Shown in pieces: positions 1-64,000 of a stretch of DNA of 64,000 nt. The position numbers and the translations under genes were made by a program. The stretch covers positions 1,550,001 through 1,614,000 of the forward strand of contig NZ_JAYEZN010000001.1 of assembly GCF_037031225.1 (NCBI RefSeq), read 5' to 3'. The stretch is from Halorientalis sp. LT38. GTDB lineage: Archaea; Halobacteriota; Halobacteria; Halobacteriales; Haloarculaceae. The notes beneath the pieces are model-generated. The model was given only the letters and a program-made list of their open reading frames with translations, had not been told where the DNA came from and made no database searches. Position 1 is the first letter of the stretch; the number at the start of each line of letters is the position of its first letter.

Positions 1-332
1 AAGAACGTCTCGACGAACGCGGGGCGATTGCTCAGCAGCGCGCTCACGATGTCCCCCTCGCCGACGCCGTCGGCGGCGAGGCCGGCGGCGAGTCGGTCGA
101 CGCGGTCGTCGAACTCGCGGTAGGTGTCGGTGCGGTCGTACTCCGGGTAGACGAACGCCTCGCGGTCGGGGGCGCGGTCGAGCGCCGCGTCGAACAGCGC
201 CGGGACGTTCGCCGGCCGGTCGGGGTAGGCGAGGGCCCCGTCGGCCTCGCGTTCGAGGCCGAAGGCGTCGGGGTCGTGGTGGACGATGCCGTCGGTCCAG
301 CTGATGGTGCTGGTGTCGTATCCCTGTTTCAT
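1..332 (-). CDS. Acyl-CoA synthetase (AMP-forming), N-terminal part only
   Basis: The gene starts at an ATG at 332 and runs off the left edge; 110 codons are visible. They match the N-terminal portion of class I adenylate-forming acyl-CoA ligases: a lead-in segment, then a region of the type 'PALFDAAL..APDREAFVY' followed by 'LAAGLAADGVGEGDIV', the first strand-helix units of the AMP-binding fold. The ATP-binding loop lies outside the window, so substrate and completeness cannot be judged. It shares strand and theme with the flavin oxidoreductase and the next acyl-CoA synthetase upstream of it, so it probably belongs to the same catabolic group. Family assignment is good, function only general. 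Confidence 0.8.
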   Translation of the reverse strand, partial: MKQGYDTSTISWTDGIVHHDPDAFGLEREADGALAYPDRPANVPALFDAALDRAPDREAFVYPEYDRTDTYREFDDRVDRLAAGLAADGVGEGDIVSALLSNRPAFVETF

Positions 333-369
333 GGTTCGCTCTAAATCGCGTGTGCCGCCTGCATAACGG

Positions 370-1377
370 TTACTCCGCCTCGGGTGGCAGCGCCTCGAGG
401 GTGGACTCGAACATCTCGTCGGTCGCCCCCTGCGGGAAGGAGATCAGGGCGGTGTCGACGACGCCGTCGATCAGGTCGCCGACCCGCTCGCGGGCGTGCT
501 CGGGGGTGCCGGCGATGCCGAGCGCGTCCTGCAGTTCCGGGGTGACGGCCTCGGCCGCGCCGGCCTTGTCGCCGCCGCGCCAGGCGTCCTGGATGGCTTC
601 GGCCGTCTCGGGGAAGCCGTGGTCGGCGACGACGCCGTTGTAGTAGTCGGTCGACCCGACGTAGTAGGCGACGTGTCGGGCGAGGATCTCGCGGGCCTCG
701 TCGGGGTCGTCGCTGACCGCCGTCGGGACCGACGCCGAGACGTGGAGGTCGCGGTCGGTGTTCGCCCGGTCGCGCGCCTCGTCGATGGCGTCCTCGATCG
801 CCGGCAGCGGCATGAGGTGGGGGAGGAGGCCGTCGGCGTAGTCGATCGTCATGGCGATGTTGGTGGTGCCGAGCGCCGCGTTGAGGACGGGCACCTCCTG
901 GCCGTCGGCGTGGTTGAGGGCGAACCCGCTCAGGTCGAAGATCTCGCCGTCGTAGTCGATGCGCTCGCCCGAGAGCGCCAGGTCGAGGATCTCGATGGTC
1001 TCGCGGATGCGGCGCAGCGGCCGCTCGAACTCCTGGCCGTGGTAGTTCTCGACGACCAGGGGTGTGCTCGACCCGATGCCGAGCAGGAACTGGCCGTCGG
1101 TGGCCTCGTGGAGCGAGAGGGCGTTGCCCGCCAGCGCCATCGGACTGCGCGAGAAGGCGTTGGCGATGCAGGTCCCGAGGGCGCAGTCGGTCCGCTCGGC
1201 GATGCGGGCGAGCAGCGGGAAGGGGCCGTACCCCCAGCCCTCGCCGACCCAGACGGAGTCGAAGCCGCTGTCTTCGGCCTCGGCGGCGTAGTCGACGAGC
1301 CAGTCGCCCGCCTTGTCGGCGTATTCAGGCAGCACGATACCCGTGCGTGGATAGTCGAAGGTTGTGTCCGTTGTCAT
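370..1377 (-). CDS. LLM-class (luciferase-like) flavin/F420-dependent oxidoreductase
   Basis: This 335-residue protein has the luciferase-like TIM-barrel pattern: an N-terminal strand ending in TGIVLP, 'AEDSGFDSVWVGE' near residues 33-46, a central 'GQFLLGIGSS' and a C-terminal 'GTPEHARERV' segment typical of this family. Archaeal members often use F420, but the sequence alone does not fix the cofactor. Its 3' end lies 37 bp before the start of the partial acyl-CoA ligase, and its start lies 3 bp after the stop of the acyl-CoA synthetase at 1381-2922. It is therefore likely cotranscribed with both and would reduce or oxidise an intermediate of the same pathway. The exact reaction is unknown. 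Confidence 0.85.
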   Translation of the reverse strand: MTTDTTFDYPRTGIVLPEYADKAGDWLVDYAAEAEDSGFDSVWVGEGWGYGPFPLLARIAERTDCALGTCIANAFSRSPMALAGNALSLHEATDGQFLLGIGSSTPLVVENYHGQEFERPLRRIRETIEILDLALSGERIDYDGEIFDLSGFALNHADGQEVPVLNAALGTTNIAMTIDYADGLLPHLMPLPAIEDAIDEARDRANTDRDLHVSASVPTAVSDDPDEAREILARHVAYYVGSTDYYNGVVADHGFPETAEAIQDAWRGGDKAGAAEAVTPELQDALGIAGTPEHARERVGDLIDGVVDTALISFPQGATDEMFESTLEALPPEAE

Positions 1378-1380
1378 TGG

Positions 1381-2922
1381 TCAGTCCTGGACCGCCTCGC
1401 GGAGGTCCTGTCGCGAGATCTTCCCGCTGTTTGTCTGTGGCAGTTCGTCGCGGAACTCGTACCGGCGCGGGCGCTTGAAGTCCTCGATGGCCGACGACGA
1501 CTGGAAGTACTCGTCCAGAACGTCCGCGTCGAGGTCGCCGTCGCTCGGGACGACGAACGCGGTGACGACCTGGCCCCACTCGGCGTCGGGGGCCCCGACG
1601 ACCGCGCCGGTCTGCACGTCGGGGTGTTCGTGGAGGACGTCCTCGACCTCGGCGGGGTAGATGTTCTCCCCGCCGCTGATGATCATGTTGTCCTTCCGGT
1701 CGACGAAGTAGAGGAACCCCTCCTCGCCGCGACGGCCGAGGTCGCCGGTCCGGTACCAGCCGTCGACGATGGCCGCCTCGGTCTTTTCGGGGTCCTTGTA
1801 GTAGTCGATCATGCAGGTGGGCGTCTTGGCCAGTATCTCCCCTTCCTCGCCCTGCGGGACGACGTTCGTCGGCTGTGGGTCCTCGGGATCGACGAGGCGG
1901 ACCTCGGCGTTTGGCACCGCGCGGCCGATGCTCCCCAGGTGGTCGTCGTGGTACTCGGGGTGGAGGAAGGCCGCGAAGATGATCTCGGTCGAGCCGTAGG
2001 CGTTGACGAAGTCGACGTCGGGGAACTGCTCGCGACAGCGGGTGACGACCTCGTCGGGCATCGCAGAGCCGGAGTACTGGATCATCCGCACGCCGTCCGT
2101 GTCCCGGTCGTCGATGCTCCCCTCGGAGAGGATCTCGTTGAAGTGGGTCGGGACGCCCCAGATCGCGGTCACGCCCTCGTCTTCGACGTAGTCGAGGGTG
2201 ACGCTCGGGTCGAAGTCCCGCTGGATCACGTTCGTCGCGCCGACGTGCAGTGCCGGCATGAAGTTCGCCAGCAGCGGGCCGATGTGGTAGAGCGGGCCCA
2301 GCGCGACGCTGGTGTCGCTCGGGCGGAGCCGGTTGTAGGGGACGCTCATCAGGTCCGCGTCGACGACGTTGCGGTGGGTGTGGCGGACGCCCTTCGGGTC
2401 GCCCGTGGTCCCGGAGGTGTACAGCAGCAGCGCCGGGTCGTCCTCGTCGACGGCGATGCAGGGGGTGGTGGCCGACCCGTTCGTCAGCGACTCGTAGGCC
2501 CGTCCCTCGGGGAGCGAGACGTCCCCGACTTCGATCTGGATCGGCGGGAGGGCGTCGGCTGACAGCTCCGCAACGGTGTCCTCGCAGGACTCGTCGACGG
2601 CGATCCCGTCCGCCTCGGAGTGGTCGAGGACGTAGTCCAGTCTGTCGGGTGGGGCGCGGTAGCTGACCGGCGTCACGACCAGTCCGATCTCCAGGCCGGC
2701 GAACAGCAACACCAGCAGTTCGACCGAGTCCTTCACCATCACGGCGACGTGATCGCCCGGCTCGAAGCCGGCGCCTAGCAGGCCGTTCGCCGTCCGCGTG
2801 ACGCGCTCGTCCCACGCGGCGAACGTCACCTCCTCGTCGGCCGCGGGATCGACCAGCCCGACGGCGTCGGGCCGGCTCGCTGCGGCCTGTGTGAGGAGAT
2901 CCCTCACTGTCGGATGCGACAT
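1381..2922 (-). CDS. Acyl-CoA synthetase / AMP-dependent CoA ligase
   Basis: A 513-residue class I adenylate-forming enzyme. The P-loop-like signature YTSGTTGDPKG lies at residues 168-178, a GWYRTGDLG adenylation motif sits near residue 392, and the C-terminal 'SGKISRQDLR' carries the catalytic lysine near the end. All core motifs are present and the length is normal. It should activate a carboxylic acid to its CoA thioester through an acyl-adenylate. It heads a minus-strand unit with the flavin oxidoreductase 3 bp downstream and is divergent from the acyl-CoA dehydrogenase at 3042. A CTATAG box precedes the start with a 24-bp gap. Confidence 0.92.
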   Translation of the reverse strand: MSHPTVRDLLTQAAASRPDAVGLVDPAADEEVTFAAWDERVTRTANGLLGAGFEPGDHVAVMVKDSVELLVLLFAGLEIGLVVTPVSYRAPPDRLDYVLDHSEADGIAVDESCEDTVAELSADALPPIQIEVGDVSLPEGRAYESLTNGSATTPCIAVDEDDPALLLYTSGTTGDPKGVRHTHRNVVDADLMSVPYNRLRPSDTSVALGPLYHIGPLLANFMPALHVGATNVIQRDFDPSVTLDYVEDEGVTAIWGVPTHFNEILSEGSIDDRDTDGVRMIQYSGSAMPDEVVTRCREQFPDVDFVNAYGSTEIIFAAFLHPEYHDDHLGSIGRAVPNAEVRLVDPEDPQPTNVVPQGEEGEILAKTPTCMIDYYKDPEKTEAAIVDGWYRTGDLGRRGEEGFLYFVDRKDNMIISGGENIYPAEVEDVLHEHPDVQTGAVVGAPDAEWGQVVTAFVVPSDGDLDADVLDEYFQSSSAIEDFKRPRRYEFRDELPQTNSGKISRQDLREAVQD

Positions 2923-2946
2923 GTGAGCGGAGTTCGGCGGCTCTCC

Positions 2947-2952
2947 CTATAG
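2947..2952 (-). promoter_or_regulatory. TATA-like box of the acyl-CoA synthetase gene
   Basis: CTATAG on the minus strand lies 24 bp before the ATG at 2922. This is the spacing expected for a leaderless haloarchaeal transcript and supports that start. No experimental evidence. Confidence 0.5.
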
Positions 2953-3041
2953 TCCTTGTCGCTACGGAACGATCCGGTTTGCGGCGTGGGGGACCCTTAA
3001 GGGGGCCGCATCCGTGGTAGTGGTGAGGACGCACGGAAACC

Positions 3042-4193
3042 ATGATGACACACTTCACGCTCGAGGACCGCCATCGCGAGCAACGCGAGGCGGTCCGGGC
3101 GTTCTGCGAGGCCGAGGTCGAACCGCACGTCGAGGAGTACGAGCGCAACGGCGAATTCCCCCGCGAGATCGTCGAGGCCGTCGGCGACGCCGGCTTCCAC
3201 GGCGTCCCCTACCCCGAGGAGTACGGTGGCGCCGGGAAGGACTACCGCTCCTTTGCCATCACCATCGAGGAACTGGCTCGCAGCTGGAAGCTGCTGGCCG
3301 GCACCGTCTCGGGTGCGAGCTGCCTGGTCGGCTACCCCATCGCCGAGTTCGGCGACGAGTGGCAGAAAGACGACTGGCTCCGCGGGCTGGCGACCGGCCA
3401 GCAGGTCGGCGCGCTCTCGATGACCGAGCCCGAGGCCGGCAGCGACGCCGCGAGCATGACCACGACGGCGGAGAAAGACGGCGACGAGTACGTCATCGAC
3501 GGCCACAAGGTCTGGACCACCAACGGCGCCGTCGCCGACCTCGTGGTCGTGGCCGCCCGGACCGGCGACACCGGGACCCACGACGACATCAGCCTCATCG
3601 GCATCCCGAACCCCAACGACCGCGACGGGTTCGACGTGGTCCGGGACATCCCCTGCATGGAGGGCGAGGCCGCCGTCGAGAGCGAAATCGAGTACGACGG
3701 ACTCAGAGTGCCGGCGGAGAACCTGATCGGCGAGGAGGGCAAGGGCTTCCGGTACATCATGGAGGGGCTGGACATCGGCCGGATCGGCACGGGCGCACAG
3801 GGCGTCGGCGTCGCCCAGGCCGCCTTCGAGGCGAGCCGCGACTTCGCCGACGAGCGCGAGCAGTTCGGCGAGCCCATCCGGGCGAACCAGGGCGTCTCGT
3901 TCAAGGTCGCCGACATGGCGATGGAAGTCGAATCCGCCCGCATGCTGACGCTGCACGCCGCCAACGAGCGCGACCGCGGCCAGCGCGTCACCAAGGAGGC
4001 CGCCATGGCCAAGACGAAGGCGACGGACGTCGCGATGGACGCCGCCGTCGAGGCCGTCCAGGTCCACGGCTCCCGCGGGTACTCGAAGGACTACCCCGTC
4101 GAGCGCTACATGCGCGTCGCGAAGGGCATGCAGATCTACGAGGGGACCAACGAGGTCAACCGCATCGTCATCAGCAACTCGCTGTACGACTAA
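3042..4193 (+). CDS. Acyl-CoA dehydrogenase (catalytic Glu at the short-chain position)
   Basis: A 383-residue FAD-dependent acyl-CoA dehydrogenase. 'LSMTEPEAGSDA' (from about residue 125) and 'VWTTNGAVADL' (157-167) are the FAD/substrate motifs, and the C-terminal YEGTNE places the catalytic base at Glu367, as in short- and medium-chain enzymes. The alternative isovaleryl-type position is Gly246 here. The protein would introduce the alpha,beta double bond and pass electrons to ETF. ATG-ATG at 3042 gives two possible starts one codon apart. The gene is divergent from the acyl-CoA synthetase and convergent with the crotonase/hydroxyacyl-CoA dehydrogenase unit. Confidence 0.93.
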   Translation: MMTHFTLEDRHREQREAVRAFCEAEVEPHVEEYERNGEFPREIVEAVGDAGFHGVPYPEEYGGAGKDYRSFAITIEELARSWKLLAGTVSGASCLVGYPIAEFGDEWQKDDWLRGLATGQQVGALSMTEPEAGSDAASMTTTAEKDGDEYVIDGHKVWTTNGAVADLVVVAARTGDTGTHDDISLIGIPNPNDRDGFDVVRDIPCMEGEAAVESEIEYDGLRVPAENLIGEEGKGFRYIMEGLDIGRIGTGAQGVGVAQAAFEASRDFADEREQFGEPIRANQGVSFKVADMAMEVESARMLTLHAANERDRGQRVTKEAAMAKTKATDVAMDAAVEAVQVHGSRGYSKDYPVERYMRVAKGMQIYEGTNEVNRIVISNSLYD

Positions 4194-4370
4194 GCCACCG
4201 CCCCGCTCCCCGTTCTCGCCAGCCGATCGCCGATTCCCGACCCCGCTCGACCGTCCCCCAGTCGTCACCCCACCGATCTGTCACCGGGCGAACCCGATCT
4301 GGCGTGACATATCCGTAGAAACTCGCCGGCGATTTTCGCAAACCAAAGGGCCGCCGCGAGCGCGCGACTG

Positions 4371-4395
4371 AAATAACACACTTAGTCCGTTATTT
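4371..4395 (+). repeat. Near-palindromic element, copy 1 (AATAAC-N11-GTTATT)
   Basis: AAATAAC at 4371-4377 and GTTATTT at 4389-4395 are perfect 7-bp arms around an 11-bp spacer. The stretch 4369-4397 matches the reverse complement of 26045-26073 at 21 of 29 positions, including ten identical bases AGTCCGTTAT that cover part of the asymmetric spacer. Both copies lie 116-190 bp beyond the stop codon of an acyl-CoA dehydrogenase gene. An operator, a processing site or a small mobile remnant are all possible. Confidence 0.6.
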
Positions 4396-4415
4396 GATGG
4401 CAGGGCTGTTTTGGT

Positions 4416-4432
4416 CTGGCAAGGTTTGCCAG
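4416..4432. repeat. Perfect inverted repeat CTGGCAA-GGT-TTGCCAG
   Basis: The arms are 7 bp with a 3-bp loop (4416-4422 and 4426-4432). No T-tract follows on either strand, so a classic terminator is unlikely; an operator half-site pair or an RNA hairpin in the convergent gap is possible. Confidence 0.4.
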
Positions 4433-4515
4433 GAGCATCACAAAAGACCGTGTGAGATGCGGGTCGCTCTGGGGTCGGCTCCGGGTGGAAGAAGGTGAAA
4501 AACGGAATCCGGCGG

Positions 4516-5318
<803 letters not shown>

Positions 5319-5322
<4 letters not shown>

Positions 5323-6176
5323 TCGTCGTCCTCCCAGTTGTAGAAGCCCTGCCCGGTCTTAACACCCAGGTCGCCGGCACGCACCATCTGCCGGACGATC
5401 GTCGGGGGCTTGAACGCGTCGCGGCCGAGTTCGTCGGCGAGCGCCTCGCCGATCTCCATCCGGACGTCCCAGCCGTTGTAGTCGCCGAGTTCCAGCGGGC
5501 CCATCGGGAAGTTGTACCCGAGTTTCATCCCCGTGTCGATGTCCTCGGCGGAGGCGACGCCCTGCTCGACCATCCGGGCGGCCTCCATCCCGAGGATGAC
5601 GCCCAGCCGGGAGGTGGCGAAGCCCGGGAAGTCGTCGACGAGGATGCTCGTCCGGCCCAGGCCCTCCGCCAGTTCCTCGGCGCGTGCGACGGTCTCGTCG
5701 TCGGTGTGGTGGCCGGTGATGAGTTCGAGCAGCTCCATCTTCACCGGCGGGTTGAAGAAGTGGGTCCCGATGACGCGTTCGGGCGACTCCGTCGCGCTCG
5801 CGATCTCGGTGACGGGCAGCGACGAGGTGTTCGACCCCAGCACCGTGTCGGGGCCCGCGTGCTCGTCGAGTTCCTCGAACACGCTCTTTTTCAGGTCGGC
5901 CTTCTCCGGGACGGCCTCGATGACGAACGTCGGCTCGTCGGTCACCGTCTCGATGTCGGTCGTCCCCGAGACGTGCGCGAAGGTGGCCTCCGCGTCGTCG
6001 ATGATGTCCCGGTCCTCGGCCTCGGCCAGGTCCTCGCGAATGCGGTTCAGGCCCTCGTCGACGAGGTCCTGTTCGATGTCACGGATGATCACGTCGTAGC
6101 CGTTCTGGGCCGCCAGCTGGGCGATCCCGCTGCCCATGGTCCCGGCTCCGATGACGCCGATTGCTTGTTCTGCCAT
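5319..6176 (-). CDS. 3-hydroxyacyl-CoA dehydrogenase (285 aa)
   Basis: The N-terminus has the NAD-binding fingerprint GVIGAGTMGSGIA, followed by 'VIEAVPE', the active-site stretch 'THFFNPPVKM' and a single C-terminal 3HCDH domain with 'PMGPLELGDYNG'. It oxidises L-3-hydroxyacyl-CoA with NAD. The start at 6176 is chosen because the Rossmann motif begins a few residues later and a CTATTG box (6200-6205) lies 23 bp upstream. It forms an ATGA-overlapping pair with the enoyl-CoA hydratase at 4516-5322. A second, longer 3-hydroxyacyl-CoA dehydrogenase lies at 16505. Confidence 0.93.
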
Positions 6177-6199
6177 ACAGAGAGTGGCTGCCGGCCGGG

Positions 6200-6205
6200 C
6201 AATAG
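6200..6205 (-). promoter_or_regulatory. TATA-like box of the 3HCDH-ECH operon
   Basis: CTATTG on the minus strand, 23 bp before the ATG at 6176; consistent with a leaderless transcript for the two-gene beta-oxidation unit. Confidence 0.45.
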
Positions 6206-6278
6206 AGCTTTCCCCGGCGGTATCGCGGCTGCCGATGGGGCAACCTATTTGACGGGCGGCCGCTAACATCTGCTTGGC

Positions 6279-6569
6279 ATGAGTACGCATACTGCTGAGG
6301 AGCAACGCCAGTGCGACCTGTCGGCGGACGACCTCGCGGACCTCCCCCCGAGCGCGAAACTCGTTCTGCAGTCGCTCCAGCACACGGATGGAATGACGAC
6401 GAGCCAGCTCGCCGAGGAGACGCAGTTCGCCGAGCGGACCGTCCGATACGCTCTCACACGTCTCGACGAGATCGGCGTCATCGAGTCCCAGTATCTCCTC
6501 TCGGACCCACAGACCTGCAAGTACCTGTTGACGACGGACGCGCCCCAGTCCGGCGAGCGACTCGACTGA
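6279..6569 (+). CDS. Small winged-helix (MarR-like) regulator, 96 aa
   Basis: A compact helix-turn-helix protein. 'LPPSAKLVLQSLQ' opens the domain, 'MTTSQLAEETQFAERTVRYALTRLDEIGVI' is the recognition unit (about residues 39-68) and a beta-wing follows. No ligand-binding domain is present. It precedes the MaoC gene on the same strand by 70 bp, and a related small winged-helix protein follows that gene on the opposite strand at 7741-8034. A role as a local regulator of the catabolic genes is inference. A CTATTTG box (6243-6249) lies about 29 bp upstream. Confidence 0.78.
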   Translation: MSTHTAEEQRQCDLSADDLADLPPSAKLVLQSLQHTDGMTTSQLAEETQFAERTVRYALTRLDEIGVIESQYLLSDPQTCKYLLTTDAPQSGERLD

Positions 6570-6639
6570 CAGTGGCCCGGAACACGCACGCGCCACACCG
6601 TCGCGGAGACGCAGGACCGACCGCGGGGCCACGCTGACG

Positions 6640-7662
6640 ATGGCCGACTTCTCTCATCTCGACGGCCTCGTCGGCGAGACCCGGCGCACAGTGGAGGGCC
6701 TCGAAGTCGAGGCCGGCAAAGTCGCGGAGTTCGCCACCGCCCTCCGGGACGACAACCCGATCCACCACGACCCGGCGGCCGCGACCGAGCAGGGGTTCGA
6801 CGCCGTCCCCGCGCCGCTGACCTTCACCCGGACCTCGTACTTCCCGCGCTACCGACCCGAGGGGATCTCCGGGATCCAGGGGTTCGACCTCGGCTTCGAC
6901 GAACAGTACACCGTACACGGCGAGCAGGCCTACGAGTACGAGCGCCCGCTGGTGGTCGGTGACGTCCTGACCGGCGACACGACGGTCCTCGACGCCTTCG
7001 AGCGCGACGGGCAGCGCGGCGGGACGATGACCTTCGCGATCCTCGAGACCGTCTTCCGCGACGCGGACGACGAGCCGGTCGTCACCGCGCAGTCGACGGT
7101 GATCGAGACCGGCGGCGCCATCGACGACGGCGAGGACGGAGACGGCGAGGAGACCACGTGCGCCGACGCGGAAGCCGACGCGGACGGGGAGGCCCCCATC
7201 CCGAACGGCGACGGAATCCAGGCGGGCGATCGGGGCGAGCCCCGCCCGACGGCGGCGGACGTGGCCGTCGGCGACCCCGCCCCGCCGGTGGTCGTCGAGG
7301 ACCTCGAACGGAAGGACTTCGTGAAGTACGCGGGCGCCAGCGGCGACTTCACGCCCATCCACTACGACGAACCCTTCGTCCGGGAGGCGGGCCACGATTC
7401 GGTCTTCGCACAGGGGATGCTCACGGCGGGCTACGCGGCGCGCGCGGTCGCGGACTGGTTCGGGCTCGAAAACGTCACGCAGTTTTCGACGCGGTTCCGG
7501 TCCCAGCTGTTCCCCGGCGAGAGCGTCGTCGTCACGGGCGAGATCGACGAGGTTTCGCCCACTGACGAGGGTGCGACCGTCCACGCCACCGTGGAGGCGA
7601 CCACCCGGGACGGGACGGTCCTCCTCACCGGGCAGGCCGAAGCGACCGTCCCGGCCGAGTGA
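6640..7662 (+). CDS. MaoC-type enoyl-CoA hydratase, two hot-dog domains fused
   Basis: A 340-residue protein with an N-terminal FAS1-like/MaoC hot-dog domain (about 10-155), a very acidic, low-complexity linker (about 160-200) and a C-terminal catalytic MaoC domain. The C-terminal domain carries the hydratase dyad in 'GASGDFTPIHYDEP' (Asp236 and His241). In many archaea and bacteria the two halves are separate subunits; here they are one chain. It would hydrate an enoyl- or enoyl-like CoA ester, possibly a branched or C4/C5-dicarboxyl one. It is flanked by two small winged-helix genes, which suggests dedicated regulation. Confidence 0.88.
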   Translation: MADFSHLDGLVGETRRTVEGLEVEAGKVAEFATALRDDNPIHHDPAAATEQGFDAVPAPLTFTRTSYFPRYRPEGISGIQGFDLGFDEQYTVHGEQAYEYERPLVVGDVLTGDTTVLDAFERDGQRGGTMTFAILETVFRDADDEPVVTAQSTVIETGGAIDDGEDGDGEETTCADAEADADGEAPIPNGDGIQAGDRGEPRPTAADVAVGDPAPPVVVEDLERKDFVKYAGASGDFTPIHYDEPFVREAGHDSVFAQGMLTAGYAARAVADWFGLENVTQFSTRFRSQLFPGESVVVTGEIDEVSPTDEGATVHATVEATTRDGTVLLTGQAEATVPAE

Positions 7663-7740
7663 GGAGACGCTTCCCGCGAACTGAGGAGACGATTCCTGCG
7701 AACCGAGGCGACGCGCGACGGATGGCGCTTTTGCTGCTGT

Positions 7741-8034
7741 TTACGGCTGGCCGGCGACGGGTTCGGCCAGCGCGATCTCGCGATAGAGGCCGTCTTCGTC
7801 CGGGAGCGCCCACTGGCGAGTGATCAGGTCGGCCGCCTCGAGCGCGGCGATCGCTCGCCGCAGCGTTCGCTCGGCCAGGCGGGTCCGGTCGCGGAGTTGC
7901 GCGACGGTGAGCGCGTCCGGGGCCGCTCGTTCGACCACCAGGTAGGTGAGTTTCGCGCTGGGAGTCAGGTCGCGCAACCGCTCGGGCGGGTCGCTGTCGC
8001 TTCCGGCGGCCGGGCTATGACAGTGTGAGGCCAT
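7741..8034 (-). CDS. Small winged-helix regulator, paralogue of the one at 6279
   Basis: A 97-residue protein with the same layout as the 6279 gene: 'LTPSAKLTYLVVE' then 'LTVAQLRDRTRLAERTLRRAIAALEAADLI' and a short wing. The two share the PSAKL opening and the AERT(V/L)R recognition core, so they are paralogues. The ATG at 8034 is chosen because upstream codons are not domain-like. It is convergent with the MaoC gene and lies 60 bp beyond the cyclase-family gene on the same strand. Its likely target is one of the neighbouring units; this is inference. Confidence 0.75.
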   Translation of the reverse strand: MASHCHSPAAGSDSDPPERLRDLTPSAKLTYLVVERAAPDALTVAQLRDRTRLAERTLRRAIAALEAADLITRQWALPDEDGLYREIALAEPVAGQP

Positions 8035-8094
8035 GCGTACCGTCTGGAACTTCCGAGCAACGGGAAAAGATCCTTTCGCGGGCGGCAACCCGAC

Positions 8095-9078
8095 TCAGCG
8101 GATCGCGACCGGGTTCGCGGGCGCGCCGGTCGCCCCGACGATGCCGACCGGGCCGCTGACGAAGAAGAACTCGTAGCGTCCGTCCTCGGCACAGGCCGCC
8201 GCGAGGTCCTCGAGGCGCAGCAGTTCCGTGATCACGACGCCCAGGTCGCGCAGCAGCGCCGGGTGCAGGGGGATGAGCGTCCCCGTCTCCCGCGAGTGGG
8301 TCTGTTCGGCCGTGAGCGTGTCCGTCCCGTAGACGGCCACGTCGTGGTCGGCGAACCACTCGGCCGTCTCGTCGGTGTAGGTCGGCCCGGGTTCGTCGAG
8401 CGTGTCCGGATCGTCCGGTGGCGAGTACGCCTCGTAGAAGGCCTCGGGCCCCTCCTCGTAGAACAGCGACAGGGCGCCGGTCCGGACGAGCAGGATGTCC
8501 CCGGCTTCCAGTTCGACGCCCTGTTCGTCGGCACAGGCGTCGAGTTCCGCGGGCGTGATCACGTCGCCGCGGTCGAGCCGGTCGACGCCGCGGTGGCGCG
8601 CGACGTCCAGCAGGACGCCCCGGCCGACGATGCCGTGCTCGCCGAGGTGTTCGGCCCCGCAGCGATCGAGGCCGCCCACCGTCGTGTCGGCGTCGAAGCC
8701 GTTGTAGAGCTCGTCGTCGTACCAGCTGTGACCCAGGGCGTCGTGGTGGGTGGTGCCGTGGGTGAACATGTCGACGGCGTCGTCCGACGACTCCATGCCG
8801 GCGAAGGGCTCGCGGTCGGCCTCGCCCGCGTCGATGTGGCTCTTGTCCCGGATCATCCGGTGGTCGACGCCGGTTCGCGTCGGCCAGACCGGATCACCGT
8901 CGGGGGCGTTGATCGGGGTGCCGAGCGTGAAGGTCTCGCCGGACTCGACGGTTCGAACGCCGCGGAGGACGCGGCCGGCGTCGAGCATGTTGACGGCGCC
9001 GAGTTCGTCGTCGTCGCCCCACCGGCCCCAGTTGTCGGGGGCGTTCGCGAGGATCGATTCGATTCGAGGCGGTCCCAT
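8095..9078 (-). CDS. Cyclase-family metal-dependent hydrolase A (327 aa)
   Basis: A member of the putative cyclase/kynurenine-formamidase/isatin-hydrolase family. The metal motif HxxxHxDxxxH is seen as His107, His111, Asp113 and His117, and 'GDILLVRTG' and a late 'VITELLRLEDL' fit the fold. At 327 residues it is longer than bacterial kynurenine formamidase and resembles the long branch of the family. Such enzymes open cyclic amides, imides or lactone-like rings or hydrolyse formamides. It is followed upstream by a TAXI solute-binding protein (4-bp gap), which ties it to an imported substrate. A shorter paralogue lies at 12309. Confidence 0.87.
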   Translation of the reverse strand: MGPPRIESILANAPDNWGRWGDDDELGAVNMLDAGRVLRGVRTVESGETFTLGTPINAPDGDPVWPTRTGVDHRMIRDKSHIDAGEADREPFAGMESSDDAVDMFTHGTTHHDALGHSWYDDELYNGFDADTTVGGLDRCGAEHLGEHGIVGRGVLLDVARHRGVDRLDRGDVITPAELDACADEQGVELEAGDILLVRTGALSLFYEEGPEAFYEAYSPPDDPDTLDEPGPTYTDETAEWFADHDVAVYGTDTLTAEQTHSRETGTLIPLHPALLRDLGVVITELLRLEDLAAACAEDGRYEFFFVSGPVGIVGATGAPANPVAIR

Positions 9079-9082
9079 CCAG

Positions 9083-10108
9083 TTACTGTCCCGTGTTCGC
9101 GCCGATTTCCTCGAAGAAGCTCTCTGCGCTCGGGTGGAGCGGGATGTTCGGGTGCAGTTTGCTCGCCAGGAACGAGGCGTCCGACCACGCGCCCGCCATC
9201 GAGTGGTACTCGGTGAGGCTGTCGACGTTGTCCCACATGATGTTGAGGACCTCGCTGAGGACCTCCTCGTCCATCGACTCCCGGACGAAGGTCACGTAGA
9301 CAGTCTCGGTCCACCACTCCTCGGTCCGGTCGCCGTAGTCGGGCCCCTCGATGTCCTCGGCCGGGTAGTGGGCCCCGGTGATGTTGGGATCCTCCTCGAT
9401 GGCGGACGTGACCGAGTCCGGCCAGTGGACGAGCCGGGCGTCCTCGTTGATGCTGTACTGCTCCTGGACGTAGCTGGGCGTGAGACTCGCGTTGATTCGG
9501 ATGTCGGAGACCACGTCGGCGCGGCCTTCCGAGAGCGCCGACGCCTCCTCGCCGTAGCCCAGCGCCAGCAGGTCCATGTCGTCCTCGCTGACCTCGGAAT
9601 GGGAGAGGTGGGCCAGCATCACGTCGCGCATCGCCGTCCCGACGGGGTTGGGCGAGATGGCCGCGCCGGCCAGGTCGTTGACCGTCTCGATGTCAGAGTC
9701 GCCCTGGGTCGCGAGCCCGCCCAGGATGTCGTAGTAGTGGAACACCTGGTTGATGTTGCTCGAGAAGGAGTTCTCGGAGTAATCGCCCTCGTCGTTGGCG
9801 ATCCGGGTCGCGTTGAGCGTGTCCGTGTACGCGATGTCGGCCTCCTCCTGGTCGAGCAGGCGCATGCTCTGTTTCGCGCCGTCGCCCGGCCGGGCCGAGA
9901 TCTGGACGTTGTCGCTGTTCTCGTTGACGACTGCCGCCAGCCCCTGGGACATCTGGTAGGCCGCCGTGTCCTCCGTCGAAGTCATCATCGTCAGCGAGGT
10001 CCTGCCGCCGCCCCCGCCGCCGAGAGGCCCTGTACAGCCCGCCAGGGCCACCGTACCGATAGAGCCGATCGTACCGAGCGCTTTGCGTCGGTTCATACGT
10101 GGTGCCAT
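9083..10108 (-). CDS. TAXI-family TRAP transporter solute-binding lipoprotein
   Basis: A 341-residue extracytoplasmic binding protein. It starts with a Tat-type lipoprotein signal: Arg7-Arg8, a hydrophobic core and a lipobox ending at Cys25, then a Gly-rich spacer. The mature part has TAXI features such as 'GAAISPNPVGTAMRDVM' and 'LSEGRADVVSDIRI'. The start at 10108 is preferred to the one 18 bp upstream because a TATTAG box lies 23 bp before it. It is divergent from the fused TRAP permease at 10278 and forms an importer with it. Substrate is unknown; the flanking cyclase-family enzymes hint at a ring-containing acid. Confidence 0.9.
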   Translation of the reverse strand: MAPRMNRRKALGTIGSIGTVALAGCTGPLGGGGGGRTSLTMMTSTEDTAAYQMSQGLAAVVNENSDNVQISARPGDGAKQSMRLLDQEEADIAYTDTLNATRIANDEGDYSENSFSSNINQVFHYYDILGGLATQGDSDIETVNDLAGAAISPNPVGTAMRDVMLAHLSHSEVSEDDMDLLALGYGEEASALSEGRADVVSDIRINASLTPSYVQEQYSINEDARLVHWPDSVTSAIEEDPNITGAHYPAEDIEGPDYGDRTEEWWTETVYVTFVRESMDEEVLSEVLNIMWDNVDSLTEYHSMAGAWSDASFLASKLHPNIPLHPSAESFFEEIGANTGQ

Positions 10109-10131
10109 AACCACACATATCGCCATCCGTA

Positions 10132-10137
10132 CTAATA
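10132..10137 (-). promoter_or_regulatory. TATA-like box of the TAXI binding-protein gene
   Basis: TATTAG on the minus strand lies 23 bp before the ATG at 10108. It decides between two in-frame starts and supports a leaderless transcript running into the cyclase gene. Confidence 0.55.
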
Positions 10138-10245
10138 TCTACCGCCGATACCAGTTAGCCATCGAACGTGTCAAATTCCAAATCGGCGCCGATAGCCCGT
10201 CTCTCCCCCGTGGCCAACGTCAGTTTCACGTGCCACCAGGGGAAA

Positions 10246-10252
10246 CTTTTTG
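10246..10252 (+). promoter_or_regulatory. TATA-like box of the TRAP permease gene
   Basis: CTTTTTG lies 25 bp upstream of the ATG at 10278. It supports that ATG rather than the TTG 21 bp earlier. Confidence 0.5.
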
Positions 10253-10277
10253 ATCGTTGGTTTCCGTTGTAGACCAT

Positions 10278-12284
10278 ATGTCAACCCGGCGCGAAGCAGC
10301 TACTGACGCACTTCCGGAGATCGTTCCCCGGAGGCGCGAGGACGTGACGCCCGAACGGGTGGTCAGACTCCTGTTGTACGCACTGGGACTGATCACGGTC
10401 GGCTGGCATCTCTACTACGCCTTCCAGGGAGCGATACCGCGCCAACAGCACGCCAACATCCACCTCGGCCTCCTGCTCGTCGTCTTTTACCTCTCGACGC
10501 TGGACTTCGATCCCGACGGATGGCGCGATCACCTGCACAACGGCATCTCGGTCGCCCTCGTGGCCGCAGTCGCGGGCGCGACGATGTACGTCCACCTCAA
10601 CTTCTGGCGCTGGCTGAACGAGGCGCGCCAGCAGCTCGTCTACACGAACACGGACATCGTGATCGGCGGACTCATCATGCTGATCACCATCCACGCGACC
10701 TGGCGGGCCTACGGGCGGCTCCTGGGGATGGTCGTCATCGGCGCCCTGTTCTACGGCTGGGCGGGGCCGCTGTTCCCCGGGATCCTCTTCCACGGCGGGT
10801 TCAGCCTCGAACGCCTGGTGTACATGAACTCGGTCGCCATCGGCGGCGTCTACGGGTTCATCCTCGGGGTCGGTTCGACCTGGGTGGCCGTGTTCATCCT
10901 CTTCGCCGGGATCATCGAAGGGTACGGCGGACTGGATTACGTGACGCGCGTCGGGCAGTCGGTCGGGAGTCGACTCCGCTCGGGCGTCGTCCAGGTGGCG
11001 GTCGTCTCCAGCATGCTGATGGGTTCGATCACCGGTAGTTCCGCCGCCAACGTCGCCACCACGGGCTCATTTACGATCCCGCTTATGCGCGAGGAGGGCG
11101 TCGAGGGGAAGTACGCGGCCTCGATCGAGTCCATCGCCAGCACGGGCGGCCAGATCCTCCCGCCGGTGATGGGCTCCGCGGCCTTCCTCATGGCCGACAT
11201 CCTCGGCGTCTCCTTCTTCAGCATCCTCCAGTCGGCGATCCTCCCCGCCCTGTTGTTCTACATCACCGTCGCCTTCGTCGTCCACATCGCCGCGATCAAG
11301 AACGGCTGGACGAGCGGTTCGTCTGCCCTGAAAGAGGACGAGTACGACGAGAAGTCCTCGATCCTGCGGACGCTGGTCGACACGCTGCCCTACACCGGGC
11401 CGCTCACGGTGCTCATCTACACGCTGGTCGTCCTCCGCTACGACCCGATGTCCGCCGGGATGTACGCGATCCTCTCGGTGATCCTGGGCGGCGTCATCCG
11501 TGACGTCGTGCTCGACGGCGGCAACATGACGACCGTGAAGGCGTGGGGCCGCCGGACCGTCGAGGGCTGCAAGATCGGGGCCGAGAACATGGCCCCGCTG
11601 ACGGCCGTCCTCGCCTCGCTGGGCATCGTCATCAGCGTCATCACCCAGACGGGCTTCACGCAGCGCTTCTCGCTGCAGATGATCTCGCTCGCCGGCGGCG
11701 TGTTCATCCTCGTCCTGTTGCTGGCGATGCTGGCCAGCATCCTCTTCGGGATGGGGATGCCGACGCCGGCCGCCTACGTCGTCGTCGCCATCCTGACCGC
11801 CCCCGGCCTGGTCCGGCTGGGCATCCAGCCCATCACGGCCCACATGTTCGTGTTCTACTTCGCCCTGCTGTCGACGATCACGCCGCCGGTCGCGCTCTCC
11901 TGTGCCGTCGGGGCCGGTATCGCCGAGGCGAAGTTCTGGGACGTGGCCAAAGAGACGATGCGGCTCGGACTCTTCGCCTTCGTCATCCCCTTCACCTTCG
12001 CGCTCAACCAGGAGCTCATCTACTGGGAGGGCGCGAAGACGTTCACGACCTTCGCCGCGATCAGCATCGGAATGTTGCTCCTCGGGATCGCACTGGTCGG
12101 CTACGACCTGCGGAACGACGTCCCGATCTGGCAGCGCGTGATCTACTTCGCGGCCGCCGGGGCGATCTTCTTCGTCCCGATGTACAGCGCCAAACTCGCG
12201 CTCGCCGGCGTCGGGGGCGCCTGGCTTATCCTGCTCGCCCTGCGGACCGGTGACTCGCCGCTGCCCGAGTTCGTCACGCGCTGA
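10278..12284 (+). CDS. TRAP transporter permease, fused DctQ-DctM (TAXI type)
   Basis: A 668-residue membrane protein. A four-helix DctQ-like part occupies roughly the first 170 residues and a DctM-like multi-helix part the rest, with the signature 'GSSAANVATTGSF' and the paired 'MGMPTPAAYVV' loop. Fused permeases are typical of TAXI systems and work with a single binding protein, here the divergent gene at 9083. Transport would be driven by an ion gradient (Na+ or H+). The convergent gene immediately downstream encodes a second cyclase-family hydrolase. The start at 10278 is set by the CTTTTTG box. Confidence 0.93.
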   Translation: MSTRREAATDALPEIVPRRREDVTPERVVRLLLYALGLITVGWHLYYAFQGAIPRQQHANIHLGLLLVVFYLSTLDFDPDGWRDHLHNGISVALVAAVAGATMYVHLNFWRWLNEARQQLVYTNTDIVIGGLIMLITIHATWRAYGRLLGMVVIGALFYGWAGPLFPGILFHGGFSLERLVYMNSVAIGGVYGFILGVGSTWVAVFILFAGIIEGYGGLDYVTRVGQSVGSRLRSGVVQVAVVSSMLMGSITGSSAANVATTGSFTIPLMREEGVEGKYAASIESIASTGGQILPPVMGSAAFLMADILGVSFFSILQSAILPALLFYITVAFVVHIAAIKNGWTSGSSALKEDEYDEKSSILRTLVDTLPYTGPLTVLIYTLVVLRYDPMSAGMYAILSVILGGVIRDVVLDGGNMTTVKAWGRRTVEGCKIGAENMAPLTAVLASLGIVISVITQTGFTQRFSLQMISLAGGVFILVLLLAMLASILFGMGMPTPAAYVVVAILTAPGLVRLGIQPITAHMFVFYFALLSTITPPVALSCAVGAGIAEAKFWDVAKETMRLGLFAFVIPFTFALNQELIYWEGAKTFTTFAAISIGMLLLGIALVGYDLRNDVPIWQRVIYFAAAGAIFFVPMYSAKLALAGVGGAWLILLALRTGDSPLPEFVTR

Positions 12285-12308
12285 ACGCCGACAAAACGAG
12301 TTTTTCTC

Positions 12309-13037
12309 TCAGTTCTCGTCGCAGATCGCCACCGCCCGCACCGGACTGGCCGTCGCGCCCTCGATGGGCAACGGCGTCGCGCTGAACGTGAAGCGGTGGT
12401 CGGGAATCCGGTCGATCCCGCGGAGGTTCTCCGCGACGAGCGTGTGTTTCTCCGGGACGTCCCGCCGGAGGAACACCTGGTGAGCCGGCAGCGCGGTCGC
12501 ACCGGACACGTCGACGTTCCCGCAGTCGATCCCGACGAGGCTCACGTCGCGGTCGTGGAGCCACTGGGCGCCCGCCTCCGACAGACCGGGGTGGTCCTCG
12601 AGGTACGCGTCCCGGTCGTCGGGGAGGTGGCGGTCCCAGTCGGTGTGGAGCAAGACGATGTCACCCGGGCGGACCTCGACGTCCGCGTCCTCGGCGGCGG
12701 CCTCGAGCGACGCGGGGCCGATGCCCTCGCGCGGGCCGGCGTCGGAGAGGTCGAGCCACACCGCGGGACCGTAACACTCCTCCAGGGGGACCTCGTCGAT
12801 CCCTTCTCCATCGGGGTGGATGTGGATCGGCGCGTCGACGTGGGTGCCGTTGTGTTCGGCGAACAGGACGAACCCGTTCATGACGGACATGTCCTCGACG
12901 CCCTTGCCCCGCCAGGTGTCCTCGGTCTCCTCGTGGTTCATTCGCGTCCCCGTGAGGAAGACCGGACTCTTCCCGTGGGCCGGGTGGTTCGCCATGTCCT
13001 CGTGGATCCGCGCAGTCAGATCTATCAGTTCGGGCAT
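12309..13037 (-). CDS. Cyclase-family metal-dependent hydrolase B (242 aa)
   Basis: The short form of the kynurenine-formamidase-like cyclase family, with the canonical HNGTHVDAPIH motif supplying His62, His66, Asp68 and His72 as metal ligands, and 'VLLHTDWD' and 'LPAHQVFL' further on. It is homologous to hydrolase A at 8095 but about 85 residues shorter. It is convergent with the TRAP permease (24-bp gap). A CCTTATTG box lies before its start around 13061-13068. Together the two hydrolases bracket the TAXI-TRAP importer, so hydrolysis of the imported compound or its product is a reasonable inference. Confidence 0.9.
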   Translation of the reverse strand: MPELIDLTARIHEDMANHPAHGKSPVFLTGTRMNHEETEDTWRGKGVEDMSVMNGFVLFAEHNGTHVDAPIHIHPDGEGIDEVPLEECYGPAVWLDLSDAGPREGIGPASLEAAAEDADVEVRPGDIVLLHTDWDRHLPDDRDAYLEDHPGLSEAGAQWLHDRDVSLVGIDCGNVDVSGATALPAHQVFLRRDVPEKHTLVAENLRGIDRIPDHRFTFSATPLPIEGATASPVRAVAICDEN

Positions 13038-13111
13038 GCCACGAGGTTCGACGAATCGTTCAATAAGGTTTGCCCAAGCGGCCCCCGATGGTCGGTCCGC
13101 GAGCGACCGGC

Positions 13112-14299
13112 TCAGACGTCGCCGTCGAGGTCGGCGGCGGCGAGCATCCGCGAGATCGCCGCCTCGTCGTAGCCAAGTTCCTCGAGGACGGCGCGGGTGT
13201 GCTCGCCCTTCTCCGGCGGCCGGTCGTCCAGGTCGGGACGGCCCTCGGAGGTGCGGAACGGCGCCGCGGCCGTCTTGACCGGCGTGTCCCGGCGGACGTT
13301 GTGGGAGTCGGTCAGGATCTCCCGGGCGGCGACGTGGGGGTCGTCCTCGACGAGTTCGTCGACGGTCCGGACGGGGCCCGCGGGGACGCCCGCCTCCGCG
13401 AGGAGTTCACAGAGGTCGTCCCGTTCGTACTCGGCGAACTCGGCCTGCAGATCCGCGATCAGTTCGTCCTTGTTGTCCCAGCGCTTCGCGTTGGACTCGT
13501 AGCGGTCGTCCTCCAAGAGGTCCGGTCGGTCGAGTGCCGTACAGAGCCGCTCGTAGAGGTCGTCGTTGACGACGCAGATGTAGAACGGTTCGTCCTCGGC
13601 CGCGTGGAACACCTCGTTGGGCGCGAGGCCGGCGAAGCCCTGCCCCTGGCGCTCGGCCACCTCGCCGGTGCCGGTGTAGTGGGCGATCCAGTACCCCATC
13701 CAGGCGACGGCCACCTCGAAGAGGTTCACGTCGATCAGGTCGCCCTCGCCGGTGAGTTCCCGCTCCGCGAGCGCCGACGCGACGAGGAAGGCCGCCGTCG
13801 TGCCGGTGCCCCAGTCGATGACGCTCGCGCCGATCCGGACCGGCGGGCGGTCCTGGTAGCCGATGGTCGACATCAGGCCGCTCATCGCCTGGATCACGGG
13901 GTCGTAGGCGGGCCAGTCGCTGTAGGGCCCCTCCTGGCCGAAGCCGGTCAGCGAGAGGTAGACCACGTCCTCGTTGTCTTCGGCGACTGCGTCGTAGTCC
14001 AGGTCGAACTGCTCCAGCACGCCCGGCCGGAAACTCTCGATGACCACGTCGGCCTCGGCCGCCAGATCCTGCGCCGCCTGCTGGCCCTCCTCCGTCTTCA
14101 GGTCCAGACAGACGCTGCGCTTCTGGGAGAGGTTGACCGAGGCGAACATGGCGCCGTCGAGCAGCCCGCGAAAGGCATCGCCTTCCGGCGGTTCTACTTT
14201 GACGACGTTCGCACCCATCGTGCCGAGGAACTGGGTGGCGACTGGTCCCGCGATCGACTGCGTGAGGTCTAGGACGTCGACGTCCTCGAACGGTCGCAT
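13112..14299 (-). CDS. Class III (CaiB/BaiF) CoA-transferase 1
   Basis: A 395-residue family III CoA-transferase. The N-terminal 'DLTQSIAGPVATQFLGTMGANVVKVE' is the family signature, and the catalytic aspartate is Asp162 in 'SVIDWGTG'. It would move CoA between an acyl-CoA and a carboxylate. The ATG at 14299 is used because it directly precedes the conserved domain. It lies 78 bp beyond a second class III CoA-transferase on the same strand, with which it may form a heteromer or act in series. Confidence 0.92.
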   Translation of the reverse strand: MRPFEDVDVLDLTQSIAGPVATQFLGTMGANVVKVEPPEGDAFRGLLDGAMFASVNLSQKRSVCLDLKTEEGQQAAQDLAAEADVVIESFRPGVLEQFDLDYDAVAEDNEDVVYLSLTGFGQEGPYSDWPAYDPVIQAMSGLMSTIGYQDRPPVRIGASVIDWGTGTTAAFLVASALAERELTGEGDLIDVNLFEVAVAWMGYWIAHYTGTGEVAERQGQGFAGLAPNEVFHAAEDEPFYICVVNDDLYERLCTALDRPDLLEDDRYESNAKRWDNKDELIADLQAEFAEYERDDLCELLAEAGVPAGPVRTVDELVEDDPHVAAREILTDSHNVRRDTPVKTAAAPFRTSEGRPDLDDRPPEKGEHTRAVLEELGYDEAAISRMLAAADLDGDV

Positions 14300-14377
14300 A
14301 CCCTCCACCACCGGCCGGGAGACTAAAATTCTACCCCCCGCCGCACATGGAGGTGTCGCCGATCGCGCTCGCCCTCG

Positions 14378-15595
14378 CTACCAGCCTTCGCGGGCGGCGA
14401 TGGCGCCGTCGGCCGCGAGCGCGTCGATCTCGCCCTCGTCGTAGCCCAGCTCGGCGAGGACCTCGCGGTTGTGCTCGCCCAGGACGGGGGCGTGGCGGGG
14501 GTCCTGCGGCGGCGTCTCCGACAGCGACAGCGGCGTGTCGGTCAGCGTCAGCTGTTCGAGTCGCGGGTGCGAGACCTCGCGGAAGACCTCGCGTTCCTTC
14601 ACCTGGTCGAGGTTCGCGGCCTCGTCGATCGTCCGGTGGTGGGCCGCCGGGATGCCAGCGTCGGTGAGCGCCTCGACGGCCTCGTCTGCCGGCTGCTCGG
14701 CGAGCCACTCCTCGAAGATCGCCGTGAGTTCGGCGGCGTCGTCCATCCGGCCCGCGTCCGTCTGGTATTTCTCCTCTTCCAGGAGGTCCTCGCGGCCGAT
14801 GAGTTCGCAGACGGACTCCCACATCGGATCGGAGTAGAGGAGGAGGGCGACGCAGACCCAGCCGTCGGCGGCTTCGGCGGCGCCGTAGAGCATGTCGGAG
14901 TCGAAGAAGGCGTTCCGCCCGCCGCGTTTCGGGATCTCGCCGCAGTTGTGGTAGTACTCGAAGGCCGCGTCCATGTTGTGCATCAGCGACTCCAGGAGCG
15001 AGATCTCGACCTTCTGCCCGGCGGCGTCGTTGGCGTCCCGGTGGCGCAGCGCCGCGAGCGCGCTGATCGCGGCGTGACAGCCTGCGTAGTAGTCGGCGAC
15101 GGAGGACTGCGAGCGGATGGGCGGCTTCCCGTCGTCGTAGCCCATCAGGCTCGAGAGTCCGGAGACGTGCTGGACGATGGTGTCCATCGCGGGTTTGGTG
15201 GCCATCGGACCGGTCTCGCCGTAGCCGGTGACGTGGACGTAGATCAGGTCCTCGTTGATCTCCCGGAGGGTCTCGTAGTCGACCTCGAGGCGCTCGGCGA
15301 CGCCGGGCGGCCAGTTCTGGACGAACACGTCGGACTCGGCGACCAGGTCGTACAGCGTCGCCATCCCGCCGGGCGCTTTCATGTCGAGACAGAGCGACCG
15401 CTTGCTGCGGTTGAACTGCTCGAAGCCCGGGTTGAACTGTTCGCCGTCCTTCTCGCGGCGGTCGGTGCGGTAGACGTCCCCGCCCGGGCGCTCGATCTTG
15501 ATCACGTCCGCCCCGAGGTCCGCCAGGTACGTCGCACACAGCGGCCCCGCGATGGCCTGTCCACAGTCGATCACGCGCACGTCTGAGAGCGGCAT
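14378..15595 (-). CDS. Class III (CaiB/BaiF) CoA-transferase 2
   Basis: A 405-residue paralogue of the preceding gene with 'DCGQAIAGPLCATYLADLGADVIKIE' and the catalytic aspartate Asp168 in 'SVADYYAG'. Both active-site aspartates in the pair are intact, so both may be active enzymes. Tandem class III genes occur in heteromeric transferases such as the benzylsuccinate type, and also as independent duplicates; the sequence cannot distinguish these. It is preceded by an SDR gene (72-bp gap) on the same strand. Start at 15595 is the first Met before the domain. Confidence 0.92.
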   Translation of the reverse strand: MPLSDVRVIDCGQAIAGPLCATYLADLGADVIKIERPGGDVYRTDRREKDGEQFNPGFEQFNRSKRSLCLDMKAPGGMATLYDLVAESDVFVQNWPPGVAERLEVDYETLREINEDLIYVHVTGYGETGPMATKPAMDTIVQHVSGLSSLMGYDDGKPPIRSQSSVADYYAGCHAAISALAALRHRDANDAAGQKVEISLLESLMHNMDAAFEYYHNCGEIPKRGGRNAFFDSDMLYGAAEAADGWVCVALLLYSDPMWESVCELIGREDLLEEEKYQTDAGRMDDAAELTAIFEEWLAEQPADEAVEALTDAGIPAAHHRTIDEAANLDQVKEREVFREVSHPRLEQLTLTDTPLSLSETPPQDPRHAPVLGEHNREVLAELGYDEGEIDALAADGAIAAREGW

Positions 15596-15667
15596 ACCCC
15601 ACACTGCACCCGCCGTCGCATAAGGGTATTCCCGGTGGCAGGAAAGTTACGCCCGGTGGCAGGACGC

Positions 15668-16444
15668 TCAGTCCTGGCGCGCCCCGGAGTCGAGGTTGAT
15701 GTCCTGGGCGGTGAGGTTGCGAGCGTGTTCGCTCGCGAGGTACGCGACCAGTTCGCCCACGTCCTCGGGGGCGACGATGCTGTCGAGCGGCAGGCGGTCG
15801 GTGACGCGCTCTTCCATCGCCTCCGCGAAGGAGATGCCCCGTTCCTCGGCCTGGCGCTCGATCATCCGCTCGATACGGTCGCCTTCGACCGCGCCGGGGC
15901 AGATCGTGTTCACCGTCACGTCGTCCTCGCCGAGTTCGTAGGCCAGGCTCCGCCCGAAGCCGATCATGGCCGCCTTCGACGCCGAGTAGGGCGTCCGCGT
16001 CGGATAGGGGTCCTTGCCCGCGATCGAGGAGATGTTGACGACGCTGCCCCGATCGCTCTCGCGGAGGTGCGGCGCGGCGTACTTGCACATGAGGAAAGCG
16101 CCCCGGATATTCACGTCCTGCGTTCGGTCCCACTCCTCGAGCGTGACCTCCTCGATCGGCGCCGTTGGCCCGCCGATGCCGGCGTTGTTGACGAGCACGT
16201 CGAGGCCGCCGAACTCGTCGACGGTGGCCTCGACGGCGTTCTCGACAGAGTCCTCTTCGGTCACGTCGAGTTCGATCGGGAGCGTCGCGGCGTCGTCGCC
16301 GATCATGTCGGCCGTTTCCTGGATGCCGTCGCTGCTGCGCGCGCCGAGTGCCACGTCCGCGCCGTGATCGGCGAGGACGAGCGCGATCGAGCGGCCGATT
16401 CCCTGACTCGCACCGGTGACGAGAGCCGTCTGTCCGTCGAGCAT
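15668..16444 (-). CDS. SDR-family oxidoreductase 1
   Basis: A 258-residue classical short-chain dehydrogenase with TGASQGIG near residues 10-17, NNAG at 87-90, and the Ser140-Tyr153-Lys157 catalytic triad. It likely oxidises a secondary alcohol or 3-hydroxyacyl-CoA in the same pathway as the CoA-transferases downstream and the 3-hydroxyacyl-CoA dehydrogenase upstream. NAD/NADP preference is not clear from the sequence. Length and motifs are complete. Confidence 0.9.
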   Translation of the reverse strand: MLDGQTALVTGASQGIGRSIALVLADHGADVALGARSSDGIQETADMIGDDAATLPIELDVTEEDSVENAVEATVDEFGGLDVLVNNAGIGGPTAPIEEVTLEEWDRTQDVNIRGAFLMCKYAAPHLRESDRGSVVNISSIAGKDPYPTRTPYSASKAAMIGFGRSLAYELGEDDVTVNTICPGAVEGDRIERMIERQAEERGISFAEAMEERVTDRLPLDSIVAPEDVGELVAYLASEHARNLTAQDINLDSGARQD

Positions 16445-16504
16445 ACCGTCTCCTCGGAACCGAGGGGCTTCAAACTACGCCCGGCGGCCGACTCGACAGG
16501 TCGC

Positions 16505-17677
16505 TCAGTACTCGTGAAAGCCCGCGCCGGCGTCCCGTCCGGTCTTCCCGGCCTCGACGAGTTCGACCAGATACGGGGCGGGCTCGTACCGGTCCGCGCC
16601 GTACTCGTCGTGGAGGGTCCGGAGCATCTCCAGGACGGCGTCGAGGCCGATCTCGTCCCCGCGTTCGCAGGGCCCCTGCGGCCAGCCGGTGCCGAGAGTC
16701 ATCCCGGTGTCGACGGCCTCCGCGGTGGCGACGTCCTGGCCGATCAGGCGGGCGGCCTCGTTGATGATGGTCGCCTCGACGCGGAAGACGTCGAAGTCCG
16801 TGCCGTCCCCTTCCTCGTAGTCCGGGCCGTCGCCGTGGTCGTACTCGTAGTACCCGGTCCCGGTCTTCCGGCCGAGTTCGTCGGCCTCGACCTTCTCCTC
16901 CATCAGCGGCGACACCGGGACGTCGCCGGACTGGCGGACGTGGTAGGAGACCTCGATCCCGGTCATGTCGAGCAACTCGAAGGGCCCCATCGGGTAGCCC
17001 GCGCGGTGGACGAGCGCGGCGTCGGCCTCCCGGATCGTGGCCTCGCCCTTCGAGACCATCCAGTGCGGTTCGTCGATGAACGGCCCGAGGACGTTGTTGA
17101 CGACGAACCGGTGGACGTCCTTGCGGACGTGGATCGGCGTCTTCCCGAGGTCCTCGGCGAAGGCGTAGGCGGCCTCGGCCGTCTCCTCGCTCGTGTGGTC
17201 GCCGTGGATCACCTCGACCAGGTCCATCTTCACCGGCGGGTTGAAGAAGTGCATGCCGACGACGTCCTCCGGCCGCTCGGTCGCGCTCGCGATCTCGGTG
17301 ACCGACAGCGAGGAGGTGTTCGACGCCAGCAGCGCCCCGTCGGCCGCGTGTTCGTCGACGTCGGCGAACACCTCGCGTTTGATGTCCATGTCCTCGGGGA
17401 CGGCCTCGATGACGGCGTCGGCGTCGCCCACCGCGTCCGCGAGATCGGTGGTGGTCTCGATCCGGTTCATCACCGCGTCGACCGACTCGTCCAGCCGATC
17501 GGACTCGGCGAGTTTCTCGAGCGACCACTCGATCGACTCGTAGCCGTCCTCGACCAGATCGCGTTCGACGTCCCGCATCGTCACGTCGAACCCGGCGAGG
17601 GCCGCCACTTCCGTCAGCCCGTGTCCCATGTTGCCCGCGCCCAGCACCGCGACGCGGTCGATGTCGTCCGTTGCCAT
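16505..17677 (-). CDS. 3-hydroxyacyl-CoA dehydrogenase, long form with two C-terminal domains
   Basis: A 390-residue enzyme with 'AVLGAGNMGHGL' as NAD-binding loop, 'VIEAVPED', the active-site 'MHFFNPPVKM', and two successive C-terminal 3HCDH domains ('RAGYPMGPFELLDMTG' and later 'GTGWPQGPCERGDEIG'). The second copy distinguishes it from the 285-residue enzyme at 5319. It may prefer other chain lengths. The ATG at 17677 directly precedes the Rossmann fold, and a GTTAAGG box lies around 17702-17707. It is divergent from the crotonase gene at 17799. Confidence 0.92.
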   Translation of the reverse strand: MATDDIDRVAVLGAGNMGHGLTEVAALAGFDVTMRDVERDLVEDGYESIEWSLEKLAESDRLDESVDAVMNRIETTTDLADAVGDADAVIEAVPEDMDIKREVFADVDEHAADGALLASNTSSLSVTEIASATERPEDVVGMHFFNPPVKMDLVEVIHGDHTSEETAEAAYAFAEDLGKTPIHVRKDVHRFVVNNVLGPFIDEPHWMVSKGEATIREADAALVHRAGYPMGPFELLDMTGIEVSYHVRQSGDVPVSPLMEEKVEADELGRKTGTGYYEYDHGDGPDYEEGDGTDFDVFRVEATIINEAARLIGQDVATAEAVDTGMTLGTGWPQGPCERGDEIGLDAVLEMLRTLHDEYGADRYEPAPYLVELVEAGKTGRDAGAGFHEY

Positions 17678-17798
17678 GACTCTCGGTTCCCGTGCTGTGT
17701 CCTTAACGCCATCGCGGGCGGCACGTCCCCGCGGAATCGCGACCGACTGCCGCCCCCGCCACCAGTAAACGTATGGCGGATCCGCGTGAGAACAAGCC

Positions 17799-18455
17799 AT
17801 GGTAACTGCCGGCACGGAGTACGTTTCGGTCGCGGCGGGACCAGACGTGGTCACCGTCGAATTGAGCCGCCCGGAGAAACTGAACGCCCTGCTCCCGGAG
17901 ACGATCGAGGGCCTCTCGCGGGTCTTCGAGACGCTCGCCGAGGACCCCGGCCGCGGCGTCTTGCTCACGGGCGAGGGCGACGTGACCTGCGCCGGGATGG
18001 ACACCGAGATCGTATCCGGCGACTACGCGGAGGAACACGCCGACCTCGACGCCACACTGCAGGAGCTCTACCGGCAGATCGCGACCTATCCCGCGCCCGT
18101 CGCGGTCGCCGGCCGCGGCGCGCTCGTCGGCGCTGGCGCGGTCCTCTCGCTGTCCTGTGAGTTCCTCGTGCTCGGCCGCGAGACGACCTTCGCCGTCCCG
18201 GAGGTCGCCTACGGGATCGCCTCGGAGCGGTCGGCCGAGTTGCTCCCCGGTATCGTCGGCCAGCGCGTCGCCGCCGAACTCCTGCTCACCGGCGAGGCGA
18301 TCGAGCCCGAACGCGCCCGCGAGGTCGGCCTCGCAAACGACGTGGTCCCCGAGACCGAGGTCGAGGCCCGCGCCCGCGACCTGCTGGAGACCGTCGCCGA
18401 ACACGACGACGAGACGGTCGCGGAACTCGTCGGCCTGCTAGGTGACGCCCGATGA
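17799..18455 (+). CDS. Short crotonase-fold protein lacking the first catalytic Glu
   Basis: A 218-residue crotonase-superfamily protein. The fold is recognisable (RPEKLNAL near 24-31, 'GAGAVLSLSCEF' at 112-122, PEVAYGI at 134-140), but alignment with the other crotonase in the window puts Val116 where the first catalytic glutamate should be; only Glu135 is kept. It is about 50 residues shorter than the other crotonase, mainly at the C-terminus. Isomerase, thioesterase or a non-hydratase role is more likely than classic hydration. Its stop overlaps the start of the next acyl-CoA synthetase by 4 bp (ATGA). Confidence 0.82.
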   Translation: MVTAGTEYVSVAAGPDVVTVELSRPEKLNALLPETIEGLSRVFETLAEDPGRGVLLTGEGDVTCAGMDTEIVSGDYAEEHADLDATLQELYRQIATYPAPVAVAGRGALVGAGAVLSLSCEFLVLGRETTFAVPEVAYGIASERSAELLPGIVGQRVAAELLLTGEAIEPERAREVGLANDVVPETEVEARARDLLETVAEHDDETVAELVGLLGDAR

Positions 18456-20200
18456 GCGACGTGCCGTCGGGGGACTTCGCGGTCGAACGCGAGAGCTGGC
18501 CCGAGGGCCTGTCGCGCACGCTCTCCTTCCCCCACGGCCGACGGCCGCTCCACGAGTACGTCCGCGAACACGCCCGGGACCGGCCGGACGCGCCGGCGGT
18601 CACCTTCTACGGTCGGACGCTCTCCTGGCGCGAGTTCGACGACGCGGTCGACGCGTTCGCCGCCGGACTGACCCGGCGGGGGCACGGCCCCGGCGACGTC
18701 TGCGCGCTCTTCCTCCAGAACTCGCCGCAGTTCCTCGTCGCCTACCACGGCGCACACCGCGCGGGCCTCGCGGTGACGCCGCTCAATCCCCAGTTCGAGA
18801 CGCCCGCCGTCCGCCGCCAGCTCGACGACAGCGGGGCCGCCGTGCTCGTGGCCCACAGCGGGCTGCTCGCCACCGCCCGTCCGGGACTCGCGGACACGGA
18901 CGTCGAGCGAGTGCTGCTCACGGCCTACGGGGAGTACACGGGCGAGTCGTCGCCCGTGCCGGTCCACCCCGACGTGGCCGAGGAGCCGTCGGTGGTAGAC
19001 GCGTTCGCGGACGGACCGGGCGAGGGTGGCGGCGGCCCCGAGGAGACGGCCTTCGCGGACCTCCTGGCGGCGGGCGACGACGCTGACGCGTCGCCCGAGG
19101 AGCCGTCGGTGACCGACCGCGCGCTGCTCCAGTACACCGGCGGGACCACGGGGCTCCCGAAGGGCTGCGTCCACACCCACTGGAACGTCCTGTTCAAGGC
19201 GCGGACGACCGCGCAGGTCCGCCGCTACGACGCCGCGGACACGTTACTGGGAGTGATGCCGCTGTTCCACGTCGCGGGCAAGCAGCGCTACTGCGACGCG
19301 CTGGCGGCGACCGGCTGTCACACCGTTCTGCTCGCGCGCTATGGACCGGAAGCCGTGCTCGCGGCCGTCGACGAGCACGACGTGACCTCGACGTGGCTTG
19401 CGGTGCCGGCGGTCGAAGCGATGCTCGACCGCCCCGACCTCGACCGGTACGACCTCCGGTCGCTGTCGGCCCGCCGGGCCTTTACCAACTGTTCGAGCTT
19501 CGGGACGAACCTCACCCGCGAGATCAGCGACGCCTGGCGCGAGGTCACCGGCGCGCGGCTCCAGGAGTCGGGCTACGGCCTGACCGAGACCCACACGACC
19601 GACACGCACACCTACGGCGACGACCGGATCGAGCCGGGGTTCGTCGGCCAGCCCTGCTACTGCGTCGAGGTCGAGATCAGGGACTTCGAGAGCGGCGCGA
19701 CCCTCCCCGCCGGCGAGCAGGGCGAGATCGTCCTCCGCTCCCCTTCGACGATGGAGGGGTACCTCGATAGGCCCGAGGCGACCGCGGACGTGCTGGAGCC
19801 CGACGGCTTCCTCCACACCGGCGACGTGGGGCGACTGACCGAGAGCGGGGCGCTGTACTTCCTCGGTCGCCGGAAGGACACCCTGAAGGTATCCGGCCAC
19901 ACCGTCTCCCCGCGGGAGGTCGAGGTGACGCTCGCGGACCACGCGGCCGTCGACGACGTGGTGGTCGTCGGCCGCCCCCACGAGTCCCGTGGCACGGTCC
20001 TCGAAGCACACGTCGTCCCGTGCGGGGACGCGCCGGACGACGACGCGCTCGAAGCCGCGCTGCTCGATTTCGCGGGGGAGACCCTGGCGGAGTACAAGCG
20101 GCCGGTCGACGTGGTGCGGCGGGAGTCGTTCCCGCGGACGGACGTGGGGAAGGTCGACCGCGCGGCCTACCGTGACGAACTGCCAGAGGAGTACCGCTAG
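18452..20200 (+). CDS. Acyl-CoA synthetase / AMP-dependent CoA ligase
   Basis: A 582-residue adenylate-forming ligase with the signature YTGGTTGLPKG at 228-238, a 'LHTGDVGRL' motif, 'GRRKDTLKVSG' and a C-terminal 'DVGKVDR' that carries the catalytic lysine. A short acidic, Gly-rich insertion lies around residues 185-218. It is translationally coupled to the upstream crotonase-like gene. Its stop codon is 1 bp from the stop of the convergent SDR gene. Its substrate is unknown; it is distinct from the enzyme at 1381. Confidence 0.92.
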   Translation: MSDVPSGDFAVERESWPEGLSRTLSFPHGRRPLHEYVREHARDRPDAPAVTFYGRTLSWREFDDAVDAFAAGLTRRGHGPGDVCALFLQNSPQFLVAYHGAHRAGLAVTPLNPQFETPAVRRQLDDSGAAVLVAHSGLLATARPGLADTDVERVLLTAYGEYTGESSPVPVHPDVAEEPSVVDAFADGPGEGGGGPEETAFADLLAAGDDADASPEEPSVTDRALLQYTGGTTGLPKGCVHTHWNVLFKARTTAQVRRYDAADTLLGVMPLFHVAGKQRYCDALAATGCHTVLLARYGPEAVLAAVDEHDVTSTWLAVPAVEAMLDRPDLDRYDLRSLSARRAFTNCSSFGTNLTREISDAWREVTGARLQESGYGLTETHTTDTHTYGDDRIEPGFVGQPCYCVEVEIRDFESGATLPAGEQGEIVLRSPSTMEGYLDRPEATADVLEPDGFLHTGDVGRLTESGALYFLGRRKDTLKVSGHTVSPREVEVTLADHAAVDDVVVVGRPHESRGTVLEAHVVPCGDAPDDDALEAALLDFAGETLAEYKRPVDVVRRESFPRTDVGKVDRAAYRDELPEEYR

Positions 20201-20201
20201 T

Positions 20202-20957
20202 TCACCGCATCAGCTGGCCGCCGTTGACCTGGACCGTCTCGCCCGTCACGTAGCCGGCGTCACGGAGGTACGCCGCCGCCTCGGCCACGTCTTCGGGCTG
20301 GCCGAGCCGTCCGACCGGGATCTGCTCACGGCGCTCGCGCTTGTCCGCCTCGTCGTTCGTCGCGTCGGTCATGTCCGTCTCGACGTAGCCGGGCGCGACG
20401 GCGTTGACGCGGATATCGGGCGCGAACTCCTGGGCGTGGCTCCGCGTGAGTCCGACGACGGCCGCCTTGGAGGCGGCGTAGTGACACTCGTAGGCGGCCC
20501 CGTCGAAGGCCAGTCGCGAGGAGATGTTGACGATGGAGGGACCGGCCTCGGCGGCTTCGGTGTCGTCCGCGGCCTCCCGGAGGTGGGGAAGGGCGGTCTT
20601 GCTGACGGTGAACGCGCCGGTGACGTTGACGTCGAGGACCCGGGAGAAGGCGTCGGGGGAGAGCTGGGGCGTGAAGACGTGCTCGTTGATCGCGGCGTTG
20701 TTGACGACGTGGTCGAGACGGCCGAACTCCGCGACGGCCCGATCGACCAGGTCGGCCGCCGCCACCGGGTCGCCGACGTTTGCCTGGTGCGTGACGACCG
20801 AAGCGTCCGTCGTCTCGCGGATCTCGTCGGCCGCGGCCGCGGCGGCCTCCCGGCTGGTGTTGTAGTTCAGGACGACGTCACAGCCGTCCGCGGCGTACTG
20901 GCGGGCGATGGCACGGCCGATCCCCCGGGAGGAACCGGTCACGACAGCGACTGACAT
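20202..20957 (-). CDS. SDR-family oxidoreductase 2 (FabG-like)
   Basis: A 251-residue classical SDR with TGSSRGIG at 7-14, NNAA (instead of NNAG) at 86-89, and a Ser147-Tyr160-Lys164 triad. The C-terminal 'APGYVETDMT' and 'VTGETVQVNGG' resemble 3-oxoacyl-ACP reductase-like enzymes. It probably interconverts 3-oxo and 3-hydroxyacyl thioesters in a catabolic setting. Its start lies 25 bp from the 3' end of the MFS gene upstream on the same strand. Confidence 0.9.
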   Translation of the reverse strand: MSVAVVTGSSRGIGRAIARQYAADGCDVVLNYNTSREAAAAAADEIRETTDASVVTHQANVGDPVAAADLVDRAVAEFGRLDHVVNNAAINEHVFTPQLSPDAFSRVLDVNVTGAFTVSKTALPHLREAADDTEAAEAGPSIVNISSRLAFDGAAYECHYAASKAAVVGLTRSHAQEFAPDIRVNAVAPGYVETDMTDATNDEADKRERREQIPVGRLGQPEDVAEAAAYLRDAGYVTGETVQVNGGQLMR

Positions 20958-20982
20958 ACGAGGGTATCGGTGGCCGGTCCTA

Positions 20983-22200
20983 CTAATCTTTCCCGGCCGG
21001 CACGGGCAGGACGAGACAGCACAGCGTCGCGACCAGCGCGAGGCCGGCCAGGAGGAAGAAGGCCTCGTCGAACAGGTCGGCGTCGGCGAGGGCGCCGACG
21101 AAGGTAGAGCCGAGCGAGCCGAGCAGCAGGTAGCCCGTCCGGAGCAGGCCCAGTCCGCTTGCCTGCCCCTCGTCGGGCAGCGCGGCGATGGTGTAGGAGA
21201 AGACGATGGGCCAGAACCCGAGCTGGACGCTCACGGCGACGACGGCCGGGACCAGGAGGAACGTGCTGGGAACGAACGGGAGGGCGAACAACGTCGCCGC
21301 GCTGGCCGCGAGCAGGAGGGCCATGGTCCGACGCTGGCCGAACCGGTCGCCGAGGTTGCCGCCGACGACCTGCGCGACGACCCCGCCGGCGAAGAAGGCC
21401 CCGAACAGCGTCGCGGCGGCCTGTTCGGACAGGCCCTTCATCGCCACGAGGTAGGTCGGGAGGAAGGCCGTCACGCCCTGGTAGGTGAAGAACATCACCA
21501 GCATGATCACGGTCGCGAGCCCGACCTCCCGGGTCACGAGGCCGGCGAGGACGGCCCGCGCGTCCTCCCGGACGGAGGCGCCGGCCTCGCTCCGGCCGGC
21601 TTCGGTGGGGACGAACAGCCACAGGAGCAGCGTGCCGATCGCGAAGAGGGGGATCGCGAAGGCGAAGCCGAACTGCCAGGCGACCGTGGCGGCGAGCGCA
21701 CCGGCGATCACCGGCAGGATCGTCGTCCCGACGTTGCCCGCCGCCGAGCAGATCCCGATGGCCGTCCCGTCCCGGTCCGGGTAGACGGCCGAGAGGACGG
21801 TCACGCGAGGCGTCCCGTACATCCCCGTTCCGATCCCGAACAGGACGATCCCGAGGACGAAGACGGGGACCGCAGGGGCGATCGCGAGCAGCGTCACGCC
21901 GACCAGTCCGGCGGCGGCCCCGAAGGTGAGGACGGAACGGCCGCCGACGCGGTCGGCGACGATCCCGCCGGGTAACTGCAACAGCGCCGCGACGCTCAGG
22001 AGGATCGTGTAGACCGACCCGGCGACGGTGTTCGAGAAGGCGAACTCGGCGCGGATGCTCGGGAACAGCGTCGGGACGACCAGCCTGACGCCGAGCAGGA
22101 GGAACCAGCCGAACCCGACGGCCACGAGGACGCCGAGGCGGTCGTCGACCAGCGGCGACTTGCGGACGTGCTGCTCGACCCGGGACAGGCCTGGGAACAC
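20983..22200 (-). CDS. MFS transporter 1
   Basis: A 12-helix major facilitator of about 405 residues with 'GIVADRVGGRSVL' in loop 2-3 and the related 'GGNLGDRFGQRRTM' in loop 8-9, characteristic of anion/organic-acid type MFS proteins. The start is uncertain: GTG at 22200 gives reasonable spacing to an AT-rich box near 22230, and another GTG lies at 22218. It is divergent from a second MFS gene. Transport of an organic acid for the surrounding catabolic genes is inference. Confidence 0.82.
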   Translation of the reverse strand: MFPGLSRVEQHVRKSPLVDDRLGVLVAVGFGWFLLLGVRLVVPTLFPSIRAEFAFSNTVAGSVYTILLSVAALLQLPGGIVADRVGGRSVLTFGAAAGLVGVTLLAIAPAVPVFVLGIVLFGIGTGMYGTPRVTVLSAVYPDRDGTAIGICSAAGNVGTTILPVIAGALAATVAWQFGFAFAIPLFAIGTLLLWLFVPTEAGRSEAGASVREDARAVLAGLVTREVGLATVIMLVMFFTYQGVTAFLPTYLVAMKGLSEQAAATLFGAFFAGGVVAQVVGGNLGDRFGQRRTMALLLAASAATLFALPFVPSTFLLVPAVVAVSVQLGFWPIVFSYTIAALPDEGQASGLGLLRTGYLLLGSLGSTFVGALADADLFDEAFFLLAGLALVATLCCLVLPVPAGKD

Positions 22201-22266
22201 AGTACCCGTATCCCCCACCCTGCGGCTTGAATCTTCCCTTCGTGGCGACGGGCCGGGGTCGATTGA

Positions 22267-22272
22267 TCTAAG
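22267..22272 (+). promoter_or_regulatory. TATA-like box of MFS transporter 2
   Basis: TCTAAG lies 25 bp upstream of the GTG at 22298, which supports that non-ATG start. Confidence 0.4.
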
Positions 22273-22297
22273 GGGGGTCCGGGAGAACGGGCGAGGC

Positions 22298-23557
22298 GTG
22301 CCCTCGCTCGCCACGCTGTTCGGTGACGACGCCGAGATCCTCGGGGACCGGAGCTTCCAGCTCCTGTTGCTGGCGAACCTGAGCCCGCCCCTCGGGAGCG
22401 CGCTGATCTCGCCGCTTCTGGACACGCTGGTGGGCCCCTTCGGCGTCAGCGAAGCCCAGATCGGGCTGCTGATGACCGCCTTCACCGCGCCGAGCATCGT
22501 CCTCATCCCGCTGGTCGGCATGCTGGCCGACCGGATCGGCCGCAAGTCCGTCATCCTCGGCGGCCTCGTTTGCTTCGGCGTCGGCGGCGTCGCCATCGCG
22601 TTCACGACGGACTTTCGCGTCGCGCTCGGCCTGCGCCTCCTCCAGGGCGTCGGCTTCGCGGGGCTGACGCCGATCATCGTCACGAGCATCGGCGACCTCT
22701 ACCGGGGCGGTGCCGAGGCCACGGCCCAGGGCATCCGCTTTGCCACCTCAGGGTTCACGCTCATGACCTTCCCCCTGCTCGGCGGCGCACTCGTCGCGCT
22801 GGCCTGGCAGTACCCCTTCTTCCTCTACGCGTTGACCTTCCCGACCGCGGTCCTCATCCTCCTGTTCTTCGAGGAGCCGACGAGCGAGGCATCGCGTCGC
22901 GGGAACGCGGACACGAGCGCGTCGGACGTCGTGCAGTTCGTCCGCCAGCCCAAGGTCGCCGCGGTGCTGGTCGGTCGGGCCATCCCGAACTTCCTCTACA
23001 CGGCCTTTCTCACCTACAACTCCTTCGTCGTCGTCCGGCTGATCGGCGGGAGCCCGGGCGAGGCGGGACTGCTGATCACGGCCGCGAGCGTCGTCCACAC
23101 GATCTCGGCCACGCAGGCCGGCCGCATCACCGCCGTCTTCGACAGCCGGCTCTACCCGCTTCTGGGGGCGAACCTGGCGATGGGCGGTGGCTTCGCGGCC
23201 GTCGGGCTCGCGGGGTCGCTCCCGGTCGCCGTGCTGGGCAGCGCCGGGATCGGCCTCGGGTTCGGCACCTCCCTTTCCCTGTACCGGAGCGTCATCACCG
23301 GCTTCACGGTCGAGTCGCTCCGCGGGAGCGTCGTCAGCGCCGGGTCGGCGCTGGGTCGGGTCGGCGCCACGATCGCACCCATCGTAATGGGGCTGGCCGT
23401 CTCATACGGCGAGCCCCTGTTCGGGTTCGACGTCGCCGTCCGCGGGACCGTCACCGGCGCGGCCGTCCTCTGCGGCCTCGGCGGGGCGCTCTGCCTCCTG
23501 GTCGCGAAACGCTCCCCGGCCGTCGAGTACGCCGACGAGCGGCCGGCCGGCGGATGA
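22298..23557 (+). CDS. MFS transporter 2
   Basis: A 419-residue 12-helix MFS protein. 'GMLADRIGRKSVI' marks loop 2-3, and the order of the two six-helix halves is clear. A GTG start at 22298 is chosen because it follows a TCTAAG box by 25 bp and sits just before the first hydrophobic stretch. It is divergent from MFS transporter 1, but the two are not close copies. It is followed after 73 bp by the MDR dehydrogenase on the same strand. Substrate unknown. Confidence 0.85.
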   Translation: MPSLATLFGDDAEILGDRSFQLLLLANLSPPLGSALISPLLDTLVGPFGVSEAQIGLLMTAFTAPSIVLIPLVGMLADRIGRKSVILGGLVCFGVGGVAIAFTTDFRVALGLRLLQGVGFAGLTPIIVTSIGDLYRGGAEATAQGIRFATSGFTLMTFPLLGGALVALAWQYPFFLYALTFPTAVLILLFFEEPTSEASRRGNADTSASDVVQFVRQPKVAAVLVGRAIPNFLYTAFLTYNSFVVVRLIGGSPGEAGLLITAASVVHTISATQAGRITAVFDSRLYPLLGANLAMGGGFAAVGLAGSLPVAVLGSAGIGLGFGTSLSLYRSVITGFTVESLRGSVVSAGSALGRVGATIAPIVMGLAVSYGEPLFGFDVAVRGTVTGAAVLCGLGGALCLLVAKRSPAVEYADERPAGG

Positions 23558-23630
23558 TCCGCGTCCCAAGTCACTCCCCCGACTCAGCCGCTCCCCACAG
23601 CTATATCCCTCGCGCCGTCCAGCCCGAGGT

Positions 23631-24644
23631 ATGCGCGCAGCCGTCTACCCCGACAGCGGCGATCCGGCGGACATCGACGTCGAAACCGTCCCCGACCCCG
23701 AGCCGGAACCGGGGGAGGCCGTCGTCCGCGTGGAGGCCTGTTCGGTCAATCACCGCGACCTCTGGAAGCTCGACGGGACTCGCGAGACCGGCGACCAGTT
23801 CGTCGGCGGGGCCGACGTGGCCGGCGTCGTCGAGCGAATCGAGCCGGGCGAGGGAGAGCCGCCGGTCGCGGTCGGCGACCGGGTCTTGCTCTGCCCGCTT
23901 CAGACCTGCGGCACCTGCCGGTACTGCCGGGAGGGCCCCGAGAACTACTGCGCCGAGTACGACAGCTTCGACGGCGGGTTCGCCGAGCGCTGCGCCGTCG
24001 ACGCCCACCGCCTGATCGAACTCCCCGATGGGGTCGACGTCGTCGCGGCGGCGACGCTCCCGATCGCCTCGATGACCGCCTGGCGGATGCTCGAACGGGC
24101 CGACGTGACCGCAGGGGACCGCGTGTTCGTCCCCGGCGCCACCGGCGGGGTCGGCGTCGCGACGATCCAGCTAGCTGGCCTGCGGGGCGCAGAGACCGTC
24201 GGCACCTCCACGTCGGCGAGGAAGCTCGAGCGCCTCGCCGACCTTGGCTGTGACCACACGATCGAGACGGGCGACCCGGACGAGATGGTCGAACGCGTCG
24301 GCGAGCTCGGTCCCGTCGACGCGACGATCAACCACCTCGGCGGGCCGTTCGGTCGCGCCGGCATGGAAGTCCTCCGTCGGGGCGGGACCCAGGTCGTCTG
24401 CGGCCGCACCGCCGGGCCCACCGTCGAACTGGATCTCTGGGACACCTACTTCAACCACAAGGACCTGCTGGGGAGTACGCTGGGGACCCAGCCCGACCTC
24501 GAACGGGTGCTCGACTTCCTCGCCGCGGGCGAGATCGAGGCGGTCGTCCACGACACGTACCCGCTCGCGGAGACGGCGGCGGCCTTCCGCGACATGTCCG
24601 CGCGGGATCTGTTCGGGAACGCAGTGGTCACGCCGGGGGCCTGA
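23631..24644 (+). CDS. Zinc-type MDR alcohol dehydrogenase / quinone reductase-like
   Basis: A 337-residue medium-chain dehydrogenase/reductase. The structural zinc lobe is present (Cys93, Cys96, Cys99, Cys107) and the cofactor fold has 'VFVPGATGGVGVATIQLA'. The expected catalytic-zinc cysteine is Cys37 in 'EACSVNHRDLW'. The GATGGVG loop is closer to quinone-oxidoreductase/enoyl-reductase relatives than to classic ADH, so the reaction could be an alcohol oxidation or an enoyl reduction. It lies between an MFS gene and an acyl-CoA dehydrogenase on the same strand. Confidence 0.86.
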   Translation: MRAAVYPDSGDPADIDVETVPDPEPEPGEAVVRVEACSVNHRDLWKLDGTRETGDQFVGGADVAGVVERIEPGEGEPPVAVGDRVLLCPLQTCGTCRYCREGPENYCAEYDSFDGGFAERCAVDAHRLIELPDGVDVVAAATLPIASMTAWRMLERADVTAGDRVFVPGATGGVGVATIQLAGLRGAETVGTSTSARKLERLADLGCDHTIETGDPDEMVERVGELGPVDATINHLGGPFGRAGMEVLRRGGTQVVCGRTAGPTVELDLWDTYFNHKDLLGSTLGTQPDLERVLDFLAAGEIEAVVHDTYPLAETAAAFRDMSARDLFGNAVVTPGA

Positions 24645-24742
24645 ACCCCGAACCCGTCCGGGTCGCGGCCGAGGGCGCTCGGCACTGTCGGCCCTCACCA
24701 GGATTGGCGCTCGGCCGGGTCGGCCTTGCGCCGTCGCCCAGA

Positions 24743-24748
24743 TTTATG
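24743..24748 (+). promoter_or_regulatory. TATA-like box of the second acyl-CoA dehydrogenase gene
   Basis: TTTATG lies 25 bp before the ATG at 24774, so the gene has its own leaderless-type promoter and the ATG at 24774 is favoured over an earlier in-frame ATG. Confidence 0.55.
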
Positions 24749-24773
24749 CCGTCTCGCCGAGTGGACTGTGGTA

Positions 24774-25943
24774 ATGGACTTCCGATTGAGCGAGGAACAG
24801 CGGCTGATCCGCGATCAGATCCGGACGGTCTGCGGCGACTTCGGCGACGAGTACTGGCGGCAGAAACACCGGGACCACGAGTTCGCCTGGGAATTCTTCG
24901 AGGCGTTCGCCGAGGACGGCTGGTGCGGGATCACCATCCCGCAGGAGTACGGCGGGCAGGGCTACGGCGTTCAGGAGGCGGCGCTGGTCCAGCAGGAGAT
25001 CGCCCGCTCGGGCGCGGCGATGGCCGGCACCTCGATCACCTCCCACCACGTCTTCAGCACCGCGCCCCTCGTGGAGTTCGGCGACGAGGACCACAAGGAG
25101 CGCTACCTGCCCGACATCGCCGAGGGGTCGGTGATGGTCTGTACCGGCGTGACCGAACCGAACGCGGGGACGGACACCTCGAGCATCGAGACCACCGCCA
25201 CCCGCGACGGCGACGAGTACGTGATCGACGGCCAGAAGATCTGGACCTCGAAGGCCCAGGAGGCAGACGTCATCATGTTGCTCGTCCGGACGAGTCCCCG
25301 CGAGGAGAGCGATCGCTTCGGCGGCCTCTCGCTGTTTTTCACCGAGTTCGACCAGGACATGGACGGCGTCGACGTCAGCGAGATCCCCAAGGCCGGCCGC
25401 GGCGCGGCCGACTCGAACGAGGTCTGGTTCGACGGCGTCCGCGTCCCCGCCGAGGACCGCATCGGCGAGGAGGGCGAGGGCTTCGGCTACCTCCTCTCCT
25501 TCGCCAACACCGAGCGGATCAGCATCGCGGCGAACGCGGTCGGCATCGGCCAGGCCGCCGTCGACAAGGCCGCCGACTACGCCCGCGAGCGTGAGGTGTT
25601 CGGCAGTCCGATCGGCTCCTATCAGGCGATCCAGCACCCGCTGGCCGAGGCCTGGAGCAAACTGGAACTGGACGAACTGGCGGTCCGGAAGGCCGCCTGG
25701 CTCTACGACACCGACCGGGACGCCAGCGCGGCGGCCAACGCCGCCAAACTCCGGGCCAGCGAGGACGCCCTCGACGCCTGCGAGCGAGCGATGCGCGTCC
25801 ACGGCGGCATGGGCTACGCCCAGGAGTACGACGTCGAGCGCTACTGGCGCGAGACGATGATCAACGTCATCGCCCCCATCTCCAACGAGATGGTGCGAAA
25901 CTACATCGGCCAGCACGTCCTCGACCTCCCCCGGTCGTACTGA
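24774..25943 (+). CDS. Acyl-CoA dehydrogenase (predicted catalytic Glu at the isovaleryl-type position)
   Basis: A 389-residue acyl-CoA dehydrogenase with 'TGVTEPNAGTDTS' and 'IWTSKAQEADVI' FAD/substrate motifs and the flavin-interface 'RVHGGMGY'. At the usual C-terminal base position (YEGT in the enzyme at 3042) this protein has Ala-Pro-Ile, with Pro368 in place of Glu. Instead Glu247 in 'NTERISIAANAVG' aligns with the base of isovaleryl-CoA and long-chain dehydrogenases. It is thus probably active on branched or long substrates. It should feed electrons to ETF like its relatives. Confidence 0.92.
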   Translation: MDFRLSEEQRLIRDQIRTVCGDFGDEYWRQKHRDHEFAWEFFEAFAEDGWCGITIPQEYGGQGYGVQEAALVQQEIARSGAAMAGTSITSHHVFSTAPLVEFGDEDHKERYLPDIAEGSVMVCTGVTEPNAGTDTSSIETTATRDGDEYVIDGQKIWTSKAQEADVIMLLVRTSPREESDRFGGLSLFFTEFDQDMDGVDVSEIPKAGRGAADSNEVWFDGVRVPAEDRIGEEGEGFGYLLSFANTERISIAANAVGIGQAAVDKAADYAREREVFGSPIGSYQAIQHPLAEAWSKLELDELAVRKAAWLYDTDRDASAAANAAKLRASEDALDACERAMRVHGGMGYAQEYDVERYWRETMINVIAPISNEMVRNYIGQHVLDLPRSY

Positions 25944-26356
25944 CCGACCGCGTTCGACGGCGGCGACGGGTTCCGATTTTCCACGTGACCCGAGAATCGG
26001 TAGCAGAGATCCAATCGAGATCTGTCTGCGCCGCTCGTGACCCAGTAGATAACGGACTGAGAACGTTATTCGATAGGAGAACCGAGCACGACGACCGGTC
26101 GCTTCAAGAGTTGCGTGTGGGAGAGACAGGAACCAGTCACGGGCCAGAGACGTTCGATCCTGTACACGAGCGGACGCGAAACCGGACGGTATCGATGAAA
26201 GCGGCAAGGGTGACAGCCAGCGTGGCGGGCTATTACGCCGCGGATCGTGGTGTTCCGTGGCACGGCCGCACCCGCTACCGTCGTTAACCACGAACCGGGT
26301 ACCGTCTCTGTGGATCAGCCGTGCCCATCTCCCCTCTACCTTCGACCGGCGCCGGG
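25944..26356. other. 413-bp convergent gap without a convincing gene
   Basis: A 100-codon open frame at 25985-26287 (+) is basic, lacks domain-like sequence and has no TATA box at the right distance, so I do not call it. The only structured element seen is the near-palindrome at 26049-26069 (copy 2). Confidence 0.6.
26049..26069 (-). repeat. Near-palindromic element, copy 2
   Basis: ATAACG (26049-26054) and CGTTAT (26064-26069) are perfect 6-bp arms with a 9-bp spacer. The reverse complement matches the copy at 4371-4395 at 21 of 29 positions with the same arm spacing, and it shares the asymmetric AGTCCGTTAT core. It lies 106 bp beyond the stop of the second acyl-CoA dehydrogenase gene. Confidence 0.6.
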
Positions 26357-26950
26357 CTACTCCTCGAGGGCGTCCCGCGTGATGTAGCCCCGCCTGAGCG
26401 CCCGCTCGACCGGTACCTGGGTGTGACACTCCTCGCACTCGACCTCGAAGGAGACGTGGACCTCGACGTCGCCGCAGGCGGCCAGGTTCCCCTTCGAGAC
26501 CAGCGAGCGGACGGCGTCTTCGAGCTTCCCGGTCGCGTGCTCGCGCGTGTACTCGATGGCGTCTGCCTCCCAGTCGGTCGCCTCGACGTCGCGTTCGAGG
26601 CCCAGACAGTCGGTGAGGTGGGTCCGGACGACGCCGTAGGAGACGAAGTCGGCGTCGAGTTCGTCTACGTCGATCCCTTCGCCCCGGAGGTCGCGCCGCA
26701 CTTCGGCCGCGACCGTCTCGTCGTCGCCGGTGAGCCGCTCGTACTTCGACTCCGGTTCGTTCCCGAGCGTAGAGAGCCCCGCCCGGTCCATCTCCCGCCG
26801 GAGCATCATCGTGTTCAGCCACTCGGCAAGCTGCCGGTACCCCTTGCGCTGGGCCGCGTCGGCCTGCCACTGGTCGACCAGCCGCCGCTCGTAGCGCTCC
26901 ATGTCGCGTTCGTCCAGGATCCGACACACCTTGCACCCGTACTCGGTCAT
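26357..26950 (-). CDS. rdfA: RdfA-like protein (rod-determining factor family)
   Basis: A 197-residue protein resembling haloarchaeal rod-determining factor RdfA: 'GCKVCRILDE' at the N-terminus, 'YRQLAEWLNTMMLRREMDRAG', 'YERLTGDDETVA' and 'GIDVDELDADFVSYGVVRTHL' in the middle, and a C-terminal Cys-containing segment with CEEC. In Haloferax, RdfA is needed for the rod cell form. Haloarchaea carry several paralogues, so this copy may have another role. A TATA box (ATATAT) lies 26 bp upstream. It has a 503-bp gap to the next gene, part of which is low in GC. Confidence 0.72.
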   Translation of the reverse strand: MTEYGCKVCRILDERDMERYERRLVDQWQADAAQRKGYRQLAEWLNTMMLRREMDRAGLSTLGNEPESKYERLTGDDETVAAEVRRDLRGEGIDVDELDADFVSYGVVRTHLTDCLGLERDVEATDWEADAIEYTREHATGKLEDAVRSLVSKGNLAACGDVEVHVSFEVECEECHTQVPVERALRRGYITRDALEE

Positions 26951-26976
26951 CGCGTCCGGATAGGCCCCCGCCGGGA

Positions 26977-26982
26977 ATATAT
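26977..26982 (-). promoter_or_regulatory. TATA box of the rdfA-like gene
   Basis: ATATAT on the minus strand, 26 bp before the ATG at 26950; supports that start and a leaderless transcript. Confidence 0.6.
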
Positions 26983-27424
26983 GTCGTGGTGTGCCAGATC
27001 CGGGGAGCGCCCCGGTCGGCGATGCCGGTCCGAGGGAGACGAGCGAACCGCTCGCTCGCCCATCCCACCACGAGACGGGTATCTGACAAATATACATGCT
27101 ATATTATATTTCGATAAATGAGGTCTCGGGAGAAGTTCGTTGCCTGTTCCGTTATTACCCGAATTACCGTCCTTCATCGCTTTTAGCCGGTATTTTCACG
27201 TCCATCTCGGGAGGCCGTGACGAATACTCGGTTGCACGCAATGATCTTCGGAAACACCGTTTTCAACCCCGGATTCCATTTAAATCGGGCGTATCGACGT
27301 CGAATCTGGAAAGAGCCCCTGATTATAGCATATTTCCTACATGATTAGCGTAAGGTAAGATTTCGTGGATATCTTCGACGCGCCATGATCGGTCCCATCT
27401 GGCCCGCGGGGGCGGGGCCAGCCA

Positions 27425-27430
27425 TATATA
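27425..27430 (+). promoter_or_regulatory. TATA box of the ZIP transporter gene
   Basis: TATATA lies 23 bp upstream of the ATG at 27454. It falls inside the longer open frame that begins at 27385, so it rules in favour of the shorter protein. Confidence 0.65.
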
Positions 27431-27453
27431 CCAGGCCCGTGAGGGGAGTCCAT

Positions 27454-28320
27454 ATGGCGGGAGTGGTGGACCTGTTCCAGTCCGTCGTCGGGACGAATCC
27501 GGTCGCGATGGGGTTGGCCGGCGGCCTCGTCATCGCCGGGCTCAACCTGTTCGGGGCGTCGCTGGTGCTGGTCTGGCGGAACCCGAGCGAACGAGCCCTC
27601 GACGGGGCGCTTGGGTTCGCGGCGGGGGTGATGCTCGCGGCCGCGTTCACGAGCCTCATCATCCCCGGCATCGACGATTACGCGGGCGGGGACCCGGTCC
27701 CCGTCCTCGCGGGCGTCGCGCTGGGCGTGCTCTTCCTCGACCAGGCCGACGGGCTGGTTCCCCACGCCCACTACCTGTTGACCGGCGAGCGGCGCGCCGA
27801 CGCCGCCAACCCGGGCGACTCGGTCGGTATCGACAGCGAGCGACTGGCCCCGGTCGTACTCTTTATCCTCGCGATCACGCTGCACAACATGCCAGAGGGG
27901 CTGGCCGTCGGGGTCGCCTTCGGCGCGGTCGCGAACGCGAGCGACCCGGCCGCGGTCGAGGCGGCGATGGGCCAGGCCATCTCGCTCATGCTGGCCATCG
28001 GCATCCAGAACGTCCCGGAGGGGCTGGCGGTGTCGGTCGCGGCGATCAACGCCGGACTCGATCGGCGGTTCTACGCCGTCGTCGCCGGCGTCCGCGCCGG
28101 CGTCGTCGAGATCCCGCTGGCACTTCTGGGCGCGGTGGCCGTCACCCTCGTCGAACCCCTCCTGCCCTACGCCATGGGCTTCGCCGCCGGCGCGATGCTG
28201 TTCGTCATCTCCGACGAGATCGTCCCCGAGACGCACGTCCGGGGCAACGAGCGGATCGCGACGCTGGGCACGATGCTCGGCGTCATCGTCATGCTGTACC
28301 TCGACGTCTCGCTCGGGTGA
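27454..28320 (+). CDS. ZIP-family divalent metal transporter
   Basis: A 288-residue protein with about eight membrane helices. The intramembrane metal motifs are HNMPEGLAVG in helix 4 and QNVPEGLAVS in helix 5, and a variable loop with charged residues lies between helices 3 and 4. It belongs to the GufA-like ZIP branch and should take up Zn2+ or a similar ion. The start at 27454 is fixed by the TATA box 23 bp upstream. The low-GC region before it may carry control elements. Downstream is an unrelated LEA-like gene. Confidence 0.93.
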   Translation: MAGVVDLFQSVVGTNPVAMGLAGGLVIAGLNLFGASLVLVWRNPSERALDGALGFAAGVMLAAAFTSLIIPGIDDYAGGDPVPVLAGVALGVLFLDQADGLVPHAHYLLTGERRADAANPGDSVGIDSERLAPVVLFILAITLHNMPEGLAVGVAFGAVANASDPAAVEAAMGQAISLMLAIGIQNVPEGLAVSVAAINAGLDRRFYAVVAGVRAGVVEIPLALLGAVAVTLVEPLLPYAMGFAAGAMLFVISDEIVPETHVRGNERIATLGTMLGVIVMLYLDVSLG

Positions 28321-28415
28321 GCCGGGCCCGGACGCCGGATCGGGTCCGATCAGCCCGGACTCGCCCCTCGATTCGGCCGTCGACACTATCTACAAGTTGT
28401 CCGTAACTGCTCGAA

Positions 28416-30236
28416 ATGCCGTCACGCGAAGTCATGCTGAAGGTCGGCGGCGTCGCCGCAGTCGTGGTGGTCTTGGGCGTCGCGCTCGTGGGCGTCCTCG
28501 CCGCGACGGGCGCGTTCGCCGCACCGACGGTCGTGTCGACGACCTACGAGTGGGGCGCCGTCGCCGACGAGACGACGGAGATCGAGACGACGGTCGCGGT
28601 GGACAACCCCAACCCCGTTGGAGTCCCGGGCGTGGTCGACGTCGCGTACACGGCGCAGTTGAACGACGTGACGCTCGCCCGCGGCGACCGATCCGGCGTC
28701 GGGTTCGGCCCGGGCAAAAGCGAGTTCACCCTCACCGCGGCGATGGAGAACGACCGCATCGCCGACTGGTGGGTGACCCACGTCGACGGCGACGAGCGCT
28801 CGGAGCTGACCGTCGACGCGAGGGTCGACGCGCCCGGGTTCTCCCGGGAGCTCCCGGCCAAATCCTCGACGATCGAGACCGACATCCTCGGCGGCTTCAC
28901 CACCGAGGAGGCCCGGACCGTCGACTTCCGGGGCGACCCCCTGCTCACCCTGCGGAACCAGCGCGCCAGCTGGGGTGACGCGACCGGCGAGACGACGCCA
29001 CTCTCCTTCTCGGCGGACGTCGAGAACGTCCACGACTACGCGGTCACGCTGGACGGCGTCGAGTACGTCGTCGAGATGAACGGCGTCGAACTCGGGCGCG
29101 GCCAGCGCGAAGCGGGACTCGACGTCGCGCCCGGCGAGTCGGGGGCCATCGACGTGACGGTCGCCCTGGACACGCCGAAGATGGCCGACTGGTGGCGCGA
29201 ACACGTCACCGACGACGAGCAGAGCAACATGACCGTCGCGATGTACGGCACCGTCGACCGCGACGGCGAGCGCCAGCGCGTCCCGATGCGGGTGTTCGAC
29301 CGCCGGCTCCGCCTGGAGACGGATCTGCTCGGCGACGGCGGGACCAGCGTCACCCCGGTCGACGCCCCCGGACGAACGGACGATTTCGAGCCACCGAGGG
29401 TCGCCGACACCACCCAGGAGTGGGGCTCCGTCACCGACGAGACCACCGAGATCCACACCGACGCGACGCTCGACACCCCCGACGACCCGGGCCTGGCCGA
29501 CCTCCTGACGCTCGACGTGCGCCAGGAGGCGACGATCAACGGCGTCCCGGTCGCCAGCGGGGAGACCAGCGTCGAGACCGTCCGGGCGGGCACCGACACC
29601 CTCTTGCTGACCAGCGAGAAGGACAACAGCCGCGTCCCGGCGTGGTGGGCCCGCCACCTGAACGACGGCGAGCGCTCGCGGGTCGTGACGACGCCGACCG
29701 CGACCGCCGACGTGGGCGTGACGAAGTTCGACGCCGACCTCGGGACCCGCGAGAGCGTCTTCACGACCGACCTGCTCGCCGGGATGAACGGCGACCGGAA
29801 CGAGAGAGTCAGGGTCCAGGGCCGGACCGCACTGGTCGTCACCGGCGTCAGTTCGGAGTGGGGCCAGGCCACCCCCGAACGGGCACCCATCGCGACCGAA
29901 GCCGCGGTCCGCAACGAACTCGCGTCACCGGTCGAGGTGCAGACGGTCCACTACACGGTGACGACCAACGGCGTCACGCTGGCCGACCGGAGCGACACCG
30001 TCGGGCAGGTGATCGGCCCCGGCGAACGCGACACCGTGACGACCCGCCTGGTCCTCGACAACAGTCGGATGGACCGCTGGTGGGTGCGACACGTCCGCGA
30101 CGGCGAGCGCTCCAGTTTCGACGTGAACGTCGAAGTGACCGTCAGCGTGCTGGGCCGGACCGAACGGGTCGAACTCGACTCGCTGGCCCAGTCCGCGACC
30201 GTCGAGACCGACCTGCTGAACGCGACCGGGGAGTGA
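28416..30236 (+). CDS. Membrane-anchored protein with four LEA14/WHy-like repeats
   Basis: A 606-residue protein with one N-terminal membrane anchor (about 9-31) and four homologous domains of about 145 residues. Each domain has an aromatic-Gly pair (Trp46-Gly, Trp186-Gly, Trp336-Gly, Trp482-Gly), an adjacent-tryptophan pair (118-119, 259-260, 410-411, 555-556) followed by a HV..GERS-type segment, and a closing T-D-(I/L)-L. This matches the LEA type 2 (water stress/hypersensitive response) beta-sandwich. It probably stands on the outer membrane face. Function unknown; stress or surface binding is inference. Confidence 0.8.
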   Translation: MPSREVMLKVGGVAAVVVVLGVALVGVLAATGAFAAPTVVSTTYEWGAVADETTEIETTVAVDNPNPVGVPGVVDVAYTAQLNDVTLARGDRSGVGFGPGKSEFTLTAAMENDRIADWWVTHVDGDERSELTVDARVDAPGFSRELPAKSSTIETDILGGFTTEEARTVDFRGDPLLTLRNQRASWGDATGETTPLSFSADVENVHDYAVTLDGVEYVVEMNGVELGRGQREAGLDVAPGESGAIDVTVALDTPKMADWWREHVTDDEQSNMTVAMYGTVDRDGERQRVPMRVFDRRLRLETDLLGDGGTSVTPVDAPGRTDDFEPPRVADTTQEWGSVTDETTEIHTDATLDTPDDPGLADLLTLDVRQEATINGVPVASGETSVETVRAGTDTLLLTSEKDNSRVPAWWARHLNDGERSRVVTTPTATADVGVTKFDADLGTRESVFTTDLLAGMNGDRNERVRVQGRTALVVTGVSSEWGQATPERAPIATEAAVRNELASPVEVQTVHYTVTTNGVTLADRSDTVGQVIGPGERDTVTTRLVLDNSRMDRWWVRHVRDGERSSFDVNVEVTVSVLGRTERVELDSLAQSATVETDLLNATGE

Positions 30237-30245
30237 GCGCCCCGC

Positions 30246-31283
30246 CTACTCGTTCATCAGGCCGCCTTCCTCGACGCGCATGACGCCCTCGCCGTCGGGG
30301 AGGTTCGGCGCGTCGACGAGCTTGACGATCCGCTTGTTCCCCTTGGACTTGCGGAGATAGATGCGGAACGTGGAGGTGTGACCCAGGATGTTCCCACCGA
30401 TGGGCTGGGTGGGGTCCCCGAAGAAGGAGTCGGGGTTGGAGGCGACCTGGTTTGTGACGACGACGGCGGTGTTGTTGAGGTCGCCGACGCGCATCAGGTC
30501 GTGGAGGTGTTTGTTGAGTTTCTGCTGGCGCTCTGCGAGTTCGCCACGGCCGACGTACTCGGCGCGGAAGTGGGCGGTCAGCGAGTCGACCGCCAGCAGG
30601 CGAACGGGGAACTCCCCGTCCTGGCTCTCGCTCGCGATCTCTTTGGCCTTCTCCGCCAGCAGGATCTGGTGGTTCGAGTTGAACGCCTTCGCGACGTGGA
30701 TGTGGTCGAGGAAGATCTCGACGAGTCGCTCCATGTCCGACTCGTCGTCGACGCTTGCCTCCTCCATCCCGAACAGTTCCATCGTGTCCTGGAGGACCTC
30801 GTCGTCGTGCCCGCGGACCATCTGATCGATCCGCTCGGGGCGGAAGGTGTCCTCGCTGTCCACGAAGATGGCGCTGCCCTCGAGGCCCCCGTGTTCCTTG
30901 GGGAGCTGGACGTTGACCGCGAGCTGGTGGGTGACCTGGGACTTGCCGGCCCCGAACTCGCCGTACACCTCGGTGATCGACTGGGTCTCGACGCCGCCGC
31001 CGAGCAGTTCGTCGACCTCGTCGACGCCCCAGGTGAGTTTGCCGATCTGTTCGCGCCGCTCGAGCACCGCGGCCCCGGACTCGAAGCCGCCGATGTCGGC
31101 GGCCTCGCGGGCGGCCTGGATGATGTCGGCGGCGCTGGACTCGCCGATGTCGGCCGTGTTGGACAGTTCGCCGGGGCTCGCCACCGCGATCCCCTGGTAG
31201 CCGTCGAACCCGTTCTCGATGAGCTTCTCCGCGGTCGCCGGACCGACGCCCGGCAGTTCTTCGAGGTCTGCGCTCGTTGCCAT
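30246..31283 (-). CDS. radA: DNA repair and recombination protein RadA
   Basis: The archaeal RecA/Rad51 recombinase, 345 residues. An N-terminal helix-hairpin-helix domain (about 5-60, '[17 protein letters not shown]') is followed by the ATPase core with Walker A GEFGAGKS at 108-115, a Walker B 'RLLAVDS', and '[14 protein letters not shown]' loop region. No intein interrupts it. It forms filaments on single-stranded DNA and catalyses strand exchange. ATG at 31283 is preceded by a TTTATG box with a 24-bp gap. It is convergent with the LEA-like gene. Confidence 0.98.
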
Positions 31284-31307
31284 ACGCCGGTCTTCTGCCC
31301 CCTGGCA

Positions 31308-31313
31308 CATAAA
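31308..31313 (-). promoter_or_regulatory. TATA box of radA
   Basis: TTTATG on the minus strand, 24 bp before the ATG at 31283. Confidence 0.6.
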
Positions 31314-31478
31314 CCCTCGTTAACACCGTAGTGAAAGTGAAACTGGCCGAAGGCGGCGGGGCGGTGGCGGTAGCTGGCCGTAGGTTTAGGAGCGATACCG
31401 GTCGCGCTAACGGTTCTCATGGCAATTACAATCTTTATATATGAGTGTCTGTTGATACTGTGCAACGGGGGATTCGGA

Positions 31479-32150
31479 GTGGAATTCACGATATACACGA
31501 TACCGCTGTGGATCGTCGCCGTCGTCGGGACCGCGCTCGCGGCTCTGACGGGGTACAATCACGACCAGAAGGGCGCGTATTCGCTGTTCGCCCTGTTCGT
31601 CGGGGCCGTACTCTGGGCCGGCGGATACGCCATGGAGATGAGTTCGTCGCCCGGGCAGGCGGCGATCTTCTGGTACAAGATACACTTTATCGGGAGCGCC
31701 ATCGTTCCGACGGCGATCCTGATCATGGCGTTGCGCTTTACCGGGCGCGACGGCCTGATCAATCGCCGGAACGTCGCGGCGCTGGCCGTCGTGCCGGTCG
31801 TCACGACGCTGCTGATACTCACGAGTCACGACATCTGGATACAGGGACACCTGGCGAACACGGGCGCGGACGCGGTGCTCCCGCTGACCTACCAGTTCGG
31901 GCCGTGGTTCCCGATCTACGCCTACTACTCGCTGGCGATCGCGCTGGCTGCCATCGCCATGTTCGGGGAGGCGGTCCTCGAGCGCCTCGACGAGGGACTA
32001 CTCAACACGAGCACCGCGTTCCTCGTCGCGACGATCCTGCCGACGGTCGGGACCGCCATCTACGTGATCGGCGGCACGCAGATCGACTACGGCCCCTTCG
32101 GGTTCCTGATCTCCGGACTCTGCATCATGGCCGCGATGTTCTACCTCTAG
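31479..32150 (+). CDS. Stand-alone 7TM histidine-kinase sensor module (truncated)
   Basis: About 223 residues with seven hydrophobic helices of the type found at the N-terminus of haloarchaeal histidine kinases (compare residues 1-225 of the kinase at 32886). It stops at 'IMAAMFYL', exactly where the full kinase continues into its PAS and kinase domains, so it has no transmitter. The start is uncertain: a strong TATA box (CTTTATATATG, 31431-31441) lies inside the longer frame that begins at ATG 31419, which favours GTG 31479. It shares its stop bases (CTAG) with the convergent PspAB gene. Confidence 0.7.
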   Translation: MEFTIYTIPLWIVAVVGTALAALTGYNHDQKGAYSLFALFVGAVLWAGGYAMEMSSSPGQAAIFWYKIHFIGSAIVPTAILIMALRFTGRDGLINRRNVAALAVVPVVTTLLILTSHDIWIQGHLANTGADAVLPLTYQFGPWFPIYAYYSLAIALAAIAMFGEAVLERLDEGLLNTSTAFLVATILPTVGTAIYVIGGTQIDYGPFGFLISGLCIMAAMFYL

Positions 32151-32779
32151 TCCCAGGGGTGGCCGCGGCCCTCGGGCCAGAGGGGATACCAGTACCCCTC
32201 GTCGTCCTCGACGTCGAGTTCACCGTCCAGAACGCTCGCCAGTTTGAACTCCACCGCGTCGTCCCGTTCGTGCCCGCCCGTGGGCGCGAAGGGGTAGTAC
32301 GCCCCCCGGCGGAACGAGTACACCCAGTAGATCGGCCGATCGGGGGCGTCCCCGGAGAGGGCGTCGCCGGCGGCTTTCCTGAAGGGGAAGAGCGCGGCGA
32401 GCAGGCGGGAACCGAACCCGCGCTCGACGAGCGTGTCGGCGGCGAAGTGGAGGCTCGTCAGCAGGTCCTCGACGTCGTCGTCTTCGAGGACGATCCAGTC
32501 GTACCCATGCGTGTCCCCCTGGAACTCCGCCACGGTGCCGGTCTCGGCCTCGCCGGCCTCGAGGATGGCGGCGACCTCGTCGACGGCGTCGGCGAAGTCC
32601 GTGCTGTCGACGCTCGAAAAGCAGAGGGCGGCGCAGCCGACGGACTCGAACCCGAGGTCGGCGGCCATCGTCACGTAGGCGGTGCTCATCCCGAACAGGT
32701 CCTCCGGGTCGGCCGGGCGTGTGGCGGCGGTTTCGGCCCCCAGTCCGAGCGCCTGCCGGAGTCCGTCGAGCAGTCCCAT
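32147..32779 (-). CDS. pspAB: PspA-associated protein PspAB
   Basis: A 210-residue haloarchaeal protein with 'DPEDLFGMSTAYVTMAADLGFES', 'ALCFSSVDSTDF', 'DDVEDLLTSLHFAADTL' and 'YSFRRGAYYPFAP', features I associate with the PspAB family, a partner of PspA-like membrane-stress proteins. It is soluble and acidic; no catalytic motif is visible. It converges on the 7TM module with a shared CTAG and is divergent from the histidine kinase at 32886 (about 106 bp). A link between the sensors and membrane stress is inference. Confidence 0.7.
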   Translation of the reverse strand: MGLLDGLRQALGLGAETAATRPADPEDLFGMSTAYVTMAADLGFESVGCAALCFSSVDSTDFADAVDEVAAILEAGEAETGTVAEFQGDTHGYDWIVLEDDDVEDLLTSLHFAADTLVERGFGSRLLAALFPFRKAAGDALSGDAPDRPIYWVYSFRRGAYYPFAPTGGHERDDAVEFKLASVLDGELDVEDDEGYWYPLWPEGRGHPWD

Positions 32780-32851
32780 ACCAGGGAGATGGGGGCGGAC
32801 GCTCTTACTCTTGGCCACCGACGAGTTTCGGCTGTCGTTTCGCGACCCGGA

Positions 32852-32857
32852 TTTATG
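32852..32857 (+). promoter_or_regulatory. TATA-like box of the histidine kinase gene
   Basis: TTTATG lies 28 bp before the ATG at 32886 and only 16 bp before an earlier ATG at 32874. The later ATG is therefore the more likely start. Confidence 0.5.
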
Positions 32858-32885
32858 CCGCGCCAGGCCCGGCATGTGGACACGA

Positions 32886-34691
32886 ATGACGTCTCCGGTC
32901 ATGGCGGCAGTGGCCGCGCTCCTGTTCTGTAGCGCCGTCGCGTTCGCGGCGGTCGCGGTCTGGAGCGCCAGGCGGAAGCCGGGGGCGGGCGCGCGGTGGT
33001 TCGCGACGACGATGTGGGTGCTGGCCATCGGTGCGGCCGGGACCGGGCTGGCGTACTATTTCATCGGGTCGGTCGAGTTGTGGACGGGCCTCTACCCACT
33101 GATCGTCATCGTGATGCCGACCGTGTGGGCGCGGTTCACCTTCGAGTACTACGGCCTCTTCGAGTTCACCTCCACGCGACGGACGCTCGCGCTGATGACG
33201 CCGGCGGTCCTCGCCGCCATCGGCGGGACCTGGGTCGGCCTCGTCGAAGCCGGATTCCTCACGGGCGTCTCGAACGCGCTCGTCGTCGGGGTGTACAGCG
33301 GCTACGTCGCCATGCACTTTTACTCGGCCACGGTGCTGGTCGTCGGCGTCGGACTGCTCGTCCGGACCAGCGTCAGGCGGGAGAGTCTGGGCCTGCGACT
33401 CGGCGCGGCGCTGGCACTGCTCGTCCTCTCCCCGTGGGTCGGAAACCTGATCCACGGCGCACTGAGAGTGACCAACACGACCGTCCCGAGCGCGGCCGAC
33501 GAGGTCGCCCGGGCCGGTGCGATCGCGATCGGCGCGGTCGCCGCCGTCACCGCGGTCCTCCGCTACCGACTGTTCGAGGGGCTGCCCGCGGCCGGCACCA
33601 TCGGTCCGGAGACGGTCCTCCAGGAGATGGACGACCTGGTGATCGTCCTCGACAGCCGGGGCCGGGTCGTCCGGCTCAACGAGATGGCCCGCGGGACCTT
33701 CGTCGCCGACGCCGACGTCGGCATCGGCGATCCGCTGGAGGCCGTGCTCGGCACCGGTGTCGAGGGCCTGAGCGACCGGGACGGCGTCCGCCTCGACACG
33801 GTGACGGGGCCCCGGCAGTTCGACCCCTCGATGTCGGAGCTGACGAACGAGCAGGGCCAGTCGGTCGGCCACACGCTCGTCCTCCGGGACGTGACCGAAC
33901 GGTACACCCGAAGACAGCGCCTCTCGGTCCTGAACCGCGTGCTGCGCCACAACCTCCGCAACGAGACCGCGACCATCGTCACCCGCGCGGAGGTGATCGA
34001 GGAGGAAGCGAGCGAGGCGGTCGCCGACATGGCCGAGCAGGTCGTCGACACCGCCATGTCGATCGCCGAGGTGGGGGACAAGGCCCGGCGAATAGAGCGG
34101 ATGATGGCCGTCCCGGTGCGGCCCGATCCCCGGACCAACGTGACCCGCGTCGTCAGGGACGTCGTCGAGAGCGTCGGCGCAGACGCCGACTGCGACATCG
34201 ACTGTTCGGTCCCCGAGGACGTCGTCGCCAGGGCCGACCGCCGCGTGCTCCGCCCGGTCGTCGAGGACCTCGTCGAGAACGCGGTCGTCCACAGCGACGC
34301 CGACGTGCCGTCGGTCGCGGTGACGGTCTCCGTCGACCAGAACGCGACCCTCCCCGTCGAGATCGTCGTCGCGGACGACGGCCCCGGGATCCCCGAGGCC
34401 GAGCGCTCACCGCTGACCGCCGGCGACGAGGCGCCGCTCGAACACGGGAGCGGGCTCGGTCTCTGGGGCGTCAAGTGGGGCGTCACCCGGATGGGCGGGT
34501 CGCTCGACTTCGAGGACAACGAGCCCCGCGGGACGATCGCCCGCGTCCGGGTCCCGACGCCCGCCGACGCTGCCGACGACCGGAGCGGAGACGGGGCCGC
34601 GGTGACGGGAGAGGCCGTCGACCTGTCCCCGCGGATCGTCCAGTCGCGACCCGCGGGTGAGGCTGACGGGTCGTCGGACCGGTCACCCTGA
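32886..34691 (+). CDS. 7TM-PAS sensor histidine kinase
   Basis: A 601-residue kinase: seven membrane helices (about 1-225), a PAS domain (about 240-340, 'DLVIVLDSRGRVVRLN'), a dimerisation helix with H-box 'RVLRHNLRNE' (His355), then an HATPase domain with N-box Asn465 ('VEDLVENAVVHSD'), G1 'DDGPGIPE' (from 497) and G2 GSGLGL (521-526). All catalytic motifs are intact. An acidic tail follows. No response regulator lies beside it, so its partner must be elsewhere. Its N-terminal region is homologous to the lone 7TM protein at 31479. Confidence 0.92.
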   Translation: MTSPVMAAVAALLFCSAVAFAAVAVWSARRKPGAGARWFATTMWVLAIGAAGTGLAYYFIGSVELWTGLYPLIVIVMPTVWARFTFEYYGLFEFTSTRRTLALMTPAVLAAIGGTWVGLVEAGFLTGVSNALVVGVYSGYVAMHFYSATVLVVGVGLLVRTSVRRESLGLRLGAALALLVLSPWVGNLIHGALRVTNTTVPSAADEVARAGAIAIGAVAAVTAVLRYRLFEGLPAAGTIGPETVLQEMDDLVIVLDSRGRVVRLNEMARGTFVADADVGIGDPLEAVLGTGVEGLSDRDGVRLDTVTGPRQFDPSMSELTNEQGQSVGHTLVLRDVTERYTRRQRLSVLNRVLRHNLRNETATIVTRAEVIEEEASEAVADMAEQVVDTAMSIAEVGDKARRIERMMAVPVRPDPRTNVTRVVRDVVESVGADADCDIDCSVPEDVVARADRRVLRPVVEDLVENAVVHSDADVPSVAVTVSVDQNATLPVEIVVADDGPGIPEAERSPLTAGDEAPLEHGSGLGLWGVKWGVTRMGGSLDFEDNEPRGTIARVRVPTPADAADDRSGDGAAVTGEAVDLSPRIVQSRPAGEADGSSDRSP

Positions 34692-34705
34692 GGCGGGCAC
34701 GAGGG

Positions 34706-35392
34706 TTACTCGTCTTTCCAGTCCGCGACCTGTTCCCGGTCGTGGAACTCCCCCTTGGCCCGTCGCTCTCGCGGCCAGAACGCGATCGCCAGGAGCACGA
34801 CGGTGAACGTGATCAGGGTTCCGACGACGATCCAGCCGGGAACGCCGAACACTGCGGCCGCCTCCAGGGGACCGCCGGGGGCGACCACGAGCACCTGAAC
34901 CGACCAGGCGGCGAGGAGGACGAGATAGAGCGGGAGGTAGACCCGGCGCAGTCGGCGCGCGTACGCCTCCGTGAACGGGGTCCTGAGTGCCGGTCGCCGC
35001 AGGTCCTCGCCGAGTTGCTGCCGCCAGTCGTCGTGGGCGACCCCTGGTTGCGGATCAAGCGCGGGGGCCAGCAGGTTCTCTTCGATCAGGCGAACGCGCG
35101 AGCGCCAGGTGTCGAAGGCCCGGTAGCGACGCGTCTCCACGACGTGGAAGAGTCCGAGCACGAGCACGCCGATCAAGAGCACGTAGTGCGGTCGGTCGCC
35201 GCTCGAGAAGACGTAGGCAAGCAGGGCGGCGAGCAGCGTGATCGCCCAGTTGGTCGTCAGGTCGACCCGGGTCTGTTCGGTCGTCATCCGGTCGAGTTCG
35301 CCCCGGTAGTAGTTCTCCAGGAGCGACGCGGTGACCTCGTCGTCCCCGCTCACCCGTTCGCCGACCTCGGTCGGATCGCTGTCCTCGTCCAT
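34706..35392 (-). CDS. DUF2270-type membrane protein
   Basis: A 228-residue protein with an acidic N-terminus, then 'NYYRGELDRMTTEQTRVDLTTNWAI' and two pairs of membrane helices (about 47-80 and 155-210) around a soluble Arg-rich region. The layout fits the haloarchaeal DUF2270 family. Function is unknown. The ATG at 35392 is used; upstream codons are not conserved-looking. It lies 94 bp downstream of the HtpX-like protease gene on the same strand and converges on the histidine kinase with a 14-bp gap. Confidence 0.75.
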   Translation of the reverse strand: MDEDSDPTEVGERVSGDDEVTASLLENYYRGELDRMTTEQTRVDLTTNWAITLLAALLAYVFSSGDRPHYVLLIGVLVLGLFHVVETRRYRAFDTWRSRVRLIEENLLAPALDPQPGVAHDDWRQQLGEDLRRPALRTPFTEAYARRLRRVYLPLYLVLLAAWSVQVLVVAPGGPLEAAAVFGVPGWIVVGTLITFTVVLLAIAFWPRERRAKGEFHDREQVADWKDE

Positions 35393-35486
35393 GCCGACCA
35401 CGTGGGCCGCCCACCCACTGCCTCTTGTGCCGGCACCTGCCACCCGGGGCAAGAGGGGACGGGAACACCGCCCGCCGGACGCGGCG

Positions 35487-36356
35487 TCAGCGCCCCGACA
35501 GTTCGCGCTGGAGGGTCTGCAACCGTTCGATCCGCCGCTCGGTCGACGGGTGGGTCCGCGCGAACTTCCCGACGAAGCCCCGCGTGATCGGGATCACGAA
35601 GAAGGCGTTCATCTCCGCCTGACTCCGGAGGTCCTCGTCGGGCACCCGGTCCATCCGGCCGTCGATGGTCGCGAGCGCCGACGCCAGCGCCGCCGGGTCG
35701 CCCGTGATGAGCGCCCCGCCGCGGTCGGCGGCGAACTCCCGGTAGCGCGAGAGCGCGCGGATCAGCAGGAAGGAGACGACCCACACGACCAGTGAGACGA
35801 CGATAGCCACGACGACGCCGCCCCCGCGACGGTTCCGACCGCCGAACAGCCACCCCCAGCGGACGATGAGGAAGGCGATGGTCGAGAGGAAGGACGCGAT
35901 CGTCATCACCGCCACGTCCCGGTTCTTCACGTGGGCGAGTTCGTGGGCTAACACGCCGTCGAGTTCGTCCTCGTCGAGCGCCGAGAGCAGGCCCGTCGTC
36001 ACGCAGACCGTGGCGGTCTTGCGCGACCGACCGGCCGCGAAGGCGTTCGGCACCGACGTGTCGGCGACGGCCACCGTCGGCATCGGCAGGTCGGCCTGCT
36101 GGGAGAGCCGCCGGATCGACCGATAGAGGTCGGGGTACTCCGACTCCTCGACCTCGCGGGCGCCCATGCTCTTGAGCGCCAGTTTGTCGCTGAAGAGGAA
36201 CTGCGCGCCCATGAACGCGCCCATCACCAGCAGGATGGGGAGCGCGCTCGTGAAGTACAGCGAGAGGATCCCGATGAAGACGAGGTAGAGGACGCCGAGC
36301 AACAGCATGGTCAGCACCATCCGGCCCCGGAGTCCCCAGTCGGTCTGCCACTCCAT
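35487..36356 (-). CDS. htpX: HtpX-like membrane metalloprotease (M48)
   Basis: A 289-residue M48 peptidase. Two N-terminal helices (about 13-55) are followed by the zinc motif HELAH (His138, Glu139, His142) and, after two more helices, the third zinc ligand in 'YREFAADRGG'. It should degrade misfolded or damaged membrane proteins with its active site facing the cytoplasm. An AT-rich CTTAAT box lies about 26 bp before the ATG. All catalytic residues are present and the length is typical. Confidence 0.93.
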   Translation of the reverse strand: MEWQTDWGLRGRMVLTMLLLGVLYLVFIGILSLYFTSALPILLVMGAFMGAQFLFSDKLALKSMGAREVEESEYPDLYRSIRRLSQQADLPMPTVAVADTSVPNAFAAGRSRKTATVCVTTGLLSALDEDELDGVLAHELAHVKNRDVAVMTIASFLSTIAFLIVRWGWLFGGRNRRGGGVVVAIVVSLVVWVVSFLLIRALSRYREFAADRGGALITGDPAALASALATIDGRMDRVPDEDLRSQAEMNAFFVIPITRGFVGKFARTHPSTERRIERLQTLQRELSGR

Positions 36357-36483
36357 ACCCGCTCTAGGGCCTCCGTGCAATTAAGCGCGTCCCGCGGGTC
36401 GGGCCACCACGCTCGACGGCCGCCCCGGTCCCGACGCGTCCGGAGCGCGGGGCTTAACCCGCCCAGCCGACTACGTGGGTCCA

Positions 36484-37620
36484 ATGAGCGAGTCACGCGA
36501 GTTCTGCCCGCGCTGCGGGGCGGGACTCTCCGAACGGCCGGAACCGCGGCCCGGAGAGCCCAGGGACCCCGACCGCGTGCTCTGTGACGACTGCTACTTC
36601 GAGGAGTTCGACCTCGTCGACGCCCCCGACCGGATCGAGATCCGGGTCTGCGCCCAGTGCGGCGCGGTCCACCGCGGGAACCGCTGGGTCGACGTCGGCG
36701 CCGACGACTACGTCGACGTCGCGGTGGACGTGGTCAGCGAGGCGCTGTCGGTCCACGTCGACGCCGACGCGGTGGACTGGGAGGTCGCCCCCGAGCAGGT
36801 CGACGCCACGACGATCAAGATGCACTGCCGGTTCTCCGGGCTCGTCCGGGGTACCTCCGTGGTCGAGGACGTCCTCGTCCCCGTGAAGATCTCCCGCGAG
36901 ACCTGCCAGCGTTGCGGGCGCATCGCCGGCGGTTCCTACGCCGCGATCGTCCAGATCCGGGCCGACGAGCGCGATCCCAGCGACGACGAACTGGCCGAGG
37001 CCGAGCGGATCGCCCGCGAGTACGTCGACGCCCGCGAGGCAGACGGCGACCGCGAGGCGTTCATCACCGAGGCCAAAGAGACGGAGGACGGCCTGAACGT
37101 GCGGCTCTCGACGACGAAACTCGGGAAGGCAGTCTCCGACCGGATCGTCCGCCAACTGGGCGGGAGTTACGAGAGCTACGAGACGCTCGTCACCGAAGAC
37201 AGCGACGGCAACGAGGTCTACCGCGTCACCTACGCCGTCCGGCTCCCCCGGTACCGCCCCGGCGAGGTCATCGACCCCGAGGACGACGACGGGCCCGTGC
37301 TGGTCCGGAGCGTCCGCGGGAACCTGAAGGGGACCCGCCTCGCGACGGGCGAGCCCTACGAGGCGAGCTTCGAGGACGAGAACGCCCCCGAGGCCCGCCG
37401 GCTGGGGACCCGCGAGGACGCCGACGAGACCACGCTCGTCACCGTCGAGGACGAGAACGCCGTCCAGGTGCTCGACCCCGAGACCTACGAGTCGAAGACC
37501 ATCGCCCGCCCCGACTACCTCGACCCGGACGCCGACGCCGTCCCCGTCCTGAAGAGCCGCGCGGGCCTGCACGTTCTGCCCGACGAGGCTGGCAGGAAGC
37601 GCGAGGACGACGACGCATGA
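36484..37620 (+). CDS. NMD3-related zinc protein
   Basis: A 378-residue relative of the N-terminal part of eukaryotic NMD3, the 60S export adaptor. Four CxxC pairs are visible: FCPRC and LCDDC near the start, then VCAQC and TCQRC, forming zinc ribbons, followed by mixed alpha/beta domains ('LNVRLSTTKLGKAVSDRIV') and an acidic tail. In archaea it is thought to relate to ribosome biogenesis or large-subunit binding. Its stop overlaps the taw2 start by 4 bp (ATGA), linking it to tRNA modification and translation. Confidence 0.88.
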   Translation: MSESREFCPRCGAGLSERPEPRPGEPRDPDRVLCDDCYFEEFDLVDAPDRIEIRVCAQCGAVHRGNRWVDVGADDYVDVAVDVVSEALSVHVDADAVDWEVAPEQVDATTIKMHCRFSGLVRGTSVVEDVLVPVKISRETCQRCGRIAGGSYAAIVQIRADERDPSDDELAEAERIAREYVDAREADGDREAFITEAKETEDGLNVRLSTTKLGKAVSDRIVRQLGGSYESYETLVTEDSDGNEVYRVTYAVRLPRYRPGEVIDPEDDDGPVLVRSVRGNLKGTRLATGEPYEASFEDENAPEARRLGTREDADETTLVTVEDENAVQVLDPETYESKTIARPDYLDPDADAVPVLKSRAGLHVLPDEAGRKREDDDA

Positions 37621-38648
37621 CCGAGGAGCCCCATCCGACCGACGATGCAGCCCCGCTCGCGGCCGTCGTCGCCCGGGAGCGCGCCGAGACCGCCGCCGAC
37701 GCCCTCCGCGAGGAGGGGGTCTACGACGAGGACCGGGGGGTCCGCCCGTTCGGCGACGACGCCGTCGCACTCCCGGTGATCGAGCCGCCGACCGAGACCT
37801 CGATCCGGGAGGTCGTCCGGCAGGAACCGCGGCCCCGTCTGCGCACGCTCGACGATCACCTCCGGGAACGGGGCTGGACCGAGGCCGAACGCGAGCGAGC
37901 GCCGAGTTCGTGGGCGGTCGTCGGGACCGTCGTCCTCGTCGACGTCGGCGATTCGCCGCGACCCGACGAGGTGGGCGAGGCGCTGCTGGCGCTGCACGCC
38001 AACGCGGACACGGTGCTGGCGCGGCACGGCATCGACGGGGAGCGCCGCGAGCCGGACGCGGAGGTCATCGCGGGCGCGGGCGACACCGAGACGATCCACA
38101 CCGAACACGGGACGCGGTACGCGCTGGACCTGGCGGAAGTGATGTTCTCGCCGGGGAACAAGGCCGAACGCGCCCGGATGGGCGAGGAAGTCTCCGAAGA
38201 CGAGCGCGTCTTCGACATGTTCGCCGGCGTGGGCTACTTCACGCTCCCGATGGCCCGCGCCGGGGCGCGGGTGACCGCGGCCGAGATCAACCCCGCCTCC
38301 TTTCGCTACCTGCTCGAGAACGCGAAGCTCAACGAGGTCCACGACCGGGTCGACCTCTACCGGGCCGACTGCCGGGACGTGGCCGACGGCGTCGACGCCG
38401 ACCGTGTCGTGATGGGCTACTACGAGGCCTGGGAGTACCTGGACAGCGCCCTCGACGCGCTCGTTCCCGGCGGAATCGTTCACATGCACGAGGCGACGCC
38501 GAACGCACTGGTGTTCGACCGGCCGATCGACCGCCTCCGCGACGCCGCCGCCGAGCGCGGCCGGGCGGTCGAGATTCTGGACCGCCGCCGCGTCAAGGGC
38601 TACAGCGAGGGCGTCGCCCACGTCGTCGTCGACGCGCGGGTCGCGTGA
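37617..38648 (+). CDS. taw2: Taw2-type tRNA wybutosine-pathway aminocarboxypropyl transferase
   Basis: A 343-residue class I SAM-fold enzyme. 'EVMFSPGNKAER' (about 174-185), 'FDMFAGVGYF' (199-208), 'TAAEINPASFRYLLENAKLN' and 'DRVVMGYYEAWEYL' match the archaeal Taw2 pattern. The MGYY segment in place of an Asn-Leu-Pro-type motif separates it from Trm5 methyltransferases. It would transfer the aminocarboxypropyl group of SAM to the tricyclic guanosine-37 derivative of tRNA-Phe. It is translationally coupled to the NMD3-like gene. A Trm5-like methyltransferase is the main alternative. Confidence 0.82.
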   Translation: MTEEPHPTDDAAPLAAVVARERAETAADALREEGVYDEDRGVRPFGDDAVALPVIEPPTETSIREVVRQEPRPRLRTLDDHLRERGWTEAERERAPSSWAVVGTVVLVDVGDSPRPDEVGEALLALHANADTVLARHGIDGERREPDAEVIAGAGDTETIHTEHGTRYALDLAEVMFSPGNKAERARMGEEVSEDERVFDMFAGVGYFTLPMARAGARVTAAEINPASFRYLLENAKLNEVHDRVDLYRADCRDVADGVDADRVVMGYYEAWEYLDSALDALVPGGIVHMHEATPNALVFDRPIDRLRDAAAERGRAVEILDRRRVKGYSEGVAHVVVDARVA

Positions 38649-38706
38649 GCCGGCGCACCCGTCGTCTCCCCGAAAGCTCTAATTCCCGCGGGGACGAACG
38701 TGGCGT

Positions 38707-38793
38707 ATGGACCGCAAGCAGCTCATCGCGATCATCTTCACCATCCTGATGATCGGGTCACCGATCGCGTACGCCACGGTCAGCTTCTTCTAG
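38707..38793 (+). CDS. 28-residue hydrophobic microprotein
   Basis: A very short frame: a positively charged start (MDRKQ) followed by one 20-residue hydrophobic helix and a Phe-Phe end. A CTCTAATTC box lies about 26 bp before the ATG. Its TAG stop forms the same CTAG that encodes the stop of the convergent helicase gene, which suggests that both ends are maintained. It looks like a single-pass membrane peptide. Function unknown. It is too short for composition tests, so the call rests on promoter spacing and layout. Confidence 0.55.
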   Translation: MDRKQLIAIIFTILMIGSPIAYATVSFF

Positions 38794-40538
38794 CTGTCCC
38801 AGACGTCCGAGAGGGGGTGGGAGTCGTCGGCGTCCCGGCCGTTCGAGCGGCGCGACCGTGACCGCGAGCGAGTCCGGGCCGTCCCCCGACCGCCCGACTC
38901 ACCGACCGCAGCGGTGCTGTCGAGCGGCGGCAGGTCGGGCACCGTCATCCGGTCGACCTGTTCGGCGAACCAGTCGGGCATGTCCGTCCGGGCGCGGTCG
39001 AACAGGTCGAGCAGCGACGAGTCGCCGAGGTACGTCGCCCCGTAGTCGTCGGGCGCGCGGACGACGCGGCCGCAGGCCTGGATCACCGTCCGGAGTGCGG
39101 CCCGATAGTACCAGCCCCACTGGCCGTCTTCGAGCCGCTGTTCGACTCTGGAGTCTCTGGTGTTGGGATAGGGCGCCTTGCAGAGCAGTTGCCAGCGCGC
39201 CAGGTCGCCCTCGAGGTCGAGGGCCTCCTCCATCTTGACCGAGAGGAACACCTCGTTGTCGTCGCTGCGCTTCCACGTCGAGAGCACGGCGTCGCGGTTC
39301 TCCCGGTCGTGGGTGCGCACCCGCTCGCTGACGCCGTACTCGGCGAGCATCTCGACCAGTCGCTCCTGGATGTCGTAAGAGTGGCAGTGCACCAGTCCCT
39401 TCTCGTCGGGGTGGGCCTGCATGATCCGCACGAGCACCTCCGCCATCTTCGGCAGCGTCTCGTCGCGGTGTTCGTAGGTCATCTTCCCCCGCGTCACGTC
39501 GTACAGCGGCCGGTTCTCGACGGGGAAGGTGTGGTCGACCTCGACCATCGCGACCCGCGAGGGATCGAGGCCAGCGCCGGCACAGAAGGCGTCTTTGCTG
39601 AGGATGGTCGCCGACAGCAGGGCGAACTTCTGGCCGCGGTCCCAGACGGTGTGTTTCAGGTACCGCTCGGGGTTCATCGGCTTGATCGTGACCGCCGACC
39701 CCGCGCCGTCGGGCTGGTCGACGACCCAGGTGGTCCCGCTGTCGGGGTCGCGATAGTCCTCGAGGAACCACTGGAGTTCGGAGATGAGTTCGGTCAGTCG
39801 GTCACGCTCGGCCACCTCGTCGGGGTCGAGTTCGGCGTTCCCGCGGAGCTCCTCCTGGCGGCGCGAACAGATCCGCATGACTCGTTCGACGTACCCCTCG
39901 GCCTGGTCCGGGCCGTCGATGTCCGGGGGCTGGACGTCCTCCCACACGGGCACGCGGCGCGGCGAGAGGTCGATGGTCGCGTACATCTCCGCCCACTCCG
40001 CGAGGCCGTGGGCCTCGTCCACCACCACGACGTCGCGCTGGCCGAACACGTCGGAGCCGGCGGTCTGCATGAAGTAGGCGAGCGTCATCGCGGCGATGGG
40101 TCGGTTGGCGGCGATGGAGCGGTCGGAGAAGTACGGACAGCGGTGTTTGACCTGGCAGTCGAACATCCGCTCGCGGACGCAGGGGGCCTGGTCGACGGGC
40201 GTATCGGTCTCCCCGGGGAGGATGCAGGAGTAGTTGTTCTTCCCGCGGATGATCTCGAGGTCCTCGAGCAGGTCGTCCGAGGCCACGTCGTCGAGTTGCG
40301 AGACCTGCGGCGTGGTGTAGTAGGCGCCGATCGGCTCGTTGGCCTCGGCCTCGCTCGCGGTGCGGGCGGCGCCGGCGATGGACCGGGCGAGCAGGGACTT
40401 CCCGCTGCCGGTGGGCGCGCGCACCAGCACCACGTCGTTGCCCGCCTCGAACGCGGCGCGGATGTCCGCGAGGGCCTGCTCCTGATTCCCGCGATAGGAG
40501 GGCGCGGGAAACTCCGTCTCGATCCGGGCGGGGTTCAC
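38790..40538 (-). CDS. Rad3/XPD-like Fe-S DNA helicase (582 aa)
   Basis: A superfamily 2 helicase: Walker A APTGSGKS (41-48), DEAH at 174-177, motif 'LLSATIL' and 'QACGRVVRAPDDYG' as motif VI. Four cysteines (Cys105, Cys120, Cys128, Cys134) between motifs I and II fit the XPD Fe-S cluster. It should be a 5'-3' helicase in DNA repair or processing. The C-terminus has an Arg/Ser-rich tail followed by an acidic end, unusual for the family. A longer, different XPD-like helicase lies at 57964. Confidence 0.9.
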   Translation of the reverse strand: MNPARIETEFPAPSYRGNQEQALADIRAAFEAGNDVVLVRAPTGSGKSLLARSIAGAARTASEAEANEPIGAYYTTPQVSQLDDVASDDLLEDLEIIRGKNNYSCILPGETDTPVDQAPCVRERMFDCQVKHRCPYFSDRSIAANRPIAAMTLAYFMQTAGSDVFGQRDVVVVDEAHGLAEWAEMYATIDLSPRRVPVWEDVQPPDIDGPDQAEGYVERVMRICSRRQEELRGNAELDPDEVAERDRLTELISELQWFLEDYRDPDSGTTWVVDQPDGAGSAVTIKPMNPERYLKHTVWDRGQKFALLSATILSKDAFCAGAGLDPSRVAMVEVDHTFPVENRPLYDVTRGKMTYEHRDETLPKMAEVLVRIMQAHPDEKGLVHCHSYDIQERLVEMLAEYGVSERVRTHDRENRDAVLSTWKRSDDNEVFLSVKMEEALDLEGDLARWQLLCKAPYPNTRDSRVEQRLEDGQWGWYYRAALRTVIQACGRVVRAPDDYGATYLGDSSLLDLFDRARTDMPDWFAEQVDRMTVPDLPPLDSTAAVGESGGRGTARTRSRSRSRRSNGRDADDSHPLSDVWDS

Positions 40539-40627
40539 GTCACCCAGTCCACGCCTCCGGGGCTAAAGTCGTTCGGCTCGAACTATCCGGAGGGATTAAG
40601 GTCCGAGTATCCGTCACATCGGTTGAC

Positions 40628-41935
40628 ATGCACGAATCCCCGCGCAGACGCGTCCTCCGGAGCGGCGGTGCCCTGCTCGCCGGCGGCCTGACGGTCGGTC
40701 TCGGCGGCTGTTTGCAGGACGGCGACGACGGAGAGTCGACTACCACCGACGACGGTGACGATACCGACGACAGCGACGCCGCTGTCGGCGACTACGCCGA
40801 CTGGCTCCCCGCGCCCGCGGCGCTGAACACCGACCACTACAGGTTCGTGGCGGTCGATACCGCGGCCGTCCTCGACGCAGAGGTGTCGATGGAGAGTTCG
40901 GCATTCACCGGCATCGCGTCGCTTGTCGACGGGTTCGAGGGCGTCGAGCTGGCGGACCTGTCGAAACTGTACCTGATCGACAGTGCGGTGGTCGCAGTCG
41001 GCGACGTCGGTGGGTACGGGTCCACCCTCGAAGACGAGGGCGTGACGGCAACCGACACGCTCGGCGAGTTCGATCTCTACGAGAGCGCCGGCGGTGCGAC
41101 CGCCGTCTCCGGCGACGCGGTGATCAGAGCCGGCGGCTTCGCGGGGAATCCAGCCGGACGGGTCGAGACCATCGTCGAGGCCAAGCGAGGCGCGATCGAC
41201 CGCTACACCGACGTAAGCGAGGACTGCCGGACGCTCGTCGCCGCCATGGAGGGCGGTTCGATCGTCGGCGGCCGGACTCGCGAGGCCGGGTCCCTCCTCG
41301 ACGGTCTCGCCGCCGACGGGGTCCACTGGTCGTTCGACGGTAACCCGGCGACGTACGCCGGCCCGTTCGTCTTCGAGAGCGAGAGCGCGGTGGACGTGTC
41401 GGCCGTAGAGCGCCTGCTCGCCGACGAGGAGTTCTTCCGGGCGTTCGAGTCGCCGACGGTCACGAGCGACGGTCGGGTCGCGGTCGTGGAGGGGACGACC
41501 GACGCCAGTTCCCTCGATGCGCTCGGACCGACCTACGACGGCTCGGGCGGCGGTGGCGGCGGGAGCGCCGACCGTGCGCCCCAGATCGCGTTTTCCTTCG
41601 ACTACGAGGCCCGCGGCGACGACGTCGGCCTCCTCAGCGTCCGTCACGAGGGCGGCGATACGGTCAGGGCGAGCGAACTCCGCCTCCGCGGCGCGGGCAT
41701 CCTGAGCGCCGACGCCCTGCCCGACGCGACGGCCGGCGACGTCGACGTGACCGAGACCGGGGCCCGGTGGCCGGCCGCGAACACGTCCAGCGAGCTCGAC
41801 AGTGACGCGGCCGTGTCGGCCGGCGACCAGGTCGCGATCGCCGTCACCGCCACCGTCGATATCTCGGTGGTCTGGGAGTCCGAAGACGGCGACAGTTCGG
41901 CGACCCTCTCCCGGTTCCAGGGCCCGGACGCCTAG
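40628..41935 (+). CDS. Tat lipoprotein with pilin-like C-terminal domain
   Basis: A 435-residue exported protein. It begins with a Tat motif (Arg6-Arg8) and a lipobox ending at Cys28, then a Thr/Asp-rich linker (31-54), a globular region (about 55-300), a Gly-Ser linker (304-313) and a C-terminal domain from about 319 with 'IAFSFDYEARGDD' and 'VRHEGGDTVRASELRLRG'. That pattern resembles the beta-rich region of archaeal type IV pilin-like proteins. The central region is not recognised. It is likely a surface lipoprotein. Its TAG is part of the CTAG shared with the convergent gene. Confidence 0.75.
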   Translation: MHESPRRRVLRSGGALLAGGLTVGLGGCLQDGDDGESTTTDDGDDTDDSDAAVGDYADWLPAPAALNTDHYRFVAVDTAAVLDAEVSMESSAFTGIASLVDGFEGVELADLSKLYLIDSAVVAVGDVGGYGSTLEDEGVTATDTLGEFDLYESAGGATAVSGDAVIRAGGFAGNPAGRVETIVEAKRGAIDRYTDVSEDCRTLVAAMEGGSIVGGRTREAGSLLDGLAADGVHWSFDGNPATYAGPFVFESESAVDVSAVERLLADEEFFRAFESPTVTSDGRVAVVEGTTDASSLDALGPTYDGSGGGGGGSADRAPQIAFSFDYEARGDDVGLLSVRHEGGDTVRASELRLRGAGILSADALPDATAGDVDVTETGARWPAANTSSELDSDAAVSAGDQVAIAVTATVDISVVWESEDGDSSATLSRFQGPDA

Positions 41936-42135
41936 AGCGCCTCGACGTCCGCGGCGGTCGCGTCCCGGTCGTCGGGCAACTTCTCGATGCAGTCGTAACA
42001 GAGCAGAAACTCCGAGCCGTCGGACAGTTCCAGCGCCAGCCCGTCGGCGCGGTCGCCGCCGAACCGCCAGACGTCGGCGATCCCGCCCGCGACCTCGACC
42101 CGCTGGCCGCAGCCGTCACAGGGCTCGTGTGCCAT
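41932..42135 (-). CDS. Small zinc-finger-like protein (67 aa)
   Basis: Two CxxC pairs (Cys6/Cys9 and Cys46/Cys49) and a beta-rich spacer suggest a small zinc ribbon of the kind common in haloarchaea. The C-terminus is acidic. It is convergent with the lipoprotein, sharing the four bases CTAG as both stops, and lies 66 bp downstream of the MinD-like gene on the same strand. Function unknown; nucleic-acid or protein binding is possible. Confidence 0.7.
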   Translation of the reverse strand: MAHEPCDGCGQRVEVAGGIADVWRFGGDRADGLALELSDGSEFLLCYDCIEKLPDDRDATAADVEAL

Positions 42136-42201
42136 ACCCGTGACTGGGGGCGCCCGCGGCTAAGGCGTTCCGACGCCGTGGGAACGCGGACTCCCCTGGC
42201 C

Positions 42202-42927
42202 CTACAGCAACCCTTCCTCCTGAAATTCGAGGTCCAGGCGCACCCCGAGGGCCGTCTCGACGGCGTCGGCCACCGCCGGGGCGAACTCCGTGTCCGGGTC
42301 GGTGCAGACGGGGAGATCCGCGACCGTCGTCACGTCGCTCCTGGGGATCGTGGCGTCGGCGGCACCGACCGACTCGCCGGGATCGGCGAGGGTCGCGACG
42401 ACCGTGTCCGCCGGCGCGTCGATGTCGTGCATCCGATCGCGCATGGTGGGAAGCCGGTCCAGCCCCCGCTCGCGGGCGGGGACGACGAGCGCGACCCGAT
42501 CGGCCGCCGTGACCGCCGCGACGGCCTGGTTGGCCGCGACCGGCGGCGTGTCCACGAGGACGTGGTCGAAGCGTGCACTGGCCTCGTCGACGAGGGCCTC
42601 GAATCGCTCGGCCGCCGCCGGGGTCTTCGCCCGCGCCAGTCGCTCGAAGGGGGCGCGGGCGGGACAGGCCGCCAGTCGGCCCGGCGTCTCCACGTCGAGG
42701 TCGACGAGACCGTCACCGATCCCACCCGACCCCGTCAGCAGCGCCGTCGCGTCGGGGTCGATCCGGCCGGGGACGTGCGCCGCCAGCCCCTGGGTCGCGA
42801 AGGCGGCGTCGAGGAGCGCCACGTCCCGGCCGGCCCGCGCGAGGGTCGCGCCGAACTCCACGGTCGTCCGCGTCGTACCAGCGCCGCCGGTGACGCCGGC
42901 GAGCGCGAGCGTGGTTCCGCTGGTCAC
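42202..42927 (-). CDS. MinD/ParA-like protein with degenerate P-loop
   Basis: A 241-residue protein with the deviant Walker-type loop at its start, but the sequence is 'GVTGGAGTTRTT' (11-22), where Thr13 and Thr18 replace the signature and phosphate-binding lysines. The later 'FDHVLVDTPP' corresponds to the switch/Walker B strand. It may bind nucleotide weakly or act as a non-ATPase partner of other MinD homologues. GTG at 42927 is preceded by TTTAAA with a 25-bp gap. It follows the HIT gene by 43 bp, a gap that holds this promoter. Confidence 0.78.
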   Translation of the reverse strand: MTSGTTLALAGVTGGAGTTRTTVEFGATLARAGRDVALLDAAFATQGLAAHVPGRIDPDATALLTGSGGIGDGLVDLDVETPGRLAACPARAPFERLARAKTPAAAERFEALVDEASARFDHVLVDTPPVAANQAVAAVTAADRVALVVPARERGLDRLPTMRDRMHDIDAPADTVVATLADPGESVGAADATIPRSDVTTVADLPVCTDPDTEFAPAVADAVETALGVRLDLEFQEEGLL

Positions 42928-42952
42928 ACGCGGGGCTGGTCCCCTCCTGTAA

Positions 42953-42958
42953 TTTAAA
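42953..42958 (-). promoter_or_regulatory. TATA box of the MinD-like gene
   Basis: TTTAAA lies 25 bp before the GTG at 42927, inside the 43-bp gap after the HIT gene; it supports the non-ATG start. Confidence 0.6.
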
Positions 42959-42970
42959 GTTACGCGTCAC

Positions 42971-43399
42971 TCACGAGCGAGCGGCGGCGACGTCGTCTGC
43001 GATCGCGGCCAGTTCCTCGTCCTCGAGATCGGGAGCGGTGCCGCCGACGGCGTGGATCGGGCTGCCGCCGTCGTCGGCGAACCGCGGGATCACGTGGCCG
43101 TGGACGTGAGGCACCTCCTGGCCACTCTCCGCACCGTTGTTGAACCCGACGTTGCTGGCCGGCGCGTCGACGGCGGCCTCGACCGCCGGGATCAGGTCGT
43201 GGATGGCGGCGTACAGATTCTCCGCGGTGTCGTCGGGCAGGTCGTTCAGCCGCTCGTGGTGGCCCTTCGGGATGACCAGGGTGTGACCCGGCGCGAGGGG
43301 GTTCACGTCGAGGAAGGCGAACACGTCGTCGTCCTCGTAGACGGTGTGGCTCGGGATCTCCCCCGCGACGATCTGACAGAATATACAGTCGTCTGACAT
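42971..43399 (-). CDS. HIT-family nucleotide hydrolase/transferase
   Basis: A 142-residue histidine-triad protein with Cys5/Cys8 at the start, 'AFLDVNPLAPGHTLVIPK' and the triad His98-V-His100-G-His102 in 'PHVHGHVIPRF'. HIT proteins hydrolyse nucleoside phosphoramidates and related adenylates. Length and motifs are complete. It lies between the MinD-like gene and a DUF5658-type gene, all on the minus strand. Confidence 0.93.
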   Translation of the reverse strand: MSDDCIFCQIVAGEIPSHTVYEDDDVFAFLDVNPLAPGHTLVIPKGHHERLNDLPDDTAENLYAAIHDLIPAVEAAVDAPASNVGFNNGAESGQEVPHVHGHVIPRFADDGGSPIHAVGGTAPDLEDEELAAIADDVAAARS

Positions 43400-43466
43400 C
43401 GACCGGGTGTTCGACGGCCCGCCCCAAAAGCGTACGCGACGGGCGGCCCCGCGGCCAGGGTCGGGA

Positions 43467-43844
43467 CTACCCGAACAGCAGCGAGGCGTTGACGAGCGCC
43501 GCGCCGACCCACGGGAGACAGAGCCCGAGCGGGACGACCGCGCGCTCGCGGCGGGGCAGCCGCAGCCAGAGCGACAGGCCCAGCGCCACGGCGCCGGCTT
43601 TCAGGAGGCCCAGCGAGCCGATGCCGGCGTCGGCGACGGCCGCGCGGACCACCGGGTTCCCCTCGGTCAGCCCCTGCCGGAGCCCGTAGTTCGTCAGGCC
43701 CACGTCCGCGAGCAGGGAACAGGCGACCAGTGCCCACAGCCAGTGCTCGTGGCGGCCGGCGACGGCGAGCGTTCGTTCGAATCGGCCGCGGGACACCTGT
43801 CGGTCGTCGGGGACCCCACCCCGGTCGCGAGTTTCGCTTGCCAT
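43467..43844 (-). CDS. DUF5658-like small membrane protein
   Basis: A 125-residue protein with an Arg/Asp-rich N-terminus and three or four membrane helices. 'LLADVGLTNYGLRQGLTEGNPVVRAA' is the recognisable stretch for this haloarchaeal family. Function unknown. It is upstream of the HIT gene (67-bp gap) and divergent from the thiolase gene across 222 bp that holds the promoters of both. Confidence 0.7.
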   Translation of the reverse strand: MASETRDRGGVPDDRQVSRGRFERTLAVAGRHEHWLWALVACSLLADVGLTNYGLRQGLTEGNPVVRAAVADAGIGSLGLLKAGAVALGLSLWLRLPRRERAVVPLGLCLPWVGAALVNASLLFG

Positions 43845-44066
43845 GTCCGTCGATCCCACCCCGACGGCCGGGCCGCCCACCAGCGACCCGCGACCGTCGA
43901 GCGTCGTGTTCGTTCCTTCGGCTCGCGCGCGGAAATAAGCGTCGATCGACCAGCCGATGGGACCGAGAACCGGAACCCACGCCCCTGCCAGCGAGGCGGG
44001 TACCGTCGAGGGACCTCGTAAGCGGGGAGAAACACCTATCGGGTTCGATCCGGTACCACGTGACAC

Positions 44067-45218
44067 ATGCGAGACGCACTCATCGTCGACGCGGTCCGGA
44101 CGCCATTCGGGAAGCGGAACGGCTCGTTCAGGGACACACACCCACAGGACCTGGCGGCGGAGCCGCTGACGGCGCTGGCCGAGCGCAACGAGTTCGACGG
44201 GGCAGAGACCGTCGAAGACGTCATCTACGGCTGCGTCACGCCGGTCGACGAGCAGGGGCTGAACATCGCCCGCCTCGCGCCGATGGTCGCGGGCTGGGGC
44301 GACGACGTGCCCGGCGTCCAGTTGAACCGGATGTGCGGCTCCGGCCAGCAGGCGGTCAACTTCGCCGCCACGAACGTCATGGCCGGCCAGCACGACGTCC
44401 TCGTCGCCGGCGGGGTCGAACACATGACGCGCGTGCCGATGGGCTCGGACGGCAACAGCGTCACCGCGACCTACTTCGAGCACTTCGACGAGGTGACCAC
44501 CCAGGGCGAGGGGGCCGAGCGCATCGCCGAGGAGTACGACTTCTCACGACAGGAACTCGACGAGATCGCCGCCGACTCCCAGCAGCGCTGGGGCGAGGCC
44601 TGGGAGGACGGCCGCTACGACGACCAGATCACCCCCGTCGAGACGGAACTGGAAGGAGAGAGTGTGGCCGTCGAGCAGGACGAACACCCGCGCCCCGAGA
44701 CCGACGTGGAGACCCTCTCCGGGCTGCCGCTCTCCTTCCGCCAGGAGGGTAACGGCGTCCACCACGCCGGTAACTCCTCGGGCATCGTCGACGGCTCCGC
44801 GGGCCTGCTGGTCGCCAGCGAGGACGCCGTCGAGGAACGCGGCTGGGACCCGATGGCCCGGATCGTCGCCACGGAAGTCGTCGGCGTCGACCCCATCACG
44901 ATGCTGAAGGGGCCGATTCCCGCGACCGAGGGGGTGCTCGAGAAGGCCGACATGGAGATCGGCGACATCGACCTCTTCGAGGTCAACGAGGCCTTCGCCG
45001 CCGTCGTCGCGGCCTGGCTCGAAGAGACCGGCGCCTCCTGGGAGGACACCAACGTCAACGGCGGCGCCATCGCCCACGGTCACCCGCTGGGTGCGACCGG
45101 CGGCGCACTCATCACCAAACTCGCCCACGAACTCCAGCGCACCGGCCAGGACTACGCGCTCTCGGCCATGTGCATCGGGTTCGGACAGGGCATCGCGACG
45201 ATCATCGAGCGAGTGTGA
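44067..45218 (+). CDS. Thiolase (acetyl-CoA C-acyltransferase)
   Basis: A 383-residue thiolase. The acyl-accepting Cys90 is in 'LNRMCGSGQQA', and the C-terminal motifs 'NEAFAA', 'GGAIAHGHPLGATG' and 'MCIGFGQG' (Cys369) provide the remaining catalytic residues. It cleaves 3-oxoacyl-CoA or condenses acetyl-CoA. The acyl-CoA island at 1-26 kb has no thiolase, so this gene, 18 kb away, may complete that pathway; that is inference. A CCTATC box lies about 30 bp before the ATG. Confidence 0.95.
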   Translation: MRDALIVDAVRTPFGKRNGSFRDTHPQDLAAEPLTALAERNEFDGAETVEDVIYGCVTPVDEQGLNIARLAPMVAGWGDDVPGVQLNRMCGSGQQAVNFAATNVMAGQHDVLVAGGVEHMTRVPMGSDGNSVTATYFEHFDEVTTQGEGAERIAEEYDFSRQELDEIAADSQQRWGEAWEDGRYDDQITPVETELEGESVAVEQDEHPRPETDVETLSGLPLSFRQEGNGVHHAGNSSGIVDGSAGLLVASEDAVEERGWDPMARIVATEVVGVDPITMLKGPIPATEGVLEKADMEIGDIDLFEVNEAFAAVVAAWLEETGASWEDTNVNGGAIAHGHPLGATGGALITKLAHELQRTGQDYALSAMCIGFGQGIATIIERV

Positions 45219-45270
45219 GCCCGCGCTGAGAATACGGACGGCCGGAACCGACCCCGACCACGTCCTGCTG

Positions 45271-47220
45271 CTACAGCGAGTTCGAGTCGGACGGCGCCCC
45301 CGAGCCGTCGGCGCGGGCCGCAGCCGCCTCGACGTCGAACTTCGCCAGTCGCGTCCGGAGCCGATCGGCCTGCTCGGTGAGCGAGGCCACGCTGGCGTCG
45401 ACTTCGGACAGGGACTCGCTCTGTTCGGCGGCGGCCTCGGCGGCGCGGTCGGTCTCGGCGGCGGTCGACTGGCTGATGTCGGCCACCTCCTCGACCATCG
45501 AGACCGCCTCCTCGGTGCTCGCGGCCTGGTCGTCGGTCGTGGTACGGATCTCCTGGATGCCGCCGTCGGTCTCCTCCGCGTTCTCGGCCACCTTCGTGAA
45601 CGCGTCCACCGCGTCCTGGACGGCCTCGGTCGCCTCCTGGACGTGCCGTTCGGCCCGCCGGGCCTCCTCGACGGTCGTCGCCGTCTGGGCCTGGGTCTCC
45701 TCGATGCGCTGTTCGATCTCCGTCGCGGACTCGCGGGTCTCCTCGGCCAGTTGCTTGACCTCGTTCGCGACGACGGCGAACCCGTCGCCGTCGGCGCCGG
45801 CCGTCCCCTCGCCGGCGCGGGCGGCCTCGATGTTGGCGTTCAGCGCCAGAATGTTCGTCTGCTCGGCCACGTCGCTGATGAGTTCGATGATGTCGCCGAT
45901 CTCGGCCATCTGTTCGTCGAGCACCTCGACGTTGTCGACGGTGGAGTCGATCGCCGACTCGACCGTCCGGGTGTCCGCGATGGCCTGCTCGGCCGTCTCT
46001 TGCCCGTCCTCGGCGATCTCCGCCGTCTCGTGAGAGGCCTCCGCCACCGCCTCGGCGGAGGCGGCCACCTCCTCGACCGTCGCCGAGAGGTCGGTCATCT
46101 CCCCCGAGACCGTCTCGAGCATCTCCCGCTGTTCGTTCGCGCCGCTCGCGATCTCCCCGATCGACTCGCCGACCGCCTCGCTGGCCTGCGTGACTGCGTC
46201 GGCGCTGGCGTCGGCGTCGTCGCTGGCCGCCGAGACCTCCCGGGCGAAGCGCTGAATCTCCGCCATGGTCGCCTCCGTCTCGGTCATCATCTCGTTGAAC
46301 GCCTCGGCGATGCGCCCCATCGCCTCGCTCTCGCCCTCGGCGTCGAGGCGCACGGTGAGGTCGCCGTCGGCCGCCTCCGCCATCGCGGCGCTGTAGGCGT
46401 CGGCCTTGGCCTCGAGGTGTTCGTTGAGCCGCTCGACCTCTCGCTGGCGGGCCTCGGCTTCGGCCGTGGCCGCCTCGGCCTCGGCCTTTGCCTCCTCGAT
46501 CTCCGCCTTCTTCTGTTCGAGGCTCTCGACCTCGTCGGTCTTGGCCCGCGCTTCCGCGAGCTGTTCCCGGGCGTGTTCGCGTGACCGCTCCGTCGAGTAC
46601 CACTGCGTCATCAGCGCCATGGCCAGGCCCAGCACGAACGCGGCGTGGATGAACGCCCACACCCAGGGGTTGTTGATCGCGGCGGCGTGGTTGTACACCC
46701 GGCTCGGATCGATCATCCCGAAGACGCCGTGCTGGACGGAGACGTACCCGATCCCGAGGACGAAGGGCAGCCAGTCCTCGTAGACCGCGATGACCGCCAT
46801 CACGACGAAGAAGTGAAAGTGCGCCTCGATGTAGCCGCCCGAGAACTGCACCAAAAGCGCCGACGCCGTCACCATCCCGACCGACGCGATTCCGGTTCGG
46901 GCCCGCCGCCCGAACCGCGACCAGTACGCCAGGCCCGCAGCGACCACGAGGACCCCGAGTTCGGCCAGCACGAGCCACAGCGGGATCGCGGGGAAGGTCG
47001 CGCCCGTCACGAGCGACTCGGTGCCCTCGAGCGTCCCGATCAGAAATAGAAACGGGACGTGCGCCAGCAGGAGCACGAGGATGTTTCGGTGGCGACCCCG
47101 CCACGTGTCGTCGGGGATCGTCTCACCCTCGGGAACGTACTTGATGAACTCCCGTAGCTTCCGCATCCAGCGATCTCCGGCGAGTTTCCCGCCTTCGGAA
47201 CGCCCTTCGAAGTCGACCAT
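45271..47220 (-). CDS. Membrane-bound methyl-accepting transducer (Htr)
   Basis: A 649-residue chemo-/sensory transducer. About six membrane helices fill the first 230 residues and include '[24 protein letters not shown]', a pattern also seen in membrane sensors. A coiled coil and HAMP-like region (about 230-330) is followed by the long methyl-accepting helices with the hairpin tip '[19 protein letters not shown]'. An insertion 'GTAGADGDG' sits just after the tip. The C-terminus is acidic. It probably signals to CheA/CheW, but no che genes are near. A TTTTTCG box lies about 23 bp before the ATG. Confidence 0.92.
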
Positions 47221-47296
47221 GTAGCGGGAGAGCCCGTCACCCTCGAAAAAGCACCCGGCCCGAGTATCATTCCGAATAATCGTTCGCGCTCGGAAC

Positions 47297-47335
47297 TCAG
47301 TCTTGCTCCGCCAACCAAACGAGGAGCCCATCCCA
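47297..47335 (-). pseudogene. Duplicated fragment of the argF 3' end
   Basis: On the minus strand this stretch reads [13 protein letters not shown]-stop. The argF C-terminus reads [11 protein letters not shown]-stop. Nine residues (GLLVWLAEQ) are identical while several codons differ synonymously. The last bases share the identical 12-mer CTTGCTCCGCCA (+ strand). No preceding argF-like sequence is present, so it is a short remnant or an attachment-site-like duplication. Confidence 0.55.
47302..47313 (+). repeat. Direct repeat CTTGCTCCGCCA, copy 1
   Basis: Identical to 47437-47448 inside the argF 3' end, 135 bp apart. Confidence 0.6.
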
Positions 47336-47398
47336 CGCCACCTTTTTCTCGTTGGGTGACTCGCTCCGCTCATCACCACGCCTCGAAAAACGTGGGCG

Positions 47399-47428
47399 AA
47401 AAACGGCCACTCACTGCGTTCGTGGCCG
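47399..47428 (-). terminator. Hairpin plus T5 terminator after argF
   Basis: On the minus strand CGGCCAC-N11-GTGGCCG begins a few bases after the argF stop codon and is followed directly by TTTTT. The 7-bp GC-rich stem plus T-run fits a terminator of the seven-gene arginine unit; in archaea the T-run is the more important part. Confidence 0.65.
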
Positions 47429-47431
47429 GTG

Positions 47432-48322
47432 CTATGCTTGCTCCGCCAGCCACACCAGCAGGCCGTTCTGGGCGTGCATACGGTTCTCCGCCTGGTCCCA
47501 GACGATGGCGTTCTCCGATTCGAGCGCCTCGTCGGTGACCTCCTCGCCGCGGTGGGCCGGCAGACAGTGCATCAGCGGTCGGTCGCCGAGCAGGTCCGTC
47601 GTCACCTGGAACCCCTCGAACTCGCGCAGTTTCCGCTCGCGCTCGTCCTCCTGGCCCATGCTGACCCAGACGTCGGTATAGACGAGATCGGCGTCGGCGA
47701 CGGCCGCATCCGGGTCGTGGGTGGTCTCGGGTTCGCCGCCGAGTCCCGCGGCCCGCTTCAGCACGTCGGCGTCGATGCCGTAGCCCTCGGGCGTGGCGAC
47801 GGTCAGGTCGATGCCCGCCATCGCGGCACCGAGGACGAACGACTGGGCGACGTTGTTGCCGTCGCCGACCCAGGCCACGTCCACGTCGAAGCTTCCGAAC
47901 TGCTCGCGGATGGTGAGCAGGTCCGCAAGCGTCTGGCAGGGGTGGGCGTCGTCGGTCAGCCCGTTGATGACCGGGACGGTGGCGTACTCGGCCAGTTCCA
48001 CGACGTCGGCGTGGTCGAACACGCGCGCCATGACGACGTCGACGTACCGCGAGACCGCGCGGGCGGTGTCCTTGATCGGCTCGCCGTGGCCGAGGTGGAT
48101 GTCGTCCGGGCCGAGGAAGATGGCGTGGCCGCCCAGCTGGGTCATGCCCGTCTCGAAGGAGACCCTGGTCCGGGTCGAGGGCTTCTCGAAGATCATCCCC
48201 AGCGTCCGGTCGGCCAGGGGCCGTTCGCCGTCGTCGGCCGCCTTCAGGTCCGCGGCGCGGTCGAGGACGGTGTCCAGTTCCCCACTCGTGAGGTCGTCGA
48301 CGTCCAGCAGTGAGCGCGCCAT
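47432..48322 (-). CDS. argF: Ornithine carbamoyltransferase
   Basis: A 296-residue transcarbamylase with the carbamoyl-phosphate motif STRTR at 49-53, 'HPCQTLADL' in the middle and the ornithine-loop '[11 protein letters not shown]' near the end. It makes citrulline from ornithine. It is the last gene of the lysW-argX-argC-argB-argD-lysK-argF unit. ATG at 48322 lies 1 bp after the stop of lysK; a GTG nine bases upstream is an alternative. Its 3' end carries a 12-bp direct repeat that recurs 135 bp further on. Confidence 0.95.
47437..47448 (+). repeat. Direct repeat CTTGCTCCGCCA, copy 2 (inside argF)
   Basis: Encodes the end of the argF product in reverse; identical to 47302-47313. Confidence 0.6.
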
Positions 48323-48323
48323 C

Positions 48324-49409
48324 TCACTCACCCAGGAGCCGGCGAGCGACCGTCTCGAGCACGTCGACCGAGCGGTCGTACTCCGAGAGGACGAGGTGTT
48401 CGTTGGGCGCGTGATCGAGGTCCGAGTCGCCGGGACCGTAGGTGACCATGGGACAGTCCCACTCCTGTGCGTACACGTTCATATCACTTGTGCCCGTCTT
48501 CCGGAGAAGTCGGGGGTCCCCGCCCGTCTGCCGGATGGCAGCGCGGAACGCCCGGGCCACGTCGGTCCGGGGCGACATCATGACGGGTTCGACCCGGTCC
48601 TTCCAGTGGACCCGATCCGCGACGTCCAGGTGGCCCTCCGTGATCTCGATGACCTCCTCGGTGTTCATGCTGGGGGGCACGCGCAACTGGATCTCCATCG
48701 TCGCCTCGACGGAGAGCCCGTCGTCGGTCAGCCCGCCCTCGATCTTGGTGGGCTTGGGCGTCACCCGCTCGAAGACGGCCTCCCACTCGTCGGTGGCGAA
48801 CTCGTCCTCGACGTTCGACCACCAGGCGATGGCGTCCTGGATCGCGTTGTTCTCCGGGCGCGAGGTGTGGCCCGACTCGCTCGTCGCGACGTAGGTGCCG
48901 GCCACCAGGCCGCGGTAGCCGAGCGTGATCCCCTGCCAGCCGGAGGGTTCGCCGTTGACGACGGCGTCGGGCGCCGAGTCGCGGTCCTCGACGAGGAAGC
49001 GCCCGCCGCGGGAGTCGACCTCTTCGCCGACGACGCCGGCGAAGGAGGCGCCCGTCTCGACGGCCGCGACGGCCATCGCCGCCAGCGGTCCCTTCGCGTC
49101 GACGCTGCCCCGGCCCCAGAGGGCCTCCTCGTCGCTGTCCTGGGCCTCGTCGATCTGGACGGGGATGTCCCCGGGGACGGTGTCGACGTGCGAGGTCAGC
49201 AGGACGCCGTCGTCGGCGGGCGCGCGGACGTTGCCGACCTCGTCGATCCAGACCTCGCGGTCGTGCTCCTCGAAGTACGAGACCAGGACTTCGGCGCAGC
49301 GCCGTTCCTCGCCTGAGACCGAGGGCGTCGACACGAGGTCGACGAGCAACTGGCGGGCCTCGCCGTCGACGTCGATGCTGCTCTGGCTGGAGAAACGCGT
49401 GCCGCTCAT
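48324..49409 (-). CDS. lysK: [LysW]-ornithine/lysine hydrolase (ArgE/LysK-type)
   Basis: A 361-residue M20 peptidase that would release ornithine (or lysine) from the LysW carrier protein. 'LLTSHVDTVPG' supplies metal ligands (His74, Asp76), 'WGRGSVDAKGP' the bridging region, and 'VGEEVDSRGG' the catalytic glutamate. It is followed 1 bp later by argF, and its start overlaps the argD stop by 4 bp. Its place in the cluster and the LysW gene make a carrier-linked substrate more likely than acetylornithine. Confidence 0.9.
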   Translation of the reverse strand: MSGTRFSSQSSIDVDGEARQLLVDLVSTPSVSGEERRCAEVLVSYFEEHDREVWIDEVGNVRAPADDGVLLTSHVDTVPGDIPVQIDEAQDSDEEALWGRGSVDAKGPLAAMAVAAVETGASFAGVVGEEVDSRGGRFLVEDRDSAPDAVVNGEPSGWQGITLGYRGLVAGTYVATSESGHTSRPENNAIQDAIAWWSNVEDEFATDEWEAVFERVTPKPTKIEGGLTDDGLSVEATMEIQLRVPPSMNTEEVIEITEGHLDVADRVHWKDRVEPVMMSPRTDVARAFRAAIRQTGGDPRLLRKTGTSDMNVYAQEWDCPMVTYGPGDSDLDHAPNEHLVLSEYDRSVDVLETVARRLLGE

Positions 49410-50545
49410 CCCTCGTCCTCCGTGACAGCGGTCGCCAGGGCATCCACGACCGCGTCGGCGTCCGCCTCGGTGATCGTCAGCGGCGGGAGCAGGCGCACGA
49501 CCGTCCGGCCGGCCGGCAGCGCAAGCACGCCGTGGTTCAGCGCCAGTTCCCTCAGGACGCGGTTGGCGCCGCGGCCGACCTCCACGCCGATCAGCAGCCC
49601 CTCGCCGCGGACCTCCCGGACGTCGTCGCCGAGTTCGGCTTCGAGCCGTTCGGTGAGGTACCCCCCCACGTCGGCGGCGTGCGCGGCGATACCCTCGTCG
49701 CGGATGGTCTCGACGGTCGCCTCCGCGGCCGCCGAGATGACGGGCCCCCCCGAAAAGGTCGAGGCGTGCGAGCCGTAGTTCTCGGCGATCCACTCCCGGC
49801 AGAGCGTCGCACCGATCGGCAGGCCGTTGCCCAGACCCTTCGCGCTCGTGATCATGTCGGGGACCACGCCAGACTGCTCGGCGGCCCACATGCTACCAGT
49901 TCTTCCCAGCCCGGTCTGGACCTCGTCGAAGATCAGCGCCGCGCCTGCGTCCTCGGTGACCTCCCGAGTCCGCTGGAGGAACGCCTCGCTCGCGGGGTTG
50001 ATCCCGCCCTCGCCCTGGACGGGTTCGACGATGACGGCGGCGGTCTCGTCGTCCACAGTCTGTTCCATCGCCTCTCCGTCGTCGTAGGGGACGAACTCCA
50101 CGTCGCCGATCAGCGGCTCGTAGGGCTTCTTGTACTTGTTCTTCCACGTGGTCGCGAGCGCGCCCATCGTCCGGCCGTGGAAGCCCTGCATCGTCGCGAC
50201 GATCTTCGAGTTCCCCGTCGCCGAGCGGGCGAACTTCAGCGCCGCCTCGTTGGCCTCGGTGCCCGAGTTGCAGAGCCACGTGTAATCGATGTCGCCGGGG
50301 GCCGTGTCGGCCAGTAGCTCGTACAGCCGCGTCCGCGTCTCCACGGGATAGGACGCCTGCACGTAGGTCAGCTCGTCGAGCTGGTCGCGGACCGCCTCGT
50401 CGACCGCGGGGTGTCCGTGGCCGAGCGGGACGCAGGCGTAGCTCGCGCCCATGTCGAGGTACTCGGTGCCGCTGTCGTCGTAGAGGGTCGCCCCCTCGCC
50501 GCGTTCGATCTGTATGGGTTTCTCGTTGAAGACGAATCCTGTCAT
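49406..50545 (-). CDS. argD: [LysW]-aminoadipate/glutamate semialdehyde aminotransferase (ArgD/LysJ)
   Basis: A 379-residue class III PLP aminotransferase. 'LCNSGTEANEAALK' binds the cofactor phosphate, 'LIFDEVQTGLGRTG' contains the PLP-contacting Asp, and 'SAKGLGNGLPIGA' carries the Schiff-base Lys236. It converts the carrier-bound semialdehyde to the amine. It overlaps lysK and argB by 4 bp on either side. All active-site residues are present. Confidence 0.94.
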   Translation of the reverse strand: MTGFVFNEKPIQIERGEGATLYDDSGTEYLDMGASYACVPLGHGHPAVDEAVRDQLDELTYVQASYPVETRTRLYELLADTAPGDIDYTWLCNSGTEANEAALKFARSATGNSKIVATMQGFHGRTMGALATTWKNKYKKPYEPLIGDVEFVPYDDGEAMEQTVDDETAAVIVEPVQGEGGINPASEAFLQRTREVTEDAGAALIFDEVQTGLGRTGSMWAAEQSGVVPDMITSAKGLGNGLPIGATLCREWIAENYGSHASTFSGGPVISAAAEATVETIRDEGIAAHAADVGGYLTERLEAELGDDVREVRGEGLLIGVEVGRGANRVLRELALNHGVLALPAGRTVVRLLPPLTITEADADAVVDALATAVTEDEG

Positions 50546-51429
50546 TCTGTGGCCTCCAGTGCGCTCGCGTACAGGTGCGTTCCCGCGCCCGACAGGGCCG
50601 AGAGGATCGGCTCGTCGGCGTTCGCGTCGGCGATCACGACCTCCTCGGCGCCGCCGTCGAGGGCCTCCTCGGCCGCCATGATCTTCCGGCCCATGAACCC
50701 CTCGGCGGCGTCCTCCAGTTCGGCCCACTCCGCTGCCGTCTCGACGGACTCGATCAGCGTATCGGGGTCGTCCGGGTCGGCGTAGACGCCCTCGACGTCC
50801 GTCAGCAGGACGAGCGTCGCGTCCACCGCACCGGCGATGGCCGCCGCCGAGCGGTCGGCGTCGGTGTTGACGGGCACGATCTCCGCTCGCGGCTCGTCGC
50901 CGCTCGCGCTGTCCGAGGCGCTGCGCGCCTCGCGCCCCTCATCCGCGCCAGCCATCGGCGGGCTCGCGACGGGGACGTAGTTCCCCCCGAGGAGGGAGTC
51001 CAGCAGGTCGCCGTTGACCTCCTTGATCGTCCCGGAGTGGTCGCCCCGCTTGATCTTCTTCTTCCCGTCCTCGACGACCCGGACGGCGGATTTCCGGGGG
51101 CCGTGGAGGAGCTTGCCGTCGACGCCGTTGAGGCCGACCGCGTCGACCCCGAGGCTCTGCAGGCCCGCCACCAGCTGGGTGTTGAGGTGGCCGAAGACCA
51201 TCTCGAACACCTCCATCGTCTCCGCGTCGGTGAAGCGGCCGACGACGCCGGCGGGCGTCTCGACGTACTCCGGCTCGATGCCGAGTCGCTCGAGCGTGTC
51301 GTCGACGGCGGTCGAACCGCCGTGGACGACTGCTACGTCCTCGCCGTCGTCGTAGAGCGTTGCGATATCCGAAAGGGCACCCGCGGGGTCGACCGCGCGA
51401 GCGCCACCGACTTTGATAACTGTTGTCAT
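50542..51429 (-). CDS. argB: [LysW]-glutamate/aminoadipate kinase (ArgB/LysZ)
   Basis: A 295-residue amino-acid kinase: 'VIKVGGARAV' at the start, 'VVHGGSTAVDDTLERLG' for the phosphate, and 'IVPVNTDADRSAAAIA' and 'LLTDVEGVYADPDD' further on. An Ala/Ser/Asp-rich insertion of about 23 residues (roughly 160-182) interrupts the usual core and is probably a surface loop. The enzyme phosphorylates the side chain of carrier-bound glutamate. The start at 51429 precedes the first strand directly. Its gap to the argC stop is 17 bp. Confidence 0.93.
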   Translation of the reverse strand: MTTVIKVGGARAVDPAGALSDIATLYDDGEDVAVVHGGSTAVDDTLERLGIEPEYVETPAGVVGRFTDAETMEVFEMVFGHLNTQLVAGLQSLGVDAVGLNGVDGKLLHGPRKSAVRVVEDGKKKIKRGDHSGTIKEVNGDLLDSLLGGNYVPVASPPMAGADEGREARSASDSASGDEPRAEIVPVNTDADRSAAAIAGAVDATLVLLTDVEGVYADPDDPDTLIESVETAAEWAELEDAAEGFMGRKIMAAEEALDGGAEEVVIADANADEPILSALSGAGTHLYASALEATE

Positions 51430-51446
51430 GAAAATCTCTCCAGTTG

Positions 51447-52502
51447 CTACGGGGAACCCACAGGGTGGAGTCCCTGGAACTCCAGGCCCGCCGTCTCCTC
51501 CAGCCCGAGGGCGACGTTGGCGGCGTGGACCGCCTGCCCGGCCGAGCCCTTCATCATGTTGTCGATGGCCGAGAACACGACCAGGCGCTTGTTTCCGGGG
51601 TCGAGTTCGAAGCCGACCTCCGCCTTGTTCGTGCCGGCGACGGCCTTGGGCTCGGGATAGCGGTAGACGCCACCGCCGCCCGCGACGAGTTCGACGAACG
51701 GTTCGTCCTCGTACTGGCCCCGATAGGCCGACCAGAGGTCACCCTTCGAGACGGGCCCGTTGGGAAAGACGTGGCAGGTCGCACTCGCGCCGCGGATCAT
51801 GTCCACCGCGTGGACGGTGAAGGACACGTCGACGCCGAGGAACTGCTCGATCTCGGCCTCGTGGCGGTGGCCGGTGGGCGCGTAGGGGCGCACGACGCCC
51901 GAACGCTCGGGGTGGCTGGAGGCCTCCCCGCCGCCGGCGCCGCCCTCCGAAGAGCCGACCTTCACGTCGACGACGATCTGTTCGTCGCCCTCCAACACTC
52001 CGGCCTCGAACAGGGGCAACAGGCCCATGATCGTCGCGGTGGCGTTACAGCCGCCCGACGCGATCAGCTCCGCGCCCTCGAGGTTCGCCCGATTGAGTTC
52101 GGGCAGCGCGTACTCGGCCTCGTCGAGGAGTTCGGGCCGACTGTGGCCGTCGTACCACTCGTCGTACTGTGCCTCGGTGTCCAGCCGGAAGTCCGCCGAC
52201 AGGTCGACGACGGTGCCGGCGGCGTCGCGGAACTCGTCGATCTGTTCCATCGAGACGCCGTGGGGCGTCGCGGCGAACAGCACGTCCACCGATTCGAGGT
52301 CGTCGGGATCGGAAAAGCGCAGGTCCAGATCCCGCAGGTTGGGGTGCTGGTGGCCGACGGTCTTGTTGGCCTTCGAGCGACTGGTGGCCTGGACGATCTC
52401 GAACTCGGGGTGCCCGGCAAGGAGGCGGAGCAGTTCACCGCCCGTGAAGCCGGTGCCGCCGACGACGGAAGCCGTCAGCGAGGGTTCGCCGTCCGCGGAC
52501 AT
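51447..52502 (-). CDS. argC: [LysW]-glutamyl/aminoadipyl-phosphate reductase (ArgC/LysY)
   Basis: A 351-residue reductase with the NADP loop GGTGFTG at 15-21 and the catalytic Cys152 in 'SGGCNATA'. A Gly-rich stretch ('GGAGGGEASSHPERS') around residues 194-208 is the family's conserved substrate loop. It reduces the carrier-bound acyl phosphate to the semialdehyde. Its ATG overlaps the argX stop by one base (TGATG). Confidence 0.94.
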   Translation of the reverse strand: MSADGEPSLTASVVGGTGFTGGELLRLLAGHPEFEIVQATSRSKANKTVGHQHPNLRDLDLRFSDPDDLESVDVLFAATPHGVSMEQIDEFRDAAGTVVDLSADFRLDTEAQYDEWYDGHSRPELLDEAEYALPELNRANLEGAELIASGGCNATATIMGLLPLFEAGVLEGDEQIVVDVKVGSSEGGAGGGEASSHPERSGVVRPYAPTGHRHEAEIEQFLGVDVSFTVHAVDMIRGASATCHVFPNGPVSKGDLWSAYRGQYEDEPFVELVAGGGGVYRYPEPKAVAGTNKAEVGFELDPGNKRLVVFSAIDNMMKGSAGQAVHAANVALGLEETAGLEFQGLHPVGSP

Positions 52503-53371
52503 CAGGCGCTCACCTCCGCGTTCTCCTGTTCGGCCTTCGTCTCCAGCCAGTCGACGACCCGTGCGGGGACGTCGACGTCGGTCGCCTCGTTCAGGGCCTT
52601 GAACTCGACGTTGTGGTTGACCTCGTGGACGGTGTAGCCGTCTTCGGTGCCCATGAGGTCGATCCCCAGCAGGCCGCCGCCGACCGCCGCCGAGGCGCGC
52701 TCGACCATGTCGAGGACCTCGTCGTCGAGGCCGAAGGCGTCGGTCTCGGCGCCCTTGGCGGCGTTCGTGATCCAGTGGTCCGACGAGCGGATCATCGCGG
52801 CGACGGGGTCGCCGTCGGTCGCGAGGACGCGGATGTCCTCCCCGCCCTTCTCGACGTACTCCTGGACGTAGAAGACCTTGTGCTCGTAGTGGCCGAGCGT
52901 CTCCTTGTGCTCGAGGACGGCCTCCGCGGCCGTCCGGCTGTCGATCTTGGCCATCAGCCGCCCCCACGAGCCCACGACGGGCTTGAGGACGCAGGGGTAG
53001 CCGAAGTCCTCGATGGCTTCCAGGGCCGCCTCCTTGGTGAACGCGACCTGCGTGTCGGGGGTCGGGACCTCGCCCTCGACCAGCGCGAGGCTGTTCTTGG
53101 CCTTGTCGGCGCACACCTCGGCCGTGTCGGGGTGGTTGACGATCGGGATGTCGTAGGCGTCGACGAACCGCGTGGCGTAGACGCTGCGGCTGGTCGCGAG
53201 ACACCGGTCGATCGCGAGGTCGACGCCCTCGAAGTCGGCGGGCGCCTCGTCGAGACCGAACCGCTGTTTGCGGACGTCGATCTTGGTGACCTCGTGGCCA
53301 CGGTCGCGAAGCTCCGAGAGGAGGAGCTTCTCGTCTTTGCGGATGCGCGAGTAGAGTATGCCGAAATTCAT
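52502..53371 (-). CDS. argX: Glutamate--LysW ligase ArgX (LysX-type)
   Basis: A 289-residue ATP-grasp ligase. 'PCVLKPVVGSWGRLM' is the ATP-grasp lysine/Gly-rich loop, 'FYVQEYVEKGGEDIRVLATDG' and 'GIDLMGTEDGYTVHEVNHNVEF' complete the active site. It joins the alpha-amino group of glutamate (and perhaps aminoadipate) to the C-terminal Glu of LysW. A motif that separates ArgX from LysX specificity cannot be judged reliably by eye. It lies 46 bp after lysW. Confidence 0.92.
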   Translation of the reverse strand: MNFGILYSRIRKDEKLLLSELRDRGHEVTKIDVRKQRFGLDEAPADFEGVDLAIDRCLATSRSVYATRFVDAYDIPIVNHPDTAEVCADKAKNSLALVEGEVPTPDTQVAFTKEAALEAIEDFGYPCVLKPVVGSWGRLMAKIDSRTAAEAVLEHKETLGHYEHKVFYVQEYVEKGGEDIRVLATDGDPVAAMIRSSDHWITNAAKGAETDAFGLDDEVLDMVERASAAVGGGLLGIDLMGTEDGYTVHEVNHNVEFKALNEATDVDVPARVVDWLETKAEQENAEVSA

Positions 53372-53417
53372 TGTATCACCGGCCGGCGGCGACCGTGCCG
53401 CGCGGCCGAACGCTGGC

Positions 53418-53582
53418 TCACTCGCCCCAGTCCTCTTCGAGCTCGGGCGCCGTCTCGAGGACCGCGGGCTCGGTGTCCACGACCTCGAGCTCAGCGCCGC
53501 AGGTCGAACAGTCGACGATCTCTCCCACTTCCAGGTCGTCGTGCAGGGAAACCTCGGCCCCACACTCGATGCAGTCCGTCAT
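53418..53582 (-). CDS. lysW: Amino-group carrier protein LysW
   Basis: A 54-residue acidic carrier. A zinc ribbon (Cys4, Cys7, Cys25, Cys28) is followed by an acidic tail that ends in EDWGE, whose terminal Glu is the attachment site. It protects and carries the growing amino acid through the ArgX-C-B-D-LysK steps. It is the first gene of the seven-gene unit. A TTTAAG box lies 28 bp before the ATG. Confidence 0.95.
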   Translation of the reverse strand: MTDCIECGAEVSLHDDLEVGEIVDCSTCGAELEVVDTEPAVLETAPELEEDWGE

Positions 53583-53811
53583 TGGTACCTCGAAGTCGCG
53601 CTCGTGATCACTTAAACCCTTCGGACTTGTCGGCCAGAATGAACGACGCAAACTACCGTCTAACCGTAGCAAACGCGACCAATACGGCGCTTCACGAATA
53701 CTGTATCATATTTCTGGTAGTTCATCCCCTCGCGGGGACGGCGGTCGGACCGGGACGGCCGCTCGGGCCCGGCCACGCCGGTGTTCGACGCCCCGGCGGA
53801 CGGGTCGGCGC
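53583..53811. promoter_or_regulatory. Promoter region between argH and lysW
   Basis: A TTTAAG box (53611-53616, minus strand) lies 28 bp before lysW. The stretch around 53640-53730 is AT-richer than its surroundings; AACTACC and GGTAGTT form a loose inverted repeat there. No gene is called. Confidence 0.5.
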
Positions 53812-55299
53812 TCAGACATAGCCGGCCACCTCCGCGCGAAGTTGCTCGTCGGCGTCGGCCAGTTCGTCCCGTTCGTCCGCGAGCGTCTCGCGGTCGGCGG
53901 CCACGTCCTCGCGCGCCGTCGCCAGCTGGTCGGCCACCGCGTCCGGCGCGGGCCCGCCCGCCGAGTCGCGACTCGCAACGCTCGCCGCGGGGTCGAGTGC
54001 GTCCTCGACCGCCTCGCGGTCCACGTACGAGGAGAGCGGGTCGTCCAGCACCTCCCCAGCGGCGGCCTCGACGGCCTCGTAATCGGGGTCGGTCGACTCC
54101 TCGGCCGCCATGGCGACTACCTCGTGGGCCGTCCGGAAGGGGACGCCAGCCATCGCCAGCAGGTCCGCGACGCCGGTGGCGGTCGAGAAGCCCGCGCCCG
54201 CCTCCGCTTCGAGCAGGTCTTCGTTCCACGCGGCTGTCGCGACTGCGCCGGCGGCAACTTCTGTCGCCTCGGTCACGGCGTCGACCGCTTCCCAGCCGTG
54301 GCCCGTCGCCCGCTGGAGATCGCGGTTGTACGCGCGCGGGAGCCCCTTCAGCGTCGTCAGCAGGCCCGACACCGCGCCGTGGGCGTCGCCCGCGCGGGCC
54401 CGCACCAGTTCCAGCGTGTCCGGGTTCTTCTTCTGGGGCATGATCGACGACGTCGACGAGTAATCGTCCGAGAGGTCGACGTAGCCGTCGTTCGCGAAGA
54501 CGACGAGGTCCTCGCTGAGCCCCGACAGCGTCGTCGCCAGGTTCGCCAGCGCGGTCGTCGCCTCCAGCAGGAAATCGCGCGCCGACGCGCCGTCCATGGA
54601 GTTCTCCAGTACCGAATCGAAGCCCAGCAGTTCGGCCGTGCGCTCGCGGTCGATATCGAACGGCGTGCCGGCGAACGCGGCCCCGCCCAGCGGCGAGCGG
54701 TTCGTCCGCTCGTAGGCCCCCAGCAACCGTTCCGTATCGCGGGCCAGCGCCCGCTCGTAGCTCAGGCAGTAGTGACCGACCGTCGTCGGCTGGGCGTACT
54801 GCAGGTGGGTGAACCCGGGCATCAGCGTCTCCGCGTGCTCGTCGGCGACGTCGAGCAACTGCTCGCGGGCACCGACCACGGCTTCGACCGCTTCGAGCAG
54901 GTCCCCGCGTAAGCGGTAGCGGATGCAGGTCGCCACCTCGTCGTTGCGCGAGCGGGCGGTGTGCATCCGACCGCCGTCCGGCCCGACGCGCTCGATCACC
55001 GCCGTCTCGATGGCCGCGTGGACGTCCTCGCCGTCGGGGAGCGCGCCGTGGCCGGCCGCCTCGATCTCGTCGAGTGCGTCGAGAATCGCACCGGCGTCCT
55101 CGTCGTCGAGAATCCCCTGTTCGGCCAGCATCACGACGTGGGCGCGGTCGACGGCGAGGTCCGCCGCGAAGATGCGCTCGTCGGCGGCGAGCGATGAGAG
55201 GAACCCGCGGGCGGGGCCACCGCTGAAGCGGTCCCGGCGGACCACATCGCTGCTGTCCGCCCCGTTCGCTCCGTCTTCCGTGGGTTCCTCGCCGGTCAT
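53812..55299 (-). CDS. argH: Argininosuccinate lyase
   Basis: A 495-residue member of the fumarase/aspartase superfamily with 'HTARSRNDEVAT' (113-124), 'TPFDIDRERTAELLGF' and the signature SSIMPQKKNPD (284-294). It cleaves argininosuccinate to arginine and fumarate. The acidic N-terminal 20 residues and the coiled, acidic C-terminal 40 residues are extra compared with bacterial enzymes. It starts 4 bp after the argG stop, so the two are cotranscribed. Confidence 0.96.
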   Translation of the reverse strand: MTGEEPTEDGANGADSSDVVRRDRFSGGPARGFLSSLAADERIFAADLAVDRAHVVMLAEQGILDDEDAGAILDALDEIEAAGHGALPDGEDVHAAIETAVIERVGPDGGRMHTARSRNDEVATCIRYRLRGDLLEAVEAVVGAREQLLDVADEHAETLMPGFTHLQYAQPTTVGHYCLSYERALARDTERLLGAYERTNRSPLGGAAFAGTPFDIDRERTAELLGFDSVLENSMDGASARDFLLEATTALANLATTLSGLSEDLVVFANDGYVDLSDDYSSTSSIMPQKKNPDTLELVRARAGDAHGAVSGLLTTLKGLPRAYNRDLQRATGHGWEAVDAVTEATEVAAGAVATAAWNEDLLEAEAGAGFSTATGVADLLAMAGVPFRTAHEVVAMAAEESTDPDYEAVEAAAGEVLDDPLSSYVDREAVEDALDPAASVASRDSAGGPAPDAVADQLATAREDVAADRETLADERDELADADEQLRAEVAGYV

Positions 55300-55303
55300 T
55301 GCT

Positions 55304-56551
55304 CTAGTCGTCGTCTCCGACGGCCGTGTTGGCCGCCTCGGCGTCCACGGCCTCGCTGACCTTGTTCGCCAGGCGCTCCTGGAAGCCGTGGTACTTCGCG
55401 ACGCCCGTGGCGTCGGCCTGCGTGATGTCGTCGGTGACCGCCTCGGTGTTGAACGAAGCCTGCCCCTCGGCGTAGCAGGCGTACTCGCTCTCGCGCGCGA
55501 CCGGGCGGGCCTGTCCGCCCTCGAGTTTGATCGTCACGGTCCCGGTGACGCGCGTCTGGGTCTCGTCGATGAACCCCTCGAGCGCGCGGAAGAGCGGCGC
55601 CTTCACGAGGCCCTGGTAGCCCAGTTCGGCCCACTCCTGGTCGATCTGCTGTTTGAAACTGCGCTCCTGCTTCGTGAGGACGAGCCCCTCGAGGGCCTCG
55701 TGGGCGGCCAGCAGGACCGTCGCCGCGGGATGCTCGTAGTTCTCCCTGACCTTGAGGCCGAGCATGCGGTCCTCCATCGTGTCGGTCCGGCCGACGCCGT
55801 GGGCGCCGGCTTTCTCGTTGAGGTGCTCGATGAGCGAGACGGGGTCCATCTCGTCGCCGTCGACGGCGACGACCTCGCCCTGTTCGAACTCGACGTCGAC
55901 CAGTTCGGCGTTCTTGCCGCTGGGACTGTCCGTCCAGGCGTAGATCTCGTCGCCGGGGACGTGGCTGGGGTCTTCGAGTTCCGAGCCCTCGACCGAGCGG
56001 CTCCAGAGGTTCGTGTCGATGCTCCAGCGGCCGCCGTCGCCGCCCTCGACGGGCAGGTTCTTCTCTTCGGCGTACTCCTGTTCCCACTCGCGTGTGAGGC
56101 CGAGTTCGCGGACGGGCGCGTGGACGTTCAGGTCCGAGTCGCGCCAGACCGTCTCGAAGCGCAACTGGTCGTTGCCCTTGCCGGTGCAGCCGTGAGCCAG
56201 GGCGGTACAGCCCTGCTCCTCTGCGACCTCGAGGATGGCGGTGGCGATGACCGGACGCGCCAGCGCGGTGCCGAGGGGGTAGCCCTGGTAGGTGGCGTTG
56301 GCCTTGACGGCGTCGAGACAGAGGTCGGCGAACTCGGCCTGGGCGTCGACCACGTAGTGGTCGAGGCCGAGCGCGTCGGCCGTCTCCTCGGCCTCGTCGA
56401 ACTCGGCTTCGGGCTGGCCGACGTCGACGGTGACGCCGATGACGTCGTCGTAGCCGTACTCCTCTTTCAAAAGCGGTACGCAGACTGTGGTGTCGAGCCC
56501 GCCCGAAAAGGCGAGCGCGACCGTTCCTTCGGTGTCGTCGGGTTCTGGCAT
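55304..56551 (-). CDS. argG: Argininosuccinate synthase
   Basis: A 415-residue ATP pyrophosphatase-type enzyme with the N-type P-loop AFSGGLDTT at 14-22, 'GCTGKGNDQLRFE' and 'WSIDTNLWSRS'. It joins citrulline and aspartate. It is the first gene of the argG-argH pair. An AATACA box lies about 20 bp before the ATG, and a stronger TTTTAATA box lies 269 bp upstream in front of a short arginine-rich frame, so two start points are possible. Confidence 0.96.
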   Translation of the reverse strand: MPEPDDTEGTVALAFSGGLDTTVCVPLLKEEYGYDDVIGVTVDVGQPEAEFDEAEETADALGLDHYVVDAQAEFADLCLDAVKANATYQGYPLGTALARPVIATAILEVAEEQGCTALAHGCTGKGNDQLRFETVWRDSDLNVHAPVRELGLTREWEQEYAEEKNLPVEGGDGGRWSIDTNLWSRSVEGSELEDPSHVPGDEIYAWTDSPSGKNAELVDVEFEQGEVVAVDGDEMDPVSLIEHLNEKAGAHGVGRTDTMEDRMLGLKVRENYEHPAATVLLAAHEALEGLVLTKQERSFKQQIDQEWAELGYQGLVKAPLFRALEGFIDETQTRVTGTVTIKLEGGQARPVARESEYACYAEGQASFNTEAVTDDITQADATGVAKYHGFQERLANKVSEAVDAEAANTAVGDDD

Positions 56552-56641
56552 GTGTGTGGTGTGGTGTCGGGGTGTATTGCGACCCGCCCGGCAGCCGTCG
56601 GTGGGCGGTTCGGGACGAAACGACCGTGGAATGGGGTGGGG

Positions 56642-56662
56642 AAAAGGTGGGCCTAACGGCCC
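56642..56662 (-). terminator. Candidate attenuator hairpin plus T4 before argG
   Basis: On the minus strand GGGCC-GTTA-GGCCC (56649-56662) overlaps the stop codon of the Arg-rich frame; TTTT follows after three bases (56642-56645). It could end transcription before argG. The 5-bp stem is short. Confidence 0.3.
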
Positions 56663-56796
56663 CGTCGTCGGAACCGCCGACGGATCGGCCGGCGGTCCGA
56701 CGTGCAACCAGCCGTCGGCTGGTTCCGTCGTGGGAGAAGGTGGACGGACCCACCGGTCTCGCCCGCCAGCGAGCCGGTTCCGTGGATCCGCGTCAT
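56653..56796 (-). CDS. Possible 47-residue arginine-rich leader peptide of argGH
   Basis: An ATG at 56796 follows TTTTAATA (56821-56828, minus strand) with a 24-bp gap, the normal leaderless layout. The frame has 47 codons with 12 arginines, 9 of them in the last 13 residues, and stops 101 bp before argG. The stop lies in the loop of a hairpin followed by TTTT. This resembles the design of bacterial leader-peptide attenuators. Arg-rich shadow frames are common in GC-rich DNA, so chance is a serious alternative. Confidence 0.3.
   Translation of the reverse strand: MTRIHGTGSLAGETGGSVHLLPRRNQPTAGCTSDRRPIRRRFRRRGR
56706..56724. repeat. Perfect inverted repeat AACCAGCC-GTC-GGCTGGTT
   Basis: The arms are 8 bp with a 3-bp loop. 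It lies inside the candidate leader frame; a neighbouring 7-bp repeat (ACCGCCG/CGGCGGT, 56673-56696) could form an alternative structure. Confidence 0.5.
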
Positions 56797-56820
56797 GTAC
56801 CCGGCACTTTCGTCGATTCG

Positions 56821-56828
56821 TATTAAAA
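56821..56828 (-). promoter_or_regulatory. Strong TATA box upstream of the argG leader
   Basis: TTTTAATA on the minus strand, 24 bp before the ATG of the Arg-rich frame and 269 bp before argG. Confidence 0.5.
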
Positions 56829-56949
56829 CCTTCCGAGATTCGGAGGCCGTGGGCCGCGGTGGCACGTCCCGGGCGCTCGGGTCGGCTGCCCCCCGTTTCG
56901 CGGCGACTCGGCCACAACCCCTTTGACACCGTCGCTCCCAGACACGGAC

Positions 56950-57132
56950 ATGAATCTCCGCGCCGGACTCGACACGGACGACCTCCTGAAGATCGTCCTG
57001 GTACTCGTCGTCGTCCTGCTGGCCGTCGAGTTGCTCGAAGAGATCGTCGGTCTCTTTTTCAACCTGCTCGGGCCGGTGCTCGCCCTCGTGCTCGTCGCCG
57101 TGATCGTGCTCTACTTCCTCGATCGCATCTGA
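56950..57132 (+). CDS. Small two-helix membrane protein (60 aa)
   Basis: A charged N-terminus ending in 'DTDDLLK' is followed by two hydrophobic helices with a short loop and a C-terminal DRI. The pattern resembles a small conserved haloarchaeal family (DUF7554-like, from memory). A CTTTGAC box lies about 24 bp before the ATG. Function unknown. It is divergent from argG and precedes another small membrane protein by 55 bp. Confidence 0.6.
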   Translation: MNLRAGLDTDDLLKIVLVLVVVLLAVELLEEIVGLFFNLLGPVLALVLVAVIVLYFLDRI

Positions 57133-57157
57133 ACAGGTCGGCTGTCGGACCACTGGA

Positions 57158-57163
57158 TTTAAG
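57158..57163 (+). promoter_or_regulatory. TATA box of the 71-residue membrane protein
   Basis: TTTAAG lies 24 bp before the ATG at 57188, which favours this start over the in-frame alternative at 57173. Confidence 0.55.
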
Positions 57164-57187
57164 CCGAAACGAGTGGGAACTATCGGT

Positions 57188-57403
57188 ATGGCAGAGGGGC
57201 ACGTGAGCGATGCGGGGGCGGGGCAGGTCACGGCGACGAAGGTGCGAAACCTCTTCATCTTCCTGGGGCTCGGGCTGCTCCAGTTGCTCGTGATCTTCGA
57301 GGGGCTGGCGGCGTATTTCGACGTCACGATCCCGATCTTCCCGCTGTTGTTCATCCTGCTCGGGTTCGTCGCGGGCGGCCTGCTGTTCATCGCGAACTTC
57401 TGA
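57188..57403 (+). CDS. Small two-helix membrane protein (71 aa)
   Basis: A soluble N-terminal 20 residues, then two hydrophobic helices separated by 'EGLAAYFDVTIPI'. No known motif is recognised. The start at 57188 is set by the TTTAAG box. It has its own promoter, so it need not be cotranscribed with the small gene upstream. Function unknown. Confidence 0.62.
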   Translation: MAEGHVSDAGAGQVTATKVRNLFIFLGLGLLQLLVIFEGLAAYFDVTIPIFPLLFILLGFVAGGLLFIANF

Positions 57404-57452
57404 GGCGACGCGATGGGCAATTCCCTTATGCGCCAGGCCCGTCCAGCGACGC

Positions 57453-57962
57453 GTGTACAGCCTGAACGTTCCGGTTCCGTCGGCGGTCGCCGCGCTGGCC
57501 GGCGAACTCGCCACGGACCTGCCGACCGCGCACACGCGCGACCGCGGTCGGCACACCCTGGGCGTCAAGCGCCTCGGCGGCGACGGCCCCAGCGATTACG
57601 CCCGCCTCGAAGCGCGCACCCGTGAGGCGCTGACCGGCACCCCCACGTTCGAGGCCCGCGTCACGGGTATCGAGATCTTCGAGGCGGCGCCCGTCGGGAC
57701 CTCGCCCGTCGTCTACCTGGCCGTCGAGAGCCCCGGCCTCCGCGACCTCCACCTGGACCTCTGTGCGGTGTTCGAGCCCGTCGACGACATCGAGGGCGAG
57801 GGGTACACCCCACACGTCACCATCGCCCGCGGGGGCCACGCGGAGACGGCCGAGCGCGTCGCCGCCCGCGAGATCGATCCCCTCGAGTGGACCGTCGACG
57901 AACTCGTCTTCTGGGACTCGGAGCGGATCGAACCCGTCAGCACCGTCTCGCTGCCGGTCTGA
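57453..57962 (+). CDS. 2'-5' RNA ligase-like 2H phosphoesterase
   Basis: A 169-residue protein with the two H-x-T motifs of the 2H phosphoesterase fold: His34-Thr-Leu and His120-Val-Thr. Archaeal members (ThpR/LigT) act on 2',3'-cyclic phosphates or 2'-5' linkages of RNA. The first motif has Thr directly after the His (HTL) rather than the usual H-x-T, a small oddity. The GTG start at 57453 follows a CTTATG box by 22 bp. Its stop is one base from the stop of the convergent helicase gene (TGAGTCA). Confidence 0.82.
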   Translation: MYSLNVPVPSAVAALAGELATDLPTAHTRDRGRHTLGVKRLGGDGPSDYARLEARTREALTGTPTFEARVTGIEIFEAAPVGTSPVVYLAVESPGLRDLHLDLCAVFEPVDDIEGEGYTPHVTIARGGHAETAERVAAREIDPLEWTVDELVFWDSERIEPVSTVSLPV

Positions 57963-57963
57963 G

Positions 57964-60159
57964 TCACGGCGTCGGTGGATCGCCGCCCCAGGCGTCCACG
58001 TCGCCGTAGAAGTTCAGCATCGCGAACTTCAACTTGGCGGGGGCGATGTCGATCATCTCCTTGCGTTCCTCCGGCGGGAACGTCTCCCGGACCGTGTAGT
58101 TGCCCATCTCCTGTTCGCCAAGCAGCGTGTAGCGCTTGTCGACGAGCACGCGCGCGCCGAAGTCCTCTGGCGAGCGCACGACCCGCCCGAGCGCCTGCCG
58201 GGTCTTCCGCACGGTCGGGATCTCGACCGCGTAGGCCCAGCCGGCGTCCTCGGTCCCGCGCCATTCGTTGCCCCCGTCGCCGAAGGCCTCGTCGTAGGCC
58301 GCCTGGACCGCCTCCATCCGGTCGTCGAGATGGGGATAGGGCACGCCGACGACGACAACCGTCCGCGCGTCGTCGTCGTCGAAGCTGACCCCCTCCGCGA
58401 GGGTCCCCCACAGCGACGTGAACAGGACGCCGTTCTCGCCGGCGGTGAAGTCGTCGCGGAGGTCTTTCGCACTCGTCGCCGGCCGATCGAGGAACCGCTC
58501 GGCGTCGGTCTGCACGCGGTCGTGGTAGCGTTCGGCCTCGCTGTAACTCGGGAAAAAGGCCAGCGTGTTCCCCGGCGTGAACTCGATGGCGTCCTCGAGG
58601 ATCCCCGCGACCTCGTCCTGCACGGACGGATCGTCACGGTCGCTGGCGAACAGGGCCGGGGCCTCGACGGCGTAGGTGCGCCGGCGCTCCTCGGGGAACT
58701 GTTCGCCGTAGGCCATCGTCTCCGGGTCCTCGAGGCCGAGGACGTCCTCGGTCACCTCGAAGGGGCGCAGCGTCGCGCTCATCAGGACGCTCGCGTGGAG
58801 TTCGTCGAACAACGAGCGGGTCACCTCCTGGGGGATGCACCGGTAGAGTTCCGCCCGGCCGTAGACGTCGCCGCTGCCCTCGTCCCGGCGGACGGAGACG
58901 ACCGGGAACTGCCCCTGGTCGGCCCCCTCGGCCATCCACGTCTCGACGAACTGGGCGGCCTGGAGGGTCTGACACTCCTTTCTGGTACTGGTCTCCCCGT
59001 TCCGGTAGGCCTCCTCGTACTTCTCGTCGAGCGCCCGGCCGTAGGTGATCGCCTCCTGCAGGTCCACGTCGTAGCCCGGCCCGGTGTAGGCCTGGAGGAA
59101 GTTGATGGTCAGGTCGTCACGGCCCGACTCGTTGGCGATGGCGAGGTCCTCCCAGTGCTCCTCGATCTGTTCCCGCTGGCCAAAGCCAAGGGCGTCGTCG
59201 TAGGTGTCGACCAGCGCGGTCCGGAACGCCCGCAGGACGTTGGCGGCGGCCTCGGCGCGCGGATCGTCGCGCTCTGCGAGTTCGTCCAGCGCGCTGTCGA
59301 GCGTGTTCTCCGTCACCGTCCGGGTCGCGTGGTCGCGCGCCGCGTCCTCGACGTTGTGGGCCTCGTCGAAGACGGTGATGACGTCCTCGGGGTCGCGGCC
59401 GAGCCAGCGGAAGAAGTGCTCGCGGATCCCCGGATCCAGCAGGTGGTGATAGTTACAGACCACCAGATCGACGCCCTCCATCCCCTCCTTGAGGAGTTCG
59501 TAGCCACAGAACCCCTCCATCTCGGCGTACTCGAAGACGTCCTCCGGTTCGCGCACGTCCGCGAACAGCCACTCGTAGAAGGCGTCGGTGTTCTCCGTGA
59601 GGTTCTCGTAGAAGTACTCGCAGGTGGTGCCCGTCTCCCGCAGGTCCGCGAGTTCGTCCTCGACGGCGTCGAGTTCCTCCATGACGGCCCCGCGGGCCTC
59701 GGCGGCGTCCTCGCTGCCGGCCTGGCTGTCCTCGAGCAGCGCTTCCTGGCGCTGGTCGAGTTCGGCCAGGTCCTGCTCTTTGTCCACGACGTCCCGGGTC
59801 GTGTCCCGCAGGGTTTGACACTCCTGGTAGCCCACGTCCAGGTGGCACATCGACCCCTTCCCCTGGAAGACGACCGCGCGGATGGGTTCCTGTTCGGTGA
59901 TGGCGCGAGCCTCGCGGACGAACTGGCGCATCTGCTGGTGGACGTTGGTCGTGATGACGACCGTCTTGTCCGTCTCGCGGGCGTACTCAAGCGCCGGCGC
60001 GAGCGCAGCCAGCGTCTTGCCGGTCCCCGTCGCCCCCTCGAACAGCACGTCGTCGCCGTCTTCCAGCGCCTCGGCGATGCGGGCCATCGCGTCGTGCTGG
60101 TGCTCGTAGGGCTCCTGGTAGGGGAAAAATCGCAGGTAGCCGGCCTCGTCCGTTGACAC
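57964..60159 (-). CDS. XPD/Rad3-type Fe-S DNA helicase (731 aa)
   Basis: A superfamily 2 helicase with Walker A ATGTGKT (43-49), DEAH at 265-268, 'VLMSATL' and 'RQALGRVVRSPEDFG'. Four cysteines (Cys105, Cys114, Cys180, Cys218) fit the XPD Fe-S domain, with a coiled insertion (about 120-178) between the second and third. It is likely the archaeal XPD homologue, a 5'-3' helicase in repair. The GTG at 60159 is chosen because GTTTTTG lies 24 bp upstream; a TTG at 60186 lies inside that box. Confidence 0.93.
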   Translation of the reverse strand: MSTDEAGYLRFFPYQEPYEHQHDAMARIAEALEDGDDVLFEGATGTGKTLAALAPALEYARETDKTVVITTNVHQQMRQFVREARAITEQEPIRAVVFQGKGSMCHLDVGYQECQTLRDTTRDVVDKEQDLAELDQRQEALLEDSQAGSEDAAEARGAVMEELDAVEDELADLRETGTTCEYFYENLTENTDAFYEWLFADVREPEDVFEYAEMEGFCGYELLKEGMEGVDLVVCNYHHLLDPGIREHFFRWLGRDPEDVITVFDEAHNVEDAARDHATRTVTENTLDSALDELAERDDPRAEAAANVLRAFRTALVDTYDDALGFGQREQIEEHWEDLAIANESGRDDLTINFLQAYTGPGYDVDLQEAITYGRALDEKYEEAYRNGETSTRKECQTLQAAQFVETWMAEGADQGQFPVVSVRRDEGSGDVYGRAELYRCIPQEVTRSLFDELHASVLMSATLRPFEVTEDVLGLEDPETMAYGEQFPEERRRTYAVEAPALFASDRDDPSVQDEVAGILEDAIEFTPGNTLAFFPSYSEAERYHDRVQTDAERFLDRPATSAKDLRDDFTAGENGVLFTSLWGTLAEGVSFDDDDARTVVVVGVPYPHLDDRMEAVQAAYDEAFGDGGNEWRGTEDAGWAYAVEIPTVRKTRQALGRVVRSPEDFGARVLVDKRYTLLGEQEMGNYTVRETFPPEERKEMIDIAPAKLKFAMLNFYGDVDAWGGDPPTP

Positions 60160-60183
60160 ACCGATCCCTTGTTCGCTCTCGGA

Positions 60184-60190
60184 CAAAAAC
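60184..60190 (-). promoter_or_regulatory. TATA-like box of the XPD-type helicase gene
   Basis: GTTTTTG on the minus strand, 24 bp before the GTG at 60159; excludes the earlier TTG start. Confidence 0.5.
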
Positions 60191-60256
60191 CCTCGGCGTG
60201 CGACGGACCGTCACGGTCGCGGACCTCGGACGGTCGGGCGGCCGGTTCGACGGGCC

Positions 60257-61213
60257 TCAGCTCACCGGTTCGATGTAGATCCGGCTGGCGTGCGGTTCGG
60301 CCTCCCGGATCGCGGCCTCGATGTCGTCGATGGTCGCCTCACGGGCGTCGGTGTCGAGGTCTTCGGCGAAGTCGAGGTCGGTCGCGACCAGCACCTCACC
60401 GGGACCGAAGTACACGGTCCGAAAGTCGACGATCTCGCGAACGCCGTCCCAGCCGGCGACGAGGTCGCGGAGCTCGCCCTCGGCGTCGGCGGGCATGCTC
60501 TCGCCGAGCAACAGGCGTTTGTTCTCCCAGGCCAGCGCGAGCGCGAAGCCCATCAGCATGATCCCGATGAGCAGCGCCGCGCCGGCGTCGAAGATGTAGT
60601 TACCCGTGGTCCGAGTGAGGTAGATCCCGAAGAGCGCGATGCCCGCGCCGGAGAGGGCGATGAAGTCCTCTGTGAAGGCGGTGAGCGTCGTCACGTCGGA
60701 GGTCTTCCGGAACGCCTCGCGGTACCCGCTCCAGCCGTGGACCTCGATCTGGCGGTCGAGTTCCTGGCGGGCCTTGTAGAACGCCCACGTCTCGAAGACG
60801 ATGGCACCGAGCAGGACGGCGTAGTTGACGTAGACGGGCGGGAAGGAGAGCGTGATGTCGGTGAGTGGAATCGTCGGCTGGCGGGCGGCCTCTTTGGTCC
60901 CGTGTCGCAGCGCCTCGTACCCGTGTTTGGCCGACTCCCAGCCCGCGATGCCGAACAGGAGGACCGACACCAGAAAACTGTAGAAGAACTGCGCCTTCCC
61001 GTAGCCGAAGGGGTGGCGCCGATCGGCCTCCTGGGCACCGTAGCGGATGCCGATCAGCAGGAACACCTGGTTGCCCGTGTCGGAGATGGAGTGGTACGTC
61101 TCCGAGAGCATCGCCGGGCTGAGCGTCAGCAGATACCCCACGAACTTCATGATCGCGATGGAGCCGTTGGCGATCAGCGCCGCCATCACGACTCCTTTGC
61201 TGTTGCCTGCCAT
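60257..61213 (-). CDS. Cation diffusion facilitator (CDF) transporter
   Basis: A 318-residue six-helix CDF protein. Helix 2 has the metal motif His41-x-x-x-Asp45 in 'YHSISDTGNQ'. In helix 5 the usual H/D-x-x-x-D is A-x-x-x-Asp183 ('AFTEDFIAL'), as in the branch around eukaryotic ZnT9. A C-terminal cytoplasmic domain of about 90 residues follows. It would export or exchange a divalent metal; the changed site suggests an unusual metal preference or mechanism. Confidence 0.88.
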   Translation of the reverse strand: MAGNSKGVVMAALIANGSIAIMKFVGYLLTLSPAMLSETYHSISDTGNQVFLLIGIRYGAQEADRRHPFGYGKAQFFYSFLVSVLLFGIAGWESAKHGYEALRHGTKEAARQPTIPLTDITLSFPPVYVNYAVLLGAIVFETWAFYKARQELDRQIEVHGWSGYREAFRKTSDVTTLTAFTEDFIALSGAGIALFGIYLTRTTGNYIFDAGAALLIGIMLMGFALALAWENKRLLLGESMPADAEGELRDLVAGWDGVREIVDFRTVYFGPGEVLVATDLDFAEDLDTDAREATIDDIEAAIREAEPHASRIYIEPVS

Positions 61214-61299
61214 TACCGAGGCGGTCCCCCGGGACGCCCAAAGTTGTTCTGGAACCGACCAGTTAGCCGTCGCGCCGAGCCAGTTCGAGTCGCTGGAAG

Positions 61300-61305
61300 T
61301 TTACT
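61300..61305 (+). promoter_or_regulatory. TATA-like box of the phosphoesterase gene
   Basis: TTTACT lies 22 bp before the ATG at 61328. Confidence 0.5.
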
Positions 61306-61327
61306 CGCCCTGTCCCTACCGGCGAGC

Positions 61328-61843
61328 ATGCTCACCGTCGTCTCCGACACCCACGGCCGGGACGGGCATCGGCTGGAGGGGCGGACCCTGGAAGCCGTCA
61401 GGCGGGCCGACGCGGTCGTCCACGCGGGCGACTTCATGACCGACTCCGTGCTCGACGCCTTCCAGAGCGAAGCCGCGACGCTGTACGGTGTGTTCGGCAA
61501 CAACGACGAACCGGGCGTGTGCGATCGGTTGCCCGCCAGACGTGTCGTCGAGCACGAGGACATCAGACTCGTCGTCGTCCACGGCCACGAGCACACCGAG
61601 ACGGCGCTGTCGCTGCTCGGTCGCCAGGAGGCCGCAGACCTCGTCGTCTTCGGACACTCGCACCGACCGGGCGTCCACGATGCCGACGGCGTGACGCTGC
61701 TGAATCCCGGGAGTCACGCCGATCCGAGACGGTTCCGCCCGGCACACGCCGAACTGGAGCGGGCGGAGTCGGGACCGGACGCGACCGTTCGGGGTCGGCT
61801 GGTCGACCCGGACGGGACCGTCTTCGAGGAGTTCACGGTCTGA
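61328..61843 (+). CDS. YfcE/MJ0936-like metallophosphoesterase
   Basis: A 171-residue calcineurin-like phosphoesterase with the full dinuclear metal set: SDTHG (Asp7, His9), 'HAGDF', 'GNNDE', 'VHGHEH' and 'GHSH'. Members hydrolyse phosphodiesters in vitro; the natural substrate is usually unknown. It is divergent from the CDF gene across 114 bp. The length is typical. Confidence 0.92.
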   Translation: MLTVVSDTHGRDGHRLEGRTLEAVRRADAVVHAGDFMTDSVLDAFQSEAATLYGVFGNNDEPGVCDRLPARRVVEHEDIRLVVVHGHEHTETALSLLGRQEAADLVVFGHSHRPGVHDADGVTLLNPGSHADPRRFRPAHAELERAESGPDATVRGRLVDPDGTVFEEFTV

Positions 61844-62026
61844 GAAGGGCGCGCCCGGACGGTGTCGGCGGGTCGGGAGACGAGTCGAGTGCGGTGGAGG
61901 GCCGAAGCGTGCGGGCGCACCTCTCGCTTCACCCCCGACCCAAAAGTAGCCGGCGTAAGGTCAAACGGGCATTTTAGTGAACGACCGAACCCGGAGACTG
62001 CGACCGCTTGACCCCGCCGCCGACGC

Positions 62027-62836
62027 TCAGTCCGTGAGGTACCAGACGCCGCCGACGACCAGCAGCGCGGTCATGCCACCGAGGAAGAAGAGCAGGCCCG
62101 GCGGGAGCGACAGGACGGCGTCGGCGGCGCCATCGGCCGCCGCGTCCGTCGCCGCGTCGGCCGTCGTCCGGGCGGCCTCGGTCACGGCCTCCACGGTGGT
62201 CTCGTCGGCAGCCTCGGTGGGGGTCTGGGACGGGTCGGCCTCGGCGATCTCCATCCCTCCGCCGTCGTCGGTCGGCGTCGCGTCCCGTGACTCGGCTGTC
62301 GGCGTCGATTCCGTACCGCTCTCGTTGCCGGCGGCCGGGGCCGCGCCGGTGTCGGGGTCCCCGCTTCCCTCGCCGCCGGGCGGACCGAGGGGGCCGCCGG
62401 TGCCGAAGGCCGCCTGGACGGCGAGGCTGGCGAGCGCGACGATTCCCAGACTCCCCAGAAAGCGCGAGAGCGCGGTCCGGAGGCTGGATTGTTGTTCCTC
62501 GTCGCCGCCGGCCATGATGACCAGCGGGCGGTCGGCGGGGGCGTAGACGTTCATCTCGCGGCCCTTCTCGGAGTAGATCTGGTCGATCACCTCGATCGCA
62601 CCGGCGTCTTCCAGTTTCTCCAGGTGGTACTGGACGTTCTGGAGGGAGGTGTCGACGCGGTCGGCGAGGGCGGCGGGCGGGGCGGGGTCGTCGTGGAGTT
62701 CCGACAGCACGGTCCGGGCCGTCTCGGAGGTCAGCGCCGAGAGCACGTCGTCGGCGTCCTCGGAGTCGACGCCGATGACGCGCGGCTCGGCCTCATCGGC
62801 CGCGGCGGTGTCGGGTTCGGAGGGCAGCAACGACAT
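62027..62836 (-). CDS. Membrane-anchored winged-helix (ArsR-type) regulator
   Basis: A 269-residue protein with an ArsR-like winged helix (about 30-105: 'DVLSALTSETARTVLSELHD', 'VDTSLQNVQYHLEKLEDAGAI'), a hydrophobic segment (about 130-145), a Thr/Asp/Gly-rich spacer and a second membrane helix at the C-terminus (about 245-266). The spacer between two helices probably faces outside. It may link a surface signal to transcription. The start is the ATG at 62836. Target genes unknown. Confidence 0.78.
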   Translation of the reverse strand: MSLLPSEPDTAAADEAEPRVIGVDSEDADDVLSALTSETARTVLSELHDDPAPPAALADRVDTSLQNVQYHLEKLEDAGAIEVIDQIYSEKGREMNVYAPADRPLVIMAGGDEEQQSSLRTALSRFLGSLGIVALASLAVQAAFGTGGPLGPPGGEGSGDPDTGAAPAAGNESGTESTPTAESRDATPTDDGGGMEIAEADPSQTPTEAADETTVEAVTEAARTTADAATDAAADGAADAVLSLPPGLLFFLGGMTALLVVGGVWYLTD

Positions 62837-62940
62837 CGTTCGCCGGCTATGGCACCGACCGGCATGAACTTTGTCACGTTCGGTCACGCGATACCCGGCA
62901 GTGGGAAACCGTTTTGCCGCCGCAGCGGGTATCCCGGGAC

Positions 62941-63069
62941 ATGGCCGATTTCGTACTCTGGGGGATGGTCGCCGTCATGCTCGGGTTCGTCTTCCTCGTC
63001 TACCTGTTCTTCCGCCGGACCGCGACGGCGATGAAGGAGGGGCTGAACGAGGGGAAAGGAAAGCAGTAG
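62941..63069 (+). CDS. 42-residue single-pass membrane protein
   Basis: A short frame with one hydrophobic helix (about 4-24), then 'FFRRTATAMKEGLNEGKGKQ', a positively charged tail typical of a cytoplasm-facing anchor. It is divergent from the winged-helix gene and lies 71 bp before the aminopeptidase gene. Similar tiny proteins are common in haloarchaea. Function unknown. Confidence 0.6.
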   Translation: MADFVLWGMVAVMLGFVFLVYLFFRRTATAMKEGLNEGKGKQ

Positions 63070-63140
63070 CCCGACCCGAACCGCCCGAACGGTCCGGAGA
63101 AAGCGAAACCGATTACCGACGACCGACCCTGGGCCGTGAC

Positions 63141-64000
63141 ATGGACCCACGCATCCGCGAACACGCCCAGATGCTCGCAGACGCCGTCGACCTCGGCGAG
63201 GGCGACGACCTGGTCATCAAGGCGGAACCGACCGCCGACGACCTGATCGTCGCGCTGTACGAACTCGCCGGCGACCGCGGCGCCAACCCAGTCACGCTCC
63301 GGACCAACCGGAGCGGCCGGGCCATCCGTGGCTACCTTCGGTCGGCCGATCAGGCCGGCGTCGAGTTCGAGACGCCCGGGCACGAGCAGGCGCTGGTCGA
63401 GGAGGCCGACTGTCACGTCGTCATCCGGGCCAACGAGAACGTCACCGAGATGGACGACGTCGACAGCGACACCTCCGCGGAGTACCAGCAGGCCCACAGC
63501 CCGATCCTGAACGAGCGGCTCACCGACCGCTGGACGCTCACCCAGCACCCGACGCCCGCCAACGCCCAGCTCGCCGAAATGAGCACGGAGGCCTACGAGA
63601 ACTTCGTCTACGACTCGATCCTCAAAGACTGGGACGCCCAGGAGGAGTTCCAGGACCACATGGTCGAGATTCTCGAAGACGGCGAGGAAGTCCGGATCGT
63701 CTCCGGCGACACGACGGACGTGACCATGTCCGTCGCCGGCAACCACGCGCTCAACGACACGAACACGCACAATTTGCCGGGCGGTGAGGTGTTCACCGCG
63801 CCGGTCCCCGACTCCGTGGAGGGCGAGGTCCTCTTCGACAAACCCGTGTACCAGAACGGGCGGGAGGTCCTCGGTGCCCGCCTCGTCTTCGAGGACGGCG
63901 AGGTCGTCGAGTACGACGCCGAGAAGAACGAGGAAGTCCTCGAATCCATCCTGGAGACCGATCCCGGCGCGAAGCGACTGGGGGAACTCGGTATCGGGAT
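63141..64000 (+). CDS. M29-family aminopeptidase, N-terminal part
   Basis: The gene runs off the right edge; 286 codons are visible. 'VIKAEPTADDLIVALYELA', 'CHVVIRANENVTEMDDVD' and 'LPGGEVFTAPVPDSVEGEV' match the thermophilic M29 metallo-aminopeptidase family (AmpS/PepS). The conserved GGEVFTAPV segment includes one of the metal-ligand glutamates. The C-terminal metal ligands are outside the window. It would remove N-terminal residues from peptides in the cytoplasm. Confidence 0.9.
   Translation, partial: MDPRIREHAQMLADAVDLGEGDDLVIKAEPTADDLIVALYELAGDRGANPVTLRTNRSGRAIRGYLRSADQAGVEFETPGHEQALVEEADCHVVIRANENVTEMDDVDSDTSAEYQQAHSPILNERLTDRWTLTQHPTPANAQLAEMSTEAYENFVYDSILKDWDAQEEFQDHMVEILEDGEEVRIVSGDTTDVTMSVAGNHALNDTNTHNLPGGEVFTAPVPDSVEGEVLFDKPVYQNGREVLGARLVFEDGEVVEYDAEKNEEVLESILETDPGAKRLGELGIG

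Follow-up and report, generated by a model that had tools for sequence, protein, structure and literature searches.

A conserved arginine-rich leader upstream of argG in Halobacteria, a candidate translation-dependent attenuator

Leader-peptide attenuation is known as a bacterial mechanism, and to our knowledge no leader-peptide attenuator has been established in archaea. In the window analyzed here (64,000 nucleotides, positions 1550001-1614000 of a 3.58-Mb genome), an earlier note had proposed such a device ahead of the arginine genes argG and argH: a promoter, a short frame crowded with Arg codons toward its end, and a stop codon lodged in a hairpin. The question raised by the locus is whether this arrangement exceeds what chance yields in GC-rich DNA and, if so, what it does. 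The window comes from Halorientalis, and by argG its nearest named relatives are species of that genus.

A conserved reading frame and hairpin upstream of argG

The anatomy described earlier is largely what we find (Table 1). The TATA box is present as TTTTAATA at a spacing of ~24 nt from the ATG; the 47-codon frame has its 12 Arg codons, although its ATG is at 56796 and not at 56797. The sequence likewise confirms that the stop lies in the loop of the hairpin (H1), that TTTT follows after three bases, and that the argG ATG, at 56551, is 101 nt past the leader stop. Two small hydrophobic ORFs (56923-57132 and 57173-57403) lie on the plus strand, opposite to the leader, and point away from the arg operon.

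Table 1. Features of the leader region and of the related ilvB locus (window positions, except for ilvB)
Feature	Position	Strand	Basis
argG (argininosuccinate synthase), candidate regulated gene	55300..56551	-	translation; relatives recovered with argG
argH	53812..55299	-	ORF list; start codon adjoins argG end
TATA box TTTTAATA, putative promoter P1 of leader transcript	56821..56828	-	kept in 8/8 Halorientalis
Arg-rich leader ORF, 47 codons, MTRIHGTGSLAGETGGSVHLLPRRNQPTAGCTSDRRPIRRRFRRRGR and stop	56653..56796	-	promoter-anchored frame kept across loci
Arg codon cluster, adjoining H1 on its 5' side and reaching into it	56656..56694	-	9 Arg in last 13 codons
Hairpin H1, GGGCC(56662-56658)-GTTA-GGCCC(56653-56649)	56649..56662	-	155/158 loci, compensatory pair changes
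Leader stop codon TAG, in H1 loop and first 3'-arm base	56655-56653	-	sequence
TTTT after H1	56645-56642	-	sequence
G-free pyrimidine-rich tail, directly 3' of H1	56626..56648	-	G 2% at nt 2-16, 134 leaders
Second hairpin H2 (CCGCCC...GGGCGG), 3' of the leader and 5' of argG	56584..56608	-	RNAalifold, Halorientalis
ilvB leader, locus L187 (G000:C1)	about 281.7-282.1 kb	-	further loci L184-L191, L210-L237

We aligned the argG upstream regions of eight Halorientalis genomes. The TATA box with its spacing of ~24 nt, the leaderless ATG, the in-frame Arg-rich ORF and the stop inside GGGCC-GTTA-GGCCC were kept in all eight, as was the spacing to argG (99-102 nt from the leader stop, once 113), so that the comparison with close relatives proposed in the earlier note came out in favor of the frame, the hairpin and the spacing alike. 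Invariant among the eight are TTTTAATA, the start context ACATGAC and the end GTTAGGCC; the ORF is between 29 and 49 codons long, yet in every genome it is in frame with the stop in the loop. Within Halorientalis, the H1 motif with the GTTA loop occurs at argG only. The earlier note had cautioned that Arg-rich frames commonly arise by chance in GC-rich DNA, and that the claim rests on the combination; what is observed far exceeds chance. None of 3000 dinucleotide shuffles of the window's upstream region gave an ORF with at least eight Arg in its last 13 codons.

The same holds across the class. A TATA-positioned ATG opening an ORF of 20-55 codons, with at least three Arg in the last 13, was found in 74 of 98 haloarchaeal argG upstream regions, against a mean of 0.2 of 98 (maximum 1) in shuffled controls under the same criteria, and 60 further argG upstream regions of the family behaved in the same way. 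The hairpin core is present in 155 of the 158 regions (144 distinct sequences, the two underlying genome collections partly overlapping). When the ATG was picked by the promoter alone, the frame ended in or just after the hairpin at 134 of 144 loci, and the promoter-anchored frames fell into the three phases as 116:24:4 (106:23:4 on distinct sequences). The TATA element varies across the class (TTTAATA/TTTAGTA/TATTAGTA), and the peptides range from 23 to 49 amino acids overall. A stop in the loop is usual, not universal, since the frame of Natronorubrum runs on through the hairpin and that of Natronomonas often closes shortly past it. Leader or hairpin was not found in the argG upstream regions of Haloarcula amylovorans (L066) and Halohasta salina (L076); in the former, there is apparently another coding sequence right before argG. 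The leader ORFs were always upstream of argG. We conclude that the argG leader element of Halobacteria is real, conserved and well beyond chance.

The H1 stem has been maintained through paired changes. Exchanges were seen at stem pairs 1, 2, 3 and 5 (for pair 2, CG 129, GC 20, TA 6), as counted in a motif search that itself demands a stem and leaving aside the MAFFT alignment, in which several rows have the stem displaced by one position. Because of this selection, the 30-nt stretch surrounding the stop was folded as well, without any stem requirement, which gave a mean z of -2.29 relative to shuffles, versus -0.26 for a control window upstream in the ORF. The arms GGGCC/GGCCC are replaced by GGGGTC/GACCCC in Halobacterium and Halarchaeum, and by GGCCC/GGGCC in some Haloferacales. 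Just 3' of the stem, G makes up only 2% of nt 2-16 across 134 leaders.

Codon use and a parallel leader at ilvB

Counting back from the stop, each of positions 4 to 7 is an Arg codon in 69-75% of leaders. The choice of codon is unusual as well: CGA accounts for 47.6% of the Arg codons in leaders versus 1.9% in argG genes, and still 37.7% with the last six codons left out; in four genes of the window, it is used for 1 of 118 Arg codons. The rare codons may partly mirror non-coding base composition or constraint on an RNA motif. Where the peptide varies, constraint on its sequence is only weak, with a pN/pS of 0.68 (0.81 and 1.13 for control frames), as expected if the codons, and not a protein, are what matters. 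RRxRRPG[RL] is a recurrent leader end, in which Pro-Gly stands ahead of the stop, and other C-termini are also seen (RRRGR, RPGL, RPGSF, RRAL, and extensions such as RPE and LLAH).

A leader of similar design precedes ilvB. All eight Halorientalis genomes have a TATA box and an ATG opening a 27-codon ORF (e.g., MTAPLGTGSDPFTSRALVILAGIVGAV) whose peptide ends in LVILAGIVGA and whose TAG lies inside GGGGC...GCCCC, with the same G-free stretch 3' of the stem. The search for ilvB leaders covered the family Haloarculaceae, where the motif AT[CT]GTA and a hairpin were present in 36 of 36 regions. Leu, Ile and Val make up 48% of the last 12 codons versus 8% of the rest, and rare synonymous codons are again favored: GTA provides 45% of Val in the leaders versus 0.5% in ilvB, and ATT 67% of Ile versus 4.9%. 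That two pathways each have codons for their own amino acid, with rare codons placed at a stop-bearing hairpin, finds hardly any explanation other than translation-based sensing.

Among the other amino-acid genes examined, starting from the genus, no such leader was found at hisG, trpC, trpE or pheA; hom and leuA also gave none, these being weak negatives as several start codons are uncertain. The regions upstream of leuA1 in Halorientalis (L262-L269) share a block that hardly differs between genomes, GAGGATAGAGGAAGTCGCCGCAAGGCGGCTGG. Most genomes have an ORF of 24-25 codons that closes shortly ahead of the GTG start codon of leuA1; in one (L265), with one base fewer, it reads on, which may reflect a frameshift, a leader ORF or a misplaced start. 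Halorientalis trpC (L202-L209) has a highly conserved leaderless promoter, CGCAAGYCTTATGTGC, and a conserved start context, GTACAGTAATGG, without a leader ORF.

How the leader may act

We suggest, with a probability of about two in three, that the argG leader is a translation-dependent attenuator, in which rare cognate codons, the ribosome and the adjoining hairpin would act together, and that the ilvB leader would work likewise with its Leu, Ile and Val codons. The RNA would start at or next to the leader ATG, as a leaderless mRNA, and the speed of the ribosome across the Arg cluster, mostly rare CGA, would report on charged Arg-tRNA. With plentiful arginine, the ribosome would finish fast and leave at the stop in H1, H1 would fold, and expression of argG-argH would be cut down between H1 and argG. 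With scarce arginine, the ribosome would linger on the Arg codons by H1, keeping it unfolded, and argGH would be expressed. The ilvB gene would be under the same control. What the sequences show as conserved are the promoter, the frame with its cognate and rare codons, the hairpin and the G-free tail; translation of the leader, its response to starvation, the direction of that response and the output step are what we infer from them. H1 would likewise be covered by a ribosome positioned at the stop codon, and the anatomy therefore leaves the on/off logic free.

The likeliest output would be that transcription ends prematurely, at H1 or beyond it. Halorientalis shows no second promoter at argG, and the argG mRNA should therefore contain the leader. 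The earlier reading of the hairpin and TTTT as an intrinsic terminator is not supported: across the eight Halorientalis genomes the hairpin is conserved but a T run after H1 is not, the TTTT of the window being missing from its congeners. Nor is there support for the inverted repeats at 56673-56696 and 56706-56724, which had been put forward as alternative structures; both are present in the window, but they are not conserved, and we rejected them as parts of a switch since they lie in a lineage-specific insert whose segment only one other genome of the eight (L005/L088) has. A 14-nt repeat pairing 56671-56684 with 56598-56611 is not conserved in congeners either, and was rejected. The proposal of a leader-peptide attenuator on the arg operon is supported as regards the conserved Arg-rich ORF, the promoter, the hairpin, the rare codons and the parallel at ilvB, and unsupported as regards the terminator and the extra repeats. 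For the stretch between leader and argG, RNAalifold predicts H2 in Halorientalis; the Halosimplex, Natronomonas and Halosegnis groups have equivalent hairpins, and Natrialbaceae and Haloferacales none of this type. Pairing between the Arg run and the linker has a z of 4.85 over permutation, a value inflated by kinship and with positions that differ by clade; it is suggestive at most, and an antiterminator-type alternative pairing would be clade-specific and not universal.

Two large groups show a different layout between leader and gene. A TATA-like box lies 22-40 nt before argG in 17/17 Natrialbaceae and 19/19 Haloferacales (36/36), and elsewhere in 2/62; this second promoter-like element, AAACCGNNGAATTTAAG, stands directly before argG, usually with a T-rich stretch 5' of it (L018-L081). 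T-rich stretches downstream of the leader were found in 13 of the 17 Natrialbaceae and 16 of the 19 Haloferacales. Such a promoter would bypass the leader. The leader in these groups may be a terminated upstream unit, combining regulated read-through with a basal promoter, and termination may occur at the T-rich stretch. In Haloferax volcanii, T stretches act as terminators in vivo, and so did one tested hairpin, with 59% efficiency (PMC7237163); the termination factor FttA/aCPSF1 prefers U-rich RNA (PMC11616081) and has been proposed to compete with ribosomes (PMC8116511). Termination at the leader is plausible in light of these observations, and translational or stability control is possible.

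The latter would share the sensing step with the attenuator and differ in output: either leader translation would control whether ribosomes re-initiate at argG, or an RNA processing site would be formed by H1 together with the G-free tail, with no role for termination. We regard this as somewhat unlikely. The lack of a terminator-like T run in Halorientalis agrees with it, as do the unstructured first part of the 100-nt spacer and the position of H2 between leader and argG; yet the RNA around the argG start is CA-rich and unstructured, no partner that could sequester it was seen, and the T-rich stretch followed by a new promoter in two large groups fits termination better. More improbable is a nascent-peptide sensor, whose Arg-rich C-terminus would stall the terminating ribosome at high free arginine, the stalled ribosome then controlling argG. 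Such a sensor would account for the recurrent RRxRRPG[RL] end and for a stop held at a fixed place in the hairpin, but not easily for a variable C-terminus, the lack of conserved N-terminal sensor residues, a pN/pS of 0.68, or an ilvB leader of the same design with an unrelated peptide; moreover, peptide sensing would make the enrichment of rare codons superfluous.

Readings without a sensing ribosome fare worse. A GC-rich palindrome between promoter and gene could be a DNA operator for a regulator, with the Arg-rich frame a by-product of CGACGAC repeats that happen to read as Arg. This is very improbable: the loop varies from 3 to 8 nt across loci, which would rotate the half-sites on DNA and argues for an RNA hairpin, the arms change together, frame and stop are conserved, and the ilvB element carries cognate codons in a different sequence. 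That the ORF encodes a functional arginine-rich microprotein is scarcely credible in spite of its own promoter and conserved frame, given its size of 23-49 amino acids, weak constraint outside the last codons, invariable place before argG and lack of a match in Pfam or NCBIfam. The attenuator remains the reading that we favor.

Relation to known systems

The leader region has no match near the gathering score in Rfam, no Pfam or NCBIfam entry matches the leader ORF, and a full-text literature search, with subscription papers out of reach, retrieved no archaeal leader-peptide attenuator. Small ORFs upstream of haloarchaeal genes are themselves familiar: 16 uORFs, of low pI and some with a second TSS at the gene, are listed for long 5'-UTRs of H. 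volcanii, none of them at argG or ilvB (PMC4983044, Table 2).

It seems on balance probable, judging from these sequences, that haloarchaea have class-wide leaderless leader-peptide attenuators, at least at argG and (as covered in Haloarculaceae) ilvB, with rare cognate codons next to a stop-bearing hairpin and a G-free tail behind it, which would have arisen independently of the bacterial ones and operate with archaeal RNA polymerase and ribosomes. If so, a lineage whose transcription machinery resembles that of eukaryotes would regulate amino-acid synthesis by coupling translation to transcription, and Haloferax and Haloarcula would give simple genetic access to the response of archaeal RNA polymerase when a ribosome stalls, a question posed before (PMC8116511; PMC11616081). 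The leader would also add a small gene and an RNA element without an entry in Rfam, Pfam or NCBIfam.

The fungal arginine attenuator peptide (AAP; CPA1/arg-2 uORF) likewise precedes an arginine-synthesis gene. It acts through a conserved peptide sequence, and in AAP as in bacterial SpeFL and TnaC the peptide stalls the ribosome; the haloarchaeal leader instead has a variable peptide and clustered Arg codons, and does not belong with AAP. The SpeFL/OrnD-type leader is a peptide-sensor mechanism. Found at speF in gamma-proteobacteria, it is also a small ORF tied to arginine or ornithine metabolism, and is set apart by the different genes involved (PMC6386406).

The closest resemblance is to bacterial attenuators, from which the haloarchaeal leader differs in its leaderless mRNA, its stop inside the hairpin loop, the archaeal transcription and ribosome machinery, the lack of a conserved U run after the hairpin and the apparent lack of a universal antiterminator. 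Because the terminator feature is absent in Halorientalis, we do not file the argG leader among them, although it resembles them in its presumed working. Rare control codons occur in the leu leader of bacteria. Of the features of trp/his/leu-type attenuators, the sequence has the short ORF starting the predicted transcript, the clustering of codons for the amino acid that the pathway makes, and the rare synonymous codons seen in some of these attenuators; in common with E. coli trpL, hisL, leuL and ilvL and with the actinobacterial and Corynebacterium ilvB leaders (PMC1262725; PMC10272879), the argG leader combines a short leader ORF, a cognate codon cluster and a hairpin at the leader end.
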